Below are positions 1 to 64,000 of a stretch of DNA of 64,000 nt, in pieces. Each line of letters opens with the position of its first letter. The stretch's first letter is position 1. The DNA comes from Sulfurimonas sp. HSL-1656 (GTDB taxonomy: Bacteria; Campylobacterota; Campylobacteria; Campylobacterales; Sulfurimonadaceae): positions 1,302,001 to 1,366,000 of the forward strand of contig NZ_CP147915.1 of the NCBI RefSeq assembly GCF_039645585.1. Reading direction: 5' to 3'. Position numbers and translations under genes: made by a program. The notes beneath the pieces are model-generated. The model was given only the letters and a program-made list of their open reading frames with translations. It did not search any database and was not told the origin of the DNA.

Positions 1-33
1 TTCGCGCTGCTCTACTTCGAAAGGAGCTTTTTT

Positions 34-537
34 TTGTACGGATTACCCTCAAAAGCCGCGCTTGTCGAAATCGTCGACAACGTTGTAAGCGTACTCGGCG
101 GCGGCGAACCTGCACGGCTTCTTTTGCTTGAAACAGCGGCGGCCGAAACGGACATGGGAAACGCTATTGACCGCTCTTGGTTTACCGGGATCGGGCTGAT
201 GCAGTTCGACCCTATCGGCTTCGATGATGTCAAAGAGCGGACCCCGGCGCGGATCAAAAAGATCGTGAACCAGTATTTCGGCATCGATATCGACCGGGCG
301 ACGATCAATGACCTTCGTTGGTCCCCCATGCTCTCAGTCGTCTTCGCCCGTCTGAAATATAGACTTATCCCTGAACCGATACCGAAAAAACTTATCAGTT
401 CAGTTCCGTTCGACATAGATGATCCTGAAATGATCGATGGGAGAGATGCTTACTGGAAACGTCATTACAACTCGATGGCCGGGGCCGGGACGCCGGAACA
501 CTACGTGAAGGCGGCACAACGCAATGGAATTGCCTGA
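34..537 (+). CDS. Phage-type lytic transglycosylase/lysozyme-like protein
   Basis: The 167-residue product resembles the small lysozyme-fold peptidoglycan hydrolases of bacteriophages. An acidic ETAAAETDMG segment near residues 33-42 is followed by a G-x-G-L-M-Q-F-D stretch, as in SLT-type transglycosylases where a catalytic Glu precedes a GxxQ motif. The C-terminal AYWKRHYNSMAGAGTPEHY pattern also recalls phage hydrolases. No signal peptide is seen, as expected for a virion-associated or holin-dependent enzyme. I start it at TTG 34 because AAGGAG lies at 21-26, but the frame stays open to the left edge, so a longer upstream start is possible. It leads a tightly overlapping set of small genes. 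Fold confidence is moderate; the exact substrate bond is unknown. Confidence 0.6.
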   Translation: MYGLPSKAALVEIVDNVVSVLGGGEPARLLLLETAAAETDMGNAIDRSWFTGIGLMQFDPIGFDDVKERTPARIKKIVNQYFGIDIDRATINDLRWSPMLSVVFARLKYRLIPEPIPKKLISSVPFDIDDPEMIDGRDAYWKRHYNSMAGAGTPEHYVKAAQRNGIA

Positions 538-949
538 CTCATCAATCTTTGGAATGGTAGGCGAAGGATACAGCTACCTTTTCGGGTCAAATGATCCTGG
601 AATGTCACAATCATCTGAACCTGACCAGAACCAAAACGTACTCGGTATCACTGAAACGGAAAACGGTGGGGTGAGTGCATCGTTCGGTGAAGGAAGCGTC
701 GCGCAGCAAGTCTACGACGCAACGCCGGATTGGCTCAAATACCTGACCTTCGACAGCTACACGACGGCCGACCCGTCAAACGGCAACTTCAACACCTCCA
801 CGCAGTTTGAAAAGGACGTGGCGGACATTGCCGACGGTATCGGATCAAAACTTCTCAAGTACGGCGCTTACGCCGCCCTGCTCTTCATCGGGTTCACCTC
901 GCTCAAAGAGTACACGGCGGAGCGGTCCAGAAAGGCCGCCCGTGCTTGA
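524..949 (+). CDS. Hypothetical small membrane protein of the phage-like element
   Basis: This 141-residue protein matches no family I recognise. The first 110 residues are polar and rich in Ser, Gly, Asn and Asp. One hydrophobic helix follows near residues 111-126 (KLLKYGAYAALLFIGF), ending in a basic tail. That layout suits a virion membrane protein or minor capsid protein anchored by its C-terminus. The ATG overlaps the end of the upstream hydrolase gene by 14 bases, suggesting translational coupling. A start at ATG 554 is possible but has no better ribosome site. Confidence 0.6.
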   Translation: MELPDSSIFGMVGEGYSYLFGSNDPGMSQSSEPDQNQNVLGITETENGGVSASFGEGSVAQQVYDATPDWLKYLTFDSYTTADPSNGNFNTSTQFEKDVADIADGIGSKLLKYGAYAALLFIGFTSLKEYTAERSRKAARA

Positions 950-1145
950 GCTGCTCGACTTCATCAAAGACTACGTCGATGTGATCATGCTGCTCGTGAT
1001 CTACCCGCTCGTCAACGGTGTCCGCTACCTGAAATCCATTAATGACAAAATCGTTATAATCAGCAGCGATCACACCAACTTCAAACGGACGGTACGGGAA
1101 CATGACAGACGGATCACAAAACTCGAAGTCAAAGTGGGGCCCTAG
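942..1145 (+). CDS. Hypothetical 67-aa membrane/coiled-coil protein
   Basis: The GTG start at 942 overlaps the TGA of the previous gene by a few bases and has AAAGG just upstream (931-935). A hydrophobic stretch (VDVIMLLVIYPLV) precedes a charged helical tail rich in Arg, Lys and Glu, giving a membrane anchor with a short coiled coil. Small proteins of this shape are common in phage virion or lysis modules. The frame could be read from further upstream, but that would cover the previous gene heavily. Function unknown. Confidence 0.5.
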   Translation: MLELLDFIKDYVDVIMLLVIYPLVNGVRYLKSINDKIVIISSDHTNFKRTVREHDRRITKLEVKVGP

Positions 1146-1239
1146 CGCCCTGCTCTACTTTCTGGCCGCCGCGTGCGGCCTTGCTATCGCTCTAACCGCC
1201 GACTACATAGACGGCGGGATCATCTTCACACTTCAATAA
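1102..1239 (+). CDS. Hypothetical 45-aa single-span membrane protein
   Basis: The frame runs from ATG 1102 to TAA 1237-1239. It encodes a polar N-terminus, one hydrophobic helix (SALLYFLAAACGLAIALTA) and a short tail ending IIFTLQ. It overlaps the preceding gene's 3' end in another frame, repeating the nested arrangement of the upstream genes. The layout suits a minor membrane protein or a holin/spanin-like component. Too short for family assignment, so treat it as a plausible gene rather than a certain one. Confidence 0.4.
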   Translation: MTDGSQNSKSKWGPSALLYFLAAACGLAIALTADYIDGGIIFTLQ

Positions 1240-1249
1240 CAGGACCATC

Positions 1250-1642
1250 ATGAAAAAAATCATCATCGCGGCCGTCGCCGCAGCACTCACATTGACCGGA
1301 TGCGGCGAAAGCAGCAGTAGCAGCGGGGACAGCAGCAGCACCACGACGCAGTACAACGTCACGCTTGGAACCGGATCGACCGGGCAGACGCTTACCTATG
1401 ACTGTGGCGGCGCCGTCGTTGACAATCTGACCATCAACGGCACGAACAACCAGATCGAAATGAAGAACTGCGACGTTCAAACGTTGATCTACAACGCTGA
1501 TACCTCCGCAATCGCTTTCACAGGTACGTCAGACATGCAGACGATCCAGTACAGCGGCAGCGGCCAGAACTACGTTTATGCGCCGCAATTCATCCTCGAC
1601 CGCATCCCGGACACGCTCGGCTTCGTCGAAACGGCAATCTGA
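1250..1642 (+). CDS. Small secreted lipoprotein with a beta-rich body
   Basis: A clear lipoprotein signal (MKKIIIAAVAAALTLTGCGE) places the lipidated Cys at residue 18. A Ser/Thr linker follows, then about 95 residues alternating short polar and hydrophobic beta segments (DNLTINGTNN, NCDVQTLIYN, DMQTIQYSG), reminiscent of a small right-handed beta-helix. It sits 10 bases after the 45-aa membrane gene and may share its transcript. In a prophage context such lipoproteins can act in superinfection exclusion, but nothing in the sequence proves that. Confidence 0.65.
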   Translation: MKKIIIAAVAAALTLTGCGESSSSSGDSSSTTTQYNVTLGTGSTGQTLTYDCGGAVVDNLTINGTNNQIEMKNCDVQTLIYNADTSAIAFTGTSDMQTIQYSGSGQNYVYAPQFILDRIPDTLGFVETAI

Positions 1643-1648
1643 CCGTCC

Positions 1649-1748
1649 GCGTCACGGTAAAGCGTGACGGATCGATCGCAATTCGCCGCTGCCGCGTCAC
1701 GTTTTTCCCTCCTGGAATAGTCACAGTTTTTTATCCTGGCGCGTCACG
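1649..1748 (+). repeat. Three spaced GCGTCACG repeats
   Basis: GCGTCACG occurs at 1649-1656, 1694-1701 and 1741-1748, spaced 45 and 47 bases apart (about four and a half helical turns). The first copy pairs with CGTGACG at 1663-1669 to form a 7-bp hairpin with a 6-base loop. Regularly spaced short repeats in a non-coding region resemble iterons or operator sites. Confidence 0.4.
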
Positions 1749-1945
1749 GCGCGCGGCGGGAAAAATCACCCCCTTCATAAATCGCCGTAAACGCATTTTA
1801 TGCCGTTGTGCATATCTGACCTCGTTTTTTAGGTAAAAATCGAAATTTGGCCCGTTTCCGCTCGAATCCTGCACTATTCCGATCCATCAAACGAAACCTT
1901 CAGCCATAAATCAACCGAAAGCCGAACACCTTCAACCCTTTCCGC

Positions 1946-2159
1946 TGCGCGAAGCGCACCCTAGAGCGCGTCGCCCTTCGGCGAGGCAAGCGATATCACT
2001 CTGCACAGCCCGCAGGGCGTCGTGCAGCAACCGATCAGGCAAGGAGCACCGCGACGCGCAGGTAAAAACATCGGTATATGGGCCGACGAAGGAGGCGCAC
2101 CGATCAGGGCCGCCCCCGGGCGGACCAGTGAGGAGGCGCAGCCGACGAGCACCGCGTCG
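1946..2159. other. GC-rich array of short hairpins
   Basis: Five stems are visible: TGCGC/GCGCA with a GAA loop (1946-1958), TCGCC/GGCGA with a CTTC loop (1971-1984), CTGCAC/GTGCAG enclosing GCCC/GGGC (2001-2027), CCGCCC/GGGCGG (2110-2123) and CGACG/CGTCG (2143-2159). Between them, short phrases recur: ACCGATCAGG, GAGCACCGCG and GGAGGCGCA each appear twice. This could be a structured RNA, a single-strand replication origin or a packaging signal. Confidence 0.5.
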
Positions 2160-2237
2160 AATTTCCGAAAATTTCCCCCTGGTCGATCACCTCTGCCCTA
2201 AAAGACTTTCTTTAAAGAATTCCTTTATAAGATAGCC

Positions 2238-2285
2238 ACCCGTCGAAAACGACGGGGTAACCCGTCGAAAACGACGGGGTATAAT
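2238..2285 (+). promoter_or_regulatory. Twin 21-bp palindromes abutting a -10 box
   Basis: Two identical copies of ACCCGTCGAAAACGACGGGGT lie at 2238-2258 and 2260-2280, a 22-bp period. Each has a CCGTCG-AAAA-CGACGG core. The last base of the second copy begins TATAAT (2280-2285), so the palindromes would cover the -35 region. This is a typical autorepressor operator layout for the gene starting at 2348. Iterons bound by a replication protein are the alternative. Confidence 0.65.
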
Positions 2286-2347
2286 GTGCCCAATTTCTAC
2301 ACGATTTTTTCGTACCCTATATGTGCATTGAGAGCAAAGGAGATTTT

Positions 2348-2545
2348 ATGGCCAGACCTGACACTGGAAGGAAGGATTATGCGTTCTTCATACGGCTTAC
2401 AGAGGAAGAAAGGGAGGCTATACGGCTCAAAACAAAGGCTTTAAGGGACGAACACGGCCTAGCAATGTCTGCGGTCCTGCGAAAAGTCCTTCTGGATCAT
2501 ATGAATGATAGTGATTTTCTAAAATTAATCGGGATGAAAGAATAA
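2348..2545 (+). CDS. Small possibly ribbon-helix-helix DNA-binding protein
   Basis: The 65-residue protein starts at ATG 2348 behind AAAGGAG (2336-2342). The sequence YAFFIRLTEEEREAIRLKTK, followed by a second helix (LAMSAVLRKVLLDHM), gives the beta strand plus two helices expected of a ribbon-helix-helix or MobC/CopG-like fold. Its promoter carries two perfect palindromes, which suggests autoregulation. It is probably the control protein of the phage-like element to its left. Plasmid copy control or antitoxin activity are other options; no toxin partner is adjacent. Confidence 0.55.
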   Translation: MARPDTGRKDYAFFIRLTEEEREAIRLKTKALRDEHGLAMSAVLRKVLLDHMNDSDFLKLIGMKE

Positions 2546-2866
2546 AACCATAGGTTTATGTGATATACTTGAGGCTGCTGATTTTCATTTGAGGCGCGGC
2601 AACGCCTCGAAGGAGATCAAAGGCGGCAACCTTTGATCGTTCAGTTACATTTCCCTGAGCAGGAATCATATGGTAACCTTAAGCACCATTCTACCCTACT
2701 TTTGCCTTTTATGCCCCTTAAACCTTAAACCTCATAATGTATATTCTCTTGAAATAAGTTTTCCGTTCCCGATCCCCCATTCCACAATGAGCCCGCTGTC
2801 ACAATAGACATTATTTAATATAAGCAATTACATTAAATAATATGGCGACAAGGAGAAAACAAAACA
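2546..2866. other. 321-base gene-free stretch at the likely element boundary
   Basis: No open frame is credible here. The stretch has a TATACT box at 2564-2569 followed by two hairpins sharing one loop sequence, then AT-rich DNA. At 2810-2841 ATTATTTAAT and ATTAAATAAT form a 10-bp inverted repeat. The change from phage-like genes to ordinary chromosomal genes falls here, so an attachment site is plausible, but none could be identified. Confidence 0.5.
2591..2638 (+). ncRNA. Two adjacent hairpins with identical CGGCAA loops (possible small RNA)
   Basis: GAGGCG/CGCCTC (2591-2608) and GATCAAAGG/CCTTTGATC (2615-2638) are perfect stems of 6 and 9 bp, each closing the same CGGCAA hexaloop, joined by GAAGGA. 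The stems differ while the loops match, the pattern expected when a protein or RNA reads the loop. A TATACT box lies 22 bases upstream. No U-tract follows, so these are not ordinary terminators. Confidence 0.45.
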
Positions 2867-3487
2867 CTATTTCGGCATAAGCGGTCTCGGTGCCGGATGG
2901 ACAGCCGGACGCGTAATCAATGTGTCCAGGATCAGCAGTTTCGGCACCCAGCGGCTTTTAAACGCGGATTTGTCACCGTCCAGCACCATAATGCTCTTAA
3001 AGGCATCCAGGTTGGCTGTATGGTCGCTAGCGGCTCTCTCAAGCGCTTCTTCCATCTGAGCCGCACTGAGACCGTAGATCATCTTAATACCGCGTTTATG
3101 CATGTTCTGGGCAACCGCGAGCAGTACGCCGCCCTCTTTCCATTCGATGGCATAAAAGCCGAGGTTGCCGATTCGGTCGATCTGCGATACCTTCCTGGCC
3201 GCAAAAATAAGATCGAGCGAACGTCCCAGGTCATAGTGATAGCGATAAGGCGGCTGCGTCACCGCCAGCTCGTAGACAATATGCCGTCCCCCCTGCACTG
3301 CGTACAGCGTACGCCTGATCGTGAGGCCCTGCATGCCGATACGGTCTTCGGCGATCTTTTCCGTACTGACGGTCAGGCGATCCTGACCGATCTCCACCCC
3401 CAGAAGCAGATCGTCTTTTTCAATAATAGAGGGGGAACTGCAGCCGACAAAAAGGACGCTGCAAATGCTGATAAAAAGCGGTTTCAT
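2867..3487 (-). CDS. Hypothetical lipoprotein
   Basis: From ATG 3487 the product begins MKPLFISICSVLFVGCSS, a lipoprotein signal with Cys at residue 16. The upstream ATG at 3514 would put a non-typical sequence before the signal, and GGAG sits 6 bases before 3487. About 190 residues follow without a family I recognise. They alternate beta and helical segments, with an Arg/Lys-rich region near the middle. It stands alone, facing away from the TetR gene. Probably an envelope protein of unknown function. Confidence 0.65.
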   Translation of the reverse strand: MKPLFISICSVLFVGCSSPSIIEKDDLLLGVEIGQDRLTVSTEKIAEDRIGMQGLTIRRTLYAVQGGRHIVYELAVTQPPYRYHYDLGRSLDLIFAARKVSQIDRIGNLGFYAIEWKEGGVLLAVAQNMHKRGIKMIYGLSAAQMEEALERAASDHTANLDAFKSIMVLDGDKSAFKSRWVPKLLILDTLITRPAVHPAPRPLMPK

Positions 3488-3583
3488 CCTTGACTCCATA
3501 TATAAAAATATCAATAACTGACAAATGCGTTTTAAAGACCTGATGATTATACCTGACCGGCACTTGTCTGCCCATGAATAAAA

Positions 3584-3693
3584 TGAACATATGTTAATTT
3601 ACATCGTGAACCAAAAGAACAAGTGTTCACATTTGATTAAGGATAAATTAACAGACGTTCATATACACTTTCTAAAACATGAACATTCGTTAA
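3584..3693 (+). promoter_or_regulatory. Operator-like repeats upstream of the TetR gene
   Basis: TGAACATATGTTAA (3584-3597) and TGAACATTCGTTAA (3680-3693) share TGAACAT..GTTAA. TTAACAGACGTTCA (3648-3661) is the same site inverted, and GAACAAGTGTTC (3617-3628) is a related palindrome. Four related sites in 110 bases before a TetR-type gene strongly suggest autoregulation. The last site ends just before the AAGGAG ribosome site. Confidence 0.65.
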
Positions 3694-3706
3694 TAAGGAG
3701 ACTGAA

Positions 3707-4330
3707 ATGCCCGAAAACAGGGAGTTTAAGAAAGGTGGCGATACAAAGAAGCTGATCGAGGAAGCTGCCATGGATCTCTTCGCGGAACATGGCTACAAAG
3801 GTGCTTCCGTACGTAAAATCGCTGCAAAAGTCGGGATCAGGGAGAGTGCGCTGTACAACCATTTTGAAAACAAAGAAGCGATTTTCCTGGCCGTCGCAGG
3901 CAGGGTTTTCGCCTCGCCTTTCGCCCACCAGAAGACCGATGATTTCGTGCAGGAGAATGCGAAAAAAGGACGCTCTTTTCTGCATAAGTTCATGACCGAA
4001 TTCAAGCTGATGACATTCGATAAAAAGTACGAAAAACTCTTCCGTTTTATGCTGATCGAACTGATGCAGAATGACGTGTTGCGCAGCGGGTTCCGGCAGG
4101 AGTTCCATGATGCGAATATCAAGGTGCTCTCTTCGGGTTTCTTCATCATGATGCAGGAGGGCCTTATCCGCTCCAATGACCCTATGACGCTCGCCAATGC
4201 CTTCCTGGGGCAACTATTCTATCTGCGGCTGCAGGTCAGCCTTCTAAAGGCTGACAGCATGCCTACGACGGCACTGTCGACGGCATTTGAAAAACAGCTC
4301 GACCTCTTCTGGTCATCGATCAGTGAATAA
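3707..4330 (+). CDS. TetR/AcrR-family transcriptional regulator
   Basis: The 207-residue protein has the classical N-terminal TetR helix-turn-helix at about residues 13-60 (IEEAAMDLFAEHGYKGASVRKIAAKVGIRESALYNHFENKEAIF). An all-helical ligand-binding and dimerisation domain follows. AAGGAG at 3695-3700 sets the start. The ligand pocket is too variable to predict, and no efflux or catabolic gene lies next to it: the lipoprotein on the left is divergent and rnpB is on the right. The repeated operator-like sites upstream indicate control of its own promoter and possibly of the divergent lipoprotein gene. Confidence 0.88.
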   Translation: MPENREFKKGGDTKKLIEEAAMDLFAEHGYKGASVRKIAAKVGIRESALYNHFENKEAIFLAVAGRVFASPFAHQKTDDFVQENAKKGRSFLHKFMTEFKLMTFDKKYEKLFRFMLIELMQNDVLRSGFRQEFHDANIKVLSSGFFIMMQEGLIRSNDPMTLANAFLGQLFYLRLQVSLLKADSMPTTALSTAFEKQLDLFWSSISE

Positions 4331-4360
4331 GCATATGGGATAAAAGAGATAGGGAAGAAA

Positions 4361-4677
4361 GGTACAACGGTAAGCCGGGTTCTGTTGATGCGATAATTTA
4401 TCTACTGCATCCGTTACCGGATGCCTCCAGCGAAACAAAAGCATTGTAAGACGCTTACCATCTGTTTCTTGCTGCCAGGCTGGGTTTACATAGCTTCCGC
4501 CATTGCTGGCGGAACTGGTAGGCTCTTACCCCACCGTTTCACCCTTACCGCTTGCGCGGCGGTCTGCTCTCTGTTGCACTGTCCCTCGGCTTTCGCCGGC
4601 CATCCGTTAGATGGAGCCCTGTCTTACGGCAGCCCGGACTTTCCTCTTGAAAATCAAGCTATCGCACGTTGTACCGG
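4361..4677 (-). ncRNA. rnpB: RNase P RNA (catalytic RNA for tRNA 5' maturation)
   Basis: Read on the minus strand, the transcript has the universal GAGGAAAGTCCGGGC element near its 5' end (plus 4631-4647). It has the central GGTAAGGGTGAAACGGTG region and ends with the conserved AGAACCCGGCTTA element (plus 4371-4385). The ends pair perfectly (GGTACAACG with CGTTGTACC) to form P1, which fixes the limits at about 4677 and 4361. The size of about 317 nt is compact but normal for Campylobacterota. The open frame at 4421-4711 lies inside this RNA and is not a gene. Confidence 0.93.
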
Positions 4678-4681
4678 TGAT

Positions 4682-4687
4682 ATTATA
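4682..4687 (-). promoter_or_regulatory. -10 box of rnpB
   Basis: TATAAT reads on the minus strand a few bases before the inferred 5' end of the RNase P RNA, in correct position for initiation near 4675. No good -35 element is seen, which is usual for Campylobacterota promoters. Confidence 0.6.
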
Positions 4688-4716
4688 GCATATGAGAACG
4701 GATCGAAATAAATAAT

Positions 4717-4925
4717 ATATTATATAATATTACAAACTTCTTCAACTTTTCGATCAGACGCCTGCTCTTTGTCGGCTGAACGATGCATTGATGCTGTGTC
4801 GTATTCGAGAATTCACTGGAGTCATTGATACCGTCGAGGCACCGATTATACCTCTCACTTGCAGAATCCGGCGCCCTCTTCTATTTTCCCGGATCGATGG
4901 CTATATAAGATATTATATAATATTA
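4717..4925. repeat. Pair of 16-base AT palindromic repeats
   Basis: ATATTATATAATATTA occurs exactly at 4717-4732 and 4910-4925, flanking about 180 bases between rnpB and the end of the oor operon. No gene is visible between them. The core TATTATATAATA is a perfect palindrome. This may be promoter-like AT DNA, a protein-binding site or the footprint of a small element. Confidence 0.4.
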
Positions 4926-4936
4926 GATTGATGATC

Positions 4937-4961
4937 AAAAAAAAGCGGCGAGGAGCCGCCC
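4937..4961 (-). terminator. Rho-independent terminator of the oor operon
   Basis: On the minus strand GCGGC-TCCTC-GCCGC is followed immediately by eight T residues, seven bases after the oorC stop codon. Confidence 0.85.
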
Positions 4962-4967
4962 TTTTCC

Positions 4968-5531
4968 TTACGCTGCCAGCGTAACGCCGGACTCGATTGC
5001 GTACTTGACGCCGAGTTCCCAGGCTTTGAGGTTCGCTTCGTGTACTTTTTTCGGTACTTTGGAGAGCATGACCTCTTGGAGGGATTCCGGGTTCAGAACG
5101 CTTGTGATCTGGTTGGCAATCGCCATCGCGACGACAGACTGCGTAATAACGTTACCGACCTCTTCTTTTGCGATCGTAATAATGGGGATCTCAACGATAG
5201 TCCATGTCTGACGGTCTTCGTCTGTCGGGTGAACCAGGTTCGGGTCAACAACGATAACGCCGCCCGGCTTTACACCCTTCTTGAAAGACTGGTAGCTGAC
5301 GTCCGCAACGGAAAGCATGAAATCGATCTCGCCTTCGTTCGCGTACGGGTAGCGGATCTCTTCATCGTCAAGCGTAATGTCAACGACGGTCGGGCCGCCG
5401 CGGACCTGGGAAGTATAGGTCGCAGTCTTCAGACCGAAACCACCGTCTTTGATCTTACAGGCCGCCATGATTTCGCCGGCGAGGAGAACCCCCTGCCCGC
5501 CTACACCGGTAAAGCGCAATGTATGTCTCAT
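4968..5531 (-). CDS. oorC: 2-oxoglutarate:ferredoxin oxidoreductase, gamma subunit
   Basis: The 187-residue protein begins with the gamma-subunit signature FTGVGGQGVLLAGEI and continues with TSQVRGG, typical of the pyruvate/ketoisovalerate ferredoxin oxidoreductase gamma domain. Together with OorD, OorA and OorB it forms the four-subunit enzyme that interconverts 2-oxoglutarate plus CoA with succinyl-CoA and CO2 using ferredoxin or flavodoxin. It is the last gene of the operon, 11 bases after oorB and just before a terminator. In this lineage the complex can work reductively in CO2 fixation. Confidence 0.93.
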   Translation of the reverse strand: MRHTLRFTGVGGQGVLLAGEIMAACKIKDGGFGLKTATYTSQVRGGPTVVDITLDDEEIRYPYANEGEIDFMLSVADVSYQSFKKGVKPGGVIVVDPNLVHPTDEDRQTWTIVEIPIITIAKEEVGNVITQSVVAMAIANQITSVLNPESLQEVMLSKVPKKVHEANLKAWELGVKYAIESGVTLAA

Positions 5532-5542
5532 TTCATGTCTCC

Positions 5543-6397
5543 TTAGATCTTTTTCTCGAAGTCGTCTTGCGTCAGTTTCGCACGCTTGCCTTGTGCAGCG
5601 GCTTTGATCTGATCGTAAGATTCACAGTACTCAGGCTCCTGAACTTCTTTAAGGACACCTGTCGGGAATACATTTTTCTTCTCTTCGTCAGAGAGGGCTT
5701 CCCACTTGCGCAGCGGCATGGTGATGCTGTCGATCCACTCGAGGTTCTGCATCGCGCTCGCCATTTTGTTTTTACGGCCAAGGTTGATGTGGCAGTTGGA
5801 CATGATGTCGAAGAAAGAGAAACCTTTGTGGCTGAAGCCTTTGACCAGGATCTTCTCGAGTTTCTTCGGGTCGAGCATCGTTTCGCGTGCAACAAAAGAG
5901 GCACCCGCACCGATCGCCAGCGCACATGCGTCGAACGTCGGGTCGATGTTACCATTCTTCTGGCTGACGGTCCACATCCCCTGCGGCGTCGTCGGGGACG
6001 TCTGGGAGTTTGTCAGACCGTAGATGAAGTTGTTGATCAGGATGAAGTTCAGGTCGATGTTACGGCGGCAACCGTGAATGGTGTGGTTACCACCGATCGC
6101 CAGGCCGTCACCGTCACCGGCAACAACGATCACGTTTGCTTCTGGTTTCGCAAGCTTGACACCGGTGGCGTACGCAACGGTACGACCGTGTGTCGTGTGA
6201 ATCGTATTACAGTTGATGTAAGAGCTGAAACGCCCGGAACAGCCGATACCGGAAACGACACAGACCTTGTCCATGTCCCATCCCATTTTCTCGATCGCGC
6301 GGATCGTCGCTTTGAGGATGACACCGTCACCACAGCCCCAACACCAGAGTGTCGGCATCTTGTCTACACGAAGGTATTTGTCGTAGTTAAAAGCCAT
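5543..6397 (-). CDS. oorB: 2-oxoglutarate:ferredoxin oxidoreductase, beta (TPP) subunit
   Basis: The 284-residue subunit carries the WCWGCGDG cysteine motif near residue 18 and the thiamine-diphosphate/Mg site GDGDGLAIGGNH around residue 95. It holds the TPP where the 2-oxo acid is decarboxylated, or carboxylated in reverse. Its ATG overlaps the oorA stop by one base (TAATG), indicating coupled translation. Size and motifs match OorB/PorB of Campylobacterota. Confidence 0.94.
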   Translation of the reverse strand: MAFNYDKYLRVDKMPTLWCWGCGDGVILKATIRAIEKMGWDMDKVCVVSGIGCSGRFSSYINCNTIHTTHGRTVAYATGVKLAKPEANVIVVAGDGDGLAIGGNHTIHGCRRNIDLNFILINNFIYGLTNSQTSPTTPQGMWTVSQKNGNIDPTFDACALAIGAGASFVARETMLDPKKLEKILVKGFSHKGFSFFDIMSNCHINLGRKNKMASAMQNLEWIDSITMPLRKWEALSDEEKKNVFPTGVLKEVQEPEYCESYDQIKAAAQGKRAKLTQDDFEKKI

Positions 6398-7551
6398 TAC
6401 ATCATCTCCTTAACTTTTGCTACCATCTCTGCCGGCGCGATAGGGCGACCGTTTGCTTTGAGCAGGCGCGTGAAATCGTTACGGCGAACGATACGTTCGA
6501 TTTCCGTAGAGTACTGACCCATGTTCAGCTCGGTTACCATGATCTTGTCACCGAAGCGTTCACCGATCTTGCGGATCTCGGCTTCCGGGCTCGGCCACAT
6601 CATGATCGGGCGGAAGAGACCGGCTTTGATCCCTTCTGCACGCAGTTTCTGTACCGCTTCGAAAGCACCCAGTGCGATGGAGCCGTATGCGATGATACAG
6701 ACTTCCGCGTCGTCCATCAGGACCTCTTCGTAATCCGGAAGATCGTCAAGGCCGTCGTTTTGTGCAGCAACCGTGTTGATCTTGCCGGTGAGGCGTTCGA
6801 TGTTGAATTCGCACTGTTCCGCATCTTCCGTCGGGAAGCCTGTCGGTCCGTGGTGCAGACCCGTAACGTGGTAGCGGTACCCTTCGAACATCGGGTTCAG
6901 GACCGCCGGCTGGTTCATCGGAACGTCGTACGGGCGGTAGTCTTCCGGCGCACCGTCGAATGTCGCGCGGTTAACGATGCTCGCTTCAACCTCTTCGAGG
7001 TCCGGGAGTTCCGCTTTACCGTGCATGTGACCGATCGTCTCATCCAGAAGCATGAAGACCGGTGTCATGTATTTTTCCGCGAGGTTGAAAGCGCGGACCG
7101 TCTGCGTATAACACTCTGTCAGGGAACCTGCACAGAGGGTAATAGAGGCGTAGTCACCGTGTGTCGGGTATTTCGCCTGGCCGATATCCGCCTGGGAAAC
7201 ACGTGTCGGCAGACCTGTGGAAGGGCCGCCGCGCATGACGTTGACGATAACGAGCGGGATCTCGGCGATGAAGCCCAGACCGATCTGCTCCGCTTTGAGG
7301 GAGATACCCGGGCCTGATGTCGCCGTGAACGACTTCGTACCGGTCATGGAAGCACCGAGGGCAGCGGAAATACCGCCGATCTCGTCTTCCATCTGGATCG
7401 CGACGCCGCCGACTGCCGGCAGCAGATCGGATGCTTCGTGCATAACTTCGGAAGACGGTGTAATCGGATAACCGCCGAAGAAACGTGCGCCCGCATCTAC
7501 AGCCGCTTTTGCCGCCAGTTCGTTACCTGTTGAAATTACAATTCTTGACAT
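6397..7551 (-). CDS. oorA: 2-oxoglutarate:ferredoxin oxidoreductase, alpha subunit
   Basis: The 384-residue protein starts MSRIVISTGNELAAKAAVDAG and contains GGYPITPSSEV, the pyrimidine-binding signature of the alpha subunit. A TSGPGISLKAEQIG stretch follows. The C-terminal third is the transketolase-like domain II (VCIIAYGSIALGAFEAV). It sits 9 bases after oorD. Gene order D-A-B-C is the arrangement known for 2-oxoglutarate oxidoreductase of Helicobacter and Campylobacter, which favours 2-oxoglutarate over pyruvate as substrate. The succinyl-CoA synthetase genes upstream support the same reading. Confidence 0.94.
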   Translation of the reverse strand: MSRIVISTGNELAAKAAVDAGARFFGGYPITPSSEVMHEASDLLPAVGGVAIQMEDEIGGISAALGASMTGTKSFTATSGPGISLKAEQIGLGFIAEIPLVIVNVMRGGPSTGLPTRVSQADIGQAKYPTHGDYASITLCAGSLTECYTQTVRAFNLAEKYMTPVFMLLDETIGHMHGKAELPDLEEVEASIVNRATFDGAPEDYRPYDVPMNQPAVLNPMFEGYRYHVTGLHHGPTGFPTEDAEQCEFNIERLTGKINTVAAQNDGLDDLPDYEEVLMDDAEVCIIAYGSIALGAFEAVQKLRAEGIKAGLFRPIMMWPSPEAEIRKIGERFGDKIMVTELNMGQYSTEIERIVRRNDFTRLLKANGRPIAPAEMVAKVKEMM

Positions 7552-7560
7552 TCCTGCTCC

Positions 7561-7878
7561 TTACTGCTCAAGTGACATATAGTTGTTAGCAACGATCGCC
7601 GCCTGGCGTGCCTTTGCTTCATCTGTCAGCTTCGCAAATTTGTACTCTTTCTTATCTGCAACATAAATCGCAAAGTCCGGACATGTGAGTTCACACTCGT
7701 TACAGCCGATACACGCTTCCGGGTGGTCGATGGAGATCATCGCACCCAGTGTAGATGTCGGTTCATAACGCATCCCCAGAACGCCCGAAGGGCAGACGGA
7801 AACACAGATATCACATGCTTTACAGTTATTGGTGTTGACCCAGACAGGGACGTCACCCGGTTTTTCAGTCTGAAACAT
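7561..7878 (-). CDS. oorD: 2-oxoglutarate:ferredoxin oxidoreductase, delta (ferredoxin) subunit
   Basis: This 105-residue protein carries two [4Fe-4S] motifs, CKACDICVSVCP and CIGCNECELTCP, that pass electrons between the TPP site and free ferredoxin. I start at ATG 7878 (MFQTEKPG) because GGAGGAGT lies just upstream; a longer frame would start 39 bases earlier without family support. It opens the oorDABC block, separated from the upstream HMA gene by 72 bases that fold into a long hairpin. Confidence 0.92.
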   Translation of the reverse strand: MFQTEKPGDVPVWVNTNNCKACDICVSVCPSGVLGMRYEPTSTLGAMISIDHPEACIGCNECELTCPDFAIYVADKKEYKFAKLTDEAKARQAAIVANNYMSLEQ

Positions 7879-7907
7879 TAATACTCCTCCATTTATTTGC
7901 GAGATAA

Positions 7908-7950
7908 GGGATCTCATAAAAGACTCCTGCGAGTCCTTTATGAGGATCCC
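7908..7950 (-). promoter_or_regulatory. Long intercistronic hairpin between the HMA gene and oorD
   Basis: GGGATCTCATAAAAGACTC and GAGTCCTTTATGAGGATCCC pair over about 18 bp with one bulge and one mismatch around a CTGC loop. No T-run follows on the minus strand, so it is more likely an RNA-processing, stability or attenuation element than a simple terminator. It begins at the HMA stop codon. Confidence 0.65.
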
Positions 7951-8247
7951 CTACTCATCGCTTTTGGTTGAAAATTTTCCGACGGCGCAGGAGACGAAAC
8001 TTTTCGCTTTCAGTCCCGCTGCATCCAATCCGCTGACCTGCTCTTCTGCAAGAGGATAACCCAGGCCACGTAAAATCGATTTGAATAGTGCTGATTGCGC
8101 CTCGTCGTCAACATCTGCTGTTACGATACGAGGCTCACACGTCAAATCGACTTCAACGGATGTAAACCCTTCGGCTTCGAGTGCCTTTGTAATCGTCGCC
8201 GCGCAACCGCTGCAGCGGACGTTGGCGACGGCGACACTCTCTTTCAT
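7951..8247 (-). CDS. Heavy-metal-associated (HMA) domain protein
   Basis: The 98-residue protein begins with an HMA/copper-chaperone-like domain. The RCSGCAATI motif supplies two metal-ligand cysteines (C12 and C15) in the usual MxCxxC position, followed by the beta-alpha-beta-beta-alpha-beta pattern. A further Cys and a basic tail follow residue 70. The start overlaps the sucD stop by one base (TAATG), so it is a true member of the TCA operon. Members bind Cu(I) or similar soft metals. Why one is co-translated with succinyl-CoA synthetase is unclear; delivery to, or protection of, the neighbouring iron-sulphur enzyme is speculation. Confidence 0.8.
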   Translation of the reverse strand: MKESVAVANVRCSGCAATITKALEAEGFTSVEVDLTCEPRIVTADVDDEAQSALFKSILRGLGYPLAEEQVSGLDAAGLKAKSFVSCAVGKFSTKSDE

Positions 8248-9119
8248 TACTTTGAAAGGACCTCTGCGACCGCTTTGCCGATCTCGGCAGGCGAAACGAC
8301 GACTTTGACACCGGCCGCTTCAAGCGCTGCCATCTTCTCGGCCGCCGTACCGGCTGCACCGGAGACGATTGCCCCGGCGTGGCCCATACGTTTACCTTTC
8401 GGCGCGGTCTGGCCCGCGATAAAAGCTACAACCGGTTTGGTGATATTTTCCTTAATAAATGCAGCTGCCTGAATTTCCAAGTCTCCGCCGATTTCACCGA
8501 TCATAACGATCGCTTCCGTTTCCGGATCCGCTTCGAAGAGCGGCAGCAGCTGCTTATAAGAAAGACCGATGATCGGGTCACCGCCGATACCGACTGCCGT
8601 CGTGATACCGAAGCCCTGCTTGACGACCTGGTTTGCACCTTCGTAGGTCAGGGTACCGGACTTGGAGATCAGGCCGACGTTCCCTTTTTTGAAGATCATG
8701 CCCGGCATGATCCCGATCTTGCACTCTTCGGCAGTGATGATACCCGGGCAGTTCGGCCCAATCGTCTTCATGCCTTTTTTCGTCGCGTACATTTTTGCGT
8801 ACATCATGTCGCGGACCGGTGCGCCTTCGGTAATGATGACGGCCAGTTCGATACCGGCATCCGCCGCTTCCATGACGGCGTCACCGACGAATGCCGGCGG
8901 AACGAAGATCATGGAGACGGTGGCACCCGTCGTGTCTACCGCGTCTTTAACCGTATTGAAAACCGGTTTGCCCAGGTGCTCCTGGCCGCCTTTGTTCGGG
9001 GTAACGCCGCCGACGATCTGTGTGCCGTAGGCGATACACTGCTCAGCATGGAAAGTACCCTCTTTCCCTGTGAAACCCTGAACGATAACTTTGGTATCTT
9101 TGTTTACAAGAATTGACAT
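8247..9119 (-). CDS. sucD: Succinyl-CoA synthetase, alpha subunit
   Basis: The 290-residue protein opens with [21 protein letters not shown], the CoA-binding Rossmann region. It carries [13 protein letters not shown] near residue 245, where the active-site histidine is phosphorylated. It forms the enzyme with SucC, interconverting succinyl-CoA, ADP and phosphate with succinate, CoA and ATP. It starts 3 bases after sucC. In the reductive direction it feeds succinyl-CoA to OorDABC encoded downstream. Confidence 0.95.
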
Positions 9120-9122
9120 TAA

Positions 9123-10292
9123 TTACTCTCCTTTCGCTGCTGCGACGGCTTTGGCTGCACCGTCTGCAAGGTCTTCCGCCGCGATAACATTCGCGATATT
9201 GGCGTTTCTGAGGATCTCCGCCGCTTCCGGGGCGTTCGTACCGTCGAGGCGGACGATGACCGGAACATGAACGTCGACCAGTTTCGTTGCCTCAAGGATA
9301 CCGTTGGCAATACGGTCGCAGCGGACGATACCGCCGAAGATGTTGACGAAAATCGCTTTGACGTTCGGGTTCTTGAGGATGATCTCGAAGCCCTTTGCAA
9401 CGGTTTCCGCATTTGCTTTACCGCCGACGTCCAGGAAGTTCGCCGGCGTACCGCCCATATAGTTGATGGTATCCATCGTCCCCATCGCGAGGCCTGCACC
9501 GTTGACCATACAGCCGATCTCGCCGTCGAGGGAGACATAAGAGAGGCCGAAGCGGCTTGCTTCGCGCTCGTCCGCATCCTCTTCGGAGATATCACGCATG
9601 TCTTCGATGTCCGGGTGGCGGCCCAGTGCAGAGTCGTCAAAGCCCATTTTGCCGTCGAGGGCAAGGAAGTCGCCCGCACCGGTTTTGATCAGCGGGTTGA
9701 TCTCGATCATCTCCGCGTCGTTTTCCATGTAAACATTGTAGAGGGCTGCGGCAAATTTGATAAATTTGCCCTGCTCCTCTTTCGCCAGACCGAGGCCGAA
9801 AGCGAGTTCGCGGCCGTGGAAGCCCTGGAAACCGATTGTCGGGTCGATGGCGACCTTGATGATTTTCTCAGGAGTCTCTTCAGCGACCTTCTCGATCTCC
9901 ATACCGCCTTCGGTAGAAGCCATGATAACCGGCATCTCTTTCGCACGGTCGAGGACAACGCCGAGGTAGAGTTCGTCTTTAATGTCCGCACCCTCTTCGA
10001 TGTAGACCTTCTGGACAAGTTTCCCTTCCGGGCCGGTCTGGTGCGTCACCAGGTTCATGCCGAGAATCTGCGTTGCCAGTTCACCGACTTCATCCAGTGA
10101 ACGTGCCAGTTTGACACCGCCGCCGAGGCCGCGTCCACCTGCGTGGATCTGTGCTTTCACAACCCAGATGTCGCCACCCAGTTCAGCGGCGTTTCTCACC
10201 GCCTGGTCTGCCGTATTGGCTACGATGCCGCGCGGGGTCGGTACACCGTATTTGGCAAAAATCTGTTTCGCCTGATATTCATGGATATTCAT
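9123..10292 (-). CDS. sucC: Succinyl-CoA synthetase, beta subunit (ADP-forming)
   Basis: The 389-residue protein starts MNIHEYQAKQIFAKYGVPTPRG and has the ATP-grasp nucleotide-binding region (VVKAQIHAGGRGLGGGVKLA). The ligase domain contains NIFGGIVRCDRIANGI. Length and motifs are standard. It begins 24 bases after fumC with no room for an independent promoter, so it is read from the mdh or fumC promoter. Confidence 0.95.
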   Translation of the reverse strand: MNIHEYQAKQIFAKYGVPTPRGIVANTADQAVRNAAELGGDIWVVKAQIHAGGRGLGGGVKLARSLDEVGELATQILGMNLVTHQTGPEGKLVQKVYIEEGADIKDELYLGVVLDRAKEMPVIMASTEGGMEIEKVAEETPEKIIKVAIDPTIGFQGFHGRELAFGLGLAKEEQGKFIKFAAALYNVYMENDAEMIEINPLIKTGAGDFLALDGKMGFDDSALGRHPDIEDMRDISEEDADEREASRFGLSYVSLDGEIGCMVNGAGLAMGTMDTINYMGGTPANFLDVGGKANAETVAKGFEIILKNPNVKAIFVNIFGGIVRCDRIANGILEATKLVDVHVPVIVRLDGTNAPEAAEILRNANIANVIAAEDLADGAAKAVAAAKGE

Positions 10293-10316
10293 ATTCTCTT
10301 CTCCTCCTTTATTAGG

Positions 10317-11708
10317 TTACGCTTTCGGGGCGATCATGTCACCCGGAACAACATATTTATCGAACTCTTCGGCACTCAGCAGGCCGAGGTTGACCGCCTC
10401 TTCCTTGAGGGTCGTGCCGTTTTTGTGCGCTGTTTTGGCGATCTTCGCCGCATTTTCGTAACCGATATGCGGGTTGAGCGCCGTGACGAGCATCAGCGAG
10501 TCGTTGAGGAAGTGTTCGATGTTCTCAACGTTTGCCTTGATGCCGACGGCGGCATTGTCGTTGAAAGAGACGATGCTGTCGGCGAGCAGGCGGACGGACT
10601 GCAGGAAGTTGTAGGCGATCACCGGCTTGAAAACGTTCAGCTCGAAGTTCCCCTGAGATGCCGCAAAACCGATCGTCGCGTCGTTCCCCATGACCTGGCA
10701 GGCGACCATCGTGACCGCTTCGCTCTGCGTCGGGTTGACCTTGCCCGGCATGATGGAGGAACCCGGCTCGTTTTCCGGGATGGAGATCTCGCCGATCCCG
10801 CAGCGCGGGCCGGATGCAAGCCAGCGGACGTCGTTGGCGATTTTCATCATATCGGCTGCCAGCGCCTTGAGGGCGCCGTGGGCGAAGACAAGCGCGTCGT
10901 GGGACGTCAGGGCGTGGAACTTGTTCGGTGCCGTAACGAAATCGTGGCCTGTCAGTTCGGACAGTTTCGCCGCGACGCGTTCGCCCAGTTCCGGGTGGGC
11001 GTTGAGGCCCGTACCGACCGCCGTACCGCCGAGGGCGAGTTCGCGCACCGCTTCCAGGGAGTCTTTTGCCATCTTTTCGGACTTGGCGAGCATCTCGACC
11101 CAGCCGCTGATCTCCTGACCGAGGGTCAGCGGTGTCGCATCCTGAAGGTGCGTACGGCCGATCTTGACCAGGTGCGCAAACTCTTCGCTTTTCGCCTGGA
11201 GCGTCGCTTTGAGCTTGGCGATCGCCGGGAGCAGACGCTCTTCGACCGCGATGACGGACGCGACGTGCAGGGCCGTCGGGTAGGTGTCATTGGAGCTTTG
11301 GGACTTGTTGACGTCGTCGTTCGGGTGCACAAGCTTCTCTGTGCGGAAGTCACCGCCGAGGATCTCCGTCGCGCGGTTGGCGAGGACCTCGTTGTTGTTC
11401 ATGTTCGACTGCGTACCGGAACCGGTCTGCCATACGACGAGCGGGTAGTTGCCGTCGAGTTTGCCCGCGAGCATCTCGTCCGCCGCCTGGGCAATCGCCT
11501 CCGCTTTTTTTGCATCAAGCTTGCCCAGGTCCATATTGACCAGGGCAACGGCTTTTTTCAGATAGGAAAACGCACGGGTAATCTCGTACGGCATCGTCTC
11601 TTCACCGATACGGAAGTTCTGGATCGAACGCTGCGTCTGGGCACCCCAGTACGCATCTTTGGGGACCTGCATCTCCCCCATCGTATCCTTTTCGATTCTG
11701 TAGTCCAA
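10317..11708 (-). CDS. fumC: Class II fumarate hydratase
   Basis: The protein (463 residues) carries the aspartase/fumarase signature [13 protein letters not shown], the [16 protein letters not shown] stretch and the N-terminal [12 protein letters not shown]. It interconverts fumarate and malate without an iron-sulphur cluster, so it is oxygen tolerant. I start at TTG 11708 (MDYRIEKD) because GAGGAGG from the end of mdh lies 6 bases before it. A TTG at 11723 in the same frame would place that ribosome site inside the gene. The start is one base past the mdh stop, indicating coupled expression. Confidence 0.93.
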
Positions 11709-11709
11709 A

Positions 11710-12666
11710 TTAGGCCTCCTCAAAGAATTTATTTTCGTTCAGCGTGTCGATCAGGGTCTGGACCGAGCTGCACGAGCGGGCGAACATCTCTTTCTCTTTT
11801 TCATTGAGTGTTACTTCGATGATCTTCTCCGCCCCGTTGGCACCGATCATGACCGGGACGCCGGAAACAACGTCGTCGTAGCCGTACTCGCCCTCGAGGT
11901 AGACGGCACACGGGTGGATCTGCTTCGTGTCTTTCAGAATCGCTTCGACCATGATCGCCGTGGATTTCGCCGGGGCGTAATACGCCGAACCGGTCTTGAG
12001 GTAGCCGACAATCTCGGCACCGCCGTGGCGCGTGCGGTCGACGATCTCGTCGATCTCATCCTCGGTGAGGAGGTCGAAGAGCGGAACGCCCGCAACGGTG
12101 GAGTAGCGCGGAAGCGGTACCATGTCATCCCCGTGGCCGCCCATGACGGAAGCGCGGATCTGTCCGCCGCCGTAGCCCAGTTTTTCCTGGATGAATGCCG
12201 CCATACGGGAGCTGTCGAGGATACCGGCCATACCCAGGACGCGGCTGCGGTCGAACCCGCTCTCTTTGAGGGCGACATAGGTCATCGCGTCAAGCGGGTT
12301 TGAGACCATGATGATGATCGCGTTCGGAGAGTATTTCGCGATGCCGCTTACAACCTCTTTGGTGATGTTGGCGTTGATCATCAGCAGGTCGTCGCGGCTC
12401 ATACCCGGCAGACGCGGGCTGCCCGCCGTCACAACGACGACGTCACAGTCCGTGAGCTCTTCCATGCTCTCGGCGACGCTGACAACCGTGTGGCTGCGGA
12501 CCGCTGCCGCTGCCTGTGACATATCGAGTGCCTTCCCTTTCGCAACTTCGATCTTGTTGTCGCGCAGAATGATTTCATGGCACGAACCGAGCATCGCCAG
12601 TGAGTATGCGACGGTGGCACCTACGTTTCCGGCGCCGACGATTCCAACACGTTTACCCTGATTCAT
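11710..12666 (-). CDS. mdh: Malate dehydrogenase (LDH/MDH superfamily)
   Basis: The 318-residue protein has the Rossmann start [18 protein letters not shown], the substrate-specificity loop [14 protein letters not shown] (Arg favours malate over lactate) and the catalytic His in [14 protein letters not shown]. It interconverts malate and oxaloacetate with NAD(H). It is the first gene of the operon mdh-fumC-sucC-sucD-HMA-oorDABC. A TATAAT element lies about 100 bases upstream. Confidence 0.94.
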
Positions 12667-12767
12667 TGTTGAAGTCCTTTTCGATTAATTGGCTCTTCTG
12701 CACCGCTATACACATAAGCAATATGTGCGAACACACACCATTATGCATACATGGCAGAAGATTGTAC

Positions 12768-12773
12768 ATTATA
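12768..12773 (-). promoter_or_regulatory. Candidate -10 box for the TCA operon
   Basis: TATAAT on the minus strand is set in AT-rich DNA about 95 bases before the mdh start, with no strong -35 element. It is the only consensus box in the 207-base gap between icd and mdh, and implies a long 5' leader. Confidence 0.5.
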
Positions 12774-12814
12774 AGTAAAATAAGATTAAGTCCACTGAGT
12801 GAACCCGTTAGAAT

Positions 12815-12862
12815 GGTAGAAAGGTAACACCTACCCTTCTACCGTGTTCCGAATCGGAACAC
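12815..12862 (-). terminator. Two tandem hairpins after icd
   Basis: GTGTTCCG-AAT-CGGAACAC (12844-12862) is a perfect 8-bp stem beginning 11 bases past the icd stop. GGTAGAAAGGT/ACCCTTCTACC (12815-12843) follows directly. Neither has a clear T-run, so termination may be partial and the pair may shield the icd 3' end or let some transcription continue into mdh. Confidence 0.5.
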
Positions 12863-12873
12863 ATGTTTTCCGC

Positions 12874-15048
12874 TTAGAGAGCGTCGATAATCGCGTTGAG
12901 CGTTGCAGACGGGCGCATTGCCGCTTCCGCTTTCGCATCATCGGGGTGGTAGTAACCGCCGATATCCTGCGCTTTGCCTTCGGCAGCCATCAGCTCTTCC
13001 ATGATCTTCGCTTCGTTCTCTTTGAGCGCTTTCGCTACCGGCGTAAACTTCGCCTGCAGTTCAGCATCCAGAGAGTCAGCCAGTGCCGTTGCCCAGTACT
13101 GTGCCACGTAGAAGTGGGACGCTTTGTTGTCCGGCTCGCCCGCTTTGCGGCCCGGTGCCTTGTTGTTGTCAAGGTACTCCTGGTTCGCCACGTCAAGCGC
13201 AGCGGTCACGGCCGCCAGCTTCGCGTTCGGGTTCTTCTGCTCGATCATGCGCAGTGACTCCGCCAGGGCGAGGAATTCACCCAGGGAGTCCCAGCGGAGG
13301 TGACCCTCTGCCAGGAACTGGTCGACGTGCTTCGGCGCGGAACCGCCGGCACCCGTCTCAAACAGGCCGCCGCCCGCGAGCAGCGGAACGATGGAGAGCA
13401 TTTTTGCCGATGTGCCGAGCTCGAGGATCGGGTACATGTCGGTGAGGTGGTCACGCAGTACGTTACCGGTAACAGCGATCGTGTCTTTTCCGGCACGGAT
13501 GCGCTCGTTCGTGAAGCGCGTCGCAGCCGTGATGTCCATAAAGTGGATCTCCAGACCGTCCGTATTGAACTCCGGCATGTATTTTTTGACCTTCGCGATC
13601 ATCTGCGCATCGTGTGCACGGTTTTCGTCCAGCCAGAAGACAACCGGGATCTGCTCGATCTGGCCGCGTTCGAATGCGAGGCGGATCCAGTCTTTGATCG
13701 GGATATCTTTCGCACGTGACATACGCCAGATATCACCCGCTTCACACTCGAAGCTCATCAGAACCGTACCGTCTTCTGCCGTGACCGTTACGGTACCCGC
13801 TTCGGCGAGTTCGAATGTCGTCGGGTGGGAGCCGTACTCTTCCGCTTTCTGCGCCATGAGACCGATGTTCTGCATCGTCCCCATTGTCGTGACGTCGAAC
13901 TGACCGTTTTTCACACAGTCGGCGACCATCTCTTCGTGGAACAGACCGTAAGTAGAGTCCGGGATGACCGCGACACACTCGAGCGCGTCACCGTTGCGAT
14001 CCCACTGCTTACCGCCTTCGCGGACGACGACCGGCATGGAAGCATCGATGATGATGTCGTTCGGTGCATTGAAGTTTGTCGTCCCTTTGTCAGAGTCGAC
14101 CATCGCGATTTTCGGGCTGTCGGAATCGACGACTGCTTTGAAAGCCGCTTTGATCTCGGCCTCTTTCGCATGCCCTTTGATCTTCTTCTCGAGATCGGAC
14201 ATACCGAGGTTCGGGTTGACACCGACCTCTTTGAAGGTATCCGCATATTTCGCGAAGACGTCTTCGAAGAAGATTTCGAAACCGTGACCGAACATGATCG
14301 GGTCGGAGATCTTCATCATCGTCGCTTTGAGGTGGACCGACCAGATGACGCCTTTCGCTTTCGCGTCTTCGATCGTCTGTTTGTAGAAAGCACGCAGCGC
14401 GCTGACAGACATAAACGTACCGTCAAGAACTTCACCCTCGAGGGCGTCGATTGTCTTGAGCGTATTGCCGTTGAGTGCGATCGTCACTTTCTGTGCTTTG
14501 TCCATCGTGACGGACTTCTCGTTGCCGTAGAAGTCGCCGTTACCGGCCATGTGCGCTACATACGCTTTGGAGTTGTCAGAGTACGCTTTGAGGCGGTGCG
14601 GGTTTTTCTGCGCATAGTTCTTGACCGCTTTCGCTGCACGGCGGTCGGAGTTTCCTTCGCGGAGAACCGGGTTGACCGCAGAACCGAGGCAGGTGCTGTA
14701 CGTTGCCTGGAGCGCTTTTTCTTCATCGTTCGCCGGATTTTCAGGGTAGTTCGGGATATCGTAACCCTGGCTCTGAAGTTCGGCAATACAGTCTTTGAGC
14801 TGACCGACGGATGCAGAGATGTTCGGCAGCTTGATGATGTTACCTTCAGGCTTCAGGACAAGCTCGCCCAGTTTTGACAGTTCATCTTCACCTTTACCCA
14901 TCGCGGCAAGGACACGACCTGCAAGTGAGATATCGCTTTGTTCCAGTTCAACGCCGCCCTCAGCGCAGAATTTGGAAGCAATCGGAAAGAACGAGTATGT
15001 AGCCAAAGCCGGAGCTTCGTCAATTTTCGACCAAATGATTTTAGACAT
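12874..15048 (-). CDS. icd: NADP-dependent isocitrate dehydrogenase, monomeric type
   Basis: The 724-residue protein has the size and sequence of the monomeric (IDH-II) enzyme: SKIIWSKIDEAPALATYS at the start, NSDRRAAKAVKNYA near residue 130 and HLRWDSLGEFLAL toward the end. It interconverts isocitrate with 2-oxoglutarate and CO2 using NADP(H), the step adjacent to OorDABC. I start at ATG 15048 (MSKIIW) because GAGGATATAGA precedes it; an upstream in-frame codon adds 11 residues without support. It lies just upstream of mdh on the same strand, though a 207-base gap with hairpins suggests its own transcript. Confidence 0.93.
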   Translation of the reverse strand: MSKIIWSKIDEAPALATYSFFPIASKFCAEGGVELEQSDISLAGRVLAAMGKGEDELSKLGELVLKPEGNIIKLPNISASVGQLKDCIAELQSQGYDIPNYPENPANDEEKALQATYSTCLGSAVNPVLREGNSDRRAAKAVKNYAQKNPHRLKAYSDNSKAYVAHMAGNGDFYGNEKSVTMDKAQKVTIALNGNTLKTIDALEGEVLDGTFMSVSALRAFYKQTIEDAKAKGVIWSVHLKATMMKISDPIMFGHGFEIFFEDVFAKYADTFKEVGVNPNLGMSDLEKKIKGHAKEAEIKAAFKAVVDSDSPKIAMVDSDKGTTNFNAPNDIIIDASMPVVVREGGKQWDRNGDALECVAVIPDSTYGLFHEEMVADCVKNGQFDVTTMGTMQNIGLMAQKAEEYGSHPTTFELAEAGTVTVTAEDGTVLMSFECEAGDIWRMSRAKDIPIKDWIRLAFERGQIEQIPVVFWLDENRAHDAQMIAKVKKYMPEFNTDGLEIHFMDITAATRFTNERIRAGKDTIAVTGNVLRDHLTDMYPILELGTSAKMLSIVPLLAGGGLFETGAGGSAPKHVDQFLAEGHLRWDSLGEFLALAESLRMIEQKNPNAKLAAVTAALDVANQEYLDNNKAPGRKAGEPDNKASHFYVAQYWATALADSLDAELQAKFTPVAKALKENEAKIMEELMAAEGKAQDIGGYYHPDDAKAEAAMRPSATLNAIIDAL

Positions 15049-15193
15049 TCTATATCCTCGAAGTGTGAAGTTGATCGGCATTACTAAATATAATTTAGAA
15101 CCGCCGATTGAAAATTACAGGGTCATCATATCACTTCAATCGTGTTTCATGCCAAATCAAGAATGAACGGGGAGGAATATTTGGATTACTGTA

Positions 15194-16150
15194 TCATTTA
15201 GTAACACGGTTAATATTACGTAAGTGTGTAGAATAGTAACGTGTAAAGCGGTGCTTACCGTCCGCACCTTTCGTAAAATAGAGGTACTCCGTTTTGGCCG
15301 GGAAGATCGCCGCCCTGATCGCTTCAAAGCCCACGTTGCAGACCGGTGCGGCGGGCAGTCCGTTGTGCAGATAGGTGTTGTATTCGCTTTTGTCCGTGCG
15401 GATCCGGGCGGCGGTGATCCGCTCGTGGGAGTAACGGCCGTAATTGAGCGTACCGTCCATCTGCAGCTTCATCCCCTTGGCCAGACGGTTGGCGATCACA
15501 GAGGAGACCAGCGGCATCTCCGCGTTGTCTGCCGCCTCTTTCTGGATGACGGAGGCAATAACAATATAGTGGTACCATTTGCGTTCATTGTAGAGGCCGA
15601 AGATCTTCTCCGACCAGGCGCGCTGTTTCGTCTCGGCGTAGTGCAGCAGCAGGCGGACCGCGTCGGATTCGGTAATGCCGATGGGGAGCTGGTAGGTATC
15701 GGGAACCAGCGCACCCTCATGATAGGGGCTCTGCTCCCGGAACGCTGCCATCAGCCGCTGCGGATCAAGCCCGTGGCTCTCGGCGAGCTGTGTAAAAAAG
15801 ACATGGGTCGTCTCCCCGGGAACGAGGGTGACCGGCTTCATCGCCGCCTTGGAGGTCGTGATGCGGTAAAGGAAGTCGCCGTGGGTCATCGCCGTACTGC
15901 CAAGGTCGATCCAGCCGTGCTGCGGTCGCCCGATGAAACGCATCAAAAAGGCGTCCAGACGGTTGAGCTGCGGGTTGGCGGTTTCGAGGTGTGTTATAAT
16001 CTTGCGAATTGATCCCTGGGGAATATAGAGCACCTTCGATGTCGTGAGCCCCATATTCAGGTAATAGATGAACGACAACGCCATCAGCAGAGCGATTGCA
16101 CAAACCCATTTGACGATCATCTCCGTCATTGCCTTCTGTCTGGTCGTCAT
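15194..16150 (-). CDS. mltG: Endolytic murein transglycosylase MltG (YceG-like)
   Basis: The 318-residue protein has one N-terminal membrane helix (about residues 13-33), a LysM-like region and the YceG catalytic domain. The catalytic Glu is E205 in IASVIQKEA. The conserved LQMDGTLNYG and YNTYLHNGLPAAPVCNVG blocks follow. It cleaves nascent peptidoglycan strands at the inner membrane and is thought to set glycan chain ends. The start is uncertain: ATG codons at 16150, 16129 and 16120 are all possible. Whichever is used, the gene overlaps the divergent AsmA-like gene head to head. Confidence 0.9.
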   Translation of the reverse strand: MTTRQKAMTEMIVKWVCAIALLMALSFIYYLNMGLTTSKVLYIPQGSIRKIITHLETANPQLNRLDAFLMRFIGRPQHGWIDLGSTAMTHGDFLYRITTSKAAMKPVTLVPGETTHVFFTQLAESHGLDPQRLMAAFREQSPYHEGALVPDTYQLPIGITESDAVRLLLHYAETKQRAWSEKIFGLYNERKWYHYIVIASVIQKEAADNAEMPLVSSVIANRLAKGMKLQMDGTLNYGRYSHERITAARIRTDKSEYNTYLHNGLPAAPVCNVGFEAIRAAIFPAKTEYLYFTKGADGKHRFTRYYSTHLRNINRVTK

Positions 16151-19100
16151 TACCGTTCTCTACCTCACCCTCTCAAGCGGAATCCATCTGGGCAAGCTGA
16201 AACTCGGCCGCCTTTATGCGGAGCAATTATACCTCAAGTGGGACAATGCCCTTCGCGTCGAGATCGGGACGATCGCCCTCGCCCCTTCCGATGCTCCGGA
16301 GGAACCCACAAGCCTTCTGGACCTTCAGCGGCGCGTTGCCGCCGCCCTGCGCCACATGGATGATCTCTGGATCGGCAGCCTGCGTATCGACCGTATCCGG
16401 ATCGGCAACGACATGAACGGATCGGTCCTCTTCGATCCGCGCCGCCGCAGCCAGCTCCTCCTGGCCTCGCCGCAGCGGGGGCACCTGGCGCTGACCCTCT
16501 CCCCCGTCCGGTTTTCGGATGCCTATAAGGTAACGTGCTACGGGGATACGCACGATTTCAACGGGACGTTCCGGCTCGAGGGGGTCCTGCAGCCGGAACA
16601 GAGCGAGTTCTACCTGGGCGGCGCCGTCGATATCGCTGCGGACATCCACCTCCGCCTGGGGCTGCACGCGACGCGGGATGCCCTGACACTGAACACCTTC
16701 TCGACCGAACCGTTTGCGAGCGTCGCGCCGATCGTCAAACCGCTTCACCTCTCCGACAAAATCGAATCCTGGATCGTCGCGCGGGCCCAGGGCGGACCGG
16801 TGATGCTGCACACCCTGCAGACGACCCTCCCCTATGCCGAACCGGCCAAAGCCTTCGACAATCTGTTTGGCCACCTGACGTTTCAGAATGCCCGTTACCG
16901 GTTTGCCAATGTCCCGGAGGATTTTGAACCCGCCCTCGCCCCGAACGTGACCGTCCGTTTCGAGCGCAAAACCCTGGAGATCCGTCCGGAGCATGCCACC
17001 TTCTACGGCCAGCCCGGCGGCGATACCCGTATCGACATCGATTTCGGCGCCCATGCGCCGCAGCTGCGGCTCTCTATCCTCACTACGGCGCAGTTCATCC
17101 CCCCGCTGCAGCGCCTGACCGCTTCGTACGGCATCGACCTCCCCTTTACCCAGACCGAAGGGCTCACCGATACGAACCTGACCCTGACCGTCAACCTCGG
17201 CGATTCCCACACCACGGCGCAGGCGCAGTTCAACACGGCCAAAAGCCGCATCGATCTCTCCGGTCTCCCCATTGCCGTTTCCCGTGCCGCGGTCGATCTC
17301 AAAGGCTCCGAGGTCACCCTGCGCTCCGTCGAGGCGGCGCTTTTTGAGGACAACGTGACGGGGCGCGTCAGCGGTACCTTCAACCCGGCAAAACACAACG
17401 GTGCCCTGCGGTTCAATATCGGCGAAGTACGTTACCCGGTCGGCGCCGCCCCCATTACCCTCGACCCGGCCACCGTGCCGCTGCATTTCGAATACCGCTT
17501 CGACCCCAAGGGCGACACCATCCGGTTCGACGCCTCCCGCTGGCACTATATGGAGCACAATCTCTCCGCCGATGCCTTTACCGCACCGTTCGATCTGAAA
17601 AAGCTCCTGATGACCCTTCCCAAGACGGCCGTCGCTGTCGACAAGGCAGCACGGGCGACCGTCGAAGGCGAGATCTCCCTTGCCGATCCCTCGGCGTCTC
17701 TGCTCGTGGACCTGCTGTCGCTCCGGGCCGGGACACTGAAGGCCACGCAGGCACACGCCCGCTTTCATATCCGCGCCGACCAGAACATCACGGTGACGAG
17801 CAGCGCAGAAACACACTGGACGCTGGATGAAACGCCGGTTTCCATCTCCCCCTTTACCCTGTCGCGCCAGCACGGGATCTTCAGGCTCTCACCGGCCGTC
17901 GTCTCGATCGAACACCAGCTGACCGGTTCCGTGGAAGGGATTTTCGAGCCGGCTACCATGGCGACCGAACTCAACGTGTCGAAATTCCGGCTGGAAGACG
18001 AAGGACTCGGCAGACTGCTGCAGGGGATGGAGCAGTTCAGCGTCTATATCGTCCCCATCGATGATGAGTACGACATCGTCATCCCATCGATCAATATGGT
18101 CTACTCCACGCTCGGGCACGGATGGCGCCTGCACTTTTTCTCCCTCGATGCATTCACGCGCCACTCCCCGCTGCTGCGCGACTACAATCTGACCGACAGT
18201 ACCATCTCCGCCTGGTCAGAGAGCGGCGGCTATCCCGTCAGCTTCGAAGGCACCGTCGACTACCCCTACGCCCTGACGGCTTTCGACGGCAAACCGGTCA
18301 ACATCTACAGTTTCAAAGGTCAGATCGAGCAGAACGGTTCGCTTGCATCGACGATCAACGACCGCATCACGGTGGAGCGCAGCGATACGATCCGCATCCG
18401 CTCGAACGGCGTCGCTTTTAGCCAGCCCGAACTGACCCGTTTCTACCGCGAGCACCATTTCAGCAGCGACGAGAATACCAGCGAATCGAACACCACGATC
18501 CACATCGACGCCAACAATACGGCGATCCTCTTCCCGGGCGACCGCAGGGCCAAAGCCGACCGCATCACCATCGACTACAGCAACAACCATATCCAGGGGC
18601 AGCTCTACAAAGCCGACGGGGGCGCCAAGCTCGAGGTAAAGGGCGAAACGTTCTACCTCTTCGGGTACCGGCTCGACGACGACTTCATGAACCATTTTTT
18701 CAACCTCACCAAAGTCAAAGGCGGCACACTGGACTTTTACCTCATAGGGGAAAAGGATGATTTCAAGGGTCTGGCCAAGATCAACGATACGACCGTACGC
18801 GACTACGTGCTTTTCAACAATCTCTTCGCCTTTATCAATACCGTCCCCGCCCTGGTCACCTTCTCGCTCCCGTCCTATGAGACCAACGGGATCAAGGTGC
18901 GCTCCGCCTATACCGAACTCGCGTTCCATGAGAAAGTGCTCTCGATCTCAAACATCAAGATCGACAGCAAAGAGCTCGATTTCGCCGGCCAGGGCACCAT
19001 CGACTACAATACGGAGCGCATCAAGATGCAGCTCTCCGTCAAAACGCGGGCCGCGGAAAACATCCGGAAGATCCCGCTGGTCGGCTACATCCTTGTCGGT

Positions 19101-19328
19101 GACGACCAATCCGTCCTGACGACGCTGAACGTCTCGGGCCCGCTGAGTGACCCGAAGGTGGAAAATACGATCGCCAAGGATATCATCGTCAGCCCGTTCA
19201 ACATCCTCAAGCGCACCCTCGATTTCCCGGTCCACTACCTCAAAAAGCTTGACAGCGGCACTGACGACGAGGCCGAAAAGACAACCGAGACCCAGCCAAT
19301 CACTTCGGGCATTCCTCCCATTAATTGA
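16068..19328 (+). CDS. AsmA/YhdP-like giant envelope protein
   Basis: This 1086-residue protein has an N-terminal membrane helix (about residues 17-36), then a long beta-rich periplasmic body. Its end matches AsmA-like C-terminal domains (IPLVGYILVGDDQSVLTTLNVSGPLSDPKVEN near residue 1010). Proteins of the AsmA/TamB/YhdP group form elongated bridges carrying phospholipids from inner to outer membrane. The frame opens at ATG 16068 inside mltG on the opposite strand. TTG 16110 is an alternative with no ribosome site. Other lipid-trafficking genes (MlaA, MlaC, an MMPL exporter) lie a few kilobases downstream. Confidence 0.82.
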   Translation: MNDNAISRAIAQTHLTIISVIAFCLVVITVLYLTLSSGIHLGKLKLGRLYAEQLYLKWDNALRVEIGTIALAPSDAPEEPTSLLDLQRRVAAALRHMDDLWIGSLRIDRIRIGNDMNGSVLFDPRRRSQLLLASPQRGHLALTLSPVRFSDAYKVTCYGDTHDFNGTFRLEGVLQPEQSEFYLGGAVDIAADIHLRLGLHATRDALTLNTFSTEPFASVAPIVKPLHLSDKIESWIVARAQGGPVMLHTLQTTLPYAEPAKAFDNLFGHLTFQNARYRFANVPEDFEPALAPNVTVRFERKTLEIRPEHATFYGQPGGDTRIDIDFGAHAPQLRLSILTTAQFIPPLQRLTASYGIDLPFTQTEGLTDTNLTLTVNLGDSHTTAQAQFNTAKSRIDLSGLPIAVSRAAVDLKGSEVTLRSVEAALFEDNVTGRVSGTFNPAKHNGALRFNIGEVRYPVGAAPITLDPATVPLHFEYRFDPKGDTIRFDASRWHYMEHNLSADAFTAPFDLKKLLMTLPKTAVAVDKAARATVEGEISLADPSASLLVDLLSLRAGTLKATQAHARFHIRADQNITVTSSAETHWTLDETPVSISPFTLSRQHGIFRLSPAVVSIEHQLTGSVEGIFEPATMATELNVSKFRLEDEGLGRLLQGMEQFSVYIVPIDDEYDIVIPSINMVYSTLGHGWRLHFFSLDAFTRHSPLLRDYNLTDSTISAWSESGGYPVSFEGTVDYPYALTAFDGKPVNIYSFKGQIEQNGSLASTINDRITVERSDTIRIRSNGVAFSQPELTRFYREHHFSSDENTSESNTTIHIDANNTAILFPGDRRAKADRITIDYSNNHIQGQLYKADGGAKLEVKGETFYLFGYRLDDDFMNHFFNLTKVKGGTLDFYLIGEKDDFKGLAKINDTTVRDYVLFNNLFAFINTVPALVTFSLPSYETNGIKVRSAYTELAFHEKVLSISNIKIDSKELDFAGQGTIDYNTERIKMQLSVKTRAAENIRKIPLVGYILVGDDQSVLTTLNVSGPLSDPKVENTIAKDIIVSPFNILKRTLDFPVHYLKKLDSGTDDEAEKTTETQPITSGIPPIN

Positions 19329-19385
19329 GACTCACTCTCAAAAAGTTACCAAACGTGACAAAAATGTTTTTCGTCCTTCATTTTT

Positions 19386-19435
19386 GATAATGATTGTCAT
19401 ATCTATTGACATTTAGAGGAAAAATCGCCTATACT
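19386..19435 (+). promoter_or_regulatory. Fur-box-like operator with a strong promoter
   Basis: GATAATGATTGTCATATC (19386-19403) closely follows the Fur consensus of inverted TGATAAT units. Immediately after it come TTGACA (19406-19411) and TATACT (19430-19435) with an 18-base spacer, the clearest -35/-10 pair in the window. A metal-loaded Fur protein here would block the promoter of the porin gene, giving expression under iron limitation. Confidence 0.7.
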
Positions 19436-19502
19436 TCACCCATAATTTTGGGAATGATTCTTGAAATCATGGAATCAATCACCACCTCATAAGGATAACT
19501 TG

Positions 19503-20747
19503 ATGAAGCACATTGCACTCTCACTGGCAGCCGCCCTCCTGGCAGGCACGGCACTCTATGCAAACGAACTCGACGATCTCAAAGCACAGATCGCCGAACT
19601 TCAGGAAAAGACGGATGCCCTGATCGACGAGACGTCGAATCTGAAGACCGGGTTCAACTATACGACGGTCGACACCAACACCTCCGTCAACGGCATGGGG
19701 CCGGCGGCCTCCAAGGTCTACTACTCCAAGTCTCCGCTCTCCATCGGCGGGTACGGCGAAATGTTCTGGTCCTCCCCGGACAATGACGGTGCGGCCGGTG
19801 ACGCCTATACGGACGTCTACCGCTTCGTTCCCTACATCGGGTACAAGTTCAGCGACAATATCGTCCTCAACACCGAACTCGAGTTCGAACACGGCGGCGA
19901 AGAGGTCGCGATCGAGTTCATGTACCTCGACTTCCTGCTTTATGAGGCGTTCAACATCCAGGTCGGTAACTTGCTGGTACCGATGGGGCTCATCAACCAG
20001 CGTCATGAACCGACGCTCTTCAATACGGTGCAGCGCCCGGATGTCGAAAAATACCTGATCCCGTCCACCTGGCATGAGACCGGTATCCTCGCCTACGGCA
20101 GCTTCAGCGACATCGGTCTGAGCTACACGGCCGGGATCATCAATGCCCTGGCGCTGAACAACGATAACAATATGCCCGGTTCCGTCAATAAAAAGTGGAT
20201 CCGCAGCGGCCGTATCGGTTCGGAGGAGAACGGCCCGATGCAGCGCGTCGCCTTCGTCGGCCGCGTGGACTACAGCGGCATCAGCGGCCTGCTCCTGGGG
20301 ACCTCCGCCTATTACGGTGCCGCGACACAGGGGCGCCCCAGCGGTGTAAACGCCTTTATGTACGACGTCTACGGCCAGTATGAAAAGGCGGGCTTCAAGC
20401 TCAAGGGGCTCTACACCGCCACCAGCGTCTCCGATGCGGAGAAGATCTGGGCCGAAGCGGCGGACGGTGCGGAAGGGTACTATGTCAATGCGGAATACGA
20501 CGTGCTCGCGACGCTTTCCACGCGCTACCGCCTTCCGGTCTTTGTCCAGTATGAGAACTACGACCCCGTCTCCTCCGTCGCCGGCGGCACACGCCCCGAC
20601 CTCGAGCAGACCAACACGACCGTCGGCCTGAACTTCTTCCCACACGAGCAGGTCGTCCTGAAAGCCGACTACGCCATGACCGACTACCACGACAGCGCCC
20701 TTGAGGACTACAATGTCATCAGTGTCGCGATGGGCTTTGTTTTCTAA
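19503..20747 (+). CDS. Outer-membrane porin (OprO/P-like)
   Basis: The 414-residue protein starts at ATG 19503 behind AAGGAT. It has a signal peptide (MKHIALSLAAALLAGTALYA) and a short coiled coil (ELDDLKAQIAELQEKTDALI) like those of trimeric porins. Alternating amphipathic strands follow, ending in aromatic VAMGFVF, the usual C-terminal outer-membrane sorting signal. SIGGYGEMFW and VGNLLVPMGLINQRHEP recall phosphate-selective porin family members. The Fur-like box and promoter upstream suggest iron-responsive expression, so it may admit iron complexes, although no TonB box is present. Confidence 0.82.
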   Translation: MKHIALSLAAALLAGTALYANELDDLKAQIAELQEKTDALIDETSNLKTGFNYTTVDTNTSVNGMGPAASKVYYSKSPLSIGGYGEMFWSSPDNDGAAGDAYTDVYRFVPYIGYKFSDNIVLNTELEFEHGGEEVAIEFMYLDFLLYEAFNIQVGNLLVPMGLINQRHEPTLFNTVQRPDVEKYLIPSTWHETGILAYGSFSDIGLSYTAGIINALALNNDNNMPGSVNKKWIRSGRIGSEENGPMQRVAFVGRVDYSGISGLLLGTSAYYGAATQGRPSGVNAFMYDVYGQYEKAGFKLKGLYTATSVSDAEKIWAEAADGAEGYYVNAEYDVLATLSTRYRLPVFVQYENYDPVSSVAGGTRPDLEQTNTTVGLNFFPHEQVVLKADYAMTDYHDSALEDYNVISVAMGFVF

Positions 20748-20766
20748 AACGGCTTTGGCGGAACAG

Positions 20767-20802
20767 CCCGGCATGCAGGTTTTCCCCCTCCTGCATCCCG
20801 GG
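20767..20802 (+). terminator. Hairpin after the porin gene
   Basis: CCCGG-C-ATGCAGG pairs with CCTGCAT-C-CCGGG around a pyrimidine loop, giving 12 bp with one C-C mismatch, 19 bases past the porin stop. No T-run follows, so termination may be factor dependent. Confidence 0.5.
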
Positions 20803-20823
20803 CCCGCCGTTGCCGTCGTGTGT

Positions 20824-20869
20824 TATAATTTTTTGCCGAACCGATCATCAAGCCCCCTGACCCCAGGGG
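20824..20869 (+). promoter_or_regulatory. -10 box and leader hairpin of the FMN-binding operon
   Basis: TATAAT (20824-20829) followed by a T-run is a good -10 candidate. About 25 bases on, CCCCTG-ACCC-CAGGGG (20854-20869) forms a small leader hairpin followed by TTTGAT, 28 bases before the start codon. It could attenuate transcription or affect translation. Confidence 0.5.
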
Positions 20870-20897
20870 TTTGATAATCCGTTTACAAGAGAGATCC

Positions 20898-21425
20898 ATG
20901 CTGAAAAATCTGATAATGACCGTCTTTTTACTCGGTGCCGCTGCAGAAGCCGCGCCGCTTATTTCACCCATCGAAGCGATGCAGCACGCCTTCGGAGCCC
21001 AGAGTGAAGTGACGAAGAAAAACAAACTGATCAACAGCGGACAGGCCGCCGCCGTCACCAAGCTTGCCAAACTCAAGCTCGAGACGAAGATCTACCGTTT
21101 TTATACCGCAGCAATCGACGGCAAGGACGTGGGGTACGGGGTGCTTATCACACGCCAGGTCCGCCAGAAAGATGCCACGGTGCTCTACATGATCGCCCCC
21201 GAAGGCACGATCCGCGCCATTGAAATCGTCGCCTTTAACGAACCGCCGGAGTACATGCCGCAGCACACCTACCTCGAGCAGTTCAAAGGCAAGGACGCCA
21301 ATGCGACGCTGCGCGTCGGCAAAGACATCCCGACCGTCAGCGGCGCGACGCTGAGCGCACGCAACGTCACCGACGGCGCCCGCCTTGCGCTCGCACTCTT
21401 TGAAACCGTCATCAGGAAGCACTGA
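20898..21425 (+). CDS. Periplasmic FMN-binding domain protein
   Basis: The 175-residue protein has a signal peptide (MLKNLIMTVFLLGAAAEA) and an FMN_bind domain like RnfG/NqrC. Its C-terminal part contains PTVSGATLSARN, where the Thr of S-G-A-T receives covalent FMN from ApbE. An ApbE homologue is encoded about 1.4 kb away on the other strand, and two small membrane-protein genes follow in one overlapping operon. It likely relays electrons outside the inner membrane. The terminal partner is not evident, and a role in iron reduction is suggested only by the Fur-like box before the neighbouring porin. Confidence 0.8.
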   Translation: MLKNLIMTVFLLGAAAEAAPLISPIEAMQHAFGAQSEVTKKNKLINSGQAAAVTKLAKLKLETKIYRFYTAAIDGKDVGYGVLITRQVRQKDATVLYMIAPEGTIRAIEIVAFNEPPEYMPQHTYLEQFKGKDANATLRVGKDIPTVSGATLSARNVTDGARLALALFETVIRKH

Positions 21426-21907
21426 TGCGCTTCACCCTCGTCAAGGACCTGCGCAGCGATGCGCTGATGCGTCCGCTGCTCAACGGCCTGCTCCTCTTTG
21501 CGGGGAGCTTCCTCGTCGCCGACGCCTTTCTCAAACGCGACCATATCGGCCTCGACCGCGAGCGCCTCTCTAACACCCTTTACGGTAACGAAGCGGAGTT
21601 CATCGACCCCGTCAGCGAACACTTCGTGCTCGAGCTCCTGCACAGCGACATCTTCTTTATGATGATGACCCTGCTGACCCTCTCCGCCGTCTATGCGCGC
21701 CTCTGCCCGCTCAAACGCATCGCCGCGGTCGTGATCAACCTTGCGATGGTCGCCGCCCTTGCGGACGTCGTTTTGTTCGCACTGGCCTATTACAGGGGGG
21801 ACGCCTACCTGCTGCCGTGGCTGGGGGCTTTCTGGACCTGGCACGGCGCGGCGCTTTTCATGGCCTTCGCCTCGTTGCTCTACCTGAACGTCCTCAAGAA
21901 GCCCTGA
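21425..21907 (+). CDS. Hypothetical four-helix membrane protein
   Basis: The 160-residue protein has about four hydrophobic segments, a HxD motif in LELLHSDIFFMMM and WTWHGAALFMA near the end. Histidines inside or beside membrane helices could ligate haem, as in small cytochrome-b-like electron carriers, but no known family is recognised. It overlaps the FMN-binding gene by one base and the next gene likewise. By context it would be the membrane part that feeds electrons to the flavoprotein. Confidence 0.65.
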   Translation: MRFTLVKDLRSDALMRPLLNGLLLFAGSFLVADAFLKRDHIGLDRERLSNTLYGNEAEFIDPVSEHFVLELLHSDIFFMMMTLLTLSAVYARLCPLKRIAAVVINLAMVAALADVVLFALAYYRGDAYLLPWLGAFWTWHGAALFMAFASLLYLNVLKKP

Positions 21908-22374
21908 TGCAGCGCGCCTACCGATTCGCCATCGCCTATTTCGCCCTCTTCGGCCTGCTGCTGCTGGCGTCCGCCGCTGCGCTCTTTGCCAGCAAGATCG
22001 GCTTCTCCCTGCAGGGGATCGAGCTTTACTACCTGGGCAGTGAAACGGTCCCGGGCAAAAGCCCCTACGGCCTCCTGGAGAGTGCCGTCCCGCACCTGGG
22101 CGCAATGGGGCTTTTCATCATGGTGGGTGCGCATTTTATGCTCTTTGCGCCCGCGCGGGCCAAACGGCGCACCCTTTACCTTGCACTCGCCCTTTTCGCC
22201 GCCGCCCTGCTCGACATCGCCGGCGGCTACTTTATTGCCTCGGGCGCTGTCTCATTGGTCTGGGTGAAGTTCGCCGCCTACATCACCCTCAGCCTGCTGG
22301 GCACCCTGCTCATGCTTCAGCTGCTGTACTACGCTTTTTGGCATAGCTTGTCGCCGCGACGACATCCCCGATAA
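21907..22374 (+). CDS. Hypothetical four-helix membrane protein
   Basis: The 155-residue product has four hydrophobic helices. Histidines fall in AVPHLGAMGLF and VGAHFMLFAP, spaced so that two helices could hold a haem. The start codon overlaps the previous stop (TGATG). Its 3' end overlaps the convergent PH-domain gene by 65 bases. Together with the preceding gene it may form a heterodimeric membrane electron carrier. This is inferred from layout; no family match is claimed. Confidence 0.62.
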   Translation: MQRAYRFAIAYFALFGLLLLASAAALFASKIGFSLQGIELYYLGSETVPGKSPYGLLESAVPHLGAMGLFIMVGAHFMLFAPARAKRRTLYLALALFAAALLDIAGGYFIASGAVSLVWVKFAAYITLSLLGTLLMLQLLYYAFWHSLSPRRHPR

Positions 22375-22810
22375 TGGCGCGGTGGTAGGCAAAAGGGGCT
22401 TTGATATGGCTGATGACGTAGCGGCCGCCCGAGGTCGTCAGCACCTCCAGCGTTCCCACGTCGATGCGGTTTTTGAACCGTTCGTTGTAGGGTTTGATAT
22501 AGATGGTCCGGATCTCTTCGAGGTTGATCGGGATGATCTCACGGTTTTTGAACCCCTTGTGAATGATAAGACGTTTGGGGGTCAGGACGCAGTGATAGTG
22601 TTTCTTTTCCCGGATCTCCTGCAGGTGCATGTAAAACGTGCGGAGGATCAGCACCAGCCCGATCACCCCGATCTCGTACTCGTAGCCGATGAACAGCAGC
22701 AGCGCCCCCAGCCCGTACAGGGAGAGGATGCCGTTATAAAAGGTCTTTGAAATCTCCGCGGCCACCAGGATATCCTCATCCGGATGCAGCATCTTCTCAA
22801 TCGTCTTCAT
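22310..22810 (-). CDS. Membrane protein with a bacterial PH-like domain
   Basis: Starting at ATG 22810 (MKTIEKMLHPDEDILV), the 166-residue protein has a short cytoplasmic lead and two membrane helices (LYGLGALLLFIGYEYEIGVIGLVLILRTF). A PH-like domain follows with the typical YHCVLTPKRLIIHKG strand pair and NLEEIRTIYI. Such proteins usually associate with membrane complexes, but their role is poorly known. The gene overlaps the end of apbE by 14 bases on the same strand, so it is co-transcribed with it. The long upstream extension of the frame lies inside apbE and is not used. Confidence 0.75.
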   Translation of the reverse strand: MKTIEKMLHPDEDILVAAEISKTFYNGILSLYGLGALLLFIGYEYEIGVIGLVLILRTFYMHLQEIREKKHYHCVLTPKRLIIHKGFKNREIIPINLEEIRTIYIKPYNERFKNRIDVGTLEVLTTSGGRYVISHIKAPFAYHRAIIGDVVAATSYAKKRSTAAEA

Positions 22811-23732
22811 GCTCCGCCTCCAGTGCCCTGAGGTAGTGCGACAGGTTGTCGCTTTTGACCATTGTACCGTCATTGTAGATCAGGACATAGCCCACGGGCA
22901 GCGTCCGTAAAAAGGCGACGGTCTTCTCCGCCGGCATCACGGCCGCCGCAGTCGTCCAGGCGTCGAGGTCCCCGCTTCGGACGGTACCGACAAGGGTGAT
23001 CGAGGCGAAGCTGCGCTCGGGAGTGCGCGTTTTGGGGTCGATCAGGTGGTTATGGCTTTTGTCCCCGATAAAGCGCCGGTAATCGCCGCTCGTACTCATT
23101 CCCGTTTCCGGGGCCACGCTCTCGAAGGTCATCAGCACCTTTTCTGAAAAGGGGTCCTGGATCGCCAGGAGGCAGCGGCCGATGCAGCGGATATCCCCGC
23201 TGAGCGCCACGGTGCCCTCTCGCACCCCGCACTGCCGCAGCGACGCGACAGCGGCATCGACTCCCACCCCCTTGCCGAAACCGCCGAAATCGAGCATCGC
23301 ACCTGGGGCGAGCATCGCGGTCGTCGCATTGAACTCCAGCAGTTCCAGTCCGATCGGAAGGCCGGCGACTTCCGCCCTGCCGGGCAGCCGCTCCTCCTCG
23401 CCGAAGCGGTAGGCCCCGCGGCTAAGCGCCCCGATGGTGATATCGAAATAACCGCTGCTCTGAACGTAGTAGCGCACCGCGCTCTGCAGCGCGTCGTAGA
23501 GCGCGGGCGAGATCGCCAGCGTTTTGTCGCGGTTAAGACGGTAAACCTCCGCGGCCGGGTCGTAGGATGAGAGCGCCTTCTCAACGAAGGTCATCGCCGA
23601 GAAGGCCCTGTCGATGCATCCGGCCCCGTCATCCGGCACGGAGACGGTGGCGAAGGTGCCCATCATGACACGGGTGCGCTCCGCCGCCTGCAGCGACGCG
23701 AGCAGAAGCAGCAGCAGAACGAACGGCTTCAT
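22797..23732 (-). CDS. apbE: FAD:protein FMN transferase
   Basis: The 311-residue protein has an N-terminal signal (MKPFVLLLLLLASLQAAE) and ApbE family blocks: VMMGTFATV, MLDFGGFGKGVGVDAA, STSGDYRRF and NHLIDPKTRTPE. It uses FAD to attach FMN covalently to the Thr of an [S/T]-G-A-T motif in exported flavoproteins. The FMN-binding protein encoded nearby has exactly that motif, so it is the likely client. The start at 23732 is 2 bases from the stop of the HAD phosphatase gene, and a PH-domain gene overlaps its end. Confidence 0.9.
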   Translation of the reverse strand: MKPFVLLLLLLASLQAAERTRVMMGTFATVSVPDDGAGCIDRAFSAMTFVEKALSSYDPAAEVYRLNRDKTLAISPALYDALQSAVRYYVQSSGYFDITIGALSRGAYRFGEEERLPGRAEVAGLPIGLELLEFNATTAMLAPGAMLDFGGFGKGVGVDAAVASLRQCGVREGTVALSGDIRCIGRCLLAIQDPFSEKVLMTFESVAPETGMSTSGDYRRFIGDKSHNHLIDPKTRTPERSFASITLVGTVRSGDLDAWTTAAAVMPAEKTVAFLRTLPVGYVLIYNDGTMVKSDNLSHYLRALEAEHEDD

Positions 23733-23733
23733 T

Positions 23734-24360
23734 TCAGACGATGTCAAGCAGCGCGGCAGGGTATTCGATGACGAGGTCGCCCTCGCCCTCCGCGCTGAAG
23801 CCCCAGGTGGAAAAGATGCCGGTGATGCCGGCCCGGCGCGCCGCATCGATGTCTTTGCTGTTGTCGCCCACCATCCAGGCCCGGTGCTCTCCTGAGCGGA
23901 ATCCGAGCGCATCGAGGATCAGGCGCAGCATGGCCGGGTCGGGTTTCGAAGCCCCGGCGATGTCCGGGCCGACGATATGGTCGAAGTACCCCGCAAGGCC
24001 GAGATGCGTGATCATCCGCGTCGCGAAGCTGCTCGGGGCATTTGTCGCCACGGCAAGCCGTACTCCGCCCGCGTGCAGCGTCTCTACCGTTTCCCTGATT
24101 CCAGGGTAGAGGACGGGGTTCCGGATGCACTGCTCGTGGTAGTGGGCCTCGAAAAGCTCCCGGTCGCGTGCCTCGTAGGTCTCCGTCCCATAAAAGAGCT
24201 TGGGGAGGTTGCGCAGGGGGCGGTTGATCCACTCGACGACCGTGCAGCTCTCTACCGGCGGCAGCGCATGGTTCACGGCGCGGACATGGTTGATGGAGCA
24301 GGTGATGTCATGCTGAGAGTCGATCAGCGTTCCGTCCATGTCAAAGATCACAATACGCAT
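23734..24360 (-). CDS. HAD-family phosphatase, phosphoglycolate phosphatase-like
   Basis: The 208-residue enzyme has the HAD motif I FDMDGTLID at its start, with Asp as nucleophile. Motif II is AVATNAPSSF, motif III has a conserved Lys in ASKPDPAML, and motif IV is MVGDNSKDIDAA. The cap domain is helical, as in Gph and related sugar-phosphate phosphatases. I use ATG 24360; the frame extends upstream without homology. Substrate cannot be named from sequence. It is co-directional with apbE and may have been recruited there as part of flavin or sugar-phosphate housekeeping. Confidence 0.82.
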   Translation of the reverse strand: MRIVIFDMDGTLIDSQHDITCSINHVRAVNHALPPVESCTVVEWINRPLRNLPKLFYGTETYEARDRELFEAHYHEQCIRNPVLYPGIRETVETLHAGGVRLAVATNAPSSFATRMITHLGLAGYFDHIVGPDIAGASKPDPAMLRLILDALGFRSGEHRAWMVGDNSKDIDAARRAGITGIFSTWGFSAEGEGDLVIEYPAALLDIV

Positions 24361-24486
24361 ATTTTGCTTCCCTACCGGTGATTTCGCGCTATTATAGCGA
24401 AGCTGTTTTCCGGGGCGTATTACGTGACGTTTCTGTATCAAATTGCAGTGACATATTTAAACATTTTAGGTACAATCGTGAAATTT

Positions 24487-25302
24487 ATGAAAAGACTGTT
24501 TTTAACGATGATATTGGGGTTTTCGCTGCTATATTCCCAGGAGGGAGGATCAGCTGTACCCGCCCCCTTGGAGCAGATCGGCCCCCTTGCACACCTCTCC
24601 GGTCCCGAAGACGAGGTCTTCGACGACGGCTTTGACATCGGGGGCTTCGAAGAGGAGTTCACCGACGTTGCCGCCGAGCCGGTCTATGACCCGCTCGAAG
24701 GGTACAACCGCTGGATGACCGGGTTTAACAACGTCCTTTTCGACTACCTCCTCGATCCGGTCATCAGTACCTACAACTTCATCCTGCCCGAACCGATCCG
24801 GGTCTCCGTCAACAATATCTTCAACAACCTCTACTACCCCGTCAGCCTGGTCAACAACCTGCTGCAGCTTAAATTCGACCATGCGCTGAGCGAGACGGGA
24901 CGTTTCATCATCAACTCCACCTTCGGTTTTGCGGGGATGTTCGATACGGCCATGCAGATCGGCGTGGAGCCCCATGTCGAGGACTTCGGCCAGACCCTCG
25001 GCCATTACGGCGTCGGCAACGGCATGCCGATCGTCCTCCCCTTCTTCGGTCCGAGCAACCTGCGTGACATTACGGGTGACCTGCTCGATTTCTACGTCAA
25101 CCCTGTCTATTACGTGGAGCCGAGAAAGTATAATATCCCCCGCAATACGTACGAGGGTTGGGGCCTGGTCGGCGCCAAGCGTTTCAACAAGTTCTCCCTC
25201 TACAAGCAGGAGTACCTGCAGATCCGAAGGGAAGCCCTGGATTTCTACCCCTTTATGCGCGATGCCTACGAGCAGAACCGCAACAAACTGATATCGGAGT
25301 AA
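24487..25302 (+). CDS. mlaA: MlaA/VacJ-family outer-membrane lipid protein
   Basis: The 271-residue protein begins with a signal peptide (MKRLFLTMILGFSLLYS). It contains the family blocks DPLEGYNRWMTGFNNVLFDYLLDP, TFGFAGMFDTA and EDFGQTLGHYGVGNG, then LPFFGPSNLRD. MlaA sits in the outer membrane and extracts phospholipids from the outer leaflet. This one lacks an obvious lipobox Cys after the signal, unlike E. coli MlaA. The start at 24487 fits the signal; upstream in-frame codons do not. mlaC follows at a 4-base gap. Confidence 0.88.
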   Translation: MKRLFLTMILGFSLLYSQEGGSAVPAPLEQIGPLAHLSGPEDEVFDDGFDIGGFEEEFTDVAAEPVYDPLEGYNRWMTGFNNVLFDYLLDPVISTYNFILPEPIRVSVNNIFNNLYYPVSLVNNLLQLKFDHALSETGRFIINSTFGFAGMFDTAMQIGVEPHVEDFGQTLGHYGVGNGMPIVLPFFGPSNLRDITGDLLDFYVNPVYYVEPRKYNIPRNTYEGWGLVGAKRFNKFSLYKQEYLQIRREALDFYPFMRDAYEQNRNKLISE

Positions 25303-25306
25303 CCTT

Positions 25307-25891
25307 ATGAAAAAACTGTTCTATCTTGCCCTCATCTCCCTGCTGCTGCCACTCTCCGCAGCCGCCATGGAGGCAAACGAGATCGGAAGCGTCATGCGCC
25401 AGAAAGTGGATGTCGTCCTGACGATCCTCAACGACCACAATCTGAGCAAAACCGAACGCAATACGGCCATCGAAACCGAGATGGACCCCTATTTCGATTT
25501 TCTCCTGATGGCGAAACTCAGCCTCGGCAAAAGCGGCTGGCAGGCGGCGACCCCCGCACAGCGCAAAGAGTATGTCGTGCTCTTCGAACGCCGCATCAAA
25601 GACTTCTATATGAGCAAGCTCGACCTCTACAAGGACGAGGTCATCACCCTGGAAGCACCGCAGGAGGTCAAGAACCGCATCTATCTCAACAGCTATATCA
25701 TCGAAAAGGGCGAGAAGAAAGAGGTACTTTACAAGTTCTACCATGCCAAAGAGGGGTGGCTCATCTACGACGTCGACGTCCTGGGCGTCAGCATCATCCA
25801 GTCCTACCGCAGCCAGTTCGCCGGCGAACTCGAGAACGGTTCGATAGAGCAGCTCCTCATCAAGCTGCGCCAGCCACAGCCTGATGCTTAA
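25307..25891 (+). CDS. mlaC: MlaC-family periplasmic phospholipid carrier
   Basis: The 194-residue protein has a cleavable signal (MKKLFYLALISLLLPLSAAA) and the Ttg2D/MlaC fold, with SGWQAATPAQRKEYVVLFERRI and VLYKFYHAKEGWLIYDVDVLGVS as the characteristic regions. It shuttles phospholipids between MlaA and an inner-membrane partner. Here the next gene, overlapping by 8 bases, is an MMPL/RND transporter rather than the ABC complex MlaFEDB, suggesting a variant pathway. Confidence 0.88.
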   Translation: MKKLFYLALISLLLPLSAAAMEANEIGSVMRQKVDVVLTILNDHNLSKTERNTAIETEMDPYFDFLLMAKLSLGKSGWQAATPAQRKEYVVLFERRIKDFYMSKLDLYKDEVITLEAPQEVKNRIYLNSYIIEKGEKKEVLYKFYHAKEGWLIYDVDVLGVSIIQSYRSQFAGELENGSIEQLLIKLRQPQPDA

Positions 25892-28391
25892 ACGCTTCTA
25901 TACCGGCTTCGTTTTCCGCCACCCGTGGCTCGTTATCGCCATCGTGCTGCTGACGGCGGCAGTAATGGGGATGCAGGCCGTCAAACTCAGTGTTGACGCC
26001 TCGGCCGAAACCCTCCTGCTCGAAAACGACAAGGACCTCGCCTACTCCCGCCTTGTTGCCAAACGCTACCGCGGCCAGGACTTCCTTGTTATCACCTACA
26101 CGCCCGAAGCCGACCTGCTCGCCCCGCGGACCCTCGAAGACATACGGACCCTCGCTGCGGCGCTCCTGAAAATCGAAGGGGTCGACTCTGTCAACTCCAT
26201 TTTGAACGTGCCGCTCCTGGAGAGTCCCCCGAAACCTGTCAAAGAGCTGCTGGAGAAGATCCCCTCGATCGAGGCGGGCGATGCAAACCTGACGCTGGCC
26301 CGCGAGGAGTTCAAGCATAATCCGCTCTACGTCTCGAACCTCGTCAGCCCGGATCTCAAGACAACGGCCCTGCAGGTCAACCTCGTCCGCGACGACCGCT
26401 ACTACGAGCTGCTCGACCACCTCAACGCCCTGCGCGCGGCCGATGACAACGGCAGCCTTACCGCGGAGGGCGAAACCCAGCTTGCGGATGCGACCGCCGC
26501 CTTCAAGGATTACCGCGATATCGCCCGCGAACGCGATCACCGGATGATCCTGGCCGTCCGCGACACCCTGCGCACGCACGATACCGCCGGGGAGCTCTTC
26601 CTCGGCGGTGTGACGATGATCGCCGACGACATGGTCACCTTCGTCAAGCGCGACCTCAAGACCTACGGCGTGGCGGTCCTGGCGCTGCTGATCCTCGTGC
26701 TTTGGACGGTCTTCCGCCAGAAACGGTGGGTCGCCCTGCCGGTGCTGATCTCCGCCCTCTCCATCGGGATCACGGTCGGGCTGCTGGGGATGCTCGGGTT
26801 CGAGATCACCGTCATCTCGTCAAACTTCATCTCCCTGCAACTCATCATTACGATCTCCATCATCATTCACCTGATCGTACGCTACCGCGAACTCGCCCTC
26901 GCCAAACCTTCGGCCACCGAAAAAGAGCTGGTACTCCAGAGTACCCTCTCCATGTCCAAACCGACTTTCTTCGCCATCATCACGACGATTGCCGGTTTCG
27001 CCTCCCTGATGCTCTCGGGGATCAAACCGATCATCGCACTGGGCTGGATGATGAGTATCGGGATCAGCGTCTCCCTGATCATCACTTACCTGCTCTTCCC
27101 GGCCGTCAACGTCCTGCTCAAGCGCAAACAGCCCAAGACGACCTTTGACAAAGAGTTCTCCGTCACCAAGATCCTGGCGAACTTCACCGAACGCCACGGC
27201 GCCCTGACGCTCATTGCCTCCGTAGCGCTGATCGCCTTCTCCCTCACCGGGGCGCAGCGGCTCGTCGTCGAGAACAGCTTTATCAACTACTTCAAGCCCA
27301 CCACGGAGATCTTCCAGGGGATGTCCGTCATCGACCGGCAGCTCGGCGGGACGACACCGCTGGATATCACCATCGACCTGCCCCAGCCCGCCGCGGCCGA
27401 GACGGTGACCGAGAGTGCCGGCAGCTCCGACGGTTTTGACGAGTTCGACGAATTTGCCGAAGAGTTCAATGCCGAGGCGCAGGGCGCCCAGTACTGGTTC
27501 ACCGACAGCCGGATGCAGGTCGTGCGCCGGGTACACGAATGGCTGGAGAACGTTCCGCACGTCGGAAAGGTCCTCTCCCTCGGCACCATGCTCGAAGTGG
27601 GGCGCACCCTCAACGACGGCCGCGAACTCGACAACTTCGAACTGGCCCTCCTCTATAACGAAATGCCCGCGAAATTCGCCGACATCATTCTCAAGCCCTA
27701 TGTGAGCATCGAACACGACCAGGCCCGTTTCGCCCTGCGTATCGTCGACTCCGATGCCGACCTGCGCCGTGCCGACCTGCTCAGGGAGCTTCACGACGGC
27801 CTGATCAACGAGGTCGGCATCCCCCCGGAACATCTGCATATCTCCGGCCTGATGGTGCTTTACAACAATATGCTCCAGAGCCTCTTTAATTCGCAGATCG
27901 CCACGCTCGGGGTGATGGCCGTCCTGCTGTTCCTGATGTTCTGGGCGCTCTTCCGCTCCTTCATGACGGCCGTCGTTGCCATCATCGCCAACCTTGTGCC
28001 GGTCGGGACGGTTTTCGGGGTCATGGGGTGGTCGGACATCCCGCTCGATATGATGACCATCACCATCGCCGCCATCAGTATCGGGATCGCGGTCGACGAC
28101 ACTATCCACTATATCCACCGCTTCCGGATCGAGCTCGCCAAAGACGGCGACTACGTGGCCGCGATGCACCGCTCCCACGAAAGTATCGGCTATGCGATGA
28201 GCTACACCTCCGCTGCCATCATGATCGGTTTCGTCATCCTCGTGCTCTCGGTCTTCATCCCGACGATCTACTTCGGCCTTCTGACCGTGCTCGTCATGTT
28301 CATGGCGATCGTCGCCGACCTCCTGCTGCTACCAAAACTCATCCTTCTACTGCGTCCTTTCGGGCAATTGACGAAAAAAGTTGCCAATTAA
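25884..28391 (+). CDS. MMPL/RND-family lipid exporter (HpnN-like)
   Basis: The 835-residue protein shows the RND layout: one N-terminal membrane helix, a large periplasmic loop, five helices (from about residue 255), a second N-like helix near residue 435, another loop and five more helices from about residue 670. The sequences AISIGIAVDDTIHYIHRFR and SISIIIHLIVRYRE match the MMPL helix-4/10 signatures. Coupling to MlaA and MlaC genes suggests phospholipid or hopanoid movement between membranes. The overlap with mlaC supports one operon. Drug efflux is less likely because no membrane-fusion protein is nearby. Confidence 0.87.
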   Translation: MLKRFYTGFVFRHPWLVIAIVLLTAAVMGMQAVKLSVDASAETLLLENDKDLAYSRLVAKRYRGQDFLVITYTPEADLLAPRTLEDIRTLAAALLKIEGVDSVNSILNVPLLESPPKPVKELLEKIPSIEAGDANLTLAREEFKHNPLYVSNLVSPDLKTTALQVNLVRDDRYYELLDHLNALRAADDNGSLTAEGETQLADATAAFKDYRDIARERDHRMILAVRDTLRTHDTAGELFLGGVTMIADDMVTFVKRDLKTYGVAVLALLILVLWTVFRQKRWVALPVLISALSIGITVGLLGMLGFEITVISSNFISLQLIITISIIIHLIVRYRELALAKPSATEKELVLQSTLSMSKPTFFAIITTIAGFASLMLSGIKPIIALGWMMSIGISVSLIITYLLFPAVNVLLKRKQPKTTFDKEFSVTKILANFTERHGALTLIASVALIAFSLTGAQRLVVENSFINYFKPTTEIFQGMSVIDRQLGGTTPLDITIDLPQPAAAETVTESAGSSDGFDEFDEFAEEFNAEAQGAQYWFTDSRMQVVRRVHEWLENVPHVGKVLSLGTMLEVGRTLNDGRELDNFELALLYNEMPAKFADIILKPYVSIEHDQARFALRIVDSDADLRRADLLRELHDGLINEVGIPPEHLHISGLMVLYNNMLQSLFNSQIATLGVMAVLLFLMFWALFRSFMTAVVAIIANLVPVGTVFGVMGWSDIPLDMMTITIAAISIGIAVDDTIHYIHRFRIELAKDGDYVAAMHRSHESIGYAMSYTSAAIMIGFVILVLSVFIPTIYFGLLTVLVMFMAIVADLLLLPKLILLLRPFGQLTKKVAN

Positions 28392-28461
28392 AATTAACAC
28401 GCTACAATAGTAACAATATCTACCGGAGAGCTCCCGCTCCCCGTGTCAGAAGGATGGGATT

Positions 28462-30279
28462 ATGTTACAGTTACGTCGTCTTCTTGTTGCCGTTTTGCTC
28501 CTGGCTGCCGGGGCATTTGCCGCACTCAACCAGGCCATTTCCGTCGGTGCGTTCAGCAGCGCCGATGCCGCCCAGGCCCGCATTACCGAGGTAAAGAACC
28601 ACCTGATGCAGGACGAGGCCGTCGCTGCGCTTCTCAATGAAAAGCACTTCAGCTTTACCGTCGAACAGGTCAAAGGGCTCTACCGCTCCGAACTGACCGG
28701 GTTTACGGACGAAGCAGACCTTCCCGTCGTGATGTCGTCTGTCAAGGGTGTCGTGCCCGACGCATACTATGTTACGCGCGCTGCCACCGCCGTGACACCT
28801 GCTGCCCCTGCCGCGGCACCGGTCCCTGTCCAGGAGGAGGAAGGCATCTTCGTCGTTGATGAAACCAATGTCATCGAGGAGGTTCCGGCCGTCGAAACCC
28901 CCGAACCGGTTCCCGCAGCAACGGCACCCGTAACCGTGACACCGGAACCAAAGGGCCCGGCCACCGCGATTGTCGATACGGTACCCGCCCCTGTCGCTTC
29001 CACGGAAGTCACTGCCAGCAGCGATCTGCCCGAACCGCCTCTGGACGGCACCTCTTCCATGCTGCTTTACAGCATTATCCTGGCGCTCGTCGCCCTGTTG
29101 ATCCTGCTCTATATCGCCCGCCGCAAACGCCGTTCCTCCGAGCTTTTCCCTCCGCATGAGAAGGCGGACCTTGAAACACTCGCAGAGGATTTCGCCGAAA
29201 CGGCAGCGGCAGCGCATGCTCCGGAAGCGCCTGTCGTCCCCGAGGAGACCTATGAACCTGAACCGGAAACGGAACAGCCGATAGAAACGCTCTATGAACC
29301 GGAGCCGATGGAGGTCGAAGAGACAACCTTCTACGAAGCCCCCGCCCCCGAACCGGAAGAGAGCTACACCGAAGCCGTCGAAACAGAAGCACCTGTGGAA
29401 GTTCCGGAAGTGCAGGAAGCCGTCCCGGCTGCAGCGGCTACGCGCAAAAAGCGTGACCTCCCGGCCGAACTGGGTGCCGTCACCAAAGAGCGGCTGGCGG
29501 AATTCGCCGGCAACCGTCTTTTGATCGCTGAAGACAACCTGATCAACCAGAAGGTGATCTCGCGCCTGCTCGAGGGGAGCGGTATGGACATCGTCATTGC
29601 CAATAACGGTCAGGAAGCGCTGGACATGCTCAATGAGAACCCCAACTACAACATGGTCCTGATGGATGCTCACATGCCGGTCATGGACGGCTTCGAAGCG
29701 ACACAAGCCATTCGTCAGGACCCGCGTTTTGACGCCATTGCCGTCGTTGCCCTGAGCGGGGACGTCGGGGCCGACGATATCCGCAAGATGCGCGAAGCGG
29801 GCATGGAGGAGCAGCTGGCCAAGCCGCTGCGTGTCGATGCCCTCTATGCGGTGATGTACCAGTACCTGAACCTTGCGTCGGAAGCGGTTGAAGAAGCGGA
29901 AGAGGAGATGCTTCCGGAACTGAAAACCCACGGGGCGGATACGGCGCTCAATGCCGCAGTCGGGCTGGATATCTGTGCCGGCGACAAAGTGATGTACGCC
30001 GAGATCCTCGATGAATTCGTCACCTCCTATAACCAGGCGGACAACCTCGTGCACACCTACATCCGGGCCAATGACGATACCAAGCTCGTCGCCTTCATGC
30101 TCGATGTCAAGGGCGTCGCGTCCAATATCGGTGCCGATGCCCTTGCCGAGGCGGCGGAAACGCTTCGCGAAGCCGTGCTTATCAACCGGGTCGAGGAGTA
30201 CAACACCCTCGCAGACGCCTTTGCCACAACGCTGCACAAAACGATGGCAGCCATCGACAGCTTCAAAGCAACCCTCTGA
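28462..30279 (+). CDS. Membrane-anchored receiver protein with SPOR-like and degenerate Hpt domains
   Basis: The 605-residue protein has a signal-like N-terminus (1-20) and a SPOR-like periplasmic region (AISVGAFSSADAAQARITEVK near 25-45). A Pro/Ala/Val linker, a membrane helix at about 200-218 and an acidic Pro/Glu-rich cytoplasmic linker follow. The receiver domain is at 352-470, with E357, D358, phospho-acceptor D402, S432 and K454 all intact. The last 115 residues look like an Hpt bundle, but in MLDVKGVASNIGA the expected phospho-His is Leu547. No kinase domain is present, so phosphate must come from elsewhere. A TACAAT box lies at 28403-28408. Confidence 0.8.
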   Translation: MLQLRRLLVAVLLLAAGAFAALNQAISVGAFSSADAAQARITEVKNHLMQDEAVAALLNEKHFSFTVEQVKGLYRSELTGFTDEADLPVVMSSVKGVVPDAYYVTRAATAVTPAAPAAAPVPVQEEEGIFVVDETNVIEEVPAVETPEPVPAATAPVTVTPEPKGPATAIVDTVPAPVASTEVTASSDLPEPPLDGTSSMLLYSIILALVALLILLYIARRKRRSSELFPPHEKADLETLAEDFAETAAAAHAPEAPVVPEETYEPEPETEQPIETLYEPEPMEVEETTFYEAPAPEPEESYTEAVETEAPVEVPEVQEAVPAAAATRKKRDLPAELGAVTKERLAEFAGNRLLIAEDNLINQKVISRLLEGSGMDIVIANNGQEALDMLNENPNYNMVLMDAHMPVMDGFEATQAIRQDPRFDAIAVVALSGDVGADDIRKMREAGMEEQLAKPLRVDALYAVMYQYLNLASEAVEEAEEEMLPELKTHGADTALNAAVGLDICAGDKVMYAEILDEFVTSYNQADNLVHTYIRANDDTKLVAFMLDVKGVASNIGADALAEAAETLREAVLINRVEEYNTLADAFATTLHKTMAAIDSFKATL

Positions 30280-30290
30280 TCTTCTTCCCT

Positions 30291-30306
30291 GCGCGCTTGT
30301 GCGCGC
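30291..30306. terminator. GCGCGC hairpin between convergent genes
   Basis: GCGCGC-TTGT-GCGCGC, 11 bases past the receiver gene and 40 bases before the end of convergent hemH, is the only strong structure in this gap. It lacks an adjacent T-run in either direction, so termination is likely but unproved. Confidence 0.4.
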
Positions 30307-30345
30307 TGCAGGTCACATCATTCTGATTTTAGTACTCTGGAGTTT

Positions 30346-31299
30346 TCAGGAGCGCATTTTCGCATAGAGCGACGCCAGCGCCTCGACAAAGAGCGGGTGG
30401 TCGTTGGGACAGGCGGCGACGCGGTAATCCTCGTATCCAAGCTCCTCCGCGACTTCGCGGTACTCCATATCGAGCTCATAGAGGGTCTCGGAGTTGTCGA
30501 TCGTAAACGCGATCGGGAAGACGAGCACCTTTTTGCGTTCCAGGCTTTCGAGCTTCTGCTCCAGGGAGGGCTCCAGCCATTTCAGCGGGCCGACCTTCGA
30601 CTGGTAGGCAATGTGAATGTCGGCGAAGGTGAGTCCCGCCGCCTCGAGCATCGGCTTCAGCAGCGCGACATGTTCCTTGACATGATGTTCGTAGGGGTCG
30701 CCCTTGTCGACAATCTTCTGCGGCAGCCCGTGCGCGGAGAAGATCAGCTCAAATGCCCCCGCGTCCGCCCCGGCCATCGCCTCACGGATGCGGTCGATAA
30801 TGACCGCATTGTACGTCGCACTGCTGTAGAAGTGCTTGATCTCCGTCACAAGCGCCTTGAGCCCCAGGGCGTGCATCCGCGCTTCGTAATCCTCCAGGGA
30901 GGACTTCGTCGTCGTCGTCGAGTACTGCGGGTAGAGCGGGATCAGGTAGACGTGCGTCACCCCTTCCGCCTTCAGACGTTCGATGGAAACGTCCGCAAAA
31001 GGCGGCGTATAGCGCATGGCGAAGTCGACGATAACGTCTTCGCCCAGTTTCGCCTGCAGCGCCGCGACGAGCTTCTTCGTAATGCCGACAATCGGCGATT
31101 TGCCGCCGAGCTTCTGGTAGACCTCCTGCGCGCTCTTCGTGCGGTTGGAGGTAATGACGCTGGCGATGAAGCGGCGCAGCAGGCCGCTCTTCATCGTCAG
31201 AATGTTGGGGTCGTTGAACATGTTATGCAGGAAGGTCTGAACCTCGTAGAGGTCGTTCGGGCCTCCCATATTAAGCAATATGACTGCATTCTTGGCCAT
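30346..31299 (-). CDS. hemH: Ferrochelatase
   Basis: The 317-residue protein inserts Fe2+ into protoporphyrin IX, the last step of haem b synthesis. Family blocks include AVILLNMGGPNDL at the start, PLYPQYSTTTTKSS, the catalytic His in FSAHGLPQKIVDKGDPY and the metal-site Glu region IDNSETLYELDMEY. I start at ATG 31299 because AAAGG lies 7 bases upstream. That ATG overlaps the TGA of the upstream hydrolase gene, a sign of coupling, although no functional link between them is known. Confidence 0.93.
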   Translation of the reverse strand: MAKNAVILLNMGGPNDLYEVQTFLHNMFNDPNILTMKSGLLRRFIASVITSNRTKSAQEVYQKLGGKSPIVGITKKLVAALQAKLGEDVIVDFAMRYTPPFADVSIERLKAEGVTHVYLIPLYPQYSTTTTKSSLEDYEARMHALGLKALVTEIKHFYSSATYNAVIIDRIREAMAGADAGAFELIFSAHGLPQKIVDKGDPYEHHVKEHVALLKPMLEAAGLTFADIHIAYQSKVGPLKWLEPSLEQKLESLERKKVLVFPIAFTIDNSETLYELDMEYREVAEELGYEDYRVAACPNDHPLFVEALASLYAKMRS

Positions 31300-32069
31300 C
31301 AGCACACCTTTGAGACGTCGGCGATAAAACGTTCGCTGCCGAGTATTTCTGCATGATTGTACCCGCTGTATACTTTATGGACAGCTAACGACGGCGCCTT
31401 CTCCTTCAGCGCAAGGCTCTGCTCAAGCGGCACGATCTCGTCGTCCCGGCTGGCGAAGATGCTCACCGGTGCGCTGACGCCGCCGAGATAGCGAGCCGTC
31501 TCAAATCGGCAGCGCATCAGCCACCCGGGGAAGAAGGGCACCTTGCGGCGCGCGAGGGAAGGTATGTCGTAAAAGGGTGCGACAAGGATCAGCTGTGTCA
31601 CGTCGGTGCGCGAAGCGGCATAGGCTGCCACGCTGCCGCCGAGGCTGTAGCCCATCAGCATCAGCGGGCCGAAGCGCTCTTTGGCATAGGTCACCAGCGC
31701 AACGGCATCCTCCAGCAGAACGCGTTCGCCGGGCCTTCCGCCGCTGCAGCCGTAGCCGCGGTAGTTGAACGCGATGATGCGCCAGTCGGGGAAACGCTCG
31801 CTGAGCTTGCCGACCAGTGCCACGCTGTCCTGCTCCTTTCCGCCGAAGTAAAAAACGGTGCATCGGGGCGACTCCGGCTCGTACACGATGCCTTCCAGCA
31901 CGACGTTACCGCCGCACACCTGTTCGAGCCCCCGGAAGCGCTCCGGGTGCAGGTGGAACGCATCACGTTTGGGGTAATAGACGGGGGCGAAGACCAGCCG
32001 CGGCCACACAAGAAAAAGCACACCCCAAAGCAGCACGATCACGCCGATGACCGTCAGAACAACCGTCAC
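31299..32069 (-). CDS. Membrane-anchored alpha/beta hydrolase
   Basis: The 256-residue protein has one N-terminal hydrophobic helix (about residues 3-25) followed by an alpha/beta-hydrolase domain. The nucleophile elbow is GYSLGGS, an FNYRGYGCSGG oxyanion region precedes it, the acidic residue is likely in SRDDEIVP and the catalytic His in SGYNHAEIL. It resembles the ABHD/YfhR-type hydrolases of unknown substrate. The start codon region overlaps the end of the upstream lipoprotein-hydrolase gene by 4 bases. Confidence 0.82.
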   Translation of the reverse strand: MTVVLTVIGVIVLLWGVLFLVWPRLVFAPVYYPKRDAFHLHPERFRGLEQVCGGNVVLEGIVYEPESPRCTVFYFGGKEQDSVALVGKLSERFPDWRIIAFNYRGYGCSGGRPGERVLLEDAVALVTYAKERFGPLMLMGYSLGGSVAAYAASRTDVTQLILVAPFYDIPSLARRKVPFFPGWLMRCRFETARYLGGVSAPVSIFASRDDEIVPLEQSLALKEKAPSLAVHKVYSGYNHAEILGSERFIADVSKVC

Positions 32070-33103
32070 GGAAGGTCCTCGAAACTGCCGGTCTCGAAGC
32101 AGGCCCGCTGTCGCAGCGGGGCGTAAACCGGGTCATCCACCGCCGCCTCGTGGGCGCCGATCGCAACACCATCGGCATCGTGGTATGTTGCGGCATAGAA
32201 GGATTGCCACTGCACACCCTCCTGCAGGCCGAGCTGGCCGTACGTATAGACGAAATCGCCGTAGGAGGGGTCGTCCGTGGCCGTGATAGCGCGGATGCGG
32301 GCGGAGTCGGCAAAGGGCGGCGTGTCGGTGATCCAGTCGGCGACGGTCCCCGCAGCGGGCACATCGTCGGGGACGTCGTAAATGCCTGCGAGCATGCATA
32401 CATGCCCTGCGCCGAAGACCTTGGAGAGGTAGAGCGCCTGCCCCGCCCCCTGTGAATGGCCGCCGGCGTAAAGGTTTTCCCACGCCACGCCGCCGGTGCC
32501 GACGACCGTCACGGGAAAATGAAACCCGTTGGCCTCGAAATACGCGACGAGGCGCTGCAGGCGCGGGATGATGGCGTCGGCTGCGGGCACGTCAACAACG
32601 GTCGAGAGGTCCTCGCCGGTCAGCTTCTCCTCTCTCACCTTCCCCGCACAGTTGTTGACCTCGGGGTGGCCGCCGCACTCGGACGAGCCGTTGACAAGGT
32701 AGCGGTTGTGGTAGGCGACGTTCAGCACGACGAATCCGTTCTGCGCCGCTTCATGCATAAAGGTCTCGGAAGAGAAGGCTCCGTTCTCCTGGTTATAGGG
32801 ACGGCCGAAGGTCCCGACCATATGCACGTAGAGCCCTTTGACGCTGCTCCCCTCCGGCGGAAAAACGGCGCTGTGGTATCCGAATCCCAGCCGCTGGTCC
32901 AACAGCGTCGCCGTCCCGAACTGGTCGCGGGCGGCAGGATCGAGACGCGAGGGGCGCACGGCACAAAACAGTGTCCCGTCGTCGAGGCTCTTGGCGGCGT
33001 CGCAAAGCGCGGCGGAGGGCTGATGGAAAGCGTCCGCGGAGCTGCTGCTCCCGCACCCCTGCATCAATGCCGCCGCCGCGATAAACGGAAGGAACGTTTT
33101 CAT
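32066..33103 (-). CDS. Exported lipoprotein with an alpha/beta-hydrolase-like fold
   Basis: From ATG 33103 the 345-residue product starts with a lipoprotein signal ending MQGCGSSSS. The mature part contains YAGGHSQGAGQALYL, a Gly-x-Ser-x-Gly nucleophile elbow, and several cysteines likely to form disulphides. It resembles secreted serine hydrolases of the lipase/poly-ester-hydrolase type. It precedes and slightly overlaps the membrane-anchored hydrolase gene, so the two may be made together. Substrate unknown. Confidence 0.72.
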   Translation of the reverse strand: MKTFLPFIAAAALMQGCGSSSSADAFHQPSAALCDAAKSLDDGTLFCAVRPSRLDPAARDQFGTATLLDQRLGFGYHSAVFPPEGSSVKGLYVHMVGTFGRPYNQENGAFSSETFMHEAAQNGFVVLNVAYHNRYLVNGSSECGGHPEVNNCAGKVREEKLTGEDLSTVVDVPAADAIIPRLQRLVAYFEANGFHFPVTVVGTGGVAWENLYAGGHSQGAGQALYLSKVFGAGHVCMLAGIYDVPDDVPAAGTVADWITDTPPFADSARIRAITATDDPSYGDFVYTYGQLGLQEGVQWQSFYAATYHDADGVAIGAHEAAVDDPVYAPLRQRACFETGSFEDLP

Positions 33104-33120
33104 AGCCCTATTGTAGCAAA

Positions 33121-34245
33121 TCACTTTCCGGCGCGTTTCGCCCAGCGGTAGAGGAAACGGGTCGGGTCCAGCGCCTCGGGGAGCGGTTTCCCTTCCAGCA
33201 GCGACTCGGCAAGGGAGCGGGCGAGCAGCGGGCCCATGACGAAACCGTAGCCGCCCGTACCGTTGATCATGTAGAGTCCGGGGTGGTAGACAAGCGATGC
33301 CGCGTCGGTCTTGACGCCCTTTGAGAGCCCGGGGACCGCCAGCAGCGACGCCTCGGCGTCAGCGACCCTTCCGACCAGCGGGTAGTAGTCGTTGGAACCC
33401 GAACGCAGCCCGGTGTAGTCTTTGAGGACTTCGACATGTTCGAGCATGACTGTTTTGGCCGCCTTCTGCAGCAATTCCGCCCGCCCCTGCGCGACGTCAT
33501 AGGGCTCCGTTACCGTCTGCGGATCGTAGTGCACGTCGTGTGTCGCACCGATGGCACCCTCCCCGTTCGCACCCGTCGCGGCAATGGAGACGTACTGGTG
33601 CAGGTGGCACGGCAGCGGGGTTGACGTCCTGATATCAACACGGTGCCCCCAAACGGCACGCAGCGCGATATGCGGCATCGAAACGACGGGCCTATAAGCC
33701 CCCGTTGCCAGGACGACCTTCTTCGCGCGGATCCTTCCGACCGACCATAACCCTTCACTATATTTTATAATATTAATATCATCCAATATAAAGTCGGAAC
33801 CCTCCGCCAGCCGTGTGCAGACCGCCTGCGCATTGACCAGACCGCTGCGGGCCAGGACAACGTGTTCGAACGCCTCCGCCTCCTCCGTCAACGGCACCTC
33901 CGGCATCGAAGCGAGCATCGGCAACGCTGTCGTCTCTTTGAACGCCCTCACCTTTTCGTTCTCGTCCTCGTACTTGGCAAAATGGATCAGGGGTGCAATG
34001 CGGATAAGCTCGGGGAAATAGCACTCGTAAAAGTCGAGCGAGAAAAGGTAACTCTCCTCCATCAGCGCCTTGAGCGGGCCGCCCTTGGAGAACTTGGGCG
34101 AAACGAAAGCCCCTGCTGCCCCGCTGCCGCCCGCGGCGATCCCTTCGCGGTCGATGAGGGCGACTTTCTCGCCCCCCTTGGTCAAAAAATACGCCGTGGC
34201 GCAGCCGTTGATACCGGCGCCGATAATGGCCGTGTCGTAGGTCAA
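33121..34245 (-). CDS. FAD-dependent oxidoreductase (DAO family, MnmC2-like)
   Basis: The protein (374 residues from TTG 34245) opens with the dinucleotide-binding motif YDTAIIGAGINGCATAYFLTKGG. It has GGSGAAGAFVSP, similar to the GASG..GA.xP motif of glycine-oxidase/MnmC-C domains, and ends with GTGGYGFVMGPLLARSLAE. The family oxidises secondary or tertiary amines. Stand-alone homologues can complete cmnm5U-type tRNA wobble modification or oxidise small amino acids; the sequence does not decide. AAGGA lies 5-6 bases before TTG 34245. An in-frame upstream start is possible but adds an unsupported segment. Confidence 0.75.
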   Translation of the reverse strand: MTYDTAIIGAGINGCATAYFLTKGGEKVALIDREGIAAGGSGAAGAFVSPKFSKGGPLKALMEESYLFSLDFYECYFPELIRIAPLIHFAKYEDENEKVRAFKETTALPMLASMPEVPLTEEAEAFEHVVLARSGLVNAQAVCTRLAEGSDFILDDINIIKYSEGLWSVGRIRAKKVVLATGAYRPVVSMPHIALRAVWGHRVDIRTSTPLPCHLHQYVSIAATGANGEGAIGATHDVHYDPQTVTEPYDVAQGRAELLQKAAKTVMLEHVEVLKDYTGLRSGSNDYYPLVGRVADAEASLLAVPGLSKGVKTDAASLVYHPGLYMINGTGGYGFVMGPLLARSLAESLLEGKPLPEALDPTRFLYRWAKRAGK

Positions 34246-34437
34246 ACAGGTCCTTTTTCTTTTGCCATAGTGTAACAAAACTCCGTTCAAACCAGGCATA
34301 GGTATCACACTATCTAAAGATCAAAAATACCAATTAGAAATATTATTTCGCAGTATCTTTTAATTAATAAAGTCCTATAGTTAAATGCAGATGTCCACCC
34401 TCGCCGGTCGGACAGAAACAGGAGGAGGAACAAAACA

Positions 34438-36831
34438 ATGAGCACGGAGCTGATCAGACTGCCCGTCGTCGTCATCAAGGTCGCCGATGACGACGGCTCG
34501 CACTATGCAGGCGACGCATTTTCAGACGACACGGTCAGGGCGCTGATCGAGGACACCAATGCCATCTACGAACCCGATGTGGGGATCCGGCTGATTTTGC
34601 AGAAGATCAGCACCCTCAACAACACGCTGATCAACCGTGTGGCGGACTGGAGCATGGAGTGCCCCGATGCGGAGGCGACGATCCCGCACCCTGACCCTGC
34701 TTTCGCCGGTTACCGCCTGAGCCCTTCGCAGCATGCGGCCTACAGCTATGCGGCCAAACACTACCCCGACAAGATCGTCATTTACGTCCGCCGCCGGACC
34801 GCCGTCAGGGTACTCGTCGATTCGGGTTACCCCAAACCACTTGACGGGAACTGGCCCGGACTCCCCGCCGCGTTCAAGCAGGGGATCGACGCCGCCCTGC
34901 TTCGGCAGGACAACGGCAAGATCTACCTCTTCAAAGGAAGCGAATACGTCCGGTTTTCCAGCGTCGGCGCCGGCGTCGATCCGGGCTACCCCAAGCCCAT
35001 CGCCAACCACTGGCCGGGCCTCCCGGCTTCCTTTCAACAGGGCATCGATGCCGCGCTGTGGCGGGAGAGTAACAGCTGCGTGTACCTCTTCAAAGGGAGC
35101 GAATACGTCCGTTTCACAAACGTCAGTGCCGGCGTCGACCCGGGATACCCGAAAAAGATTGCCGACCACTGGCCGGGCCTTCCGCCCGCCTTCCGGCAGG
35201 AGATCGATGCCGCGCTCTACTACAAACCCACCGGACAGATCTATTTTTTCAAAAATGACGAATACGTCCGCTTCTCCAGCGTCAGTGCAGGCGTGGACGC
35301 CGGCTACCCGCAGGCCATCAAAAACAACTGGCGCGGTCTCCCGGAGGTATTTGAGCAGGGTATCCAGGCGGCCCTCTGGCGGGAGAGCAACGGCTGTACC
35401 TACCTCTTCAAAAACGGCGAGTATGTCCGGTACTCGAAGGCGTGCGACATCGTCGACGAAGGCGGCGGCGGTTTCTCGCACAAAGATATGAATTTTGTCG
35501 CACTGAGCCCATGGGCGGCGACGGGTACGCTGGGCGTCATGGTCTACGCCGGCGGCCCCACCCCCGCCCAGGCGCCCCACGTCTTCCTGGCCCATGAGCT
35601 CGGCCACTATTTCGACCTGACCCATACCATGCGCAACGACTCCCCCGAAACAATGGCCGTCGCGATGCAGCAGCTCGACGACTACTGCCGGCAGCACTAT
35701 CCCGACCCCAAAAACGTCCCCGAAAACATCGCGGACCTCGTTTGGGATATGGACACCCTGACGGATACCTCAGGCGATCCGGGCGCCACACTGTACATGC
35801 AGGCGCTCTTCGGTACAGACCTGCCATCCGCCACCGCCAATCCCTGTATCGGCGCGGGCGAGTTCACCGTCCACTCGGACTACTGCGGCAGGGATTTTAC
35901 CGCGACACCGCCGCGCGACAACGTGATGAGCTACACGGCGCAATGCCCCTATCTCCCCGGCAACACCACCGGGCAGACGCGGGCACGGATTACGCCGCAG
36001 CAGCGGGCCATCATCCACGCGTCGCTGAAAACCTGGCGCAAAAACCTGCAGCAGCTGCCGGCGGGCCATGACCGCTACAACGCCGTCTGGATCAAGTCGA
36101 ACGAGGACCGTCCCGTCGTCTGGGCCTGGAAACGGGCCGACTTCGACAAGCTGAAAAAAGAGTATGATGCAAAAGGGTTCCGCCTGGATGAGCTCAACGC
36201 CTTTGTCCTGCCCGGCGGCGAGGTGCGCTACAACGCCGTCTGGATCAAATCGCACGAGGATCGGCCCGCCGTCTGGGCATGGAAACGCGCCGACTTCGAC
36301 AAACTGTACACCGAGTACTACGCAAAGGGGTACCGGTTGGCGTCGCTCAACGCCTTCATGCTCTCCGACGGCATTGAGCGCTTCAACGCCATCTGGATCA
36401 AATCGCACGAAGACCGCCCTGCGGTCTGGGCCTGGAAACGTGCCGATTTCGATAAGCTCTACGCCGAGTACCATGAGAAAGGGTTCCGCCTGATCGATCT
36501 CAATACGTTCGTCTACCCGGGCGGAGAGGAGCGCTACAACGCCGTCTGGATCAAATCGGACGACGACAGGCCCGCCGTCTGGGCCTGGAAGCGGGCCGAC
36601 TTCGACAAGCTGTACACCGAGTATGACACGAAAGGGTACCGTCCGGAACGCCTCAACACTTTTCTCGGCGCCGACGGCGAACTGCGCTACAACGCCCTCT
36701 GGGTCAAATCCGGGGGCAGCAGCAGAAAGGCCCTGTGGGAGTGGGTACGCTGGGACTTCGAGAGCCGCCACGACACGCTGCACGCCAAGGGCTACCGCCT
36801 CTACCGTCTGGGCTGCAGCGTCCTGCCCTAG
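34438..36831 (+). CDS. Metzincin-like metalloprotease with hemopexin-type repeats and a tandem-repeat tail
   Basis: The 797-residue protein starts behind AGGAGGAGG. Residues 1-118 look like the first half of a metallopeptidase domain. Residues 119-335 hold four hemopexin-like repeats (YLFKGSEYVRFS..GVDPGYPKPI..HWPGLP, each about 50 residues). The zinc motif HELGHYFDLTH follows at 386-396, with a Met-turn-like NVMSYT at 495-500. Residues 546-797 are five repeats of about 52 residues with the core RYNAVWIKS..DRPAVWAWKRADFDKLY, resembling the bacterial tandem repeat domain family. No signal peptide is evident, so export would need a non-classical route. Hemopexin repeats inside a protease domain are highly unusual. 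Confidence 0.8.
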   Translation: MSTELIRLPVVVIKVADDDGSHYAGDAFSDDTVRALIEDTNAIYEPDVGIRLILQKISTLNNTLINRVADWSMECPDAEATIPHPDPAFAGYRLSPSQHAAYSYAAKHYPDKIVIYVRRRTAVRVLVDSGYPKPLDGNWPGLPAAFKQGIDAALLRQDNGKIYLFKGSEYVRFSSVGAGVDPGYPKPIANHWPGLPASFQQGIDAALWRESNSCVYLFKGSEYVRFTNVSAGVDPGYPKKIADHWPGLPPAFRQEIDAALYYKPTGQIYFFKNDEYVRFSSVSAGVDAGYPQAIKNNWRGLPEVFEQGIQAALWRESNGCTYLFKNGEYVRYSKACDIVDEGGGGFSHKDMNFVALSPWAATGTLGVMVYAGGPTPAQAPHVFLAHELGHYFDLTHTMRNDSPETMAVAMQQLDDYCRQHYPDPKNVPENIADLVWDMDTLTDTSGDPGATLYMQALFGTDLPSATANPCIGAGEFTVHSDYCGRDFTATPPRDNVMSYTAQCPYLPGNTTGQTRARITPQQRAIIHASLKTWRKNLQQLPAGHDRYNAVWIKSNEDRPVVWAWKRADFDKLKKEYDAKGFRLDELNAFVLPGGEVRYNAVWIKSHEDRPAVWAWKRADFDKLYTEYYAKGYRLASLNAFMLSDGIERFNAIWIKSHEDRPAVWAWKRADFDKLYAEYHEKGFRLIDLNTFVYPGGEERYNAVWIKSDDDRPAVWAWKRADFDKLYTEYDTKGYRPERLNTFLGADGELRYNALWVKSGGSSRKALWEWVRWDFESRHDTLHAKGYRLYRLGCSVLP
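36073..36828 (+). repeat. Five tandem ~156-bp coding repeats
   Basis: The 3' third of the protease gene is made of direct repeats about 156 bases long, each coding for one 52-residue unit. The central units are nearly identical in protein and similar in DNA (for example at 36227, 36383 and 36533), while the last has diverged. Such DNA can expand or contract by recombination. Confidence 0.75.
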
Positions 36832-36845
36832 CCGCCTTCTTCAAT

Positions 36846-36874
36846 GGCGCAGGTTACCTGCAGACACCTGCGCC
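36846..36874 (+). terminator. Likely terminator of the protease gene
   Basis: GGCGCAGGT and ACCTGCGCC form a perfect 9-bp stem around an 11-base loop, 15 bases past the stop codon, followed by pyrimidine-rich CTTCTTGTT. The U-tract is interrupted. Confidence 0.6.
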
Positions 36875-36933
36875 CTTCTTGTTAATTGCCTTTTAAACGC
36901 TATGCTTTGCTCTTAAGATGCCAAAGGACGGAA

Positions 36934-37602
36934 ATGGATACATTGGATGCACTCCTCGAACGCAGATCGGTGCGGGCGTTCCTGGACAAGGCGGTGGACA
37001 GAGAGACCATTGAAACGCTCCTTGAACATGCAAGTCATGCCCCCTCCGGTGTCAACATGCAGCCGTGGAGCGTCTGTGTCGTCGGCGGCAGCATGAAAAA
37101 GCTTATTGAAACAAGGATTATTAAGGCCTTCGAGGCGGGTGAAAAAGCCCGCATGGACTATAGCTACTACCCGCAACAGTGGGAGGAGCCCTACCGGAGC
37201 CGGCGCAAAGAGACGGGCCTGCTGATGTACCGGACGCTGGGCATTGCCAAAGAGGACAGAGCGGCGCAGGCCGAACAGTGGAAAGCCAACTACAGGGCCT
37301 TCGACGCCCCGGTCGTGCTCTACTTTTTTATCGATGCCGCCCTGGAAAAGGGCTCCTGGCTCGATTACGGCATGTTCCTGCAGTCCCTCATGCTCGCGGC
37401 GACATCCCTCGGGCTGGGAAGCTGCCCGCAGGCCGCCCTGGCCGAATACCCCGATATCGTCCGCGAAGAACTGGGCATTGGAAGCGACAAGACCCTGCTG
37501 TGCGGCATGGCCCTGGGCTACGAGGATAAGACGGCCCCGATCAACGGCTACCGGACGCCACGAGTCCCCCTCGACGCGTTCGCCGCGTTCTACGATGTCT
37601 GA
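36934..37602 (+). CDS. Nitroreductase-family flavoprotein
   Basis: The 222-residue protein has the nitroreductase N-terminal motif ALLERRSVRAFLDKAVDRETIE. FMN-contacting SHAPSGVNMQPW and a C-terminal LGSCPQAALAEYP/LLCGMALGYED follow, all standard for the NfsB/FRP fold. The start at ATG 36934 is set by AAAGGACGG. Family members reduce quinones, nitro compounds or flavins with NAD(P)H; the true substrate cannot be inferred. It lies between the protease and a drug-exporter gene, with no evident pathway partner. Confidence 0.86.
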   Translation: MDTLDALLERRSVRAFLDKAVDRETIETLLEHASHAPSGVNMQPWSVCVVGGSMKKLIETRIIKAFEAGEKARMDYSYYPQQWEEPYRSRRKETGLLMYRTLGIAKEDRAAQAEQWKANYRAFDAPVVLYFFIDAALEKGSWLDYGMFLQSLMLAATSLGLGSCPQAALAEYPDIVREELGIGSDKTLLCGMALGYEDKTAPINGYRTPRVPLDAFAAFYDV

Positions 37603-37670
37603 AGCTGAAAGTATCGTTCCGGTGTGTCGCACCGTCCGGGCCTGAAGCCGATCCGTGGTAAAAAGTTAGA

Positions 37671-38900
37671 ATGAAACCGCAGACACCCCGCCCCTCCTTT
37701 AAAGAGTTTGTCCTTCTGATGAGCCTGATGACCGCCGCGGCGGCCCTGGCTATCGATGCCGTCATGCCTGCGCTCAGCACCATCGGCATGGCCCTGCAGG
37801 TGCAGACCGACAACGACCGCCAGCTCATCATCTCCCTGCTCTTTGCGGGGATGGCCCTGGGGCAGCTGCTCTACGGGCCGCTCAGCGACAGCTTCGGGCG
37901 GAAGCGTGCCATCTACGTCGGGTTCGGCCTCTACATCGCTGGGTCCCTTATCGCCCTGCTCAGTCCGAACCTGACCGTCATGCTCTTCGGCCGCTTTTTG
38001 CAGGGGCTAGGTGCCGCCGGGCCGCGCATCGTCTCCGTGGCCCTCATCCGCGATCTCTACGAAGGGCGTATGATGGCACGGGTGATGTCTTTTGTCATGA
38101 GCATCTTCATCTTCGTACCCGCCGTCGCCCCGGCGCTGGGCGAAGGCCTGCTCTACCTCTGGGGATGGCAGGCGATCTTCGGGCTCTTCATTGCCGTCGC
38201 CGCAGTGACGCTGGTCTGGTTCATCCTGCGCCAGCCCGAGACGCTGCCATTAGAGCGACGCATCCCCCTCTCGCCCGCACGTATCCTTACCGGCATTGTA
38301 GAGACCTGCAGGAACCGCACCGCCCTGGGCTATACCGTCGCCATGGGGCTGGTGTTCAGCGTCTTCATGGGCTATCTCAGCTCTGCCGAACAGATCTTCC
38401 GCGACACCTACGGCACCGGCGAGCTCTTTGCCCTCTACTTCGGCATCTTCGCCCTCTCCATCGGCCTCGCCTCCTACCTCAATGCGCGGCTGGTGATGCG
38501 CTACGGCATGCGGCCGCTCAGCTCCTCGGCGCTCGCGGCCCTCACCCTCGTCTCGCTCCTCTATTTCGCCTATGCCTATGCCCATGACGGGGTGCCGCCG
38601 TTTGGGACCTTCATGCTCTACGGCCTCGTTACCTTCTTCTGCTTCGGCCTGCTCTTTGGCAACCTCAATGCCATGGCGATGGAGCCGCTGGGGCACATTG
38701 CCGGCATCGGGGCCGCGGTCGTCGGTTCGCTCTCGACCTTCATCGCCCTGCCTATCGGCGTGACCATAGGCCGCCTCTACGACGGCGGCATCCTCGCCCT
38801 CGTCGGGGGCTTCGCCCTCCTCGGCGCCGCCGGGCTTGCCGTCGTACGCCGCACCGGCCACGAGGAGATGCAGCGCGTCCCCGTCCCAACCGACGACTGA
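37671..38900 (+). CDS. Bcr/CflA-type MFS multidrug exporter
   Basis: The 409-residue membrane protein has twelve predicted helices. Its MFS signature sits between helices 2 and 3 (GQLLYGPLSDSFGRKRA), and the Bcr/CflA-type GRFLQGLGAAGPRIVSVALIRDLYEG follows. These proton antiporters export drugs such as bicyclomycin or other small molecules, including sulphonamides and dipeptides. It stands 68 bases after the nitroreductase gene, possibly in one transcript. Confidence 0.87.
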   Translation: MKPQTPRPSFKEFVLLMSLMTAAAALAIDAVMPALSTIGMALQVQTDNDRQLIISLLFAGMALGQLLYGPLSDSFGRKRAIYVGFGLYIAGSLIALLSPNLTVMLFGRFLQGLGAAGPRIVSVALIRDLYEGRMMARVMSFVMSIFIFVPAVAPALGEGLLYLWGWQAIFGLFIAVAAVTLVWFILRQPETLPLERRIPLSPARILTGIVETCRNRTALGYTVAMGLVFSVFMGYLSSAEQIFRDTYGTGELFALYFGIFALSIGLASYLNARLVMRYGMRPLSSSALAALTLVSLLYFAYAYAHDGVPPFGTFMLYGLVTFFCFGLLFGNLNAMAMEPLGHIAGIGAAVVGSLSTFIALPIGVTIGRLYDGGILALVGGFALLGAAGLAVVRRTGHEEMQRVPVPTDD

Positions 38901-38997
38901 AGCCGGCAGTTACATATTAATTAATATACTATATAGTCCGTGCCCTTTCGGGAGCTTTTTTTGCATTGGTGCGGCACAATACGGCAAAAGGAGTCCC

Positions 38998-39459
38998 ATG
39001 GAAACGCACAAGGACAGAGTCTTCCTCCGAGGCCGCGGGGGAAGCGACGCGGCACACCAGGCCGACGAGGCACTTTACCACGAGCTGCTCGTCCGCCACG
39101 GCGAGCTTGAACGCACGACGCAGAAAACGGCGGCGGGGATCGAAACGGTCACCCGCGTCACCTCCGGGGACACCAAGCTCGTCAGCGTCCTGCACGAACA
39201 TGTCGTCGGCATGAAGAAGCGCTACGACGGCGGCCGGGCCGTACGCTCCTGGGACCCCCTTTTCGTCGAGCTCTTCGACAACCGCGACGCCATGACGCTG
39301 GCGTGGGAGATGCTCGCAGACGGCATCAAGGTCACCCTCACTTCGGACGATCCCGCTGTCGTCGATATTATCCACCGCCACGACGAGACCCTGCAGATGT
39401 TCGTACAGTACGGCCTGCAGGCCTCACGCCACGAAAGTCCCTACCGCCCGGAGGCGTAA
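38998..39459 (+). CDS. Hypothetical 153-aa helical protein
   Basis: The protein starts at ATG 38998 behind AAAGGAG. It is charged and mostly helical, with many His (for example YHELLVRHGELER, HEHVVGMKKRY and DIIHRHDETLQ). No membrane or signal segment is present and I recognise no family. The His-rich helices could bind a metal or haem, but this is speculation. It stands alone, with an AT-rich palindrome and a TATACT box at about 38925 upstream. Confidence 0.6.
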   Translation: METHKDRVFLRGRGGSDAAHQADEALYHELLVRHGELERTTQKTAAGIETVTRVTSGDTKLVSVLHEHVVGMKKRYDGGRAVRSWDPLFVELFDNRDAMTLAWEMLADGIKVTLTSDDPAVVDIIHRHDETLQMFVQYGLQASRHESPYRPEA

Positions 39460-39469
39460 AGCGGCAAAA

Positions 39470-39488
39470 GTCCGGACGACAACCGGAC
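39470..39488 (+). terminator. Weak hairpin after the 153-aa hypothetical gene
   Basis: GTCCGG-ACGACAA-CCGGAC forms a 6-bp stem 10 bases past the stop, but the T-run lies about 20 bases further on, so termination here is doubtful. Confidence 0.3.
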
Positions 39489-39564
39489 ACGACGCCACCT
39501 GGCATCTTTTTTGCAAACTGCCGCGTCATGAAAACACCAACTACCAACCACAAGAATTAGACCG

Positions 39565-40020
39565 ATGCGGTGGCAATGGTCATTGTACGATCGGCTCTCC
39601 CCCATGGAGATCCTGGAGATCATGAAGCTCCGGCAGGCCGTTTTTGTCGTGGAGCAGGAGTGCGCCTATCAGGATGCGGACGATCTTGATCCGCTTTCGT
39701 GGCACCTCACGGGGTGGGAAGAAGATGCCCACGGCAAACGGCTCGTCGCCTATCTGCGCGTCGTCTCCCCCGGCAATAAGTTCGAGGAACCCTCCATCGG
39801 GCGCGTCATCACGCCGATAGCGCTGCGCGGCAGGGGTCTGGGCAAAGCGCTGATGCACGAAGCGATAAAGAGGATCCCCTCGCTCTACCGGCAGGCATCC
39901 ATAAGGATCTCCGCGCAGCAGCGCATGGAGCCCTTTTATGCCGGGTTCGGTTTCGAAACGGTTTCAGCCCCCTACGACGAAGACGGCATTCCCCACGTAG
40001 AAATGCTGCGGGGACCCTAG
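39565..40020 (+). CDS. ElaA-like GNAT N-acetyltransferase
   Basis: The 151-residue protein matches the ElaA subgroup of the GNAT fold: LSPMEILEIMKLRQAVFVVEQECAYQDADDLD at the start, then a strand pair and the acetyl-CoA-binding GRVITPIALRGRGLGKALMHEAI. The acceptor substrate of ElaA is not known with certainty. A tiny in-frame-unrelated open frame lies just upstream and is not considered a gene. Confidence 0.85.
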   Translation: MRWQWSLYDRLSPMEILEIMKLRQAVFVVEQECAYQDADDLDPLSWHLTGWEEDAHGKRLVAYLRVVSPGNKFEEPSIGRVITPIALRGRGLGKALMHEAIKRIPSLYRQASIRISAQQRMEPFYAGFGFETVSAPYDEDGIPHVEMLRGP

Positions 40021-40089
40021 AATACGGACTCTTTTCCTCCTATTAGCACATATATTGCATGTCCTGCCAAATACGCAAGGAGACAGGTC

Positions 40090-40620
40090 ATGCAAGAGCG
40101 TTCGTGGGAAGAGGAGCAATTCATCATCTGGAACAGTGCGCTTGGTCTCCGCGACTTCGTCATGATCGACCGCGTCGAAGGCGATGAAGGGAGCCGGGTC
40201 GCCTGGCTGGAAGAGCCCTACGAGATGGTCGGCCCCTTTGACTTTGACGAGTTCCTCTCCACGGGCTGCATCAGTTTTGCCGCCTGTGTCGTCATGTCAC
40301 GCCATAAATGGAACACAGAGCGCACGCAGCTGCTGCAGGAGTCCATGGAACGCCGCCGTAAAACCCAGGAGAAGGTGTTCGAGGACCTGGCACGCCGCAA
40401 CCGTCATAAACGGCGCCACGGCAGCCCCTTCCGGCAGATCAATGAGCGTGAGATGCGCGAACTCCTGGAGCTCCCTGTCGACGGGGAACTCGAAGTCACC
40501 CAGATCAAAGCCGCCTACCGCCGCCGCGCCAAAGAGGCGCACCCCGACGTCGGCGGCAGCCACGAGCTCTTCGTACAGATCACGGAAGCGCGCGACCTCC
40601 TGCTGGAACTCATAGCTTAA
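40090..40620 (+). CDS. Protein with a C-terminal J domain
   Basis: The 176-residue protein starts behind AAGGAGA. Its first 110 residues are not a known family. The last 50 (TQIKAAYRRRAKEAHPDVGGSHELFVQITEARDLLLE) form a J domain whose HPD tripeptide at about residues 152-154 would stimulate the ATPase of an Hsp70 such as DnaK. The domain is shorter at its N-terminal side than in DnaJ, and there is no zinc or client-binding module, so it is a specialised co-chaperone rather than DnaJ itself. Confidence 0.8.
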   Translation: MQERSWEEEQFIIWNSALGLRDFVMIDRVEGDEGSRVAWLEEPYEMVGPFDFDEFLSTGCISFAACVVMSRHKWNTERTQLLQESMERRRKTQEKVFEDLARRNRHKRRHGSPFRQINEREMRELLELPVDGELEVTQIKAAYRRRAKEAHPDVGGSHELFVQITEARDLLLELIA

Positions 40621-40984
40621 AGCTAGCGCGCCTGGCGCAATTAGAGATTATCCCAATGCCCCTTACCGAAATGCATGGTCAGCCGGAATACGGTCATTAG
40701 TCCACCGAACATTACACTGTCAGAACCAAACGGTCATCATTCCCTTTATGTTCCCCTTTGGCAATATTTAGGGGATAATTTATGCTATATTGTTATCAAT
40801 CTGCATAAATAGAATTCGATCTTCTGGGTATTTTATAAATAAACCTAATACCATTCAGTAAGATTGCATTCGCTGCATGAGCGGTAACGTCGCGTTTGCG
40901 CCACAACCTTCTCAAGAAAGCAGCAGACTGGAGTCGGGAGATTCGAAACATGAATCACCGAACAGATGACGGGACGGGGACCGA
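40621..40984. other. 364-base intergenic stretch before the diguanylate cyclase
   Basis: The left part has no gene and only loosely repeated CGGTCAT words (near 40699 and 40731). AT-rich DNA around 40770-40845 is the probable promoter region. A 12-codon frame, MNHRTDDGTGTE (40950-40988), has GGGAG upstream, and its stop overlaps the ATG of the cyclase, so it may be a translational leader. No tRNA or terminator was found. Confidence 0.45.
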
Positions 40985-42505
40985 ATGAAAGAACAGCAGC
41001 CGGCCGATAGCATGAACGATTACGGCGACGACACTTTGCAAATGGAGCAGGCACGGGTGCTCTATTCCCATCTGCCCTCTTCGCTGGCCATGAGCGCCAT
41101 CCTCGCCGTCATACTGGTGGTGATTCAGGCGCCGGTCATCGATGCCGACGTGCGGTACGGATGGCTTGCCCTCCTCTTTTCCGTGCTGCTGGGCCGGACC
41201 ATCATGCTGATCGCCTGGCGGCGCACAGCCAAGATACATACCCCGGCCGATGCCGAACGCTGGCTGCTGTTTTTCCGCCTCGCACTTGTACTGACGGGCG
41301 TCTTCTGGGGGATCGGCGGTATCCTGCTGGTCCCTGCCGGGGATATCGACCATACGCTTTATGTCGCCTTCACCCTTGCCGGCATAAGTGCGGGAAGTGC
41401 AACGATCCTCGCGATCGACCGCAAATCGGTGATCGGATTCATCTTTCCCGTTTTATTGTCGCAGATCCTGCCGCTGGCCGCCATGGACGATCCGGTCTCC
41501 CAGGGGATGGCGGCGATGCTTTCGCTTTTCCTGCTCTTTTTGCTGCTCAGTGCCCGCCAGACTGGGCTCCGGCTCGAAGAGAACTTCAACCTGCGCGTCA
41601 AAGCGATGCAGAACGAAGCCCGGCTTTTGCAGATGCTCGAGAGCAGCCCTATTGCGACGCGCATCGCGGACCTCGCCACCAACAAAGTCGTCTTTGCCAA
41701 CAGCTGCTATAACGACCTGATCGAACTGCCGGCCCACAAAATCATCGGGGTACACCCCTCAAACTATTATGCCCACCCGAAGGAGTTCACCGAGATCGTC
41801 AAGAGCGTCTCCAAAGGTGAAAAGGTTGTCGACAAACTCATCGAGATCCGCTCGCCCGGCTCGTCCCAATGGATCAAATGGGTCCTGGCCTCTTACTTTC
41901 CGATAGAGTACCATGGCAAACCGGCAGTACTGGGATGGTTTTACGACATCACCGACCGCAAACTGGTTGAGGATGAGGTCGAACACGAGGCCTTCCACGA
42001 CATGCTGACCGGCCTGCCGAACCGTCTGCAGCTGCACAACCGGCTGCACAAGGCGATTTCCAACGCAGAGCGGAAACAGACCAGCCTCTCGTTGATGTTT
42101 ATCGATCTGGACAAATTCAAACCCGTCAACGATCGTTTCGGGCACGACATCGGCGACCTGCTGCTCAAGGCCGTCGCCGACCGCATCGTCGGATGCCTGC
42201 GCCAGTCCGACATGGCCGCACGCATCGGCGGTGACGAGTTCGTGGTCATGCTTTCGGGGGTCGGTAGCGAAAATACCGCCACGGTCATCGGGGAAAAGAT
42301 CCGGCATGTGCTGGAGATGCCGTTCGAGATCGAAGGGCTCACGCTCGAGATATCCTCGAGCATCGGGATTGCCGTCTACCCCAACCATGCCCAAAAAGAG
42401 GAGGATCTTCTCAAACGGGCGGACATCGCCATGTACAATGCCAAAGCCGGAGGCCGCAACAGCGTCGTCACCTACGCGCCAGGCATGCAGGGCGAAGGCA
42501 ATTGA
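40985..42505 (+). CDS. Membrane-bound PAS-GGDEF diguanylate cyclase
   Basis: The 506-residue protein has five or six N-terminal membrane helices (residues 33-190), a short coiled coil, a PAS-like domain (about 212-325) and a GGDEF domain (335-500). The active motif is GGDEF at 415-419. An intact inhibitory I-site R-x-x-D lies at 406-409, so it is expected to make cyclic di-GMP with product feedback. No EAL domain is present. It probably couples an unknown membrane or small-molecule signal to motility or biofilm behaviour. The start overlaps a possible 12-codon leader. Confidence 0.9.
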   Translation: MKEQQPADSMNDYGDDTLQMEQARVLYSHLPSSLAMSAILAVILVVIQAPVIDADVRYGWLALLFSVLLGRTIMLIAWRRTAKIHTPADAERWLLFFRLALVLTGVFWGIGGILLVPAGDIDHTLYVAFTLAGISAGSATILAIDRKSVIGFIFPVLLSQILPLAAMDDPVSQGMAAMLSLFLLFLLLSARQTGLRLEENFNLRVKAMQNEARLLQMLESSPIATRIADLATNKVVFANSCYNDLIELPAHKIIGVHPSNYYAHPKEFTEIVKSVSKGEKVVDKLIEIRSPGSSQWIKWVLASYFPIEYHGKPAVLGWFYDITDRKLVEDEVEHEAFHDMLTGLPNRLQLHNRLHKAISNAERKQTSLSLMFIDLDKFKPVNDRFGHDIGDLLLKAVADRIVGCLRQSDMAARIGGDEFVVMLSGVGSENTATVIGEKIRHVLEMPFEIEGLTLEISSSIGIAVYPNHAQKEEDLLKRADIAMYNAKAGGRNSVVTYAPGMQGEGN

Positions 42506-42692
42506 CCGCCGCCAGTAGCCTGTAAAAACTATTTTTTCTTCCCTCCTGTCGCCGTGATTCCCGGAAGAAAAAGAATTGCACTATAGAAATACTTTACATC
42601 TATATGTCTTTTTGTTAATACTAATGAGACACTATTCTGATAAAATATACAAAAATCAACAGTTTTTCGACCCCCTGAAGAAGGACTCCTCT

Positions 42693-43073
42693 ATGCTCAG
42701 AACCATTTTGCTCGGTACCGTTGCCCTCTGTAGCACAGGCGCGCTGCACGCCGTCGACCTGCAGATCACCACCCTTGAAGCAAAAGAGACCTTTCATATC
42801 ATCAACGCCTCCATGATCTGCGATGGGCAGAACATCGGCAGCAACCTCCTTTTCTTCCAGGGCGGCGCCCAGATCCAGTTACCGTTCAAATCGGTCACTT
42901 CGCTGACAATGGGCCAGTCAGAAGCCGGGTTCAACATCCAAACCAAAGACGGGAAAGAGACGACGGGGAACCGTATGTACTGCTCACTCTACCAGTGGAT
43001 CGGCGAAAACGAGTACGGTGGTTCCATCTCGATTCGCGGCGACAAGTGGGATGTAGTCAAGGTTCTAGACTGA
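42693..43073 (+). CDS. Hypothetical exported protein
   Basis: The 126-residue product starts at ATG 42693 behind AAGAAGGA. It has a signal peptide (MLRTILLGTVALCSTGALHA) and a mature part of mostly beta strands with two cysteines that could pair. I recognise no domain. The frame is open further upstream, but only from this start does the signal peptide sit at the N-terminus. Likely a small periplasmic protein. Confidence 0.65.
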   Translation: MLRTILLGTVALCSTGALHAVDLQITTLEAKETFHIINASMICDGQNIGSNLLFFQGGAQIQLPFKSVTSLTMGQSEAGFNIQTKDGKETTGNRMYCSLYQWIGENEYGGSISIRGDKWDVVKVLD

Positions 43074-43225
43074 TACATCATTGCGATACGAAAAATACAA
43101 AACATTTAACTCCGTTTAAAACAATGTAAATAGCGACAATAGTCTGCTAGAATGCATGCTAATCAGTAGTTAGGTTATTTAATAAATTTTAGTAAAGATG
43201 ATATTGCTATAAAGGGCTCTATAAA

Positions 43226-43942
43226 ATGAACAGTTTTGATATTGGAAAATGGGTAGTGAAATTAATAAATACATCTCGATCATATTTTGATTTATTAGAA
43301 TTCGTTTTTGATGAGGATGCATTTAGTACCTACACAAGAAAGAAAAGTATTTACAGAAGTTCACCCGAACATATTGGGTTAATTGAAGTAATAGATTCTG
43401 TGCATAAAGAATATTTCACTAGGGAAATTCAAGATGGTATTGAACATGCTATCCAAAACTATTCTAATCAAATGATTGTGATACTAGCCACATACATTGA
43501 AACAATACATTCTGAGTTCTTTCAAAGTCTATTTTCTAACAATAATATGTTGATTTATGACTATGCTTCTACTAATAATGATCACAATGGATATATTAAA
43601 CTAAATTTTATTTTTGATGCAGATTCAAAAGAAGAAATAATAAACAATCTTATAACTATTGCCAAAAAAAATATACTTAATGGTTCTTTGAGAAAAATCA
43701 ATGAGAGAATATTTAAAATTACAAAATATCAAATTGATCAACAGCTGATTGATAGTATCCAATCAGACATTTTAGATAAGCGTAATGCTATTGTTCATGA
43801 ATCAATAGCTTCTATGATTAGAAAAGAAGACATTGATTATTATTTTGAGCTAACAGAAAAATATTTATTTGAATTAGGAAAAGCTTGTAAAAAAAGTGGG
43901 GCTTCTTGTATTGACCAGTCTGGTTGGCTAGAGACAACCTAA
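43226..43942 (+). CDS. HEPN-domain protein, possible RNase of a defence or toxin system
   Basis: The 238-residue protein is strongly AT-rich in codon use compared with all neighbours. Its C-terminal half is helical and carries LDKRNAIVHES, where R186-N187 and H191 form the R-(N)-x3-H motif of HEPN nucleases. The N-terminal part is helical with no known family. Similar orphan HEPN proteins occur in defence islands and cleave RNA when activated. No antitoxin or partner is visible on either side. AAAGGG precedes the start. The atypical composition suggests recent transfer. Confidence 0.68.
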   Translation: MNSFDIGKWVVKLINTSRSYFDLLEFVFDEDAFSTYTRKKSIYRSSPEHIGLIEVIDSVHKEYFTREIQDGIEHAIQNYSNQMIVILATYIETIHSEFFQSLFSNNNMLIYDYASTNNDHNGYIKLNFIFDADSKEEIINNLITIAKKNILNGSLRKINERIFKITKYQIDQQLIDSIQSDILDKRNAIVHESIASMIRKEDIDYYFELTEKYLFELGKACKKSGASCIDQSGWLETT

Positions 43943-44030
43943 CAATCAGAGGAGACAATAAAAACACCTGTAAGCGGCTTTTTTTCTTGCTCATTTCAAC
44001 TTGACTCATCATCAAGAAATAGGAGACATC

Positions 44031-44510
44031 ATGCCAACAATCCACGAAAAGCGAATGACCGCCAGACCCGAAGGGGAATTCGTCGTCTTCCTGATCGGGA
44101 TGCGCATCAACAAACCGTGGAAGGTCCACAAGTGGCTGCCGGTCGCGCTGGCGATGCCGCGGATGCTCAAGGAGCTGCAGGCTGACCCGGAGCTGGGGCT
44201 GCTGCACTACGAGCAGTGGTTCGGGCGGACGATCATCCTGGTGCAGTACTGGAAGTCGTTCGAGCACCTGGAGCAGTTCGCGGGGCTCAAAGACGGGGAA
44301 CACCCGCCGGCATGGGCGCAGTTCAACAAGCGCGTGGGTTCAAGCGGCGACGTCGGCATCTGGCATGAAACCTATGTCGTGCGGCCGGGGCAGTATGAAA
44401 ACATCTATCACAATATGCCGCAGTTCGGGCTGGCGAAGGCGTTCGGTTTTGTCGAAGCGGAGGGCCGCCATACGACGGCCAGGGGGCGCCTGGAGGGCGG
44501 GCGGGGTTAG
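44031..44510 (+). CDS. DUF4188-family protein
   Basis: The 159-residue protein starts at ATG 44031 behind AGGAGAC. It resembles the DUF4188 group of ferredoxin-like alpha/beta-barrel proteins, some linked to haem-dependent monooxygenase or dehydratase clusters: [31 protein letters not shown] at the start and [14 protein letters not shown] in the middle. Function is not established. It is convergent with glyS, overlapping its end by 4 bases. Confidence 0.75.
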
Positions 44511-46555
44511 ATCGAGATCTCTTTGATGTCCGCGATGCCCAGCAGCGTCTTGTAGACGGAGGCGACGAGGGCTTTGCGGTTGTAGCGGACGGCTTCGTCC
44601 TCGGCATTGACCATAACGTTGTCAAAGAAAGCGTCGAGCTCCGGCTTCAGTCCGAAGAGCGCGTCGAGTTCCGCTTCGTAACTGTCGTACTCGGCGTCGA
44701 CGACGGCTTTGAATGCTTTATAGAGCGCGCCCTCTTCCACCGCCTCGAAACGGCTCACATCGATATTGAGCGGGCCGTTGACATCGAAGTCCTTGGTGAT
44801 GTTCGCGACGCGTTTGAAGGTCGAGAACATCGTCGAGAAGCTTTCGGATTCCACGAAGCTTGCGACAGCCTTGATCTTCGCATCGAGGGAGAGGATCTCC
44901 CGTTCGCCGGAGGCGAGGACCGCCGCAACGATGGAAGGGTTAACCTTGTAGTACTGGTTGACCCGCTCGATAAAGAAGGATTCGAGCTTTTCGAAGTCGA
45001 TCCCCTTGTATTTGGCACCGAGTTCGCGCAGGGTCGCGGCGATGTCAAAGGGCAGGCTGTGAGCCAGCGCGATACGTACGATCCCGTTGACAGCGCGGCG
45101 CAGACCGAATGGGTCGCGTGAACCGGTCGGGATCTGGTCGACGCTGAAGAGCCCCAGGAGCGTGTCGAGCTTGATCGCGAGGGCCACGAGGGCGCTGAAG
45201 CGTGTCGACGGTACCGGGGAGTCCTCGCCTTCGGGGAGGTACTGCTCTTTGATGGCAAGGGCGACTTCGTCCGCTTCGCCCAACGCCTTCGCGTAGTAGT
45301 AACCCATCAGGCCCTGTAGCTCGGTAAACTCGTAGACCATTTCGCTCATCAGGTCGGCCTTGGCCAGTTCGACGGCGCGCTGCAGCAGCTCCTGGTTCAT
45401 CTCGTAAGAAAGGCTATTCTCCGCCGTCACGAGGTCGCCGTAGCGCTCAAAGAGGGCGTCGGCGATGTCGTGCTCGCGGTCGATCTTGTCGCGGAGCGTT
45501 CCCAGACCGTCCATAAAGACGACCTTCTCCAGCCCCTCGGTGCTGAGCCCCTTGTTCAGGTCGTTGTCGTAGAAGAAAAGCGCATCGGCGAGGCGCGGGC
45601 GCAGGACCCGCTCGTTGCCTTCGACGACCTTGCTGAAGTCTTCTGTCAAAGCGTTGGAGACGACGACGAACTGGTTGACGAGCTTGCCGTCCTTGAAAAC
45701 CGGGAAGTAGCGCTGGTGCTCCTTCATGGAGGTGATGATGACCTCCGGCGGCAGGCGCAGGAAAGTGTCGTCAAAGCTTCCCAGCAGCGGCGTCGGGTGC
45801 TCCGTGATGGCGATGACCTCGTCGAGCAGGTCGGCATCTACCTCGATGGCGATGCCGTGCGCTTTTTCAAGCGCTTCGAAAGCGTCGAGGATCGTCTTGC
45901 GGCGGTCGTCGGCGAAGAGCGTTACCGCACCCGTTTCGAGCAGTTCGAAGTACTGTTTTTCGTCCGCGACCATCTGCGGCTCGAAGCTGTGCATGCGGTG
46001 CACGTAGGTGACCGGGGCACTCTTGACGTTGAAGAGGGTCATGTCGACGCTCTCGCCCTCCATCATGACGTTGACCCAGCGGATCGGGCGGATGAAGCTC
46101 TCTTCGAGCGCGCCCCAGCGCATGGACTTGCCGAAGCCGAGACTTTTCAGCCACTGGGAAAGCATCCCCTCGAGCAGTGCCTTTGAGGGCTGGCCCTTGA
46201 TCTCGTTTTTATAGTAGAGGACCTCTTTGCCGCCCTTCTCCGCGCGGCCGACCTCGTCCAGCGAGACGCCGCATTTGCGTGCGAACCCTTCCGCCGCCGG
46301 CGTCGCTTTGCCGTCTTTGTAGGCAATGGCAATAGGCGCTCCGAAAAGCTCCTCGGTCGTGTCGTCCTGGGCGCTCTTGAACTCGCGGTGCCACAGCACG
46401 AGGCGGCGCGGCGTGTAGTAGAACTCGAACTCGCACATCAGCGCATTGTCCTCGAGCACTTTCGCCCACTTCTTCTCGATGTTTGCAAGCTCGCCCAGCA
46501 GCGGTACCGCCGGCAGCTCCTCTACCCCGATTTCGATCAATAGTGTCTTCAGCAT
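44507..46555 (-). CDS. glyS: Glycine-tRNA ligase, beta subunit
   Basis: The 682-residue protein begins [20 protein letters not shown] and contains [34 protein letters not shown] and [18 protein letters not shown], hallmarks of bacterial GlyS. With the alpha subunit GlyQ, not in this window, it charges tRNA-Gly. I start at ATG 46555; the frame runs 28 codons further upstream without family sequence. The divergent gene on the right begins 175 bases away. Confidence 0.94.
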
Positions 46556-46686
46556 ATCTATCCCGTCGAATAAAAAGTATCGCGATTTTAGCGCGTGGCA
46601 GGTTAAAAGCGGATGATAGCGCCCGCCCCCGGGGGCCATTGCCGCTTAAATCGGCACGCCCCCTCCGAATTTTTACGCAGGTACCC

Positions 46687-46692
46687 TATAAT
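46687..46692 (+). promoter_or_regulatory. -10 box for the HugZ-like gene
   Basis: TATAAT lies 38 bases before the HugZ-like start codon in the divergent gap from glyS. No clear -35 element is present. Confidence 0.5.
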
Positions 46693-46729
46693 AGCACCAT
46701 ATTTCGCCCCGCTTTAAAGGCCTGGACCC

Positions 46730-47206
46730 ATGCTCGATTTTCTCTCCGCGTTCCGCAGCACTGTTATCGGAACGACTGACGCCGACGGTTTCCCCTTCGC
46801 CTCCTACGCCCCTTTTGTCCGCGACGATCACCGCTACTACGTCTTTATCAGCGACATCGCACGCCATGCGGCCAACCTACGCCGGGAGGGGCGCGCATCG
46901 CTCTTCTTTATAGAGGATGAGTGCAACGCCGAAAACCTCTTTGCACGCAAACGGGTCTCGCTGCAGTGCGAAACGCGCATCGTCCCCCGCGAAGACGAGC
47001 GCTTCGATGCCATCATGTCCCGTTTCAAGGAGACCTTCAGCCCCGGGATGATCTCGGGTTTGATGCAGATGCAGGATTTCCACCTCCACGAGTTCACCTC
47101 CGTCGGCGGGGAGGCGGTCTTCGGTTTCGGCGAAGCCTATACCCTCGGCGGGGAGCACATGGAGACCCTGCTTCCGCGCCGCGGCGGCGGGCATAAAAAG
47201 GGGTGA
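46730..47206 (+). CDS. HugZ-like FMN-binding split-barrel protein
   Basis: The 158-residue protein has the pyridoxamine-phosphate-oxidase-like fold: AFRSTVIGTTDADGFPFASYAPFV at the start, ASLFFIEDECNAENLFARKRVSLQ in the middle and VGGEAVFGFGEAYTLGG at the end. The last block recalls HugZ, the haem-degrading oxygenase of Helicobacter and Campylobacter. Whether it degrades haem is not certain; the C-terminal loop with His residues that bind haem in HugZ is only partly recognisable here (HLHEF, GGGHKKG). It lies 36 bases upstream of cardiolipin synthase. Confidence 0.72.
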   Translation: MLDFLSAFRSTVIGTTDADGFPFASYAPFVRDDHRYYVFISDIARHAANLRREGRASLFFIEDECNAENLFARKRVSLQCETRIVPREDERFDAIMSRFKETFSPGMISGLMQMQDFHLHEFTSVGGEAVFGFGEAYTLGGEHMETLLPRRGGGHKKG

Positions 47207-47242
47207 ATCACGCTATGCTGTCAGTAAACGCAAAGGGGTAGG

Positions 47243-48631
47243 ATGAATTTCGACTGGCTGCACCTGCTGTTCTTTCACACCTTCGTCATCCTCGGCGAAC
47301 TGATGGTCATCGCCTCGCTGCTGCACATGATCTACCAGCGGCGCACCCCGTCGAGCATGATGGCCTGGATGCTCGCCATCGTGCTGCTGCCCTACCTCGC
47401 CGTTCCCCTCTACTTTGTCCTGGGATCGCGCAAACGCCGCTCACGCTACCTCAAGACGGCCTTCGACATGCGCGAGACCGAGGCCGCCGTCACCCAGGCC
47501 AACCCCATCGACGGCATCCTGCGCAACAACGGCATCCCCGGGGCGACCTCCGGCAACCGTTTCACCATGCTCTTCGAGGGGACCGAAGCCTACAGTGCCC
47601 TCCTGGAGCAGATCCGTGCGGCCCGGGAGAGCATCTGGCTGAGCACCTACGTCTTCAAACACGACGCGGTGACCGCTGCACTGACCGAAGCGCTCATCGC
47701 CAAACGGCGCGAAGGGGTCGAGGTGAAGCTTCTCGTCGACGCCCTGGGTTCCTGGCCGCTCTACTTCTGGCAGTTTCCCCTCGGCGCGCTGCGCAAAGCC
47801 GGGGTGGAGGTCTGCTTCTTCATGCCGATCCTGCGGATGCCCTTTCGCAACTACATCAACCTCCGCAACCACCGTAAGATCTACCTGTTTGACCGCACGA
47901 TGGTGCTAACCGGCGGGATGAACCTCTCCGGCGAGTACATGGGGCCGCTGCCCGACGCCAAACGGTGGGAGGACCTGCTCTTTCGCATCGAGGGGCCGGC
48001 GGCCTACCACTACGCGGAGATCTTCGCCGCCGACTGGGCCTATGCCTCCGAAGCTGCGGCACCCGCGCCGGGCACCCCCGTACGCACCGACGGCGACGCG
48101 TACGTGCAGGTCGTCCCTTCCGGTCCCGACGTCCCGGGCGACGCCCTTTTTGAAGCGCTCCTCAGTGCCGTCTACGCCGCCCGCGAACGCATCTGGATCG
48201 TCACGCCCTATTTCGTCCCCGACGCCTCGCTGATGCAGGCGCTGACCATCGCCAACACCAAGGGCGTCGACGTCAAGCTCATCACCCCGCGCGAGTCCAA
48301 CCACCTCCTCGCCGATCTCGCCCGCAGCAGCTACATGCGCGAGCTCGAAGAAGCCGGTATCCATGTCGCCCTCTACGAAGGCACGATGCTCCACGCGAAG
48401 GCGATCCTTTTCGACGATCTCGGCGCCATGCTGGGATCGGTCAACATCGACAACCGCAGCCTGCTGCTCAATTACGAAGTCGTCAGTTTCGCCTACTCCG
48501 AACGCATCATCAGCGAGACGGAATCGTGGATGGCAACGCTGCTGAAACGTTCGACCGTCAGCATCCGTCCCGCCGGACGGTTTCGGCGGCTGGGCGAGAA
48601 CCTGATGCGCCTCATCGCACCGCAGCTGTAG
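47243..48631 (+). CDS. cls: Cardiolipin synthase (phospholipase D superfamily)
   Basis: The 462-residue protein has two N-terminal membrane helices followed by two phospholipase-D HKD motifs, NHRKIYLFDRTMVLTGGMN and MLHAKAILFDDLGAMLGSVN, each with the H-x-K-x4-D pattern. It joins two phosphatidylglycerol molecules to make cardiolipin and glycerol at the inner membrane. Length and motif spacing match ClsA. It starts behind AAAGGGGTAGG and is likely co-transcribed with the HugZ-like gene. Confidence 0.93.
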   Translation: MNFDWLHLLFFHTFVILGELMVIASLLHMIYQRRTPSSMMAWMLAIVLLPYLAVPLYFVLGSRKRRSRYLKTAFDMRETEAAVTQANPIDGILRNNGIPGATSGNRFTMLFEGTEAYSALLEQIRAARESIWLSTYVFKHDAVTAALTEALIAKRREGVEVKLLVDALGSWPLYFWQFPLGALRKAGVEVCFFMPILRMPFRNYINLRNHRKIYLFDRTMVLTGGMNLSGEYMGPLPDAKRWEDLLFRIEGPAAYHYAEIFAADWAYASEAAAPAPGTPVRTDGDAYVQVVPSGPDVPGDALFEALLSAVYAARERIWIVTPYFVPDASLMQALTIANTKGVDVKLITPRESNHLLADLARSSYMRELEEAGIHVALYEGTMLHAKAILFDDLGAMLGSVNIDNRSLLLNYEVVSFAYSERIISETESWMATLLKRSTVSIRPAGRFRRLGENLMRLIAPQL

Positions 48632-48669
48632 CCCCATTTTCCGGGCCCTTAGGGATTTATTAAATCAGA

Positions 48670-48675
48670 TATAAT
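48670..48675 (+). promoter_or_regulatory. -10 box upstream of the SORL gene
   Basis: TATAAT sits in very AT-rich DNA, and a second candidate, TACAAT (48712-48717), is closer to the gene. The rhythm of T-rich tracts upstream is typical of sigma-70 promoters in Campylobacterota. Which box is used cannot be told. Confidence 0.45.
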
Positions 48676-48749
48676 TTCTCTTATTTATGTTTTATTAAAT
48701 CTTTGCAGGTGTACAATGCACGCGTAAATCAAAAACAGAAGGAAATGCC

Positions 48750-49139
48750 ATGCCAACTATCAACCGCTATGTCGACATCGACACTGTCGAACGCGAAGCA
48801 AAAAAAGACTACATCGACCGCCACTCTCCGTTCATCCACTGTGATGCTACGGCGAAAAAAGGTGAAAAGTTCCCGGTAACGGTCAAAATGGGTAACGAAT
48901 ATACGCACCCGGACGATCCGGACCACTTCATCGAAAGCATCCGCCTCTTCAACGGCGAAACGCTCCTCGGTGAAGCTTCTTTCACTTCCGGTATGCTCGG
49001 CGGACAGGATATGAAAGGTCACGCAGAAGTGACTTTCAACATCATCCCGAGCAAAAAGATGAAGCTGGTTGCGCAGGCTTACTGTACAAAACACGGTCTC
49101 TGGGAAAACGAGCCGGTCGAAGTCACAGTCGAAGACTGA
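48750..49139 (+). CDS. Class II superoxide reductase-like (SORL) protein
   Basis: The 129-residue protein matches the neelaredoxin/desulfoferrodoxin C-terminal fold. Conserved residues include His in RHSPFIHC, EYTHPDDPDHFIE with two His and AYCTKHGLWEN with Cys and His, giving the four-His, one-Cys square-pyramidal iron site. It would reduce superoxide to hydrogen peroxide in the cytoplasm without making oxygen, useful to a microaerobe. It has its own promoter region and a terminator, so it is a single-gene unit. Codon use is strongly biased, suggesting high expression. Confidence 0.82.
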   Translation: MPTINRYVDIDTVEREAKKDYIDRHSPFIHCDATAKKGEKFPVTVKMGNEYTHPDDPDHFIESIRLFNGETLLGEASFTSGMLGGQDMKGHAEVTFNIIPSKKMKLVAQAYCTKHGLWENEPVEVTVED

Positions 49140-49149
49140 TTTCCCTCTC

Positions 49150-49176
49150 CCGCCGCGCCTTTGCGGCGGTTTTTTT
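49150..49176 (+). terminator. Rho-independent terminator of the SORL gene
   Basis: CCGCCGC-GCCTTT-GCGGCGG is followed by seven T residues, 11 bases past the stop codon. It is among the two clearest intrinsic terminators in the window. Confidence 0.9.
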
Positions 49177-49216
49177 ATAATCCTCTTTTAACACCGCATT
49201 CACTATACTCTGATTC

Positions 49217-49879
49217 ATGAAATCGTACCAGAACGCTGCGCTTCTGCAGAACCTTTACCGGCTCAAAGCCCTGGGATTCGACTACTGCGACCCGGTCATC
49301 GTCAACCCGCGCGGCGCCCCCGGCGAACTGCCTAACGACCTGGCTGCCCTGCAGCGTATCGTCAGCAGCTGCCACCTCTGCGACCTGGCCAAGATCCGGC
49401 GCCAGAGCATGGCCGGAACAGGCAGCGGCAATGCGGACCTCATGATCATCGACGCCTACGTCTCCATGGCCCAGGACGAGAGCGGGGACTACTTCGCCGG
49501 CCGCTCCGGCGCGTCGCTGGAGAGCATGATCACCAATGTCCTTGGGCTCGACCCCGCCGCGGTCTACCTGACCCATGCCGTCAAGTGCAAGGGGGCCGGG
49601 ACCCAGAAACCGACGGCGTCGGAGTGCAGCAGCTGCAAGCCCTACTGGCGCAAAGAGATCGAACTCGTCCGCCCGAAAGTCATCGTCACCCTCGGCCCCG
49701 ACGCCTACAGCATCGTCACCGACGACAGCACCCCTTTCGAGCAGGTGCGCGGGCACAAGATCGACTATGACAAAGGCACCCTGCTCGTGCCGCTGTACCA
49801 CCCGCAGTACCTGCTGCGCAACCCGTCGCTCAAGAAAGTGACGTTCTTTGACCTCCAAAACATTAAGGCTGCCCTGTGA
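49217..49879 (+). CDS. Uracil-DNA glycosylase superfamily protein (family 4/5-like)
   Basis: The 220-residue protein has the iron-sulphur cysteines of family 4/5 enzymes: CHLCDLAKIRR near residue 52, a lone Cys in AVKCKGAG and CSSCKPYW. The C-terminal motif LVPLYHPQYLLRNP corresponds to the HPS(Y)LL signature. The catalytic block IIDAYVSMAQDESGDYFAGRSG differs from the typical GEAPG form, so substrate range may differ. It would remove uracil or other deaminated bases from DNA. It overlaps the next gene (GTGA). Confidence 0.8.
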   Translation: MKSYQNAALLQNLYRLKALGFDYCDPVIVNPRGAPGELPNDLAALQRIVSSCHLCDLAKIRRQSMAGTGSGNADLMIIDAYVSMAQDESGDYFAGRSGASLESMITNVLGLDPAAVYLTHAVKCKGAGTQKPTASECSSCKPYWRKEIELVRPKVIVTLGPDAYSIVTDDSTPFEQVRGHKIDYDKGTLLVPLYHPQYLLRNPSLKKVTFFDLQNIKAAL

Positions 49880-51153
49880 GAACCCTTCTGATTGCTCTTT
49901 TACTGCTTCCCGCGCTGCTTTTCGCCCGCAGCGGTGTCGTCTCCGGCATTCCCCTGCCCAAGACCTACGTGCTCAACCTCGATCCTTATGAATGCGACAC
50001 CGACTGCCTCGAGGATCTCGTCGAACACGAACAGTTCTTCTCCCTGCTCGCGCAGATGCCCGAGCCGGTCGAGGATGAGGCCCTGAACGAACAGCGCCTG
50101 ATCTACGTCGCCCTTTTCAACATCGACGGCGCCGTTATCGGGACCGGGGTGCGTTTTGCGCTGCTGCTGCCCGAGCGGGTCATTGGCCGCTACGCCGCAT
50201 CGACGACGAACAGCGTGCTCGCCTACCTGCTGGGCAAGAACCGTGATTTCGAGCTCAAGACCTTCAACATCGGCGGCGAAAGCCCCGAGGAGATCCGCGC
50301 CGGGCTCTCCGATGTCTCCCAGGAGCATTTTCACTACGTGATCGCCCCCTTTACCAAACAGGGTGCCGATACGCTGGTGCAGATGCGCCCGCGCTGCAGC
50401 GTCTACGTGCCGACTGTCAACATCGCCGACGTGAACGCCACTGAGCTCGAAGAGAGCGGCGGGCGCTTCTACTTCGGCGGGATCAACTACAAAGAGCAGA
50501 TCGGGAAACTGCTGGAGAACGCCACGCCGCCGCTGGTCATCTTCTATGATCAGTCCGCCCTGGGCGAAGAGCTCAAAAGCGCGGCCGAAAGCGCCTACCT
50601 CGAGCGTTTTGCAGACGAAGACCCCCGCAGTTTCGATGCGGCCGGCCGTACCATCTACGCCTACCCCATCGACAAGCGGACGACCAACCTGAAACACATT
50701 CTCGATCAGAATGAAAAACTCCAGCACGGTACGTTCCTGCTCAACACGCCGCTGGTCAAAAGCGCGATGATCATGTCCCAGCTGACCCTCTACGATGCCA
50801 ACGCCACGCAGGTGCTTGCAACGCAGATCGGCTACAACTCCATGCTCTTCGACATCACCCAGCCGCAGGACCGCGAAAACATGCTCGTCGCCAACTCCAT
50901 CGGGGCGCAGAACGGGGTGCTCGTCGAGAGCAACAAACTGCTGCAGAACGATATCGAGTACGACTGGATCAACTATGCAACGACGCTGGGAATTGATTAT
51001 TTCTACTCGCTGGCCGCGGGATCGCCGCGTGAGTACACGGTGCCTATCGAGGATAACCAGGTGGCCTATCCCGTCACGATCTACCGTGCGGGGATTTCGC
51101 GCTTTTCAGCGCTTGAAGAGGAGAAGGAGTCTCCGTTCGACTCACTCTTCTAG
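49876..51153 (+). CDS. Periplasmic protein with a penicillin-binding-activator-like fold
   Basis: The 425-residue protein starts at GTG 49876, overlapping the previous stop, with a signal peptide (MRTLLIALLLLPALLFA). The mature part alternates beta strands and helices like type I periplasmic binding proteins or LpoA-type activators (VIAPFTKQGADTLVQ, YVPTVNIADVNA, LVIFYDQSALGEELKSAAESAYLERF). No lipobox Cys is present. Function is unknown; a scaffold or solute-binding role fits best. Its end overlaps the convergent YbgC gene by 12 bases. Confidence 0.68.
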   Translation: MRTLLIALLLLPALLFARSGVVSGIPLPKTYVLNLDPYECDTDCLEDLVEHEQFFSLLAQMPEPVEDEALNEQRLIYVALFNIDGAVIGTGVRFALLLPERVIGRYAASTTNSVLAYLLGKNRDFELKTFNIGGESPEEIRAGLSDVSQEHFHYVIAPFTKQGADTLVQMRPRCSVYVPTVNIADVNATELEESGGRFYFGGINYKEQIGKLLENATPPLVIFYDQSALGEELKSAAESAYLERFADEDPRSFDAAGRTIYAYPIDKRTTNLKHILDQNEKLQHGTFLLNTPLVKSAMIMSQLTLYDANATQVLATQIGYNSMLFDITQPQDRENMLVANSIGAQNGVLVESNKLLQNDIEYDWINYATTLGIDYFYSLAAGSPREYTVPIEDNQVAYPVTIYRAGISRFSALEEEKESPFDSLF

Positions 51154-51522
51154 CAGCGCCTTCAGTTTTTCTTTCTTGGCCGCATCGAGCCGGCCGATAC
51201 GCCCGTCGGTCATGAGGTAGACGAGCTGCACGTCGAGGGTAAAAAGCAGTTCGCCACCGCGCCGCACCTTCTGATGCATCTGCAGCCCCGTGCCCCTGAC
51301 AGACACGACCTCCGCAGAGACCTCAAGCAGATCCCCCAGTACCGCCGAACCGAGGTAGTCCGCTTCGAGATGGCGCACGACAAAGTGCCCTCCTTCAAAC
51401 AGCGGTGACTCCCCCTTACTGAAGAAGAGCTCGCTGCGGGCGCGTTCGCAGAATTTCAGGTAGTTGGCGTAATAGACGACGCCGCCCGTGTCCGTGTCTT
51501 CGTAATAGACGCGAATCGTCAT
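51142..51522 (-). CDS. ybgC: Acyl-CoA thioesterase, YbgC/TolQ-operon type
   Basis: The 126-residue hot-dog protein starts MTIRVYYEDTDTGGVVYYANYLKFCERAR, with the catalytic Asp in DTDTGG, the hallmark of the 4-hydroxybenzoyl-CoA thioesterase/YbgC group. It hydrolyses short acyl-CoA or acyl carrier protein derivatives. It is usually near tol-pal genes; here it closes the glycogen operon, 6 bases after the phosphorylase-like gene, which seems a chance association. I use ATG 51522, not the GTG six bases upstream. Confidence 0.87.
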   Translation of the reverse strand: MTIRVYYEDTDTGGVVYYANYLKFCERARSELFFSKGESPLFEGGHFVVRHLEADYLGSAVLGDLLEVSAEVVSVRGTGLQMHQKVRRGGELLFTLDVQLVYLMTDGRIGRLDAAKKEKLKALLEE

Positions 51523-51528
51523 CGGCAC

Positions 51529-53166
51529 TTACTTGTACATCAGTTCGTAGTATTCGTGTGCCATCCGGCCCGAGTCGAACTTCGGAATGACGTCCGCCAT
51601 CGCGCGCTTCATCATGTGCGTCCACTGTTCGGGGCGGTCGTAATAGAGCGGGATGATCTGGTCTTCGAGCATATCCATGAGGTTCTTGTTATCCTCTCGG
51701 TCCTGCTCCTCCGTCGGGGTGCTGTGGTCGATCGGCGGGATGGTAAAGGCGTTCATCCCGTTGATGGCGAACTCGGGGTGCCACCCGTCGTCCGTGGAGA
51801 GGTGCAGCGTGCCGTTCATGCTCGCGCTCATCCCGCTCGTACCGCTCGCTTCGCGCGAGACGCGCGGCGTGTTCAGCCAGATATCGCTCCCCTTTTTGAG
51901 GATCGCGGAGAGTTCCAGTTCGTACCCCGCCAGAACCGCCATACGCTTGAACTGGTGGCTGATGTGGATCAGCTCGTTGAAGAGGTTGACCGCACTGGTG
52001 TCGAAGGGGTACGGTTTCCCGGCCCAGATGACCTGGATGGGGTGTTCCGTCCGTTCGATCAGCGCTTTGAAACGTTCGAAGTCCAGCTTGAGGAGCCCCG
52101 GGCGTTTATACTCTGCGAAACGGCGGGCCCAGACGATGGTGAGCACGTCCGGGTCGAACATCTTGCCGGTCTGGTCGGCGACAATGTTGAAGAGCTGGCG
52201 CTTGAGGTGCTTTTTGCGGGCCAGCAGTTCGTAATCCTCGTGGCTGTCCAGGGCGGCCTGCATCCCTTTGTCCGTCCAGTAGCGGCGGTTCTGGGCGTTG
52301 GTAATGGAGATAATCTCCGAACGCCCCTCGCAGTGCGCCCACATGCGGTTCGCCACTTCCCCGTGGAACTTGGAGACGGCGTTGGTGATCTTCGCTGCGC
52401 GCAGGGCGCCCACGGTCAGGTTGAAGTTCTCCCCCTGTTCTCCCGTGACCTGACGGACCTCTTCGAGCGACAGCCCGTTAAAGAAGCCGAAGCGGTGCAG
52501 CAGGTGGATATTGTGCTCCTCGTTGCCGGCGGCTTCGGGTGTGTGCGTCGTAAAGGCGACGTGCTGCTTCAGCTCGTCGAGCGTTCCGTAGCGCTTGTAG
52601 AGTTCATATGCCAGCGGGAGGGCGTGCCCCTCGTTGAGGTGGTAGATATCCACACTGTGTTTGAGGGACTCCAGGACTTTGACGCCGCCGATTCCCAACA
52701 CGATCTCCTGGGAGATGCGCGTCTCCTCGTTGGCGTCGTAGAGCTTGTGGGTGATGGTGCGCGCAAGGAAGTCGTTTTCCGGGATGTCCGTCGAAAGCAG
52801 GACTACCGGGGCCGACGAGAAGATGTCCGGCGGGAGGTAGTACGCCTTGATATGGACGTCCTGCCCGTGGATCTTCACCGTGGCGCAGATGCCGAGGTCT
52901 TTGAGGAAGTAGTAGTGCTTGCGGATAAAGTTGATCTTGAGGCTGCGGTCCTCGTGCCGCCCCTGGTCATAGTAGCCGTAGCTCCACAGAATGCCCACAC
53001 CGACCATGTTCTGGCGCAGGTCGTAGGCGCTGCGCATGTGGGAACCCGCGAGGAACCCCAGGCCGCCCGAATAGATTTTGAGGGCCTGGTGGATGGCAAA
53101 CTCCATGGAGAAGTAGGCAACGGGTTTGGCGTACTTTGGGTCGAAGTCGTAATCATGCAGGATCAT
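51529..53166 (-). CDS. Alpha-glucan phosphorylase-like GT35 protein without the PLP lysine
   Basis: The 545-residue protein has the short alpha-glucan phosphorylase layout: VAYFSMEFAIHQALKIYSGGLGFLAG at the start, AFTTHTPEAAGNE, FDPDVLTIVWARRFAEYKRP and IQVIWAGKPYPFD. In the cofactor region, SREASGTSGMSASMNG, the residue aligned with the PLP-binding lysine of glycogen phosphorylase is Ser447. Related short homologues in other phyla also seem to lack it, to my recollection. Without PLP, phosphorolysis is unlikely, so a glucan-binding, hydrolytic or transferase role should be considered. It is co-transcribed with glgB and pgi. Confidence 0.85.
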   Translation of the reverse strand: MILHDYDFDPKYAKPVAYFSMEFAIHQALKIYSGGLGFLAGSHMRSAYDLRQNMVGVGILWSYGYYDQGRHEDRSLKINFIRKHYYFLKDLGICATVKIHGQDVHIKAYYLPPDIFSSAPVVLLSTDIPENDFLARTITHKLYDANEETRISQEIVLGIGGVKVLESLKHSVDIYHLNEGHALPLAYELYKRYGTLDELKQHVAFTTHTPEAAGNEEHNIHLLHRFGFFNGLSLEEVRQVTGEQGENFNLTVGALRAAKITNAVSKFHGEVANRMWAHCEGRSEIISITNAQNRRYWTDKGMQAALDSHEDYELLARKKHLKRQLFNIVADQTGKMFDPDVLTIVWARRFAEYKRPGLLKLDFERFKALIERTEHPIQVIWAGKPYPFDTSAVNLFNELIHISHQFKRMAVLAGYELELSAILKKGSDIWLNTPRVSREASGTSGMSASMNGTLHLSTDDGWHPEFAINGMNAFTIPPIDHSTPTEEQDREDNKNLMDMLEDQIIPLYYDRPEQWTHMMKRAMADVIPKFDSGRMAHEYYELMYK

Positions 53167-53171
53167 AGCGA

Positions 53172-54437
53172 TCAGCCTTTGTCTGTAAATGTTTCGTAGA
53201 GGATCACCTTGCCGAGCTCGACGCCCGGCTGGTCATAGGTGTTGACCAGCAGCATCGCGCCGACGAGCGACGTCAGCAGCTCATAGTAGATGATCATGGC
53301 GCCGATGCTCGCGGCATCGATCTGTTCAATGACGATACCGTCCGTCGGTACGCCGCTGCGTACAAGGCTTTCGCGGGTGGCGGCGCACTGGGCGTTGATA
53401 AGGGTGCTGAAGCTCTTGCCGTTGATGAAGTCGGTCTTTTCGATATGTTTGAGCGAAATCTCCGGGATCGTCAGCGGCGCGCCGAAATCCTCGATGCTGA
53501 TAAAGGTGACCGTCTTGTCCTTCGGCCCTTCGATCAGCAGCTGTAAGAAGGAGTGCTGGTCCACCGAACCGATCAGCCCCACCGGCGTCATGCCGACGTG
53601 CGATCCCATTGCATCGATCTTGCCCAGGGATTCGCCCCAGAGCTGCACGTACCACTTGGTGAAGTTCTCCAGGTCGTTGGCATAGGAGAAGAGGACGTTG
53701 ACGGAGTGCTCCCGGTCATGCTCGTAGATGAAGCACGCCTTCTCCAGCAGATGCTGCTCTTTGCCCTCGAAGAAGGAGCCGAGAAAACTGCCCGCCCCCT
53801 CCAGCAGTGCAGCCGTGTTGTAACCGGCCAGGGTCAGCGGGATGATGCCGACCGCGCTGAGGACGGAGAAGCGCCCGCCGACGTTGTCGGGGATGTTGTA
53901 CTGGCCCAGGCCGTAGGCGTCGCCAAACTGCGACAGGCTGGAGCCTTTGTCCGTGATGACGATGACACGCTCACGGTCCACACCCTCAAGCTCCAGGCCG
54001 AAGTGCGCGATGAGCGTCTTGAAGATGGAGGTCGTCTCGATCGTGCCGCCGGACTTGGAGATGACGATGAAGAGGGTCTTCTCCTTCGTCAGCTTCGCCA
54101 TCGTTCGGGTGATGTCAATGGGGTCGGAGTTCTCGAAAAAGTGGAGTACACGGGTGTTGCCACCCCGGGACGCCAGCAGCGAATCCACCGCCTTGATCCC
54201 CAGCGAAGAGCCGCCGATGCCGATAACGGCGATGTCCGTGACCGCCCCCGATGCCAGCAGGCTGTTCTGCGTCTCCAGCGCTTTGGCCGCTTCCACCAGC
54301 GCCTGAGAACCTTCGGGCAGGTCATAATAACCGATGCGCCCTTTGTGCTCTTCGGTCACGACGGCAAACGCCTCCTCCATGACACGGTGCTGTGCCTCGG
54401 TACCCTCAAACGTAAAATCGCGATCAAAACGTAACAT
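53172..54437 (-). CDS. pgi: Glucose-6-phosphate isomerase
   Basis: The 421-residue enzyme carries VIGIGGSSLGIKAVDSLLA, VISKSGGTIETTSIFKTL and VGLIGSVDQHSFLQLLIEG, which are the sugar-phosphate-binding and PGI signature blocks. It interconverts glucose-6-phosphate and fructose-6-phosphate, feeding glucose units into the glycogen pathway. I start at ATG 54437 because GAGGGG lies 6 bases upstream; ATG 54443 is adjacent to it and less suitable. The length is typical for the short bacterial form. Confidence 0.92.
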   Translation of the reverse strand: MLRFDRDFTFEGTEAQHRVMEEAFAVVTEEHKGRIGYYDLPEGSQALVEAAKALETQNSLLASGAVTDIAVIGIGGSSLGIKAVDSLLASRGGNTRVLHFFENSDPIDITRTMAKLTKEKTLFIVISKSGGTIETTSIFKTLIAHFGLELEGVDRERVIVITDKGSSLSQFGDAYGLGQYNIPDNVGGRFSVLSAVGIIPLTLAGYNTAALLEGAGSFLGSFFEGKEQHLLEKACFIYEHDREHSVNVLFSYANDLENFTKWYVQLWGESLGKIDAMGSHVGMTPVGLIGSVDQHSFLQLLIEGPKDKTVTFISIEDFGAPLTIPEISLKHIEKTDFINGKSFSTLINAQCAATRESLVRSGVPTDGIVIEQIDAASIGAMIIYYELLTSLVGAMLLVNTYDQPGVELGKVILYETFTDKG

Positions 54438-54509
54438 TGTCATCCCCTCATAATTGTTAATATCAGTATAGCCCTGTTCCGGCCGAATCAGCACCGCGGC
54501 GCTGCGCGA

Positions 54510-56432
54510 CTATTGGGCACTCCGTTTTTTCAGATAGACGACGGCCATCGGCGGCAGCGTCATCGCGAGCGAGAAGGGACGGCCGTACATCGGCGTCTCC
54601 TCGGCGTAAATCACGCCGTCGTTGCCGATCTCCCACCCTTCGTATGCCTTGGCCTGCGAGTTGAAGATTTCCACGTATTCGCCGCCGTCCGGCAGTGCCA
54701 GGCGGTACCCCTCGCGCGTCTCGTCGGCAAAGTTGCAGACGACATAAACCGTCTCGTCGGGGTTGTCGCTTTTGCGCATGAAGCTGATGCAGTTGTGGGT
54801 GTAGTCGGCGTCATCGATCCATTCGAACCCCTTGCGTTCCACGTCGTGCAGGTAGAGTGCCGGTTCGCTGCGGTAGAGCCGGTTGAGCTCCGCCATCATC
54901 GCCTGCAGCCCCTGGTGCAGCGGGAATTCCAGCAGGTGCCACTCCAGGCTGTGCTTGTACGCCCACTCGGCGTACTGGGCGAACTCGCCGCCCATGAAGA
55001 GCAGCTTCTTGCCCGGGTGGGCCATCATGTAGCCGTAGAGCGCGCGGAGGTTCGCGAACTTCTGGTTCGTGTCCCCGGGCATCTTGTTGATGAGGGAGCC
55101 TTTCATATGGACGACCTCGTCATGGCTCAACGGCAGCATGAAGTTCTCGTCAAAGGCGTACCACATGCTGAAAGTGAGCTGGTCGTGGTGGTGCTGGCGG
55201 TAGACCGGGTCGCGGTGCATGTAGGCCAGCGTATCGTGCATCCACCCCATGTTCCATTTGAAGCCGAACCCGAGCCCGCCGACGTCGGTCGGGCGTGTCA
55301 CCATCGGCCAGGCGGTCGACTCCTCCGCGATCATCATGATGTCCGGGAAGGCCGCGTAGGCGGAGGTGTTGAGCTGGCGCAGGAAGGCCACCGCTTCGAG
55401 GTTCTCGTTGCCGCCGTGCTCGTTCGGGACCCATTCGCCCTCTTCCCGGGCATAGTTGAGGTAGAGCATCGAGGCGACGGCGTCGACCCGGATCCCGTCG
55501 ATGTGGTACTTCTCCAGCCAGAAGAGCGCGGAACTGATCAGGAAAGCCCGGACTTCGTTGCGGCCGTAGTTGAAGATGATGCTCCCCCACTCCGGGTGGT
55601 ACCCCTGCCGCGGGTCCTCGTGCTCGTACAGTGCGGTGCCGTCGAAGTTGATCAGCCCGTGCATGTCGACGGCGAAGTGCGACGGCACCCAGTCCATGAT
55701 GACGCCGATGCCGTTTTGGTGCAGGGCGTCGATAAGGAACATGAGCTCATGCGGCTCCCCGTAGCGTGACGTCGCGCTGTAGTAGCCCGTCACCTGGTAG
55801 CCCCAGGAACCGTAGTAGGGGTACTCGGTCAGCGGCATGAACTCGACGTGGGTATAGTTCATCTCCTTGAGATAGGCGACCAGTTCATCCGCCAGCTCGA
55901 GGTAGGTCAGGTAACGGTCACTCTCCTCGACTTTGCGCCGCCAGGAGCCAAGGTGCATCTCGTAGACGCTGACGGGGGCGTCGTGAGCGTTGTGCGCGGC
56001 GCGCGTTCCCAGCCACTCCGCATCGTTCCAGGTGTAGGTGTCGAGCTCCCAGATCCGCGATGCGGAGTTGGAGGGCACCTCCGCGAAGAAGGCGAACGGG
56101 TCGGCTTTGTCATGCACGATGTTATGGAACTTCGAGACGATATGGTACTTGTAGGTCAGGCCCGCTTCGACCCCCTCGATGAACCCTTCCCAGATGCCCG
56201 AACCGTCCCCGCGCAACCGCAGCGGGTGGCGCCCGGTATCGTAGTCGTTGAAATCCCCGCGGACACTGACACGCTCCGCATTGGGTGCCCAGACGGCGAA
56301 ATAGACGCCGCGGACACCCTCACGCTCCATGAAGTGCGACCCCATCTTGTCAAACAGTCTGGTGTGGGTCCCCTCTTTGAAAAGGTAGATGTCGAGTTCG
56401 GAAAAGCGGGAGATATCGTAATGGATCGTCAT
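54510..56432 (-). CDS. glgB: 1,4-alpha-glucan branching enzyme
   Basis: The 640-residue enzyme starts at ATG 56432 (MTIHYDISRFSELDIYLFKEG). It has the N-terminal CBM48 region (GVYFAVWAPNAERVSVRGDFN) and the GH13 catalytic barrel. The nucleophile Asp is in DGIRVDAVASMLY, the acid Glu in MMIAEESTAWP and the third Asp region in LPLSHDEVVHMKG. It makes alpha-1,6 branches in glycogen. The frame stays open upstream into glgA; that part is not translated as GlgB. It follows glgA1 by 11 bases. Confidence 0.95.
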   Translation of the reverse strand: MTIHYDISRFSELDIYLFKEGTHTRLFDKMGSHFMEREGVRGVYFAVWAPNAERVSVRGDFNDYDTGRHPLRLRGDGSGIWEGFIEGVEAGLTYKYHIVSKFHNIVHDKADPFAFFAEVPSNSASRIWELDTYTWNDAEWLGTRAAHNAHDAPVSVYEMHLGSWRRKVEESDRYLTYLELADELVAYLKEMNYTHVEFMPLTEYPYYGSWGYQVTGYYSATSRYGEPHELMFLIDALHQNGIGVIMDWVPSHFAVDMHGLINFDGTALYEHEDPRQGYHPEWGSIIFNYGRNEVRAFLISSALFWLEKYHIDGIRVDAVASMLYLNYAREEGEWVPNEHGGNENLEAVAFLRQLNTSAYAAFPDIMMIAEESTAWPMVTRPTDVGGLGFGFKWNMGWMHDTLAYMHRDPVYRQHHHDQLTFSMWYAFDENFMLPLSHDEVVHMKGSLINKMPGDTNQKFANLRALYGYMMAHPGKKLLFMGGEFAQYAEWAYKHSLEWHLLEFPLHQGLQAMMAELNRLYRSEPALYLHDVERKGFEWIDDADYTHNCISFMRKSDNPDETVYVVCNFADETREGYRLALPDGGEYVEIFNSQAKAYEGWEIGNDGVIYAEETPMYGRPFSLAMTLPPMAVVYLKKRSAQ

Positions 56433-56443
56433 GGTGGCTCCGT

Positions 56444-57931
56444 TTATTGGTGGCGGCTGCTGCGGCGTCCGCCGATGATATGGCAGTAGATGTCGCTGTA
56501 GGCCTCGGCCGCGACTTCCCAGTCGAAACGCTGTTCCATCGCGTTGAGACGCATCTGGTCGATGGCATCCGGGTCCTCGTACCACGTCTCCACCGCCCAC
56601 TTGACGGTATTGGAGAGTGCATCCGGCGTCGCGAAATCGAACTTGAAGCCGGTGCCGCTCTGCTGATCGTTGCCGTAGTTCACGATCGTATCGTCCAGGC
56701 CGCCGGTGGCGCGCACGATGGGCAGCGTACCGTAGCGGAGGCTGTAGATCTGGTTGAGCCCGCAGGGTTCGAAGAGCGAGGGCATCAGGAACATGTCGCT
56801 GCCTGCCTCGATGCGGTGCGCCAGGTCGTTGCGGTAGCCGATGTAGCAGGCGAATTTGTCGGGGTATTTGGCGGCCACGTCGCTGAAGAAGTGTTCCGCC
56901 CACTTCTCGCCGGTGCCCAGCAGCACGATCTGGATATCCAGCTCCATCAGGTTCCAGATGGCCCCTGCCAGCAGCCCGATCCCCTTCTGATCCGCGAGGC
57001 GGCCGACGAGGCCGATCAACGGAACATCCGCACGCTCCGGCAGGTTGAATTTACGCTGTAAATCCTGTTTGCAGAGCGCTTTCCCGGCAAGGTTGTCGGC
57101 ATCGAAATGCTTGGCGATAAAGGGATCGACCGCCGGGCTCCATTCGTCGTAATCGACACCGTTGAGGATGCCGTAGAGCTTGTTGGCATTGGCATCGATA
57201 AGCCCTTCCAGCCCCCAGCCGAACTCCGCCGTACGGATCTCGCTGGCGTACTTGCGGCTGACGGCATTGACGGCGTCGGCGTGGACGATCCCGGCCTTGA
57301 GCAGGTTGATCCCCCCGAACTCCTCGAGTTCGTCGGCGTTGTAGTGTTCCCAGCCGACCCCGAGCACATCCATCGCGCCTTTATAGAACTTGCCCTGGTG
57401 CTGGAGGTTGTGGATCGTCAGCAGCGTCCCCGTATTCTCGAAATCGGGGTCGAAAGCGTAGGTCGTGTTGATCAGCAGCGGGATCGCCGCCGTATGCCAG
57501 TCGTTGGTATGGATGACGTCGGGTTTGAAGCGCAGCTTCTTGGCCAGCTGCAGAACAGCCTTGGAGAAGAAGATGAAACGGTTGTCGTTGTCGCCGTACG
57601 CCTGGCCGTCCTCGTCGTAGAGCCCTTTGCGCCCGAAAAAGCCCTCGTGGTCGATAAAGTAGACGGGGACGTCACTGCCGGGGAGGACCCCTTCGTAGAT
57701 CGCCGCCCACGCTTCGCCCATGCTGCCCATCGGCACGCCCAGGGAGCCATCAAGCTTCTTGAGCTTGTACTTCTCGACGTCGACGATATAGTAGCGCGGC
57801 ATGACGACGCGCACGTCGTGGCCCTGGGCCCGCAGCGCCTTGGGAAGCGCACCCGCTACATCGGCGAGACCGCCGCTTTTGGCGAAAGGGACGACTTCGG
57901 ATGCCGCCAGCAGAATATTGAATGATGTCAT
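56444..57931 (-). CDS. glgA: Glycogen synthase (ADP-glucose dependent), first copy
   Basis: The 495-residue GT5 enzyme begins with the K-S-G-G-L site (VVPFAKSGGLADVAGALPKAL) that binds the nucleotide sugar. It has VIHTNDWHTAAIPLL and ends with the GT-B C-terminal domain, including LMPSLFEPCGLNQIYSLRYGTLPIVRATGGLDDT. It extends alpha-1,4-glucan. It lies between glgB and a second synthase-like gene; the two are clearly related but differ along their length. Confidence 0.93.
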   Translation of the reverse strand: MTSFNILLAASEVVPFAKSGGLADVAGALPKALRAQGHDVRVVMPRYYIVDVEKYKLKKLDGSLGVPMGSMGEAWAAIYEGVLPGSDVPVYFIDHEGFFGRKGLYDEDGQAYGDNDNRFIFFSKAVLQLAKKLRFKPDVIHTNDWHTAAIPLLINTTYAFDPDFENTGTLLTIHNLQHQGKFYKGAMDVLGVGWEHYNADELEEFGGINLLKAGIVHADAVNAVSRKYASEIRTAEFGWGLEGLIDANANKLYGILNGVDYDEWSPAVDPFIAKHFDADNLAGKALCKQDLQRKFNLPERADVPLIGLVGRLADQKGIGLLAGAIWNLMELDIQIVLLGTGEKWAEHFFSDVAAKYPDKFACYIGYRNDLAHRIEAGSDMFLMPSLFEPCGLNQIYSLRYGTLPIVRATGGLDDTIVNYGNDQQSGTGFKFDFATPDALSNTVKWAVETWYEDPDAIDQMRLNAMEQRFDWEVAAEAYSDIYCHIIGGRRSSRHQ

Positions 57932-57980
57932 GCAATGCCTCGTGTTGAAATACGGATGGTCCCGGATGCGATAAAGGGAG

Positions 57981-59414
57981 TCATTTTACCGCGCCCCCGC
58001 TGATTTTCCGGTACAAAGCGGCGTAGGCTGCGGCACTTTGGCCCCAGGAGACGTCCGCGTTCATATTGTGGGTTGCGGCCCTTGACCACGCCTTCGTGTC
58101 GTGATGGAGTTCCAGGGCCGTTTCAACGGCCGCCATCAGGGCTTCCGGCGTCGCGTCGTCGAACGGGATCCCGCAGGGCGCAGGTGACTCCTGCAACCGT
58201 GCGATCGGTGCAACGGTATCGGCAAGCCCCCCGACGGCGTGGACGATCGGCACGGCGCCGTAGTGCGCCGCGATCATCTGGTTGAGACCGCAGGGCTCGA
58301 ACAGGGAGGGCATCAGCAGGAAATCCGCCGCCGCGTACATCCGGTGGGCCACCCCCTCGTCGTAACCGAAAAAGAGGTGGACGTTCGGATGGGCCGCCGC
58401 CACCGCTTCGAAGCGTGGGTGGTACTGGGGTTCGCCTTCGCCCAGGATGGCGATGTTGCAGGGCATCAACGCCATCTGCGGGAGCGCTTCGAGGAGGATG
58501 TCGATCCCCTTCTGCCAGGTGAATCGCCCGATGAAGATAAAGAGCGGCAGCCCCGCATCTTCCAGCCCCGCTTCCGCCAGGTAGCGCTTCTTGTTCGACA
58601 GTTTCCCCCGCGGCGTCTTGTAGGGGCGCAGAAGACTCTCGTCCGTCTGCGGTGAAAAGTGCTCCGTGTCGATGCCGTTGGCAATGCCGCTCAGGCGGGT
58701 GCGGTGTTTCTCCAGGTACCCTTCCAGCCCGCAGCCGAACCGGTGGGTAAGGATCTCCTCCGCGTACGTGGGGCTCACCGTCGTCACGGCATCCGCAAAG
58801 CCGATGCCCGCCTTCATCAGGTTGACCCGGTCATAGAACTCGACCCCTTCGAGGGTGAAATGGCGCTTGTCGATCCCCAGCTCGGTAAGGGCCCCTTTCG
58901 GGAAGTCACCCTGGTAAGCGAGGTTGTGGATCGTATAGACGGTCCGCGCCCTGATCGTCTCGTCTTCGGCGATGATCAGCGCCGCCAGGGCGGTCTGCCA
59001 GTCGTTGAGATGGACGATGTCGCTCTGCATACGCCGGGCCAGTTCCGTCACCGCATAGCTGAAGAGGCCGAAACGCTGCGCGTTGTCGTCGTACCCCTCC
59101 CCCGGCGCTCCGTAGAGGTAATCGCGGTCACAGAGCTGCGGTTCATAGACGAAGAGGTAGTGCCGTCCCTCGTAGCGGCTTTCATACACGGAGACGGTAC
59201 GGCGCTCCGATCCCAGCATCACGTCAAAGTAGTCCGTCGGACCTTCAATGGCAAATTTGCGGCGGTCCACCGTCAGATAGAGCGGCATCACCACGGTCAC
59301 GTCAAAATCGTCTGAGAGCGCCTTGGGCAGGCTGTAACCGACGTCTGCCAGACCGCCGGTCTTGGCAAACGGGTACACCTCGCTGGCCGCGAAGAGTACC
59401 TTCGGCTTACGCAT
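57981..59414 (-). CDS. Glycogen/starch synthase, second copy
   Basis: The 477-residue protein is also a GT5 synthase, with VYPFAKTGGLADVGYSLPKAL at its N-terminus, IVHLNDWQTALAALI and MPSLFEPCGLNQMIAAHYGAVPIVHAVGGLADT near its end. Two synthases side by side may split initiation and elongation of glucan, as known for paired GlgA1/GlgA2 in cyanobacteria. I use ATG 59414; its first codons overlap the end of the GalT-like gene by 8 bases. A longer in-frame start lies inside that gene and is not used. Confidence 0.92.
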   Translation of the reverse strand: MRKPKVLFAASEVYPFAKTGGLADVGYSLPKALSDDFDVTVVMPLYLTVDRRKFAIEGPTDYFDVMLGSERRTVSVYESRYEGRHYLFVYEPQLCDRDYLYGAPGEGYDDNAQRFGLFSYAVTELARRMQSDIVHLNDWQTALAALIIAEDETIRARTVYTIHNLAYQGDFPKGALTELGIDKRHFTLEGVEFYDRVNLMKAGIGFADAVTTVSPTYAEEILTHRFGCGLEGYLEKHRTRLSGIANGIDTEHFSPQTDESLLRPYKTPRGKLSNKKRYLAEAGLEDAGLPLFIFIGRFTWQKGIDILLEALPQMALMPCNIAILGEGEPQYHPRFEAVAAAHPNVHLFFGYDEGVAHRMYAAADFLLMPSLFEPCGLNQMIAAHYGAVPIVHAVGGLADTVAPIARLQESPAPCGIPFDDATPEALMAAVETALELHHDTKAWSRAATHNMNADVSWGQSAAAYAALYRKISGGAVK

Positions 59415-60432
59415 CAGGCTCACCCCGCAGCAGTCTGGCTGCCGTTTCGGGGGCAACGGGGTTGATCATCATCTGTGTCGAGAGTTCGAAGCCCCCGTGC
59501 CGGTAGAGACGCGGCTGGATACGGAGCATAAAACGGAACATATCGTCCGCCGTCGTATGCGCCGGGGCCTCCTCCGGTGCCGCAAAAGGGGGCGTGGCGA
59601 TCTCGAGATTGAAGGCCAGGCATCCCAGCTGCCGTTCCAGTTTCAAAAGCACGTCCAGCAGCAGCGGCGCCAGGGCTTCGAATGCCTCCGGGGCGAGGGT
59701 GTCGATCTGGCCGCGCCGTGTTTCCGAAGCGATAATCACCTCGAACGGGTAGGCGCTCGCAAAGGGGCAGAAGGCCGTAAAGCCTCCCTGCTCGGCGATA
59801 ATGCGCTCCTCCGCCTGGCGCTCGTGATCGACGACCGCCGCGACCAGCGCCCTGCCGTGTTCGCGGTAATAGCGCGCGCTCCGCTCGTAATAGGCCCGCT
59901 GCGTATTGGGCAGGATCGGCAGGCCGATGAGCTGGGTATGCGAATGGGGCTGGGTCGCCCCCGCATCGGTCCCCTCGTTTTTGAACAGCGAGATATAGCC
60001 GATCCGCATGTCGCGCCGCAGGTCGGCCACCCGTGCGCCGAGCGTCGTCAGCCAGTTGACGACCTCGCTTTCGCTCCACTGCGTCATGGAGGTATGGTGT
60101 TCCGGCGTGTCGATGATCACCTCGTGGGCGCCGAACCCCTCATGGTATTCGAAGATCCCGTAGTGATGCTTATCGGGCGTTTCGATCTGCACAGCCTTGT
60201 AGAGATTGGGGACGACGCGGGTCTTCCAACCCGGCTCGTTTGCGAAGCTCCCCGCGCTGCGGATAGCGAAAATCTCCGGCGGTGTGAGCGCTTCGTTCCC
60301 CTCGCAGAAGGGGCATTTGGCGACATGGCGATACGCCTTAAGGCGTTTGGGGATGCAGTCGGGGCGGTGGAGCCGTTCGGGCGCAATGAGCACATGCACG
60401 TCGTGCAGCTTGTCGTAACGGATCTCAGACAT
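59407..60432 (-). CDS. galT: Galactose-1-phosphate uridylyltransferase-like protein
   Basis: The 341-residue protein has the zinc-site CPFCEGNEALTPPEI near residue 40 and the HIT-type active site QPHSHTQLIG near residue 163. It starts behind ATGTC with MSEIRYDKLHDVHVLIAPERLHRP. The family swaps a nucleotide monophosphate between hexose-1-phosphates. In a glycogen operon without a galactose gene nearby, a role with UDP-glucose or ADP-glucose is also possible, since ADP-glucose phosphorylase belongs to the same family. Confidence 0.8.
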   Translation of the reverse strand: MSEIRYDKLHDVHVLIAPERLHRPDCIPKRLKAYRHVAKCPFCEGNEALTPPEIFAIRSAGSFANEPGWKTRVVPNLYKAVQIETPDKHHYGIFEYHEGFGAHEVIIDTPEHHTSMTQWSESEVVNWLTTLGARVADLRRDMRIGYISLFKNEGTDAGATQPHSHTQLIGLPILPNTQRAYYERSARYYREHGRALVAAVVDHERQAEERIIAEQGGFTAFCPFASAYPFEVIIASETRRGQIDTLAPEAFEALAPLLLDVLLKLERQLGCLAFNLEIATPPFAAPEEAPAHTTADDMFRFMLRIQPRLYRHGGFELSTQMMINPVAPETAARLLRGEPDA

Positions 60433-60476
60433 GGCTGCCCCTTTGCATCAGATCATGTGCCATTTGTGCTCTTTTC

Positions 60477-62510
60477 CTAGACAAACCAGTGCTCCGCGTA
60501 AGTTTCATTCATATCGATATGCAGCGACCCGTACCCCGGCAGGGTCTGGACGATCTCCTCCCCGCGCGTGATCTCAAAGCGCAGATGGAAGACATCCAGG
60601 CCGATGAAGCCCCCGCGCGAAAGCGACAGTTCCGGACGTTCGTCGAAGGCGAAATCGACGCGCTCGTCCTGCAGGGGTTTCGTCATCGGGAGAACGACTT
60701 TCCTGCCGTTCTCCTCAACCGTGATAATCAGGGTACACCCCTGGGCGCGCAGCCTGTCGGTATCCCCTTCAAACGCAAGGTAGACCCGCTCTTCGTCATG
60801 CCCGTAGTGGATCTTCTCGACCGGACCGCGGACGCGGTCCATCGTCGAATACCCCTTGCGCTCGTCGACCGTACCGCTGCCGAGCCACTCGAAAAAGCTC
60901 GACTCTTTCCCGTCGATGATGGGCGAAACAGGGCTCTGCGGGTAGGTCAGGAAGGCGTCGCGGCCCTTCTGGGAGATGATCGGCTCGAAAAGGTCGGCAG
61001 GGGGCTGCATCTCCAGCAGGCGGTAGATGGCGATGAGATGGTCGCGGAAAAGCGCGTCGAACTCCTCGGCGAAATCCGTCGCATGGTCATCGCCGTACCA
61101 CCAGAACCAGTCGCTACATTCGGCGGCCAGGAAATGAAACCGGATCTTTTCCGCCGTTTCCGGATCGACCCTGCCCTCGTGGTGATCGGCATCACGGCGC
61201 GTCTGATAGATCAGTTCCCAGGCTCTGTTCTTTTCGGCGTGCCCGCTCCAGGTATCGAAATTCCCGTAGATCCAGCTTCCCGGCGCCAGACGGGAGAGTG
61301 TCGGCTGGTCCGGCTGGAGCGCGACCTCGTTCATCGTGACCGTCTCGATCCCGCCGGTGCGTTCCAGGCGGGCATAGAGCGCCATGAAGAAGTCATAGGC
61401 GTTGTTCTCGAAGAACTCCCAGGCGTTCTCACCGTCGAGGATGACAAAAACGGTCCGCCCGTGCTGCTTTGCGCCGATGCCGCCGAGGGCACGGACAAAG
61501 TGATCGGCCGCTTCGTCGGCGGGTTTGAACCGGTAGGTGAAACCGATGAGGTCGCTGAGGCCGTGGTCGCGGAAGCCCATCGTCACCCCGTCGAAACGGT
61601 AGGGGCTGTAGAGGTTGTCGCGCGCGTCACTCCTGAGCGAACGGAAAAGAATCTCCTCGTCCGTCGCGATCCACTTCAGAGCGTGGTTCCGGTAGATCCC
61701 GACGCTGCGCTCGTCCACCGCCCCTTCCGCCGGCCAGAACCCGACCGGGTCCGTGCCGAACGTCTTTTTGTACAGGGCGACCGCACGGCTGACCTGTTCT
61801 GCCGCATCCGATTCCAGGGAGAGGGGGTTTGCCGGCAGTGTCGTATGGGGGTTGGCCCGTTTGGCATTTTCCATATCGAGCAGCAGCGGCAGGATGGGGT
61901 GGTTGTACGGCGTCGTCGACACGGCGATACGGCCCGCTTTCTGCAGTTTTGCGTAAAACGGCAGGATCGTCGCCACAAAGGCCGTGAGCTCCTCGAGCAG
62001 TGCGTGCTTGTCCCGCTGGGAATAGGCGTCGCGCTGCGCCAGAAGCTTCTTGACCACGCTGCTGTTGTGGCGCAGATAGTTGCCGCACCATGCCAGCATA
62101 AAGAGCACCTGCAGCTCCAGCAGCTGCTCAGGACTGTAGTCGTCGCGGTGGAAGAGCGCCGCGTAGCGCGGCAGCGGCCGTACCATGGTCTCGAACTGCG
62201 TCGATTTGCACATCTTGACCATCCAGGCGCGCTCATTCTCTTCCAGCTTTTCCACCGGTTTGATCCACAGGGCCAAAAAGGCGTCGTTGACCAGCGGATC
62301 GCGGTAGAGGTTCAGCTGCTCGATCAGCGGCGGCGTCACGTTGAACGTGGCTTTGAGTCCCGGGAACCGGGTCAGGAGCCACGGCATCTCGTAATAGTCC
62401 TTGATGGCGTGCAGAAAGACCCATGGCATCGTCATGACACCGCTGCTGTCCCGGTAGTCGGGCTGGTGCATATGCCAGATAAACGCCAGGTTCAACGGTG
62501 CCGTTTCCAT
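60477..62510 (-). CDS. Glycoside hydrolase family 57 protein (alpha-amylase/glucanotransferase-like)
   Basis: The 677-residue protein has the five-motif pattern of GH57: NLAFIWHMHQPDYRD at the start, GNYLRHN, the nucleophile Glu in GFWPAEGAVDE, the acid Asp in VFVILDGENAWEFFENN and a later GNFDTWSGH. Members break or rearrange alpha-1,4-glucans such as glycogen. The C-terminal 130 residues form a beta-rich domain of unknown role. I use ATG 62510, which overlaps the stop of the upstream gene (TGATG). By context it trims or remodels glycogen. Confidence 0.88.
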   Translation of the reverse strand: METAPLNLAFIWHMHQPDYRDSSGVMTMPWVFLHAIKDYYEMPWLLTRFPGLKATFNVTPPLIEQLNLYRDPLVNDAFLALWIKPVEKLEENERAWMVKMCKSTQFETMVRPLPRYAALFHRDDYSPEQLLELQVLFMLAWCGNYLRHNSSVVKKLLAQRDAYSQRDKHALLEELTAFVATILPFYAKLQKAGRIAVSTTPYNHPILPLLLDMENAKRANPHTTLPANPLSLESDAAEQVSRAVALYKKTFGTDPVGFWPAEGAVDERSVGIYRNHALKWIATDEEILFRSLRSDARDNLYSPYRFDGVTMGFRDHGLSDLIGFTYRFKPADEAADHFVRALGGIGAKQHGRTVFVILDGENAWEFFENNAYDFFMALYARLERTGGIETVTMNEVALQPDQPTLSRLAPGSWIYGNFDTWSGHAEKNRAWELIYQTRRDADHHEGRVDPETAEKIRFHFLAAECSDWFWWYGDDHATDFAEEFDALFRDHLIAIYRLLEMQPPADLFEPIISQKGRDAFLTYPQSPVSPIIDGKESSFFEWLGSGTVDERKGYSTMDRVRGPVEKIHYGHDEERVYLAFEGDTDRLRAQGCTLIITVEENGRKVVLPMTKPLQDERVDFAFDERPELSLSRGGFIGLDVFHLRFEITRGEEIVQTLPGYGSLHIDMNETYAEHWFV

Positions 62511-64000
62511 CACGCTCTGGCCCACTCCGCAACCTTGGTCGTGTATTCGGCGAGAATCGCCTCGCCGCGCTCGCTCGTCTCCGCCTGGATGTAGAGGTTG
62601 AGATGGTCGCTGTACTGGTCCGGAATCATCAGGACCCAGTCATTCTTGTCGAGCCAGATCTTCACGCCGTCGAGGGTCGAGGCGTCTTTGCCCTTCGCAT
62701 CCTCGAGGAAACGGCGCATCATCTTGCCCTTGAGCGACTGGCTACATGCCGCCTGGGCCGTACGGTAGTAGAACTTCGGCAGCGACGCGATCAGCTCGGA
62801 TAGCTTGACCTCGAACTTGATCAGCATCTCCAGGATCTTCAGGGTCGCGAACATGCTGTCGCGGTGCGTCGCGAAGGCGGTGAAGGCAAAGTTCCCCTCC
62901 CCTGTCGCCACGAGGTCGTACTGGCGCATCTGCTCCGCTTTGAAGTTGGCGTACTGTCCGCGCTCGATCTCGAGGGAGTCGAAGAAGACGATGTCCGCCG
63001 CCCAGGTCGGCAGGAAGACCTTCATCTTCTCGCCGCGTTCGCGCGCTTCCATGTTCAGCAGCGTAAGCACGACGTAGAGCGCCGTCTGCTTTTCGAGCAC
63101 CTTCCCCTCGTCGCACATGATATCCAGGCGCTGGCCGTAGGGGTAGAACATGAAACCGGCATCCAGCCCCATGGAAGTCATGACAGCACTCATGTCGCCG
63201 ACGGAGCGCTTCACCAGGGAGTTGATGTTCGCCAGGCGTTTCTCATCCGCATAAGCGTTGAAGATGATATTGTCCACCTCCATGTCGCGCAGGATTTCCG
63301 GGTAGACCTCATAGCCCATCCCGTGCATCACGTCTACGGCGATCCGGCACCCGCTGCGTTTGAAGAAATGCGGGTCGAAGAGGTGCTCCATCTGCTTCTG
63401 GTAGGCGGAGTACTCTCTGGCATGATCCGATTCGAAGATCTGGCCGATCTGGGAAAAGTCGACCCGGCGGAAGGTCTCTTTGAAAAAGGCCTTCTCAACC
63501 TTCTTCGCCACCTCGTTGTTGATCCGCAGCGCTTCACTGTTGTAGAAGGTGATGACCGTGCTGGTGGGGTCGTCGATCTGCTGACGGAAGTAGACCCCCG
63601 CGACGACCTTGCTGTCCATGGAGAGGCTGCAGCGCAGGACCGAGGAGGGAATGCCGTTATAGTCCTTGACATTGACACCCGAGGAGAGCAGCCCGCCGAC
63701 GAAGGCGCGTTTGAGCATCCGCGAGCCTTTGTTATAGTCGCGGGCCATGACGACCGTCGAACCGATCGGCAGCTGGGCACCGAACGCCTCGGCGAGCTTC
63801 GTCGCCATTTCGCAGGAGAGCTCGACGTTGGATTTCCCGACAACATACCCGTTCTCGAAAATGGAGTTCTTGTAGCGGCTCCCGAGAATCACGCTGCGGC
63901 TGACGATGGCCGCATCCTCGATCACTTTGTGCGGCCAGATCGTGACGTCCTTCTCGACGGTGACCAGCTGGCCGATCTCGCACTCTTCGGCCAGGATAAG
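62510..64000 (-). CDS. Nucleotidyltransferase/phosphohexomutase-like fusion protein, 5' end off the window
   Basis: The frame is open from the right edge: LAEECEIGQLVTVEKDVTIWPHKVIEDAAIVSRSVILGSRYK is a left-handed beta-helix segment of the kind that follows a sugar-nucleotide transferase domain. The rest is a phosphoglucomutase/phosphomannomutase-like module of about 420 residues. The phosphoserine loop (normally TASHNP) reads VAGVYFRQQIDDPTS and the DGDxDR metal loop reads LDAGFMFYPYGQRLD, so the mutase part lacks its catalytic residues. The missing N-terminus, beyond 64000, probably carries the transferase that makes or binds the glucosyl donor. It heads the glycogen operon. Confidence 0.8.
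   Translation of the reverse strand, partial: LILAEECEIGQLVTVEKDVTIWPHKVIEDAAIVSRSVILGSRYKNSIFENGYVVGKSNVELSCEMATKLAEAFGAQLPIGSTVVMARDYNKGSRMLKRAFVGGLLSSGVNVKDYNGIPSSVLRCSLSMDSKVVAGVYFRQQIDDPTSTVITFYNSEALRINNEVAKKVEKAFFKETFRRVDFSQIGQIFESDHAREYSAYQKQMEHLFDPHFFKRSGCRIAVDVMHGMGYEVYPEILRDMEVDNIIFNAYADEKRLANINSLVKRSVGDMSAVMTSMGLDAGFMFYPYGQRLDIMCDEGKVLEKQTALYVVLTLLNMEARERGEKMKVFLPTWAADIVFFDSLEIERGQYANFKAEQMRQYDLVATGEGNFAFTAFATHRDSMFATLKILEMLIKFEVKLSELIASLPKFYYRTAQAACSQSLKGKMMRRFLEDAKGKDASTLDGVKIWLDKNDWVLMIPDQYSDHLNLYIQAETSERGEAILAEYTTKVAEWARA

Follow-up and report, generated by a model that had tools for sequence, protein, structure and literature searches.

Gene and domain organization

In the analysed window, a stretch of 64,000 nucleotides from Sulfurimonas sp. 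HSL-1656 (NZ_CP147915.1, positions 1,302,001 to 1,366,000), positions 34438-36831 of the forward strand form one intact open reading frame of 797 codons, preceded by a strong ribosome-binding site (Table 1). The first-pass annotation had given its coordinates and motif positions exactly, with HELGHYFDLTH at residues 386-396 and NVMSYT at residues 495-500. The gene is present in a single copy in its own genome (G000), and its codon-position GC is close to that of its neighbours. A full-length orthologue with 95% identity is held by a genome of the same genus, G036, which represents a sister species. By reading, we found no signal peptide, in agreement with the earlier annotation: the ATG stands directly after AGGAGGAGG, with the first strand beginning at residue 6. 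With this strand so close to the start, there is no prosegment either. From our analyses, we conclude with very high confidence that the gene encodes one pappalysin-like metzincin domain (residues 1-121 and 339-545) with a four-unit hemopexin-type domain inside it (residues 122-338) and a five-repeat BTRD1 domain behind it.

Table 1. Features of the metzincin-hemopexin gene and its surroundings, in positions of the window.
Feature	Position	Strand	Evidence
Whole gene, 797 aa	34438..36831	+	ORF; 95% identical full-length orthologue in G036; dN/dS 0.097
Ribosome-binding site AGGAGGAGG, 9 nt upstream of ATG	34420..34428	+	Read from sequence
Segment present in G000 and G036, missing at the equivalent site in G010 and G027	34292..36933	+	blastn against L062, L063 and L064
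N-terminal half of metzincin domain (residues 1-121): first strand, backing helix, strands to DKIVIYVR	34438..34800	+	Profile 5-97 = residues 6-118, 25.2 bits, shuffle maximum 5.0
Inserted hemopexin-type domain, probably four-blade (residues 122-338)	34801..35451	+	Four PF00045 stretches (E 2.7e-48); PDB matches to MMP-14 and vitronectin hemopexin domains
Hemopexin unit 1 (residues 127-179)	34816..34974	+	53-residue period
Hemopexin unit 2 (residues 180-232)	34975..35133	+	53-residue period
Hemopexin unit 3 (residues 233-285)	35134..35292	+	53-residue period
Hemopexin unit 4 (residues 286-338)	35293..35451	+	53-residue period
C-terminal half of metzincin domain (residues 339-545): GGGGFS strand (probable upper rim), zinc helix, Met-turn, C-terminal helix	35452..36072	+	Profile 105-265 = residues 325-536, 76.3 bits
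Zinc motif HELGHYFDLTH (H386, E387, H390, H396; D393 for Gly)	35593..35625	+	A, HE, GHY, L and H columns invariant in family alignment
Met-turn NVMSYT (M497), with pappalysin-type Tyr two residues on (Y499)	35920..35937	+	N, M, S and Y invariant in family alignment
Five-repeat BTRD1 (polyglycine-hydrolase-like) tail (residues 546-797)	36073..36831	+	PF17660, E 1.1e-28; five repeats
Weak terminator-like hairpin 3' of the gene	36859..36872	+	Consensus match only

The four units of the insert follow each other with an exact period of 53 residues and share 49-70% protein identity. The earlier view that the repeats at residues 119-335 are hemopexin-like holds: they match PF00045 in four stretches, and their best relatives in the PDB are the hemopexin domains of MMP-14 (4.9e-25) and vitronectin (3e-18). 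Bacterial hemopexin proteins of Streptomyces and Nostoc match the insert at 41-45%. By homology, the units probably form a closed four-blade propeller. The hemopexin repeat as modelled in Pfam starts near residue 150, and the insert starts earlier; its first residues are the last part of a repeat (AVRVLVDSGYPKPLDGNWPGLP) and its final ones the first part of one (GIQAALWRESNGCTYLFKNGEYVRYS), a register in which one blade appears to be built from both ends of the insert. Ends that jointly complete one blade would lie side by side, as insertion in a loop requires, and the propeller would thereby fit in a loop without disrupting the sheet, probably standing beside the active-site cleft. A TCGTCGA repeat in the DNA at both ends of the insert was dismissed as too short to mean anything. 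Between the two orthologues, dS is 0.35 in the propeller (34816-35451) and 0.11 in the adjacent N-terminal catalytic half (34438-34800); the higher value could reflect recombination among the propeller repeats.

The first-pass annotation had noted an added five-unit repeat tail. The five repeats are present, but the tail is the known domain BTRD1 (PF17660), which already occurs elsewhere on this type of protease: BTRD1-tailed metzincins of the same catalytic family are found in several phyla, likewise without signal peptides. BTRD1 is a closed five-repeat EHEE domain, as solved in a fungal polyglycine hydrolase (PMC9912923), and by analogy the tail described here would be closed as well. A small tree places the protein beside the relative L009 (support 0.82), outside the tailed clade; the BTRD1 tail may thus have been joined to these proteases more than once.

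An interrupted metzincin domain

The division of the catalytic domain was recognized with a family profile built from nine uninterrupted relatives, the window sequence being excluded. The profile matches residues 6-118 (profile positions 5-97) and then residues 325-536 (profile positions 105-265), in consecutive order; residues 325-338, at the start of the second match, are the weakly aligned end of the propeller. The N-terminal half scores 25.2 bits, compared with 5.0 bits for the best of 2000 shuffled N-terminal halves, which bears out the earlier claim that residues 1-118 are the start of the zinc-motif catalytic domain. Joined without the propeller, the two halves reach 97.8 bits, whereas separately they give 76.3 and 19.7 bits. 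In Pfam, all metzincin matches of the unspliced protein are sub-threshold. Removal of residues ~122-338 lifts Reprolysin_3 from 19.0 to 22.5 bits, Reprolysin_4 from 20.5 to 23.7 bits and Reprolysin_5 from 21.3 to 24.2 bits, so that two of the three pass their cut-offs, and Reprolysin_3 is then matched end to end (profile positions 4-123), crossing the junction.

The same catalytic domain is unbroken in the relatives L008, L009, L011, L005-L007 and L022. The reading that the hemopexin units merely lie N-terminal to a complete catalytic domain, residues 1-118 being an unrelated domain, finds some footing in the lack of a Pfam family match for these residues alone (best DUF5902, E 0.1), but it is refuted by their score on the family profile and would leave the catalytic domain without the first strands and backing helix found in every relative; we consider it extremely improbable.

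An AlphaFold2 model of the L008 domain, with the window halves in the alignment, shows a metzincin fold (pLDDT 75, pTM 0.79). The insertion point falls in its low-confidence loop at ~100-108, between strands 93-99 and 118-122. A full-length AlphaFold2 model of the window protein itself (seven sequences) had a pLDDT of 52, and of ~30 in the propeller, too poor to show packing. The insert occupies a surface loop between the strands DKIVIYVR and GGGGFS, the latter being, by comparison with matrix metalloproteinases (MMPs) and pappalysins, the probable upper-rim strand of the active-site cleft, along which the substrate would lie. Together, the window-independent profile, the contiguous relatives and the structure model of the family support the earlier proposal of a hemopexin insert within one metzincin domain. 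The length of the loop that follows the DKIVIYVR-equivalent strand differs among the relatives, ranging from almost nothing (L011) to ~25 residues (L005-L007, L021 and L022). A conserved aromatic NWFAYPPxTGQ loop was observed exactly at the propeller site in BTRD1-tailed metzincins of other phyla (L005:3676-5238, L007, L021 and L022).

Catalytic site and fold class

The metzincin-type active site proposed earlier was confirmed in its three His residues, its catalytic Glu (HExxHxxxxxH) and its Met-turn, with one correction: at position 8 of the zinc motif, Asp393 replaces the usual Gly in both orthologues. This Gly is near-invariant in the metzincin zinc motif and is no zinc ligand. The substitution therefore breaks the strict metzincin consensus and leaves the ligand set intact. 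A distant relative, L010, likewise has Asp at this position.

The elements of the metzincin fold (sheet, backing helix, active-site helix and C-terminal helix) are present in the model of the L008 domain, which is that of a relative and not of the window protein. When this model was aligned with solved structures using VIA-align, mirolysin and ulilysin came first (Z 16.7 to 16.1), pappalysins including PAPP-A spanned Z 16.7 to 14, and snake-venom and ADAM proteases followed just behind (Z up to 14.6). The residues D439 and T444, which come after the zinc motif and are invariant in the family, have the D-x4-T spacing of the pappalysin calcium site and mark a putative site of this kind. Pfam Peptidase_M43 scores 14.1 bits, and 15.7 bits after splicing, below its cut-off of 23. 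Because of this sub-threshold score, the missing prosegment and the Gly to Asp substitution, we call the domain pappalysin-like and not a member of M43. No match to Peptidase_M10 was found in Pfam up to an E value of 1, and the cysteine-switch PRCG is absent. As judged from the model, the catalytic fold is closest to that of the pappalysins (ulilysin, mirolysin and PAPP-A) and not to that of the MMPs; the comparison with MMPs made in the first-pass annotation thus stands for the hemopexin module, but not for the catalytic domain.

Distribution and evolution

The gene was found in two of 397 genomes of its own phylum, namely the window genome and that of the sister species, and PF00045 in one of 150 genomes sampled from the phylum, so that the architecture is as unexpected there as had been remarked. 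Two complete congeners (G010 and G027) have an empty site, with the flanking genes side by side and ~107 bp between the flanking homologies. Presence in two sister species and an empty site in two congeners constitute a single-gene presence/absence difference; from the rarity of the gene, we infer gain of a single gene rather than loss.

A scan of genome contigs (at least 589 stretches; query widened with short hand-written zinc-motif fragments) revealed relatives in Pyrinomonadaceae, Microlunatus, Micropruina, Anaerolineae, a deltaproteobacterium and Armatimonadetes, the domain being unbroken in all of them among the matches listed. Further relatives of the unbroken family came from the phylum of the deltaproteobacterium. 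In samples of 195, 346, 251 and 247 genomes from four further phyla, searched with the family profile for the best candidates per genome, a few family relatives were found. The search for the same domain order in other genomes, suggested earlier, thus met unbroken relatives but no hemopexin-interrupted copy beyond those of the window genome and its sister in a non-exhaustive sample of ~1,440 genomes from five phyla; among the loci fetched, hemopexin-like repeats were confined to these two genomes. Viral contigs scanned with the catalytic half, the widened zinc motif and the propeller yielded no relatives, nor did phage records. Plasmid records yielded hemopexin proteins only, and nothing convincing for the spliced catalytic domain. 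No conserved gene neighbourhood was seen among the relatives. In a literature search limited to open-licence papers, we met no report of a hemopexin domain inside a metzincin domain.

By the Nei-Gojobori method, the dN/dS of the orthologue pair is 0.097 over the whole gene, with 0.064 and 0.052 for the N- and C-terminal catalytic halves, 0.113 for the propeller and 0.107 for the tail. This pattern indicates a functional gene under purifying selection, the binding modules of which change faster than the catalytic core.

Two other loci of the same genome, both outside the window, are recorded here. At G000:C1:1432913-1434385 (-) (L071/L072), a 490-aa ORF encodes a phage tail sheath (PF04984, PF17482) fused in frame to the active-site domain of an O6-methylguanine-DNA methyltransferase (PF01035, residues 391-472), with an orthologue in G036 (L073). 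No other tail genes were evident beside it among the listed ORFs over ~19 kb, of which only the sheath ORF itself was domain-scanned. At the same locus, with the same neighbours, the congeners G010 and G027 match the methyltransferase part only (~107 residues); an existing gene therefore apparently gained ~383 sheath codons at its front. At G000:C1:1427903-1430215 (-) lies a tandem array of four small lipoprotein-like genes that resemble each other (193-215 aa), with an SGCWNxDT start and the motif GIDSNNDGVRDD.

Proposed function

With its catalytic set complete and conserved, the protein is likely to be an active protease. The overall best explanation, which we consider about evenly balanced between right and wrong, is that the protein is an active zinc endopeptidase and that its propeller recruits or gates the substrate. 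The propeller would serve as an exosite or lid in the selection or positioning of protein substrates, and the BTRD1 domain would be a second, separate binding module. The role of the propeller as exosite or gate, drawn from analogy, is put forward tentatively, and any particular place of action is doubtful. Since there is no prosegment, latency, if any, would need another source: the propeller, the supply of calcium or zinc, or location. The earlier suggestion of a self-maturing enzyme finds no support, as there is no prosegment and the tail is a standard domain.

For a leaderless metzincin with several cysteines, no route out of the cell is evident. One alternative is an intracellular protease that would attack proteins of the bacterium itself or of invaders, its targets being selected by the propeller. 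No signal peptide is present and no secretion gene adjoins, and the tailed proteins of other phyla likewise begin right at their first strand (MAQMYTIHVHAIPL, MAMAYTIRIHAIPL, MATTYTIRIHAIPL and MAVTYTIRIHAIPL), whereas the untailed relatives L008 and L009 have lipoprotein-like leaders. However, those pappalysins that have been characterised are extracellular, depend on calcium and are stabilised by disulfides (PMC11674741, PMC9579167), Cys470 and Cys503 form an apparent conserved pair in the tailed relatives, and no defence model of PADLOC matches. On balance, an intracellular role is rather unlikely.

Loss of protease activity, leaving a binding protein on a dead metzincin scaffold, would agree with the substitution D393 in both orthologues and with the two large binding modules of the protein. 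Against it stand the retention of all three His, the Glu, the Met-turn Met and the Tyr, the catalytic halves as the slowest-changing parts (dN/dS 0.05-0.06) and the same Asp in the distant relative L010, and we regard it as improbable.

The first-pass annotation had also considered an exported weapon or a symbiosis factor, taken here as delivered by a dedicated secretion machine. The presence or absence of a single gene, its patchy distribution and the faster evolution of the hemopexin part are in line with this, but no immunity, toxin, adaptor or secretion gene adjoins the protease gene, and the type VI sheath protein TssB was found neither in the window genome nor in four congeners; a weak TssB hit falls in an ABC-transporter ATPase gene. 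The sole contractile-sheath gene found, common to G000 and G036, is the orphan fused to a DNA-repair domain, and a contractile injection system was therefore rejected as delivery route; the two genomes being sisters, the shared distribution of sheath and protease is no evidence. Both suggestions are thus set aside as very improbable. Hardly credible is an animal-type MMP gained by horizontal transfer and then rearranged: animal MMP and vitronectin hemopexin domains are the best PDB matches of the propeller, but the PDB is rich in animal proteins, the bacterial hemopexin proteins named above match it at 41-45%, and the catalytic domain has neither a Peptidase_M10 match nor the cysteine-switch PRCG.

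Comparison with known proteases

The active zinc endopeptidase proposed here resembles the pappalysin family M43B (ulilysin, mirolysin, PAPP-A and cytophagalysin), which provides the closest solved folds to the family model. It shares with them a Tyr two residues past the Met-turn Met (Y499), a pappalysin criterion (PMC11674741), and its D439 and T444, spaced as D-x4-T, lie at the position of a putative calcium site. It differs in the Gly to Asp substitution of the zinc motif, in its low Pfam M43 score and in the missing prosegment, which in unicellular pappalysins carries a cysteine switch. The catalytic domain of PAPP-A carries two inserted LNR modules, which lie above the cleft (PMC9579167), and in pappalysins the loop of LNR type interrupts the second strand (PMC11674741). 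The protein described here likewise has a domain inserted in its catalytic domain, but this is a hemopexin propeller, not LNR, and it lies at another loop.

With the MMPs (M10A), the protein shares a metzincin and a hemopexin domain, here too probably of four blades, in one chain. In MMPs, however, the hemopexin domain follows the catalytic domain, whereas here it lies inside, in a protein with no M10 match and no cysteine switch. MMP-2 and MMP-9 have inserted fibronectin type II modules, an analogous design. The uninterrupted BTRD1-tailed bacterial metzincins (L005, L006, L007 and L022) share the catalytic family, the lack of a signal peptide and the PF17660 tail, with five repeats in the complete ones, but they have no hemopexin domain and carry the NWFAYPPxTGQ loop of ~20-25 residues at the place of the insert. 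The BTRD1 domain of fungal polyglycine hydrolase also has five EHEE repeats in one barrel-like domain (PMC9912923), but precedes a beta-lactamase-like protease, whereas here BTRD1 follows the metzincin.

Inserted domains are already known in metzincins, as in PAPP-A, and what is new is the arrangement of known parts. We think it possible, though unlikely, that a bacterial lineage independently reached the hemopexin-coupled metzincin of the animal MMP design by means of a propeller in a loop beside the substrate cleft, which would directly gate the enzyme without prosegment or signal peptide. The protein appears to be a natural example of a whole beta-propeller within an enzyme domain, at a site unlike those of the inserts in PAPP-A, MMP-2 and MMP-9. 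With the uninterrupted relatives as ready controls, the influence of a hemopexin module on metzincin specificity could be tested cleanly in it. It also shows that the pairing of metzincin and hemopexin domains arose on a pappalysin-like scaffold in bacteria.
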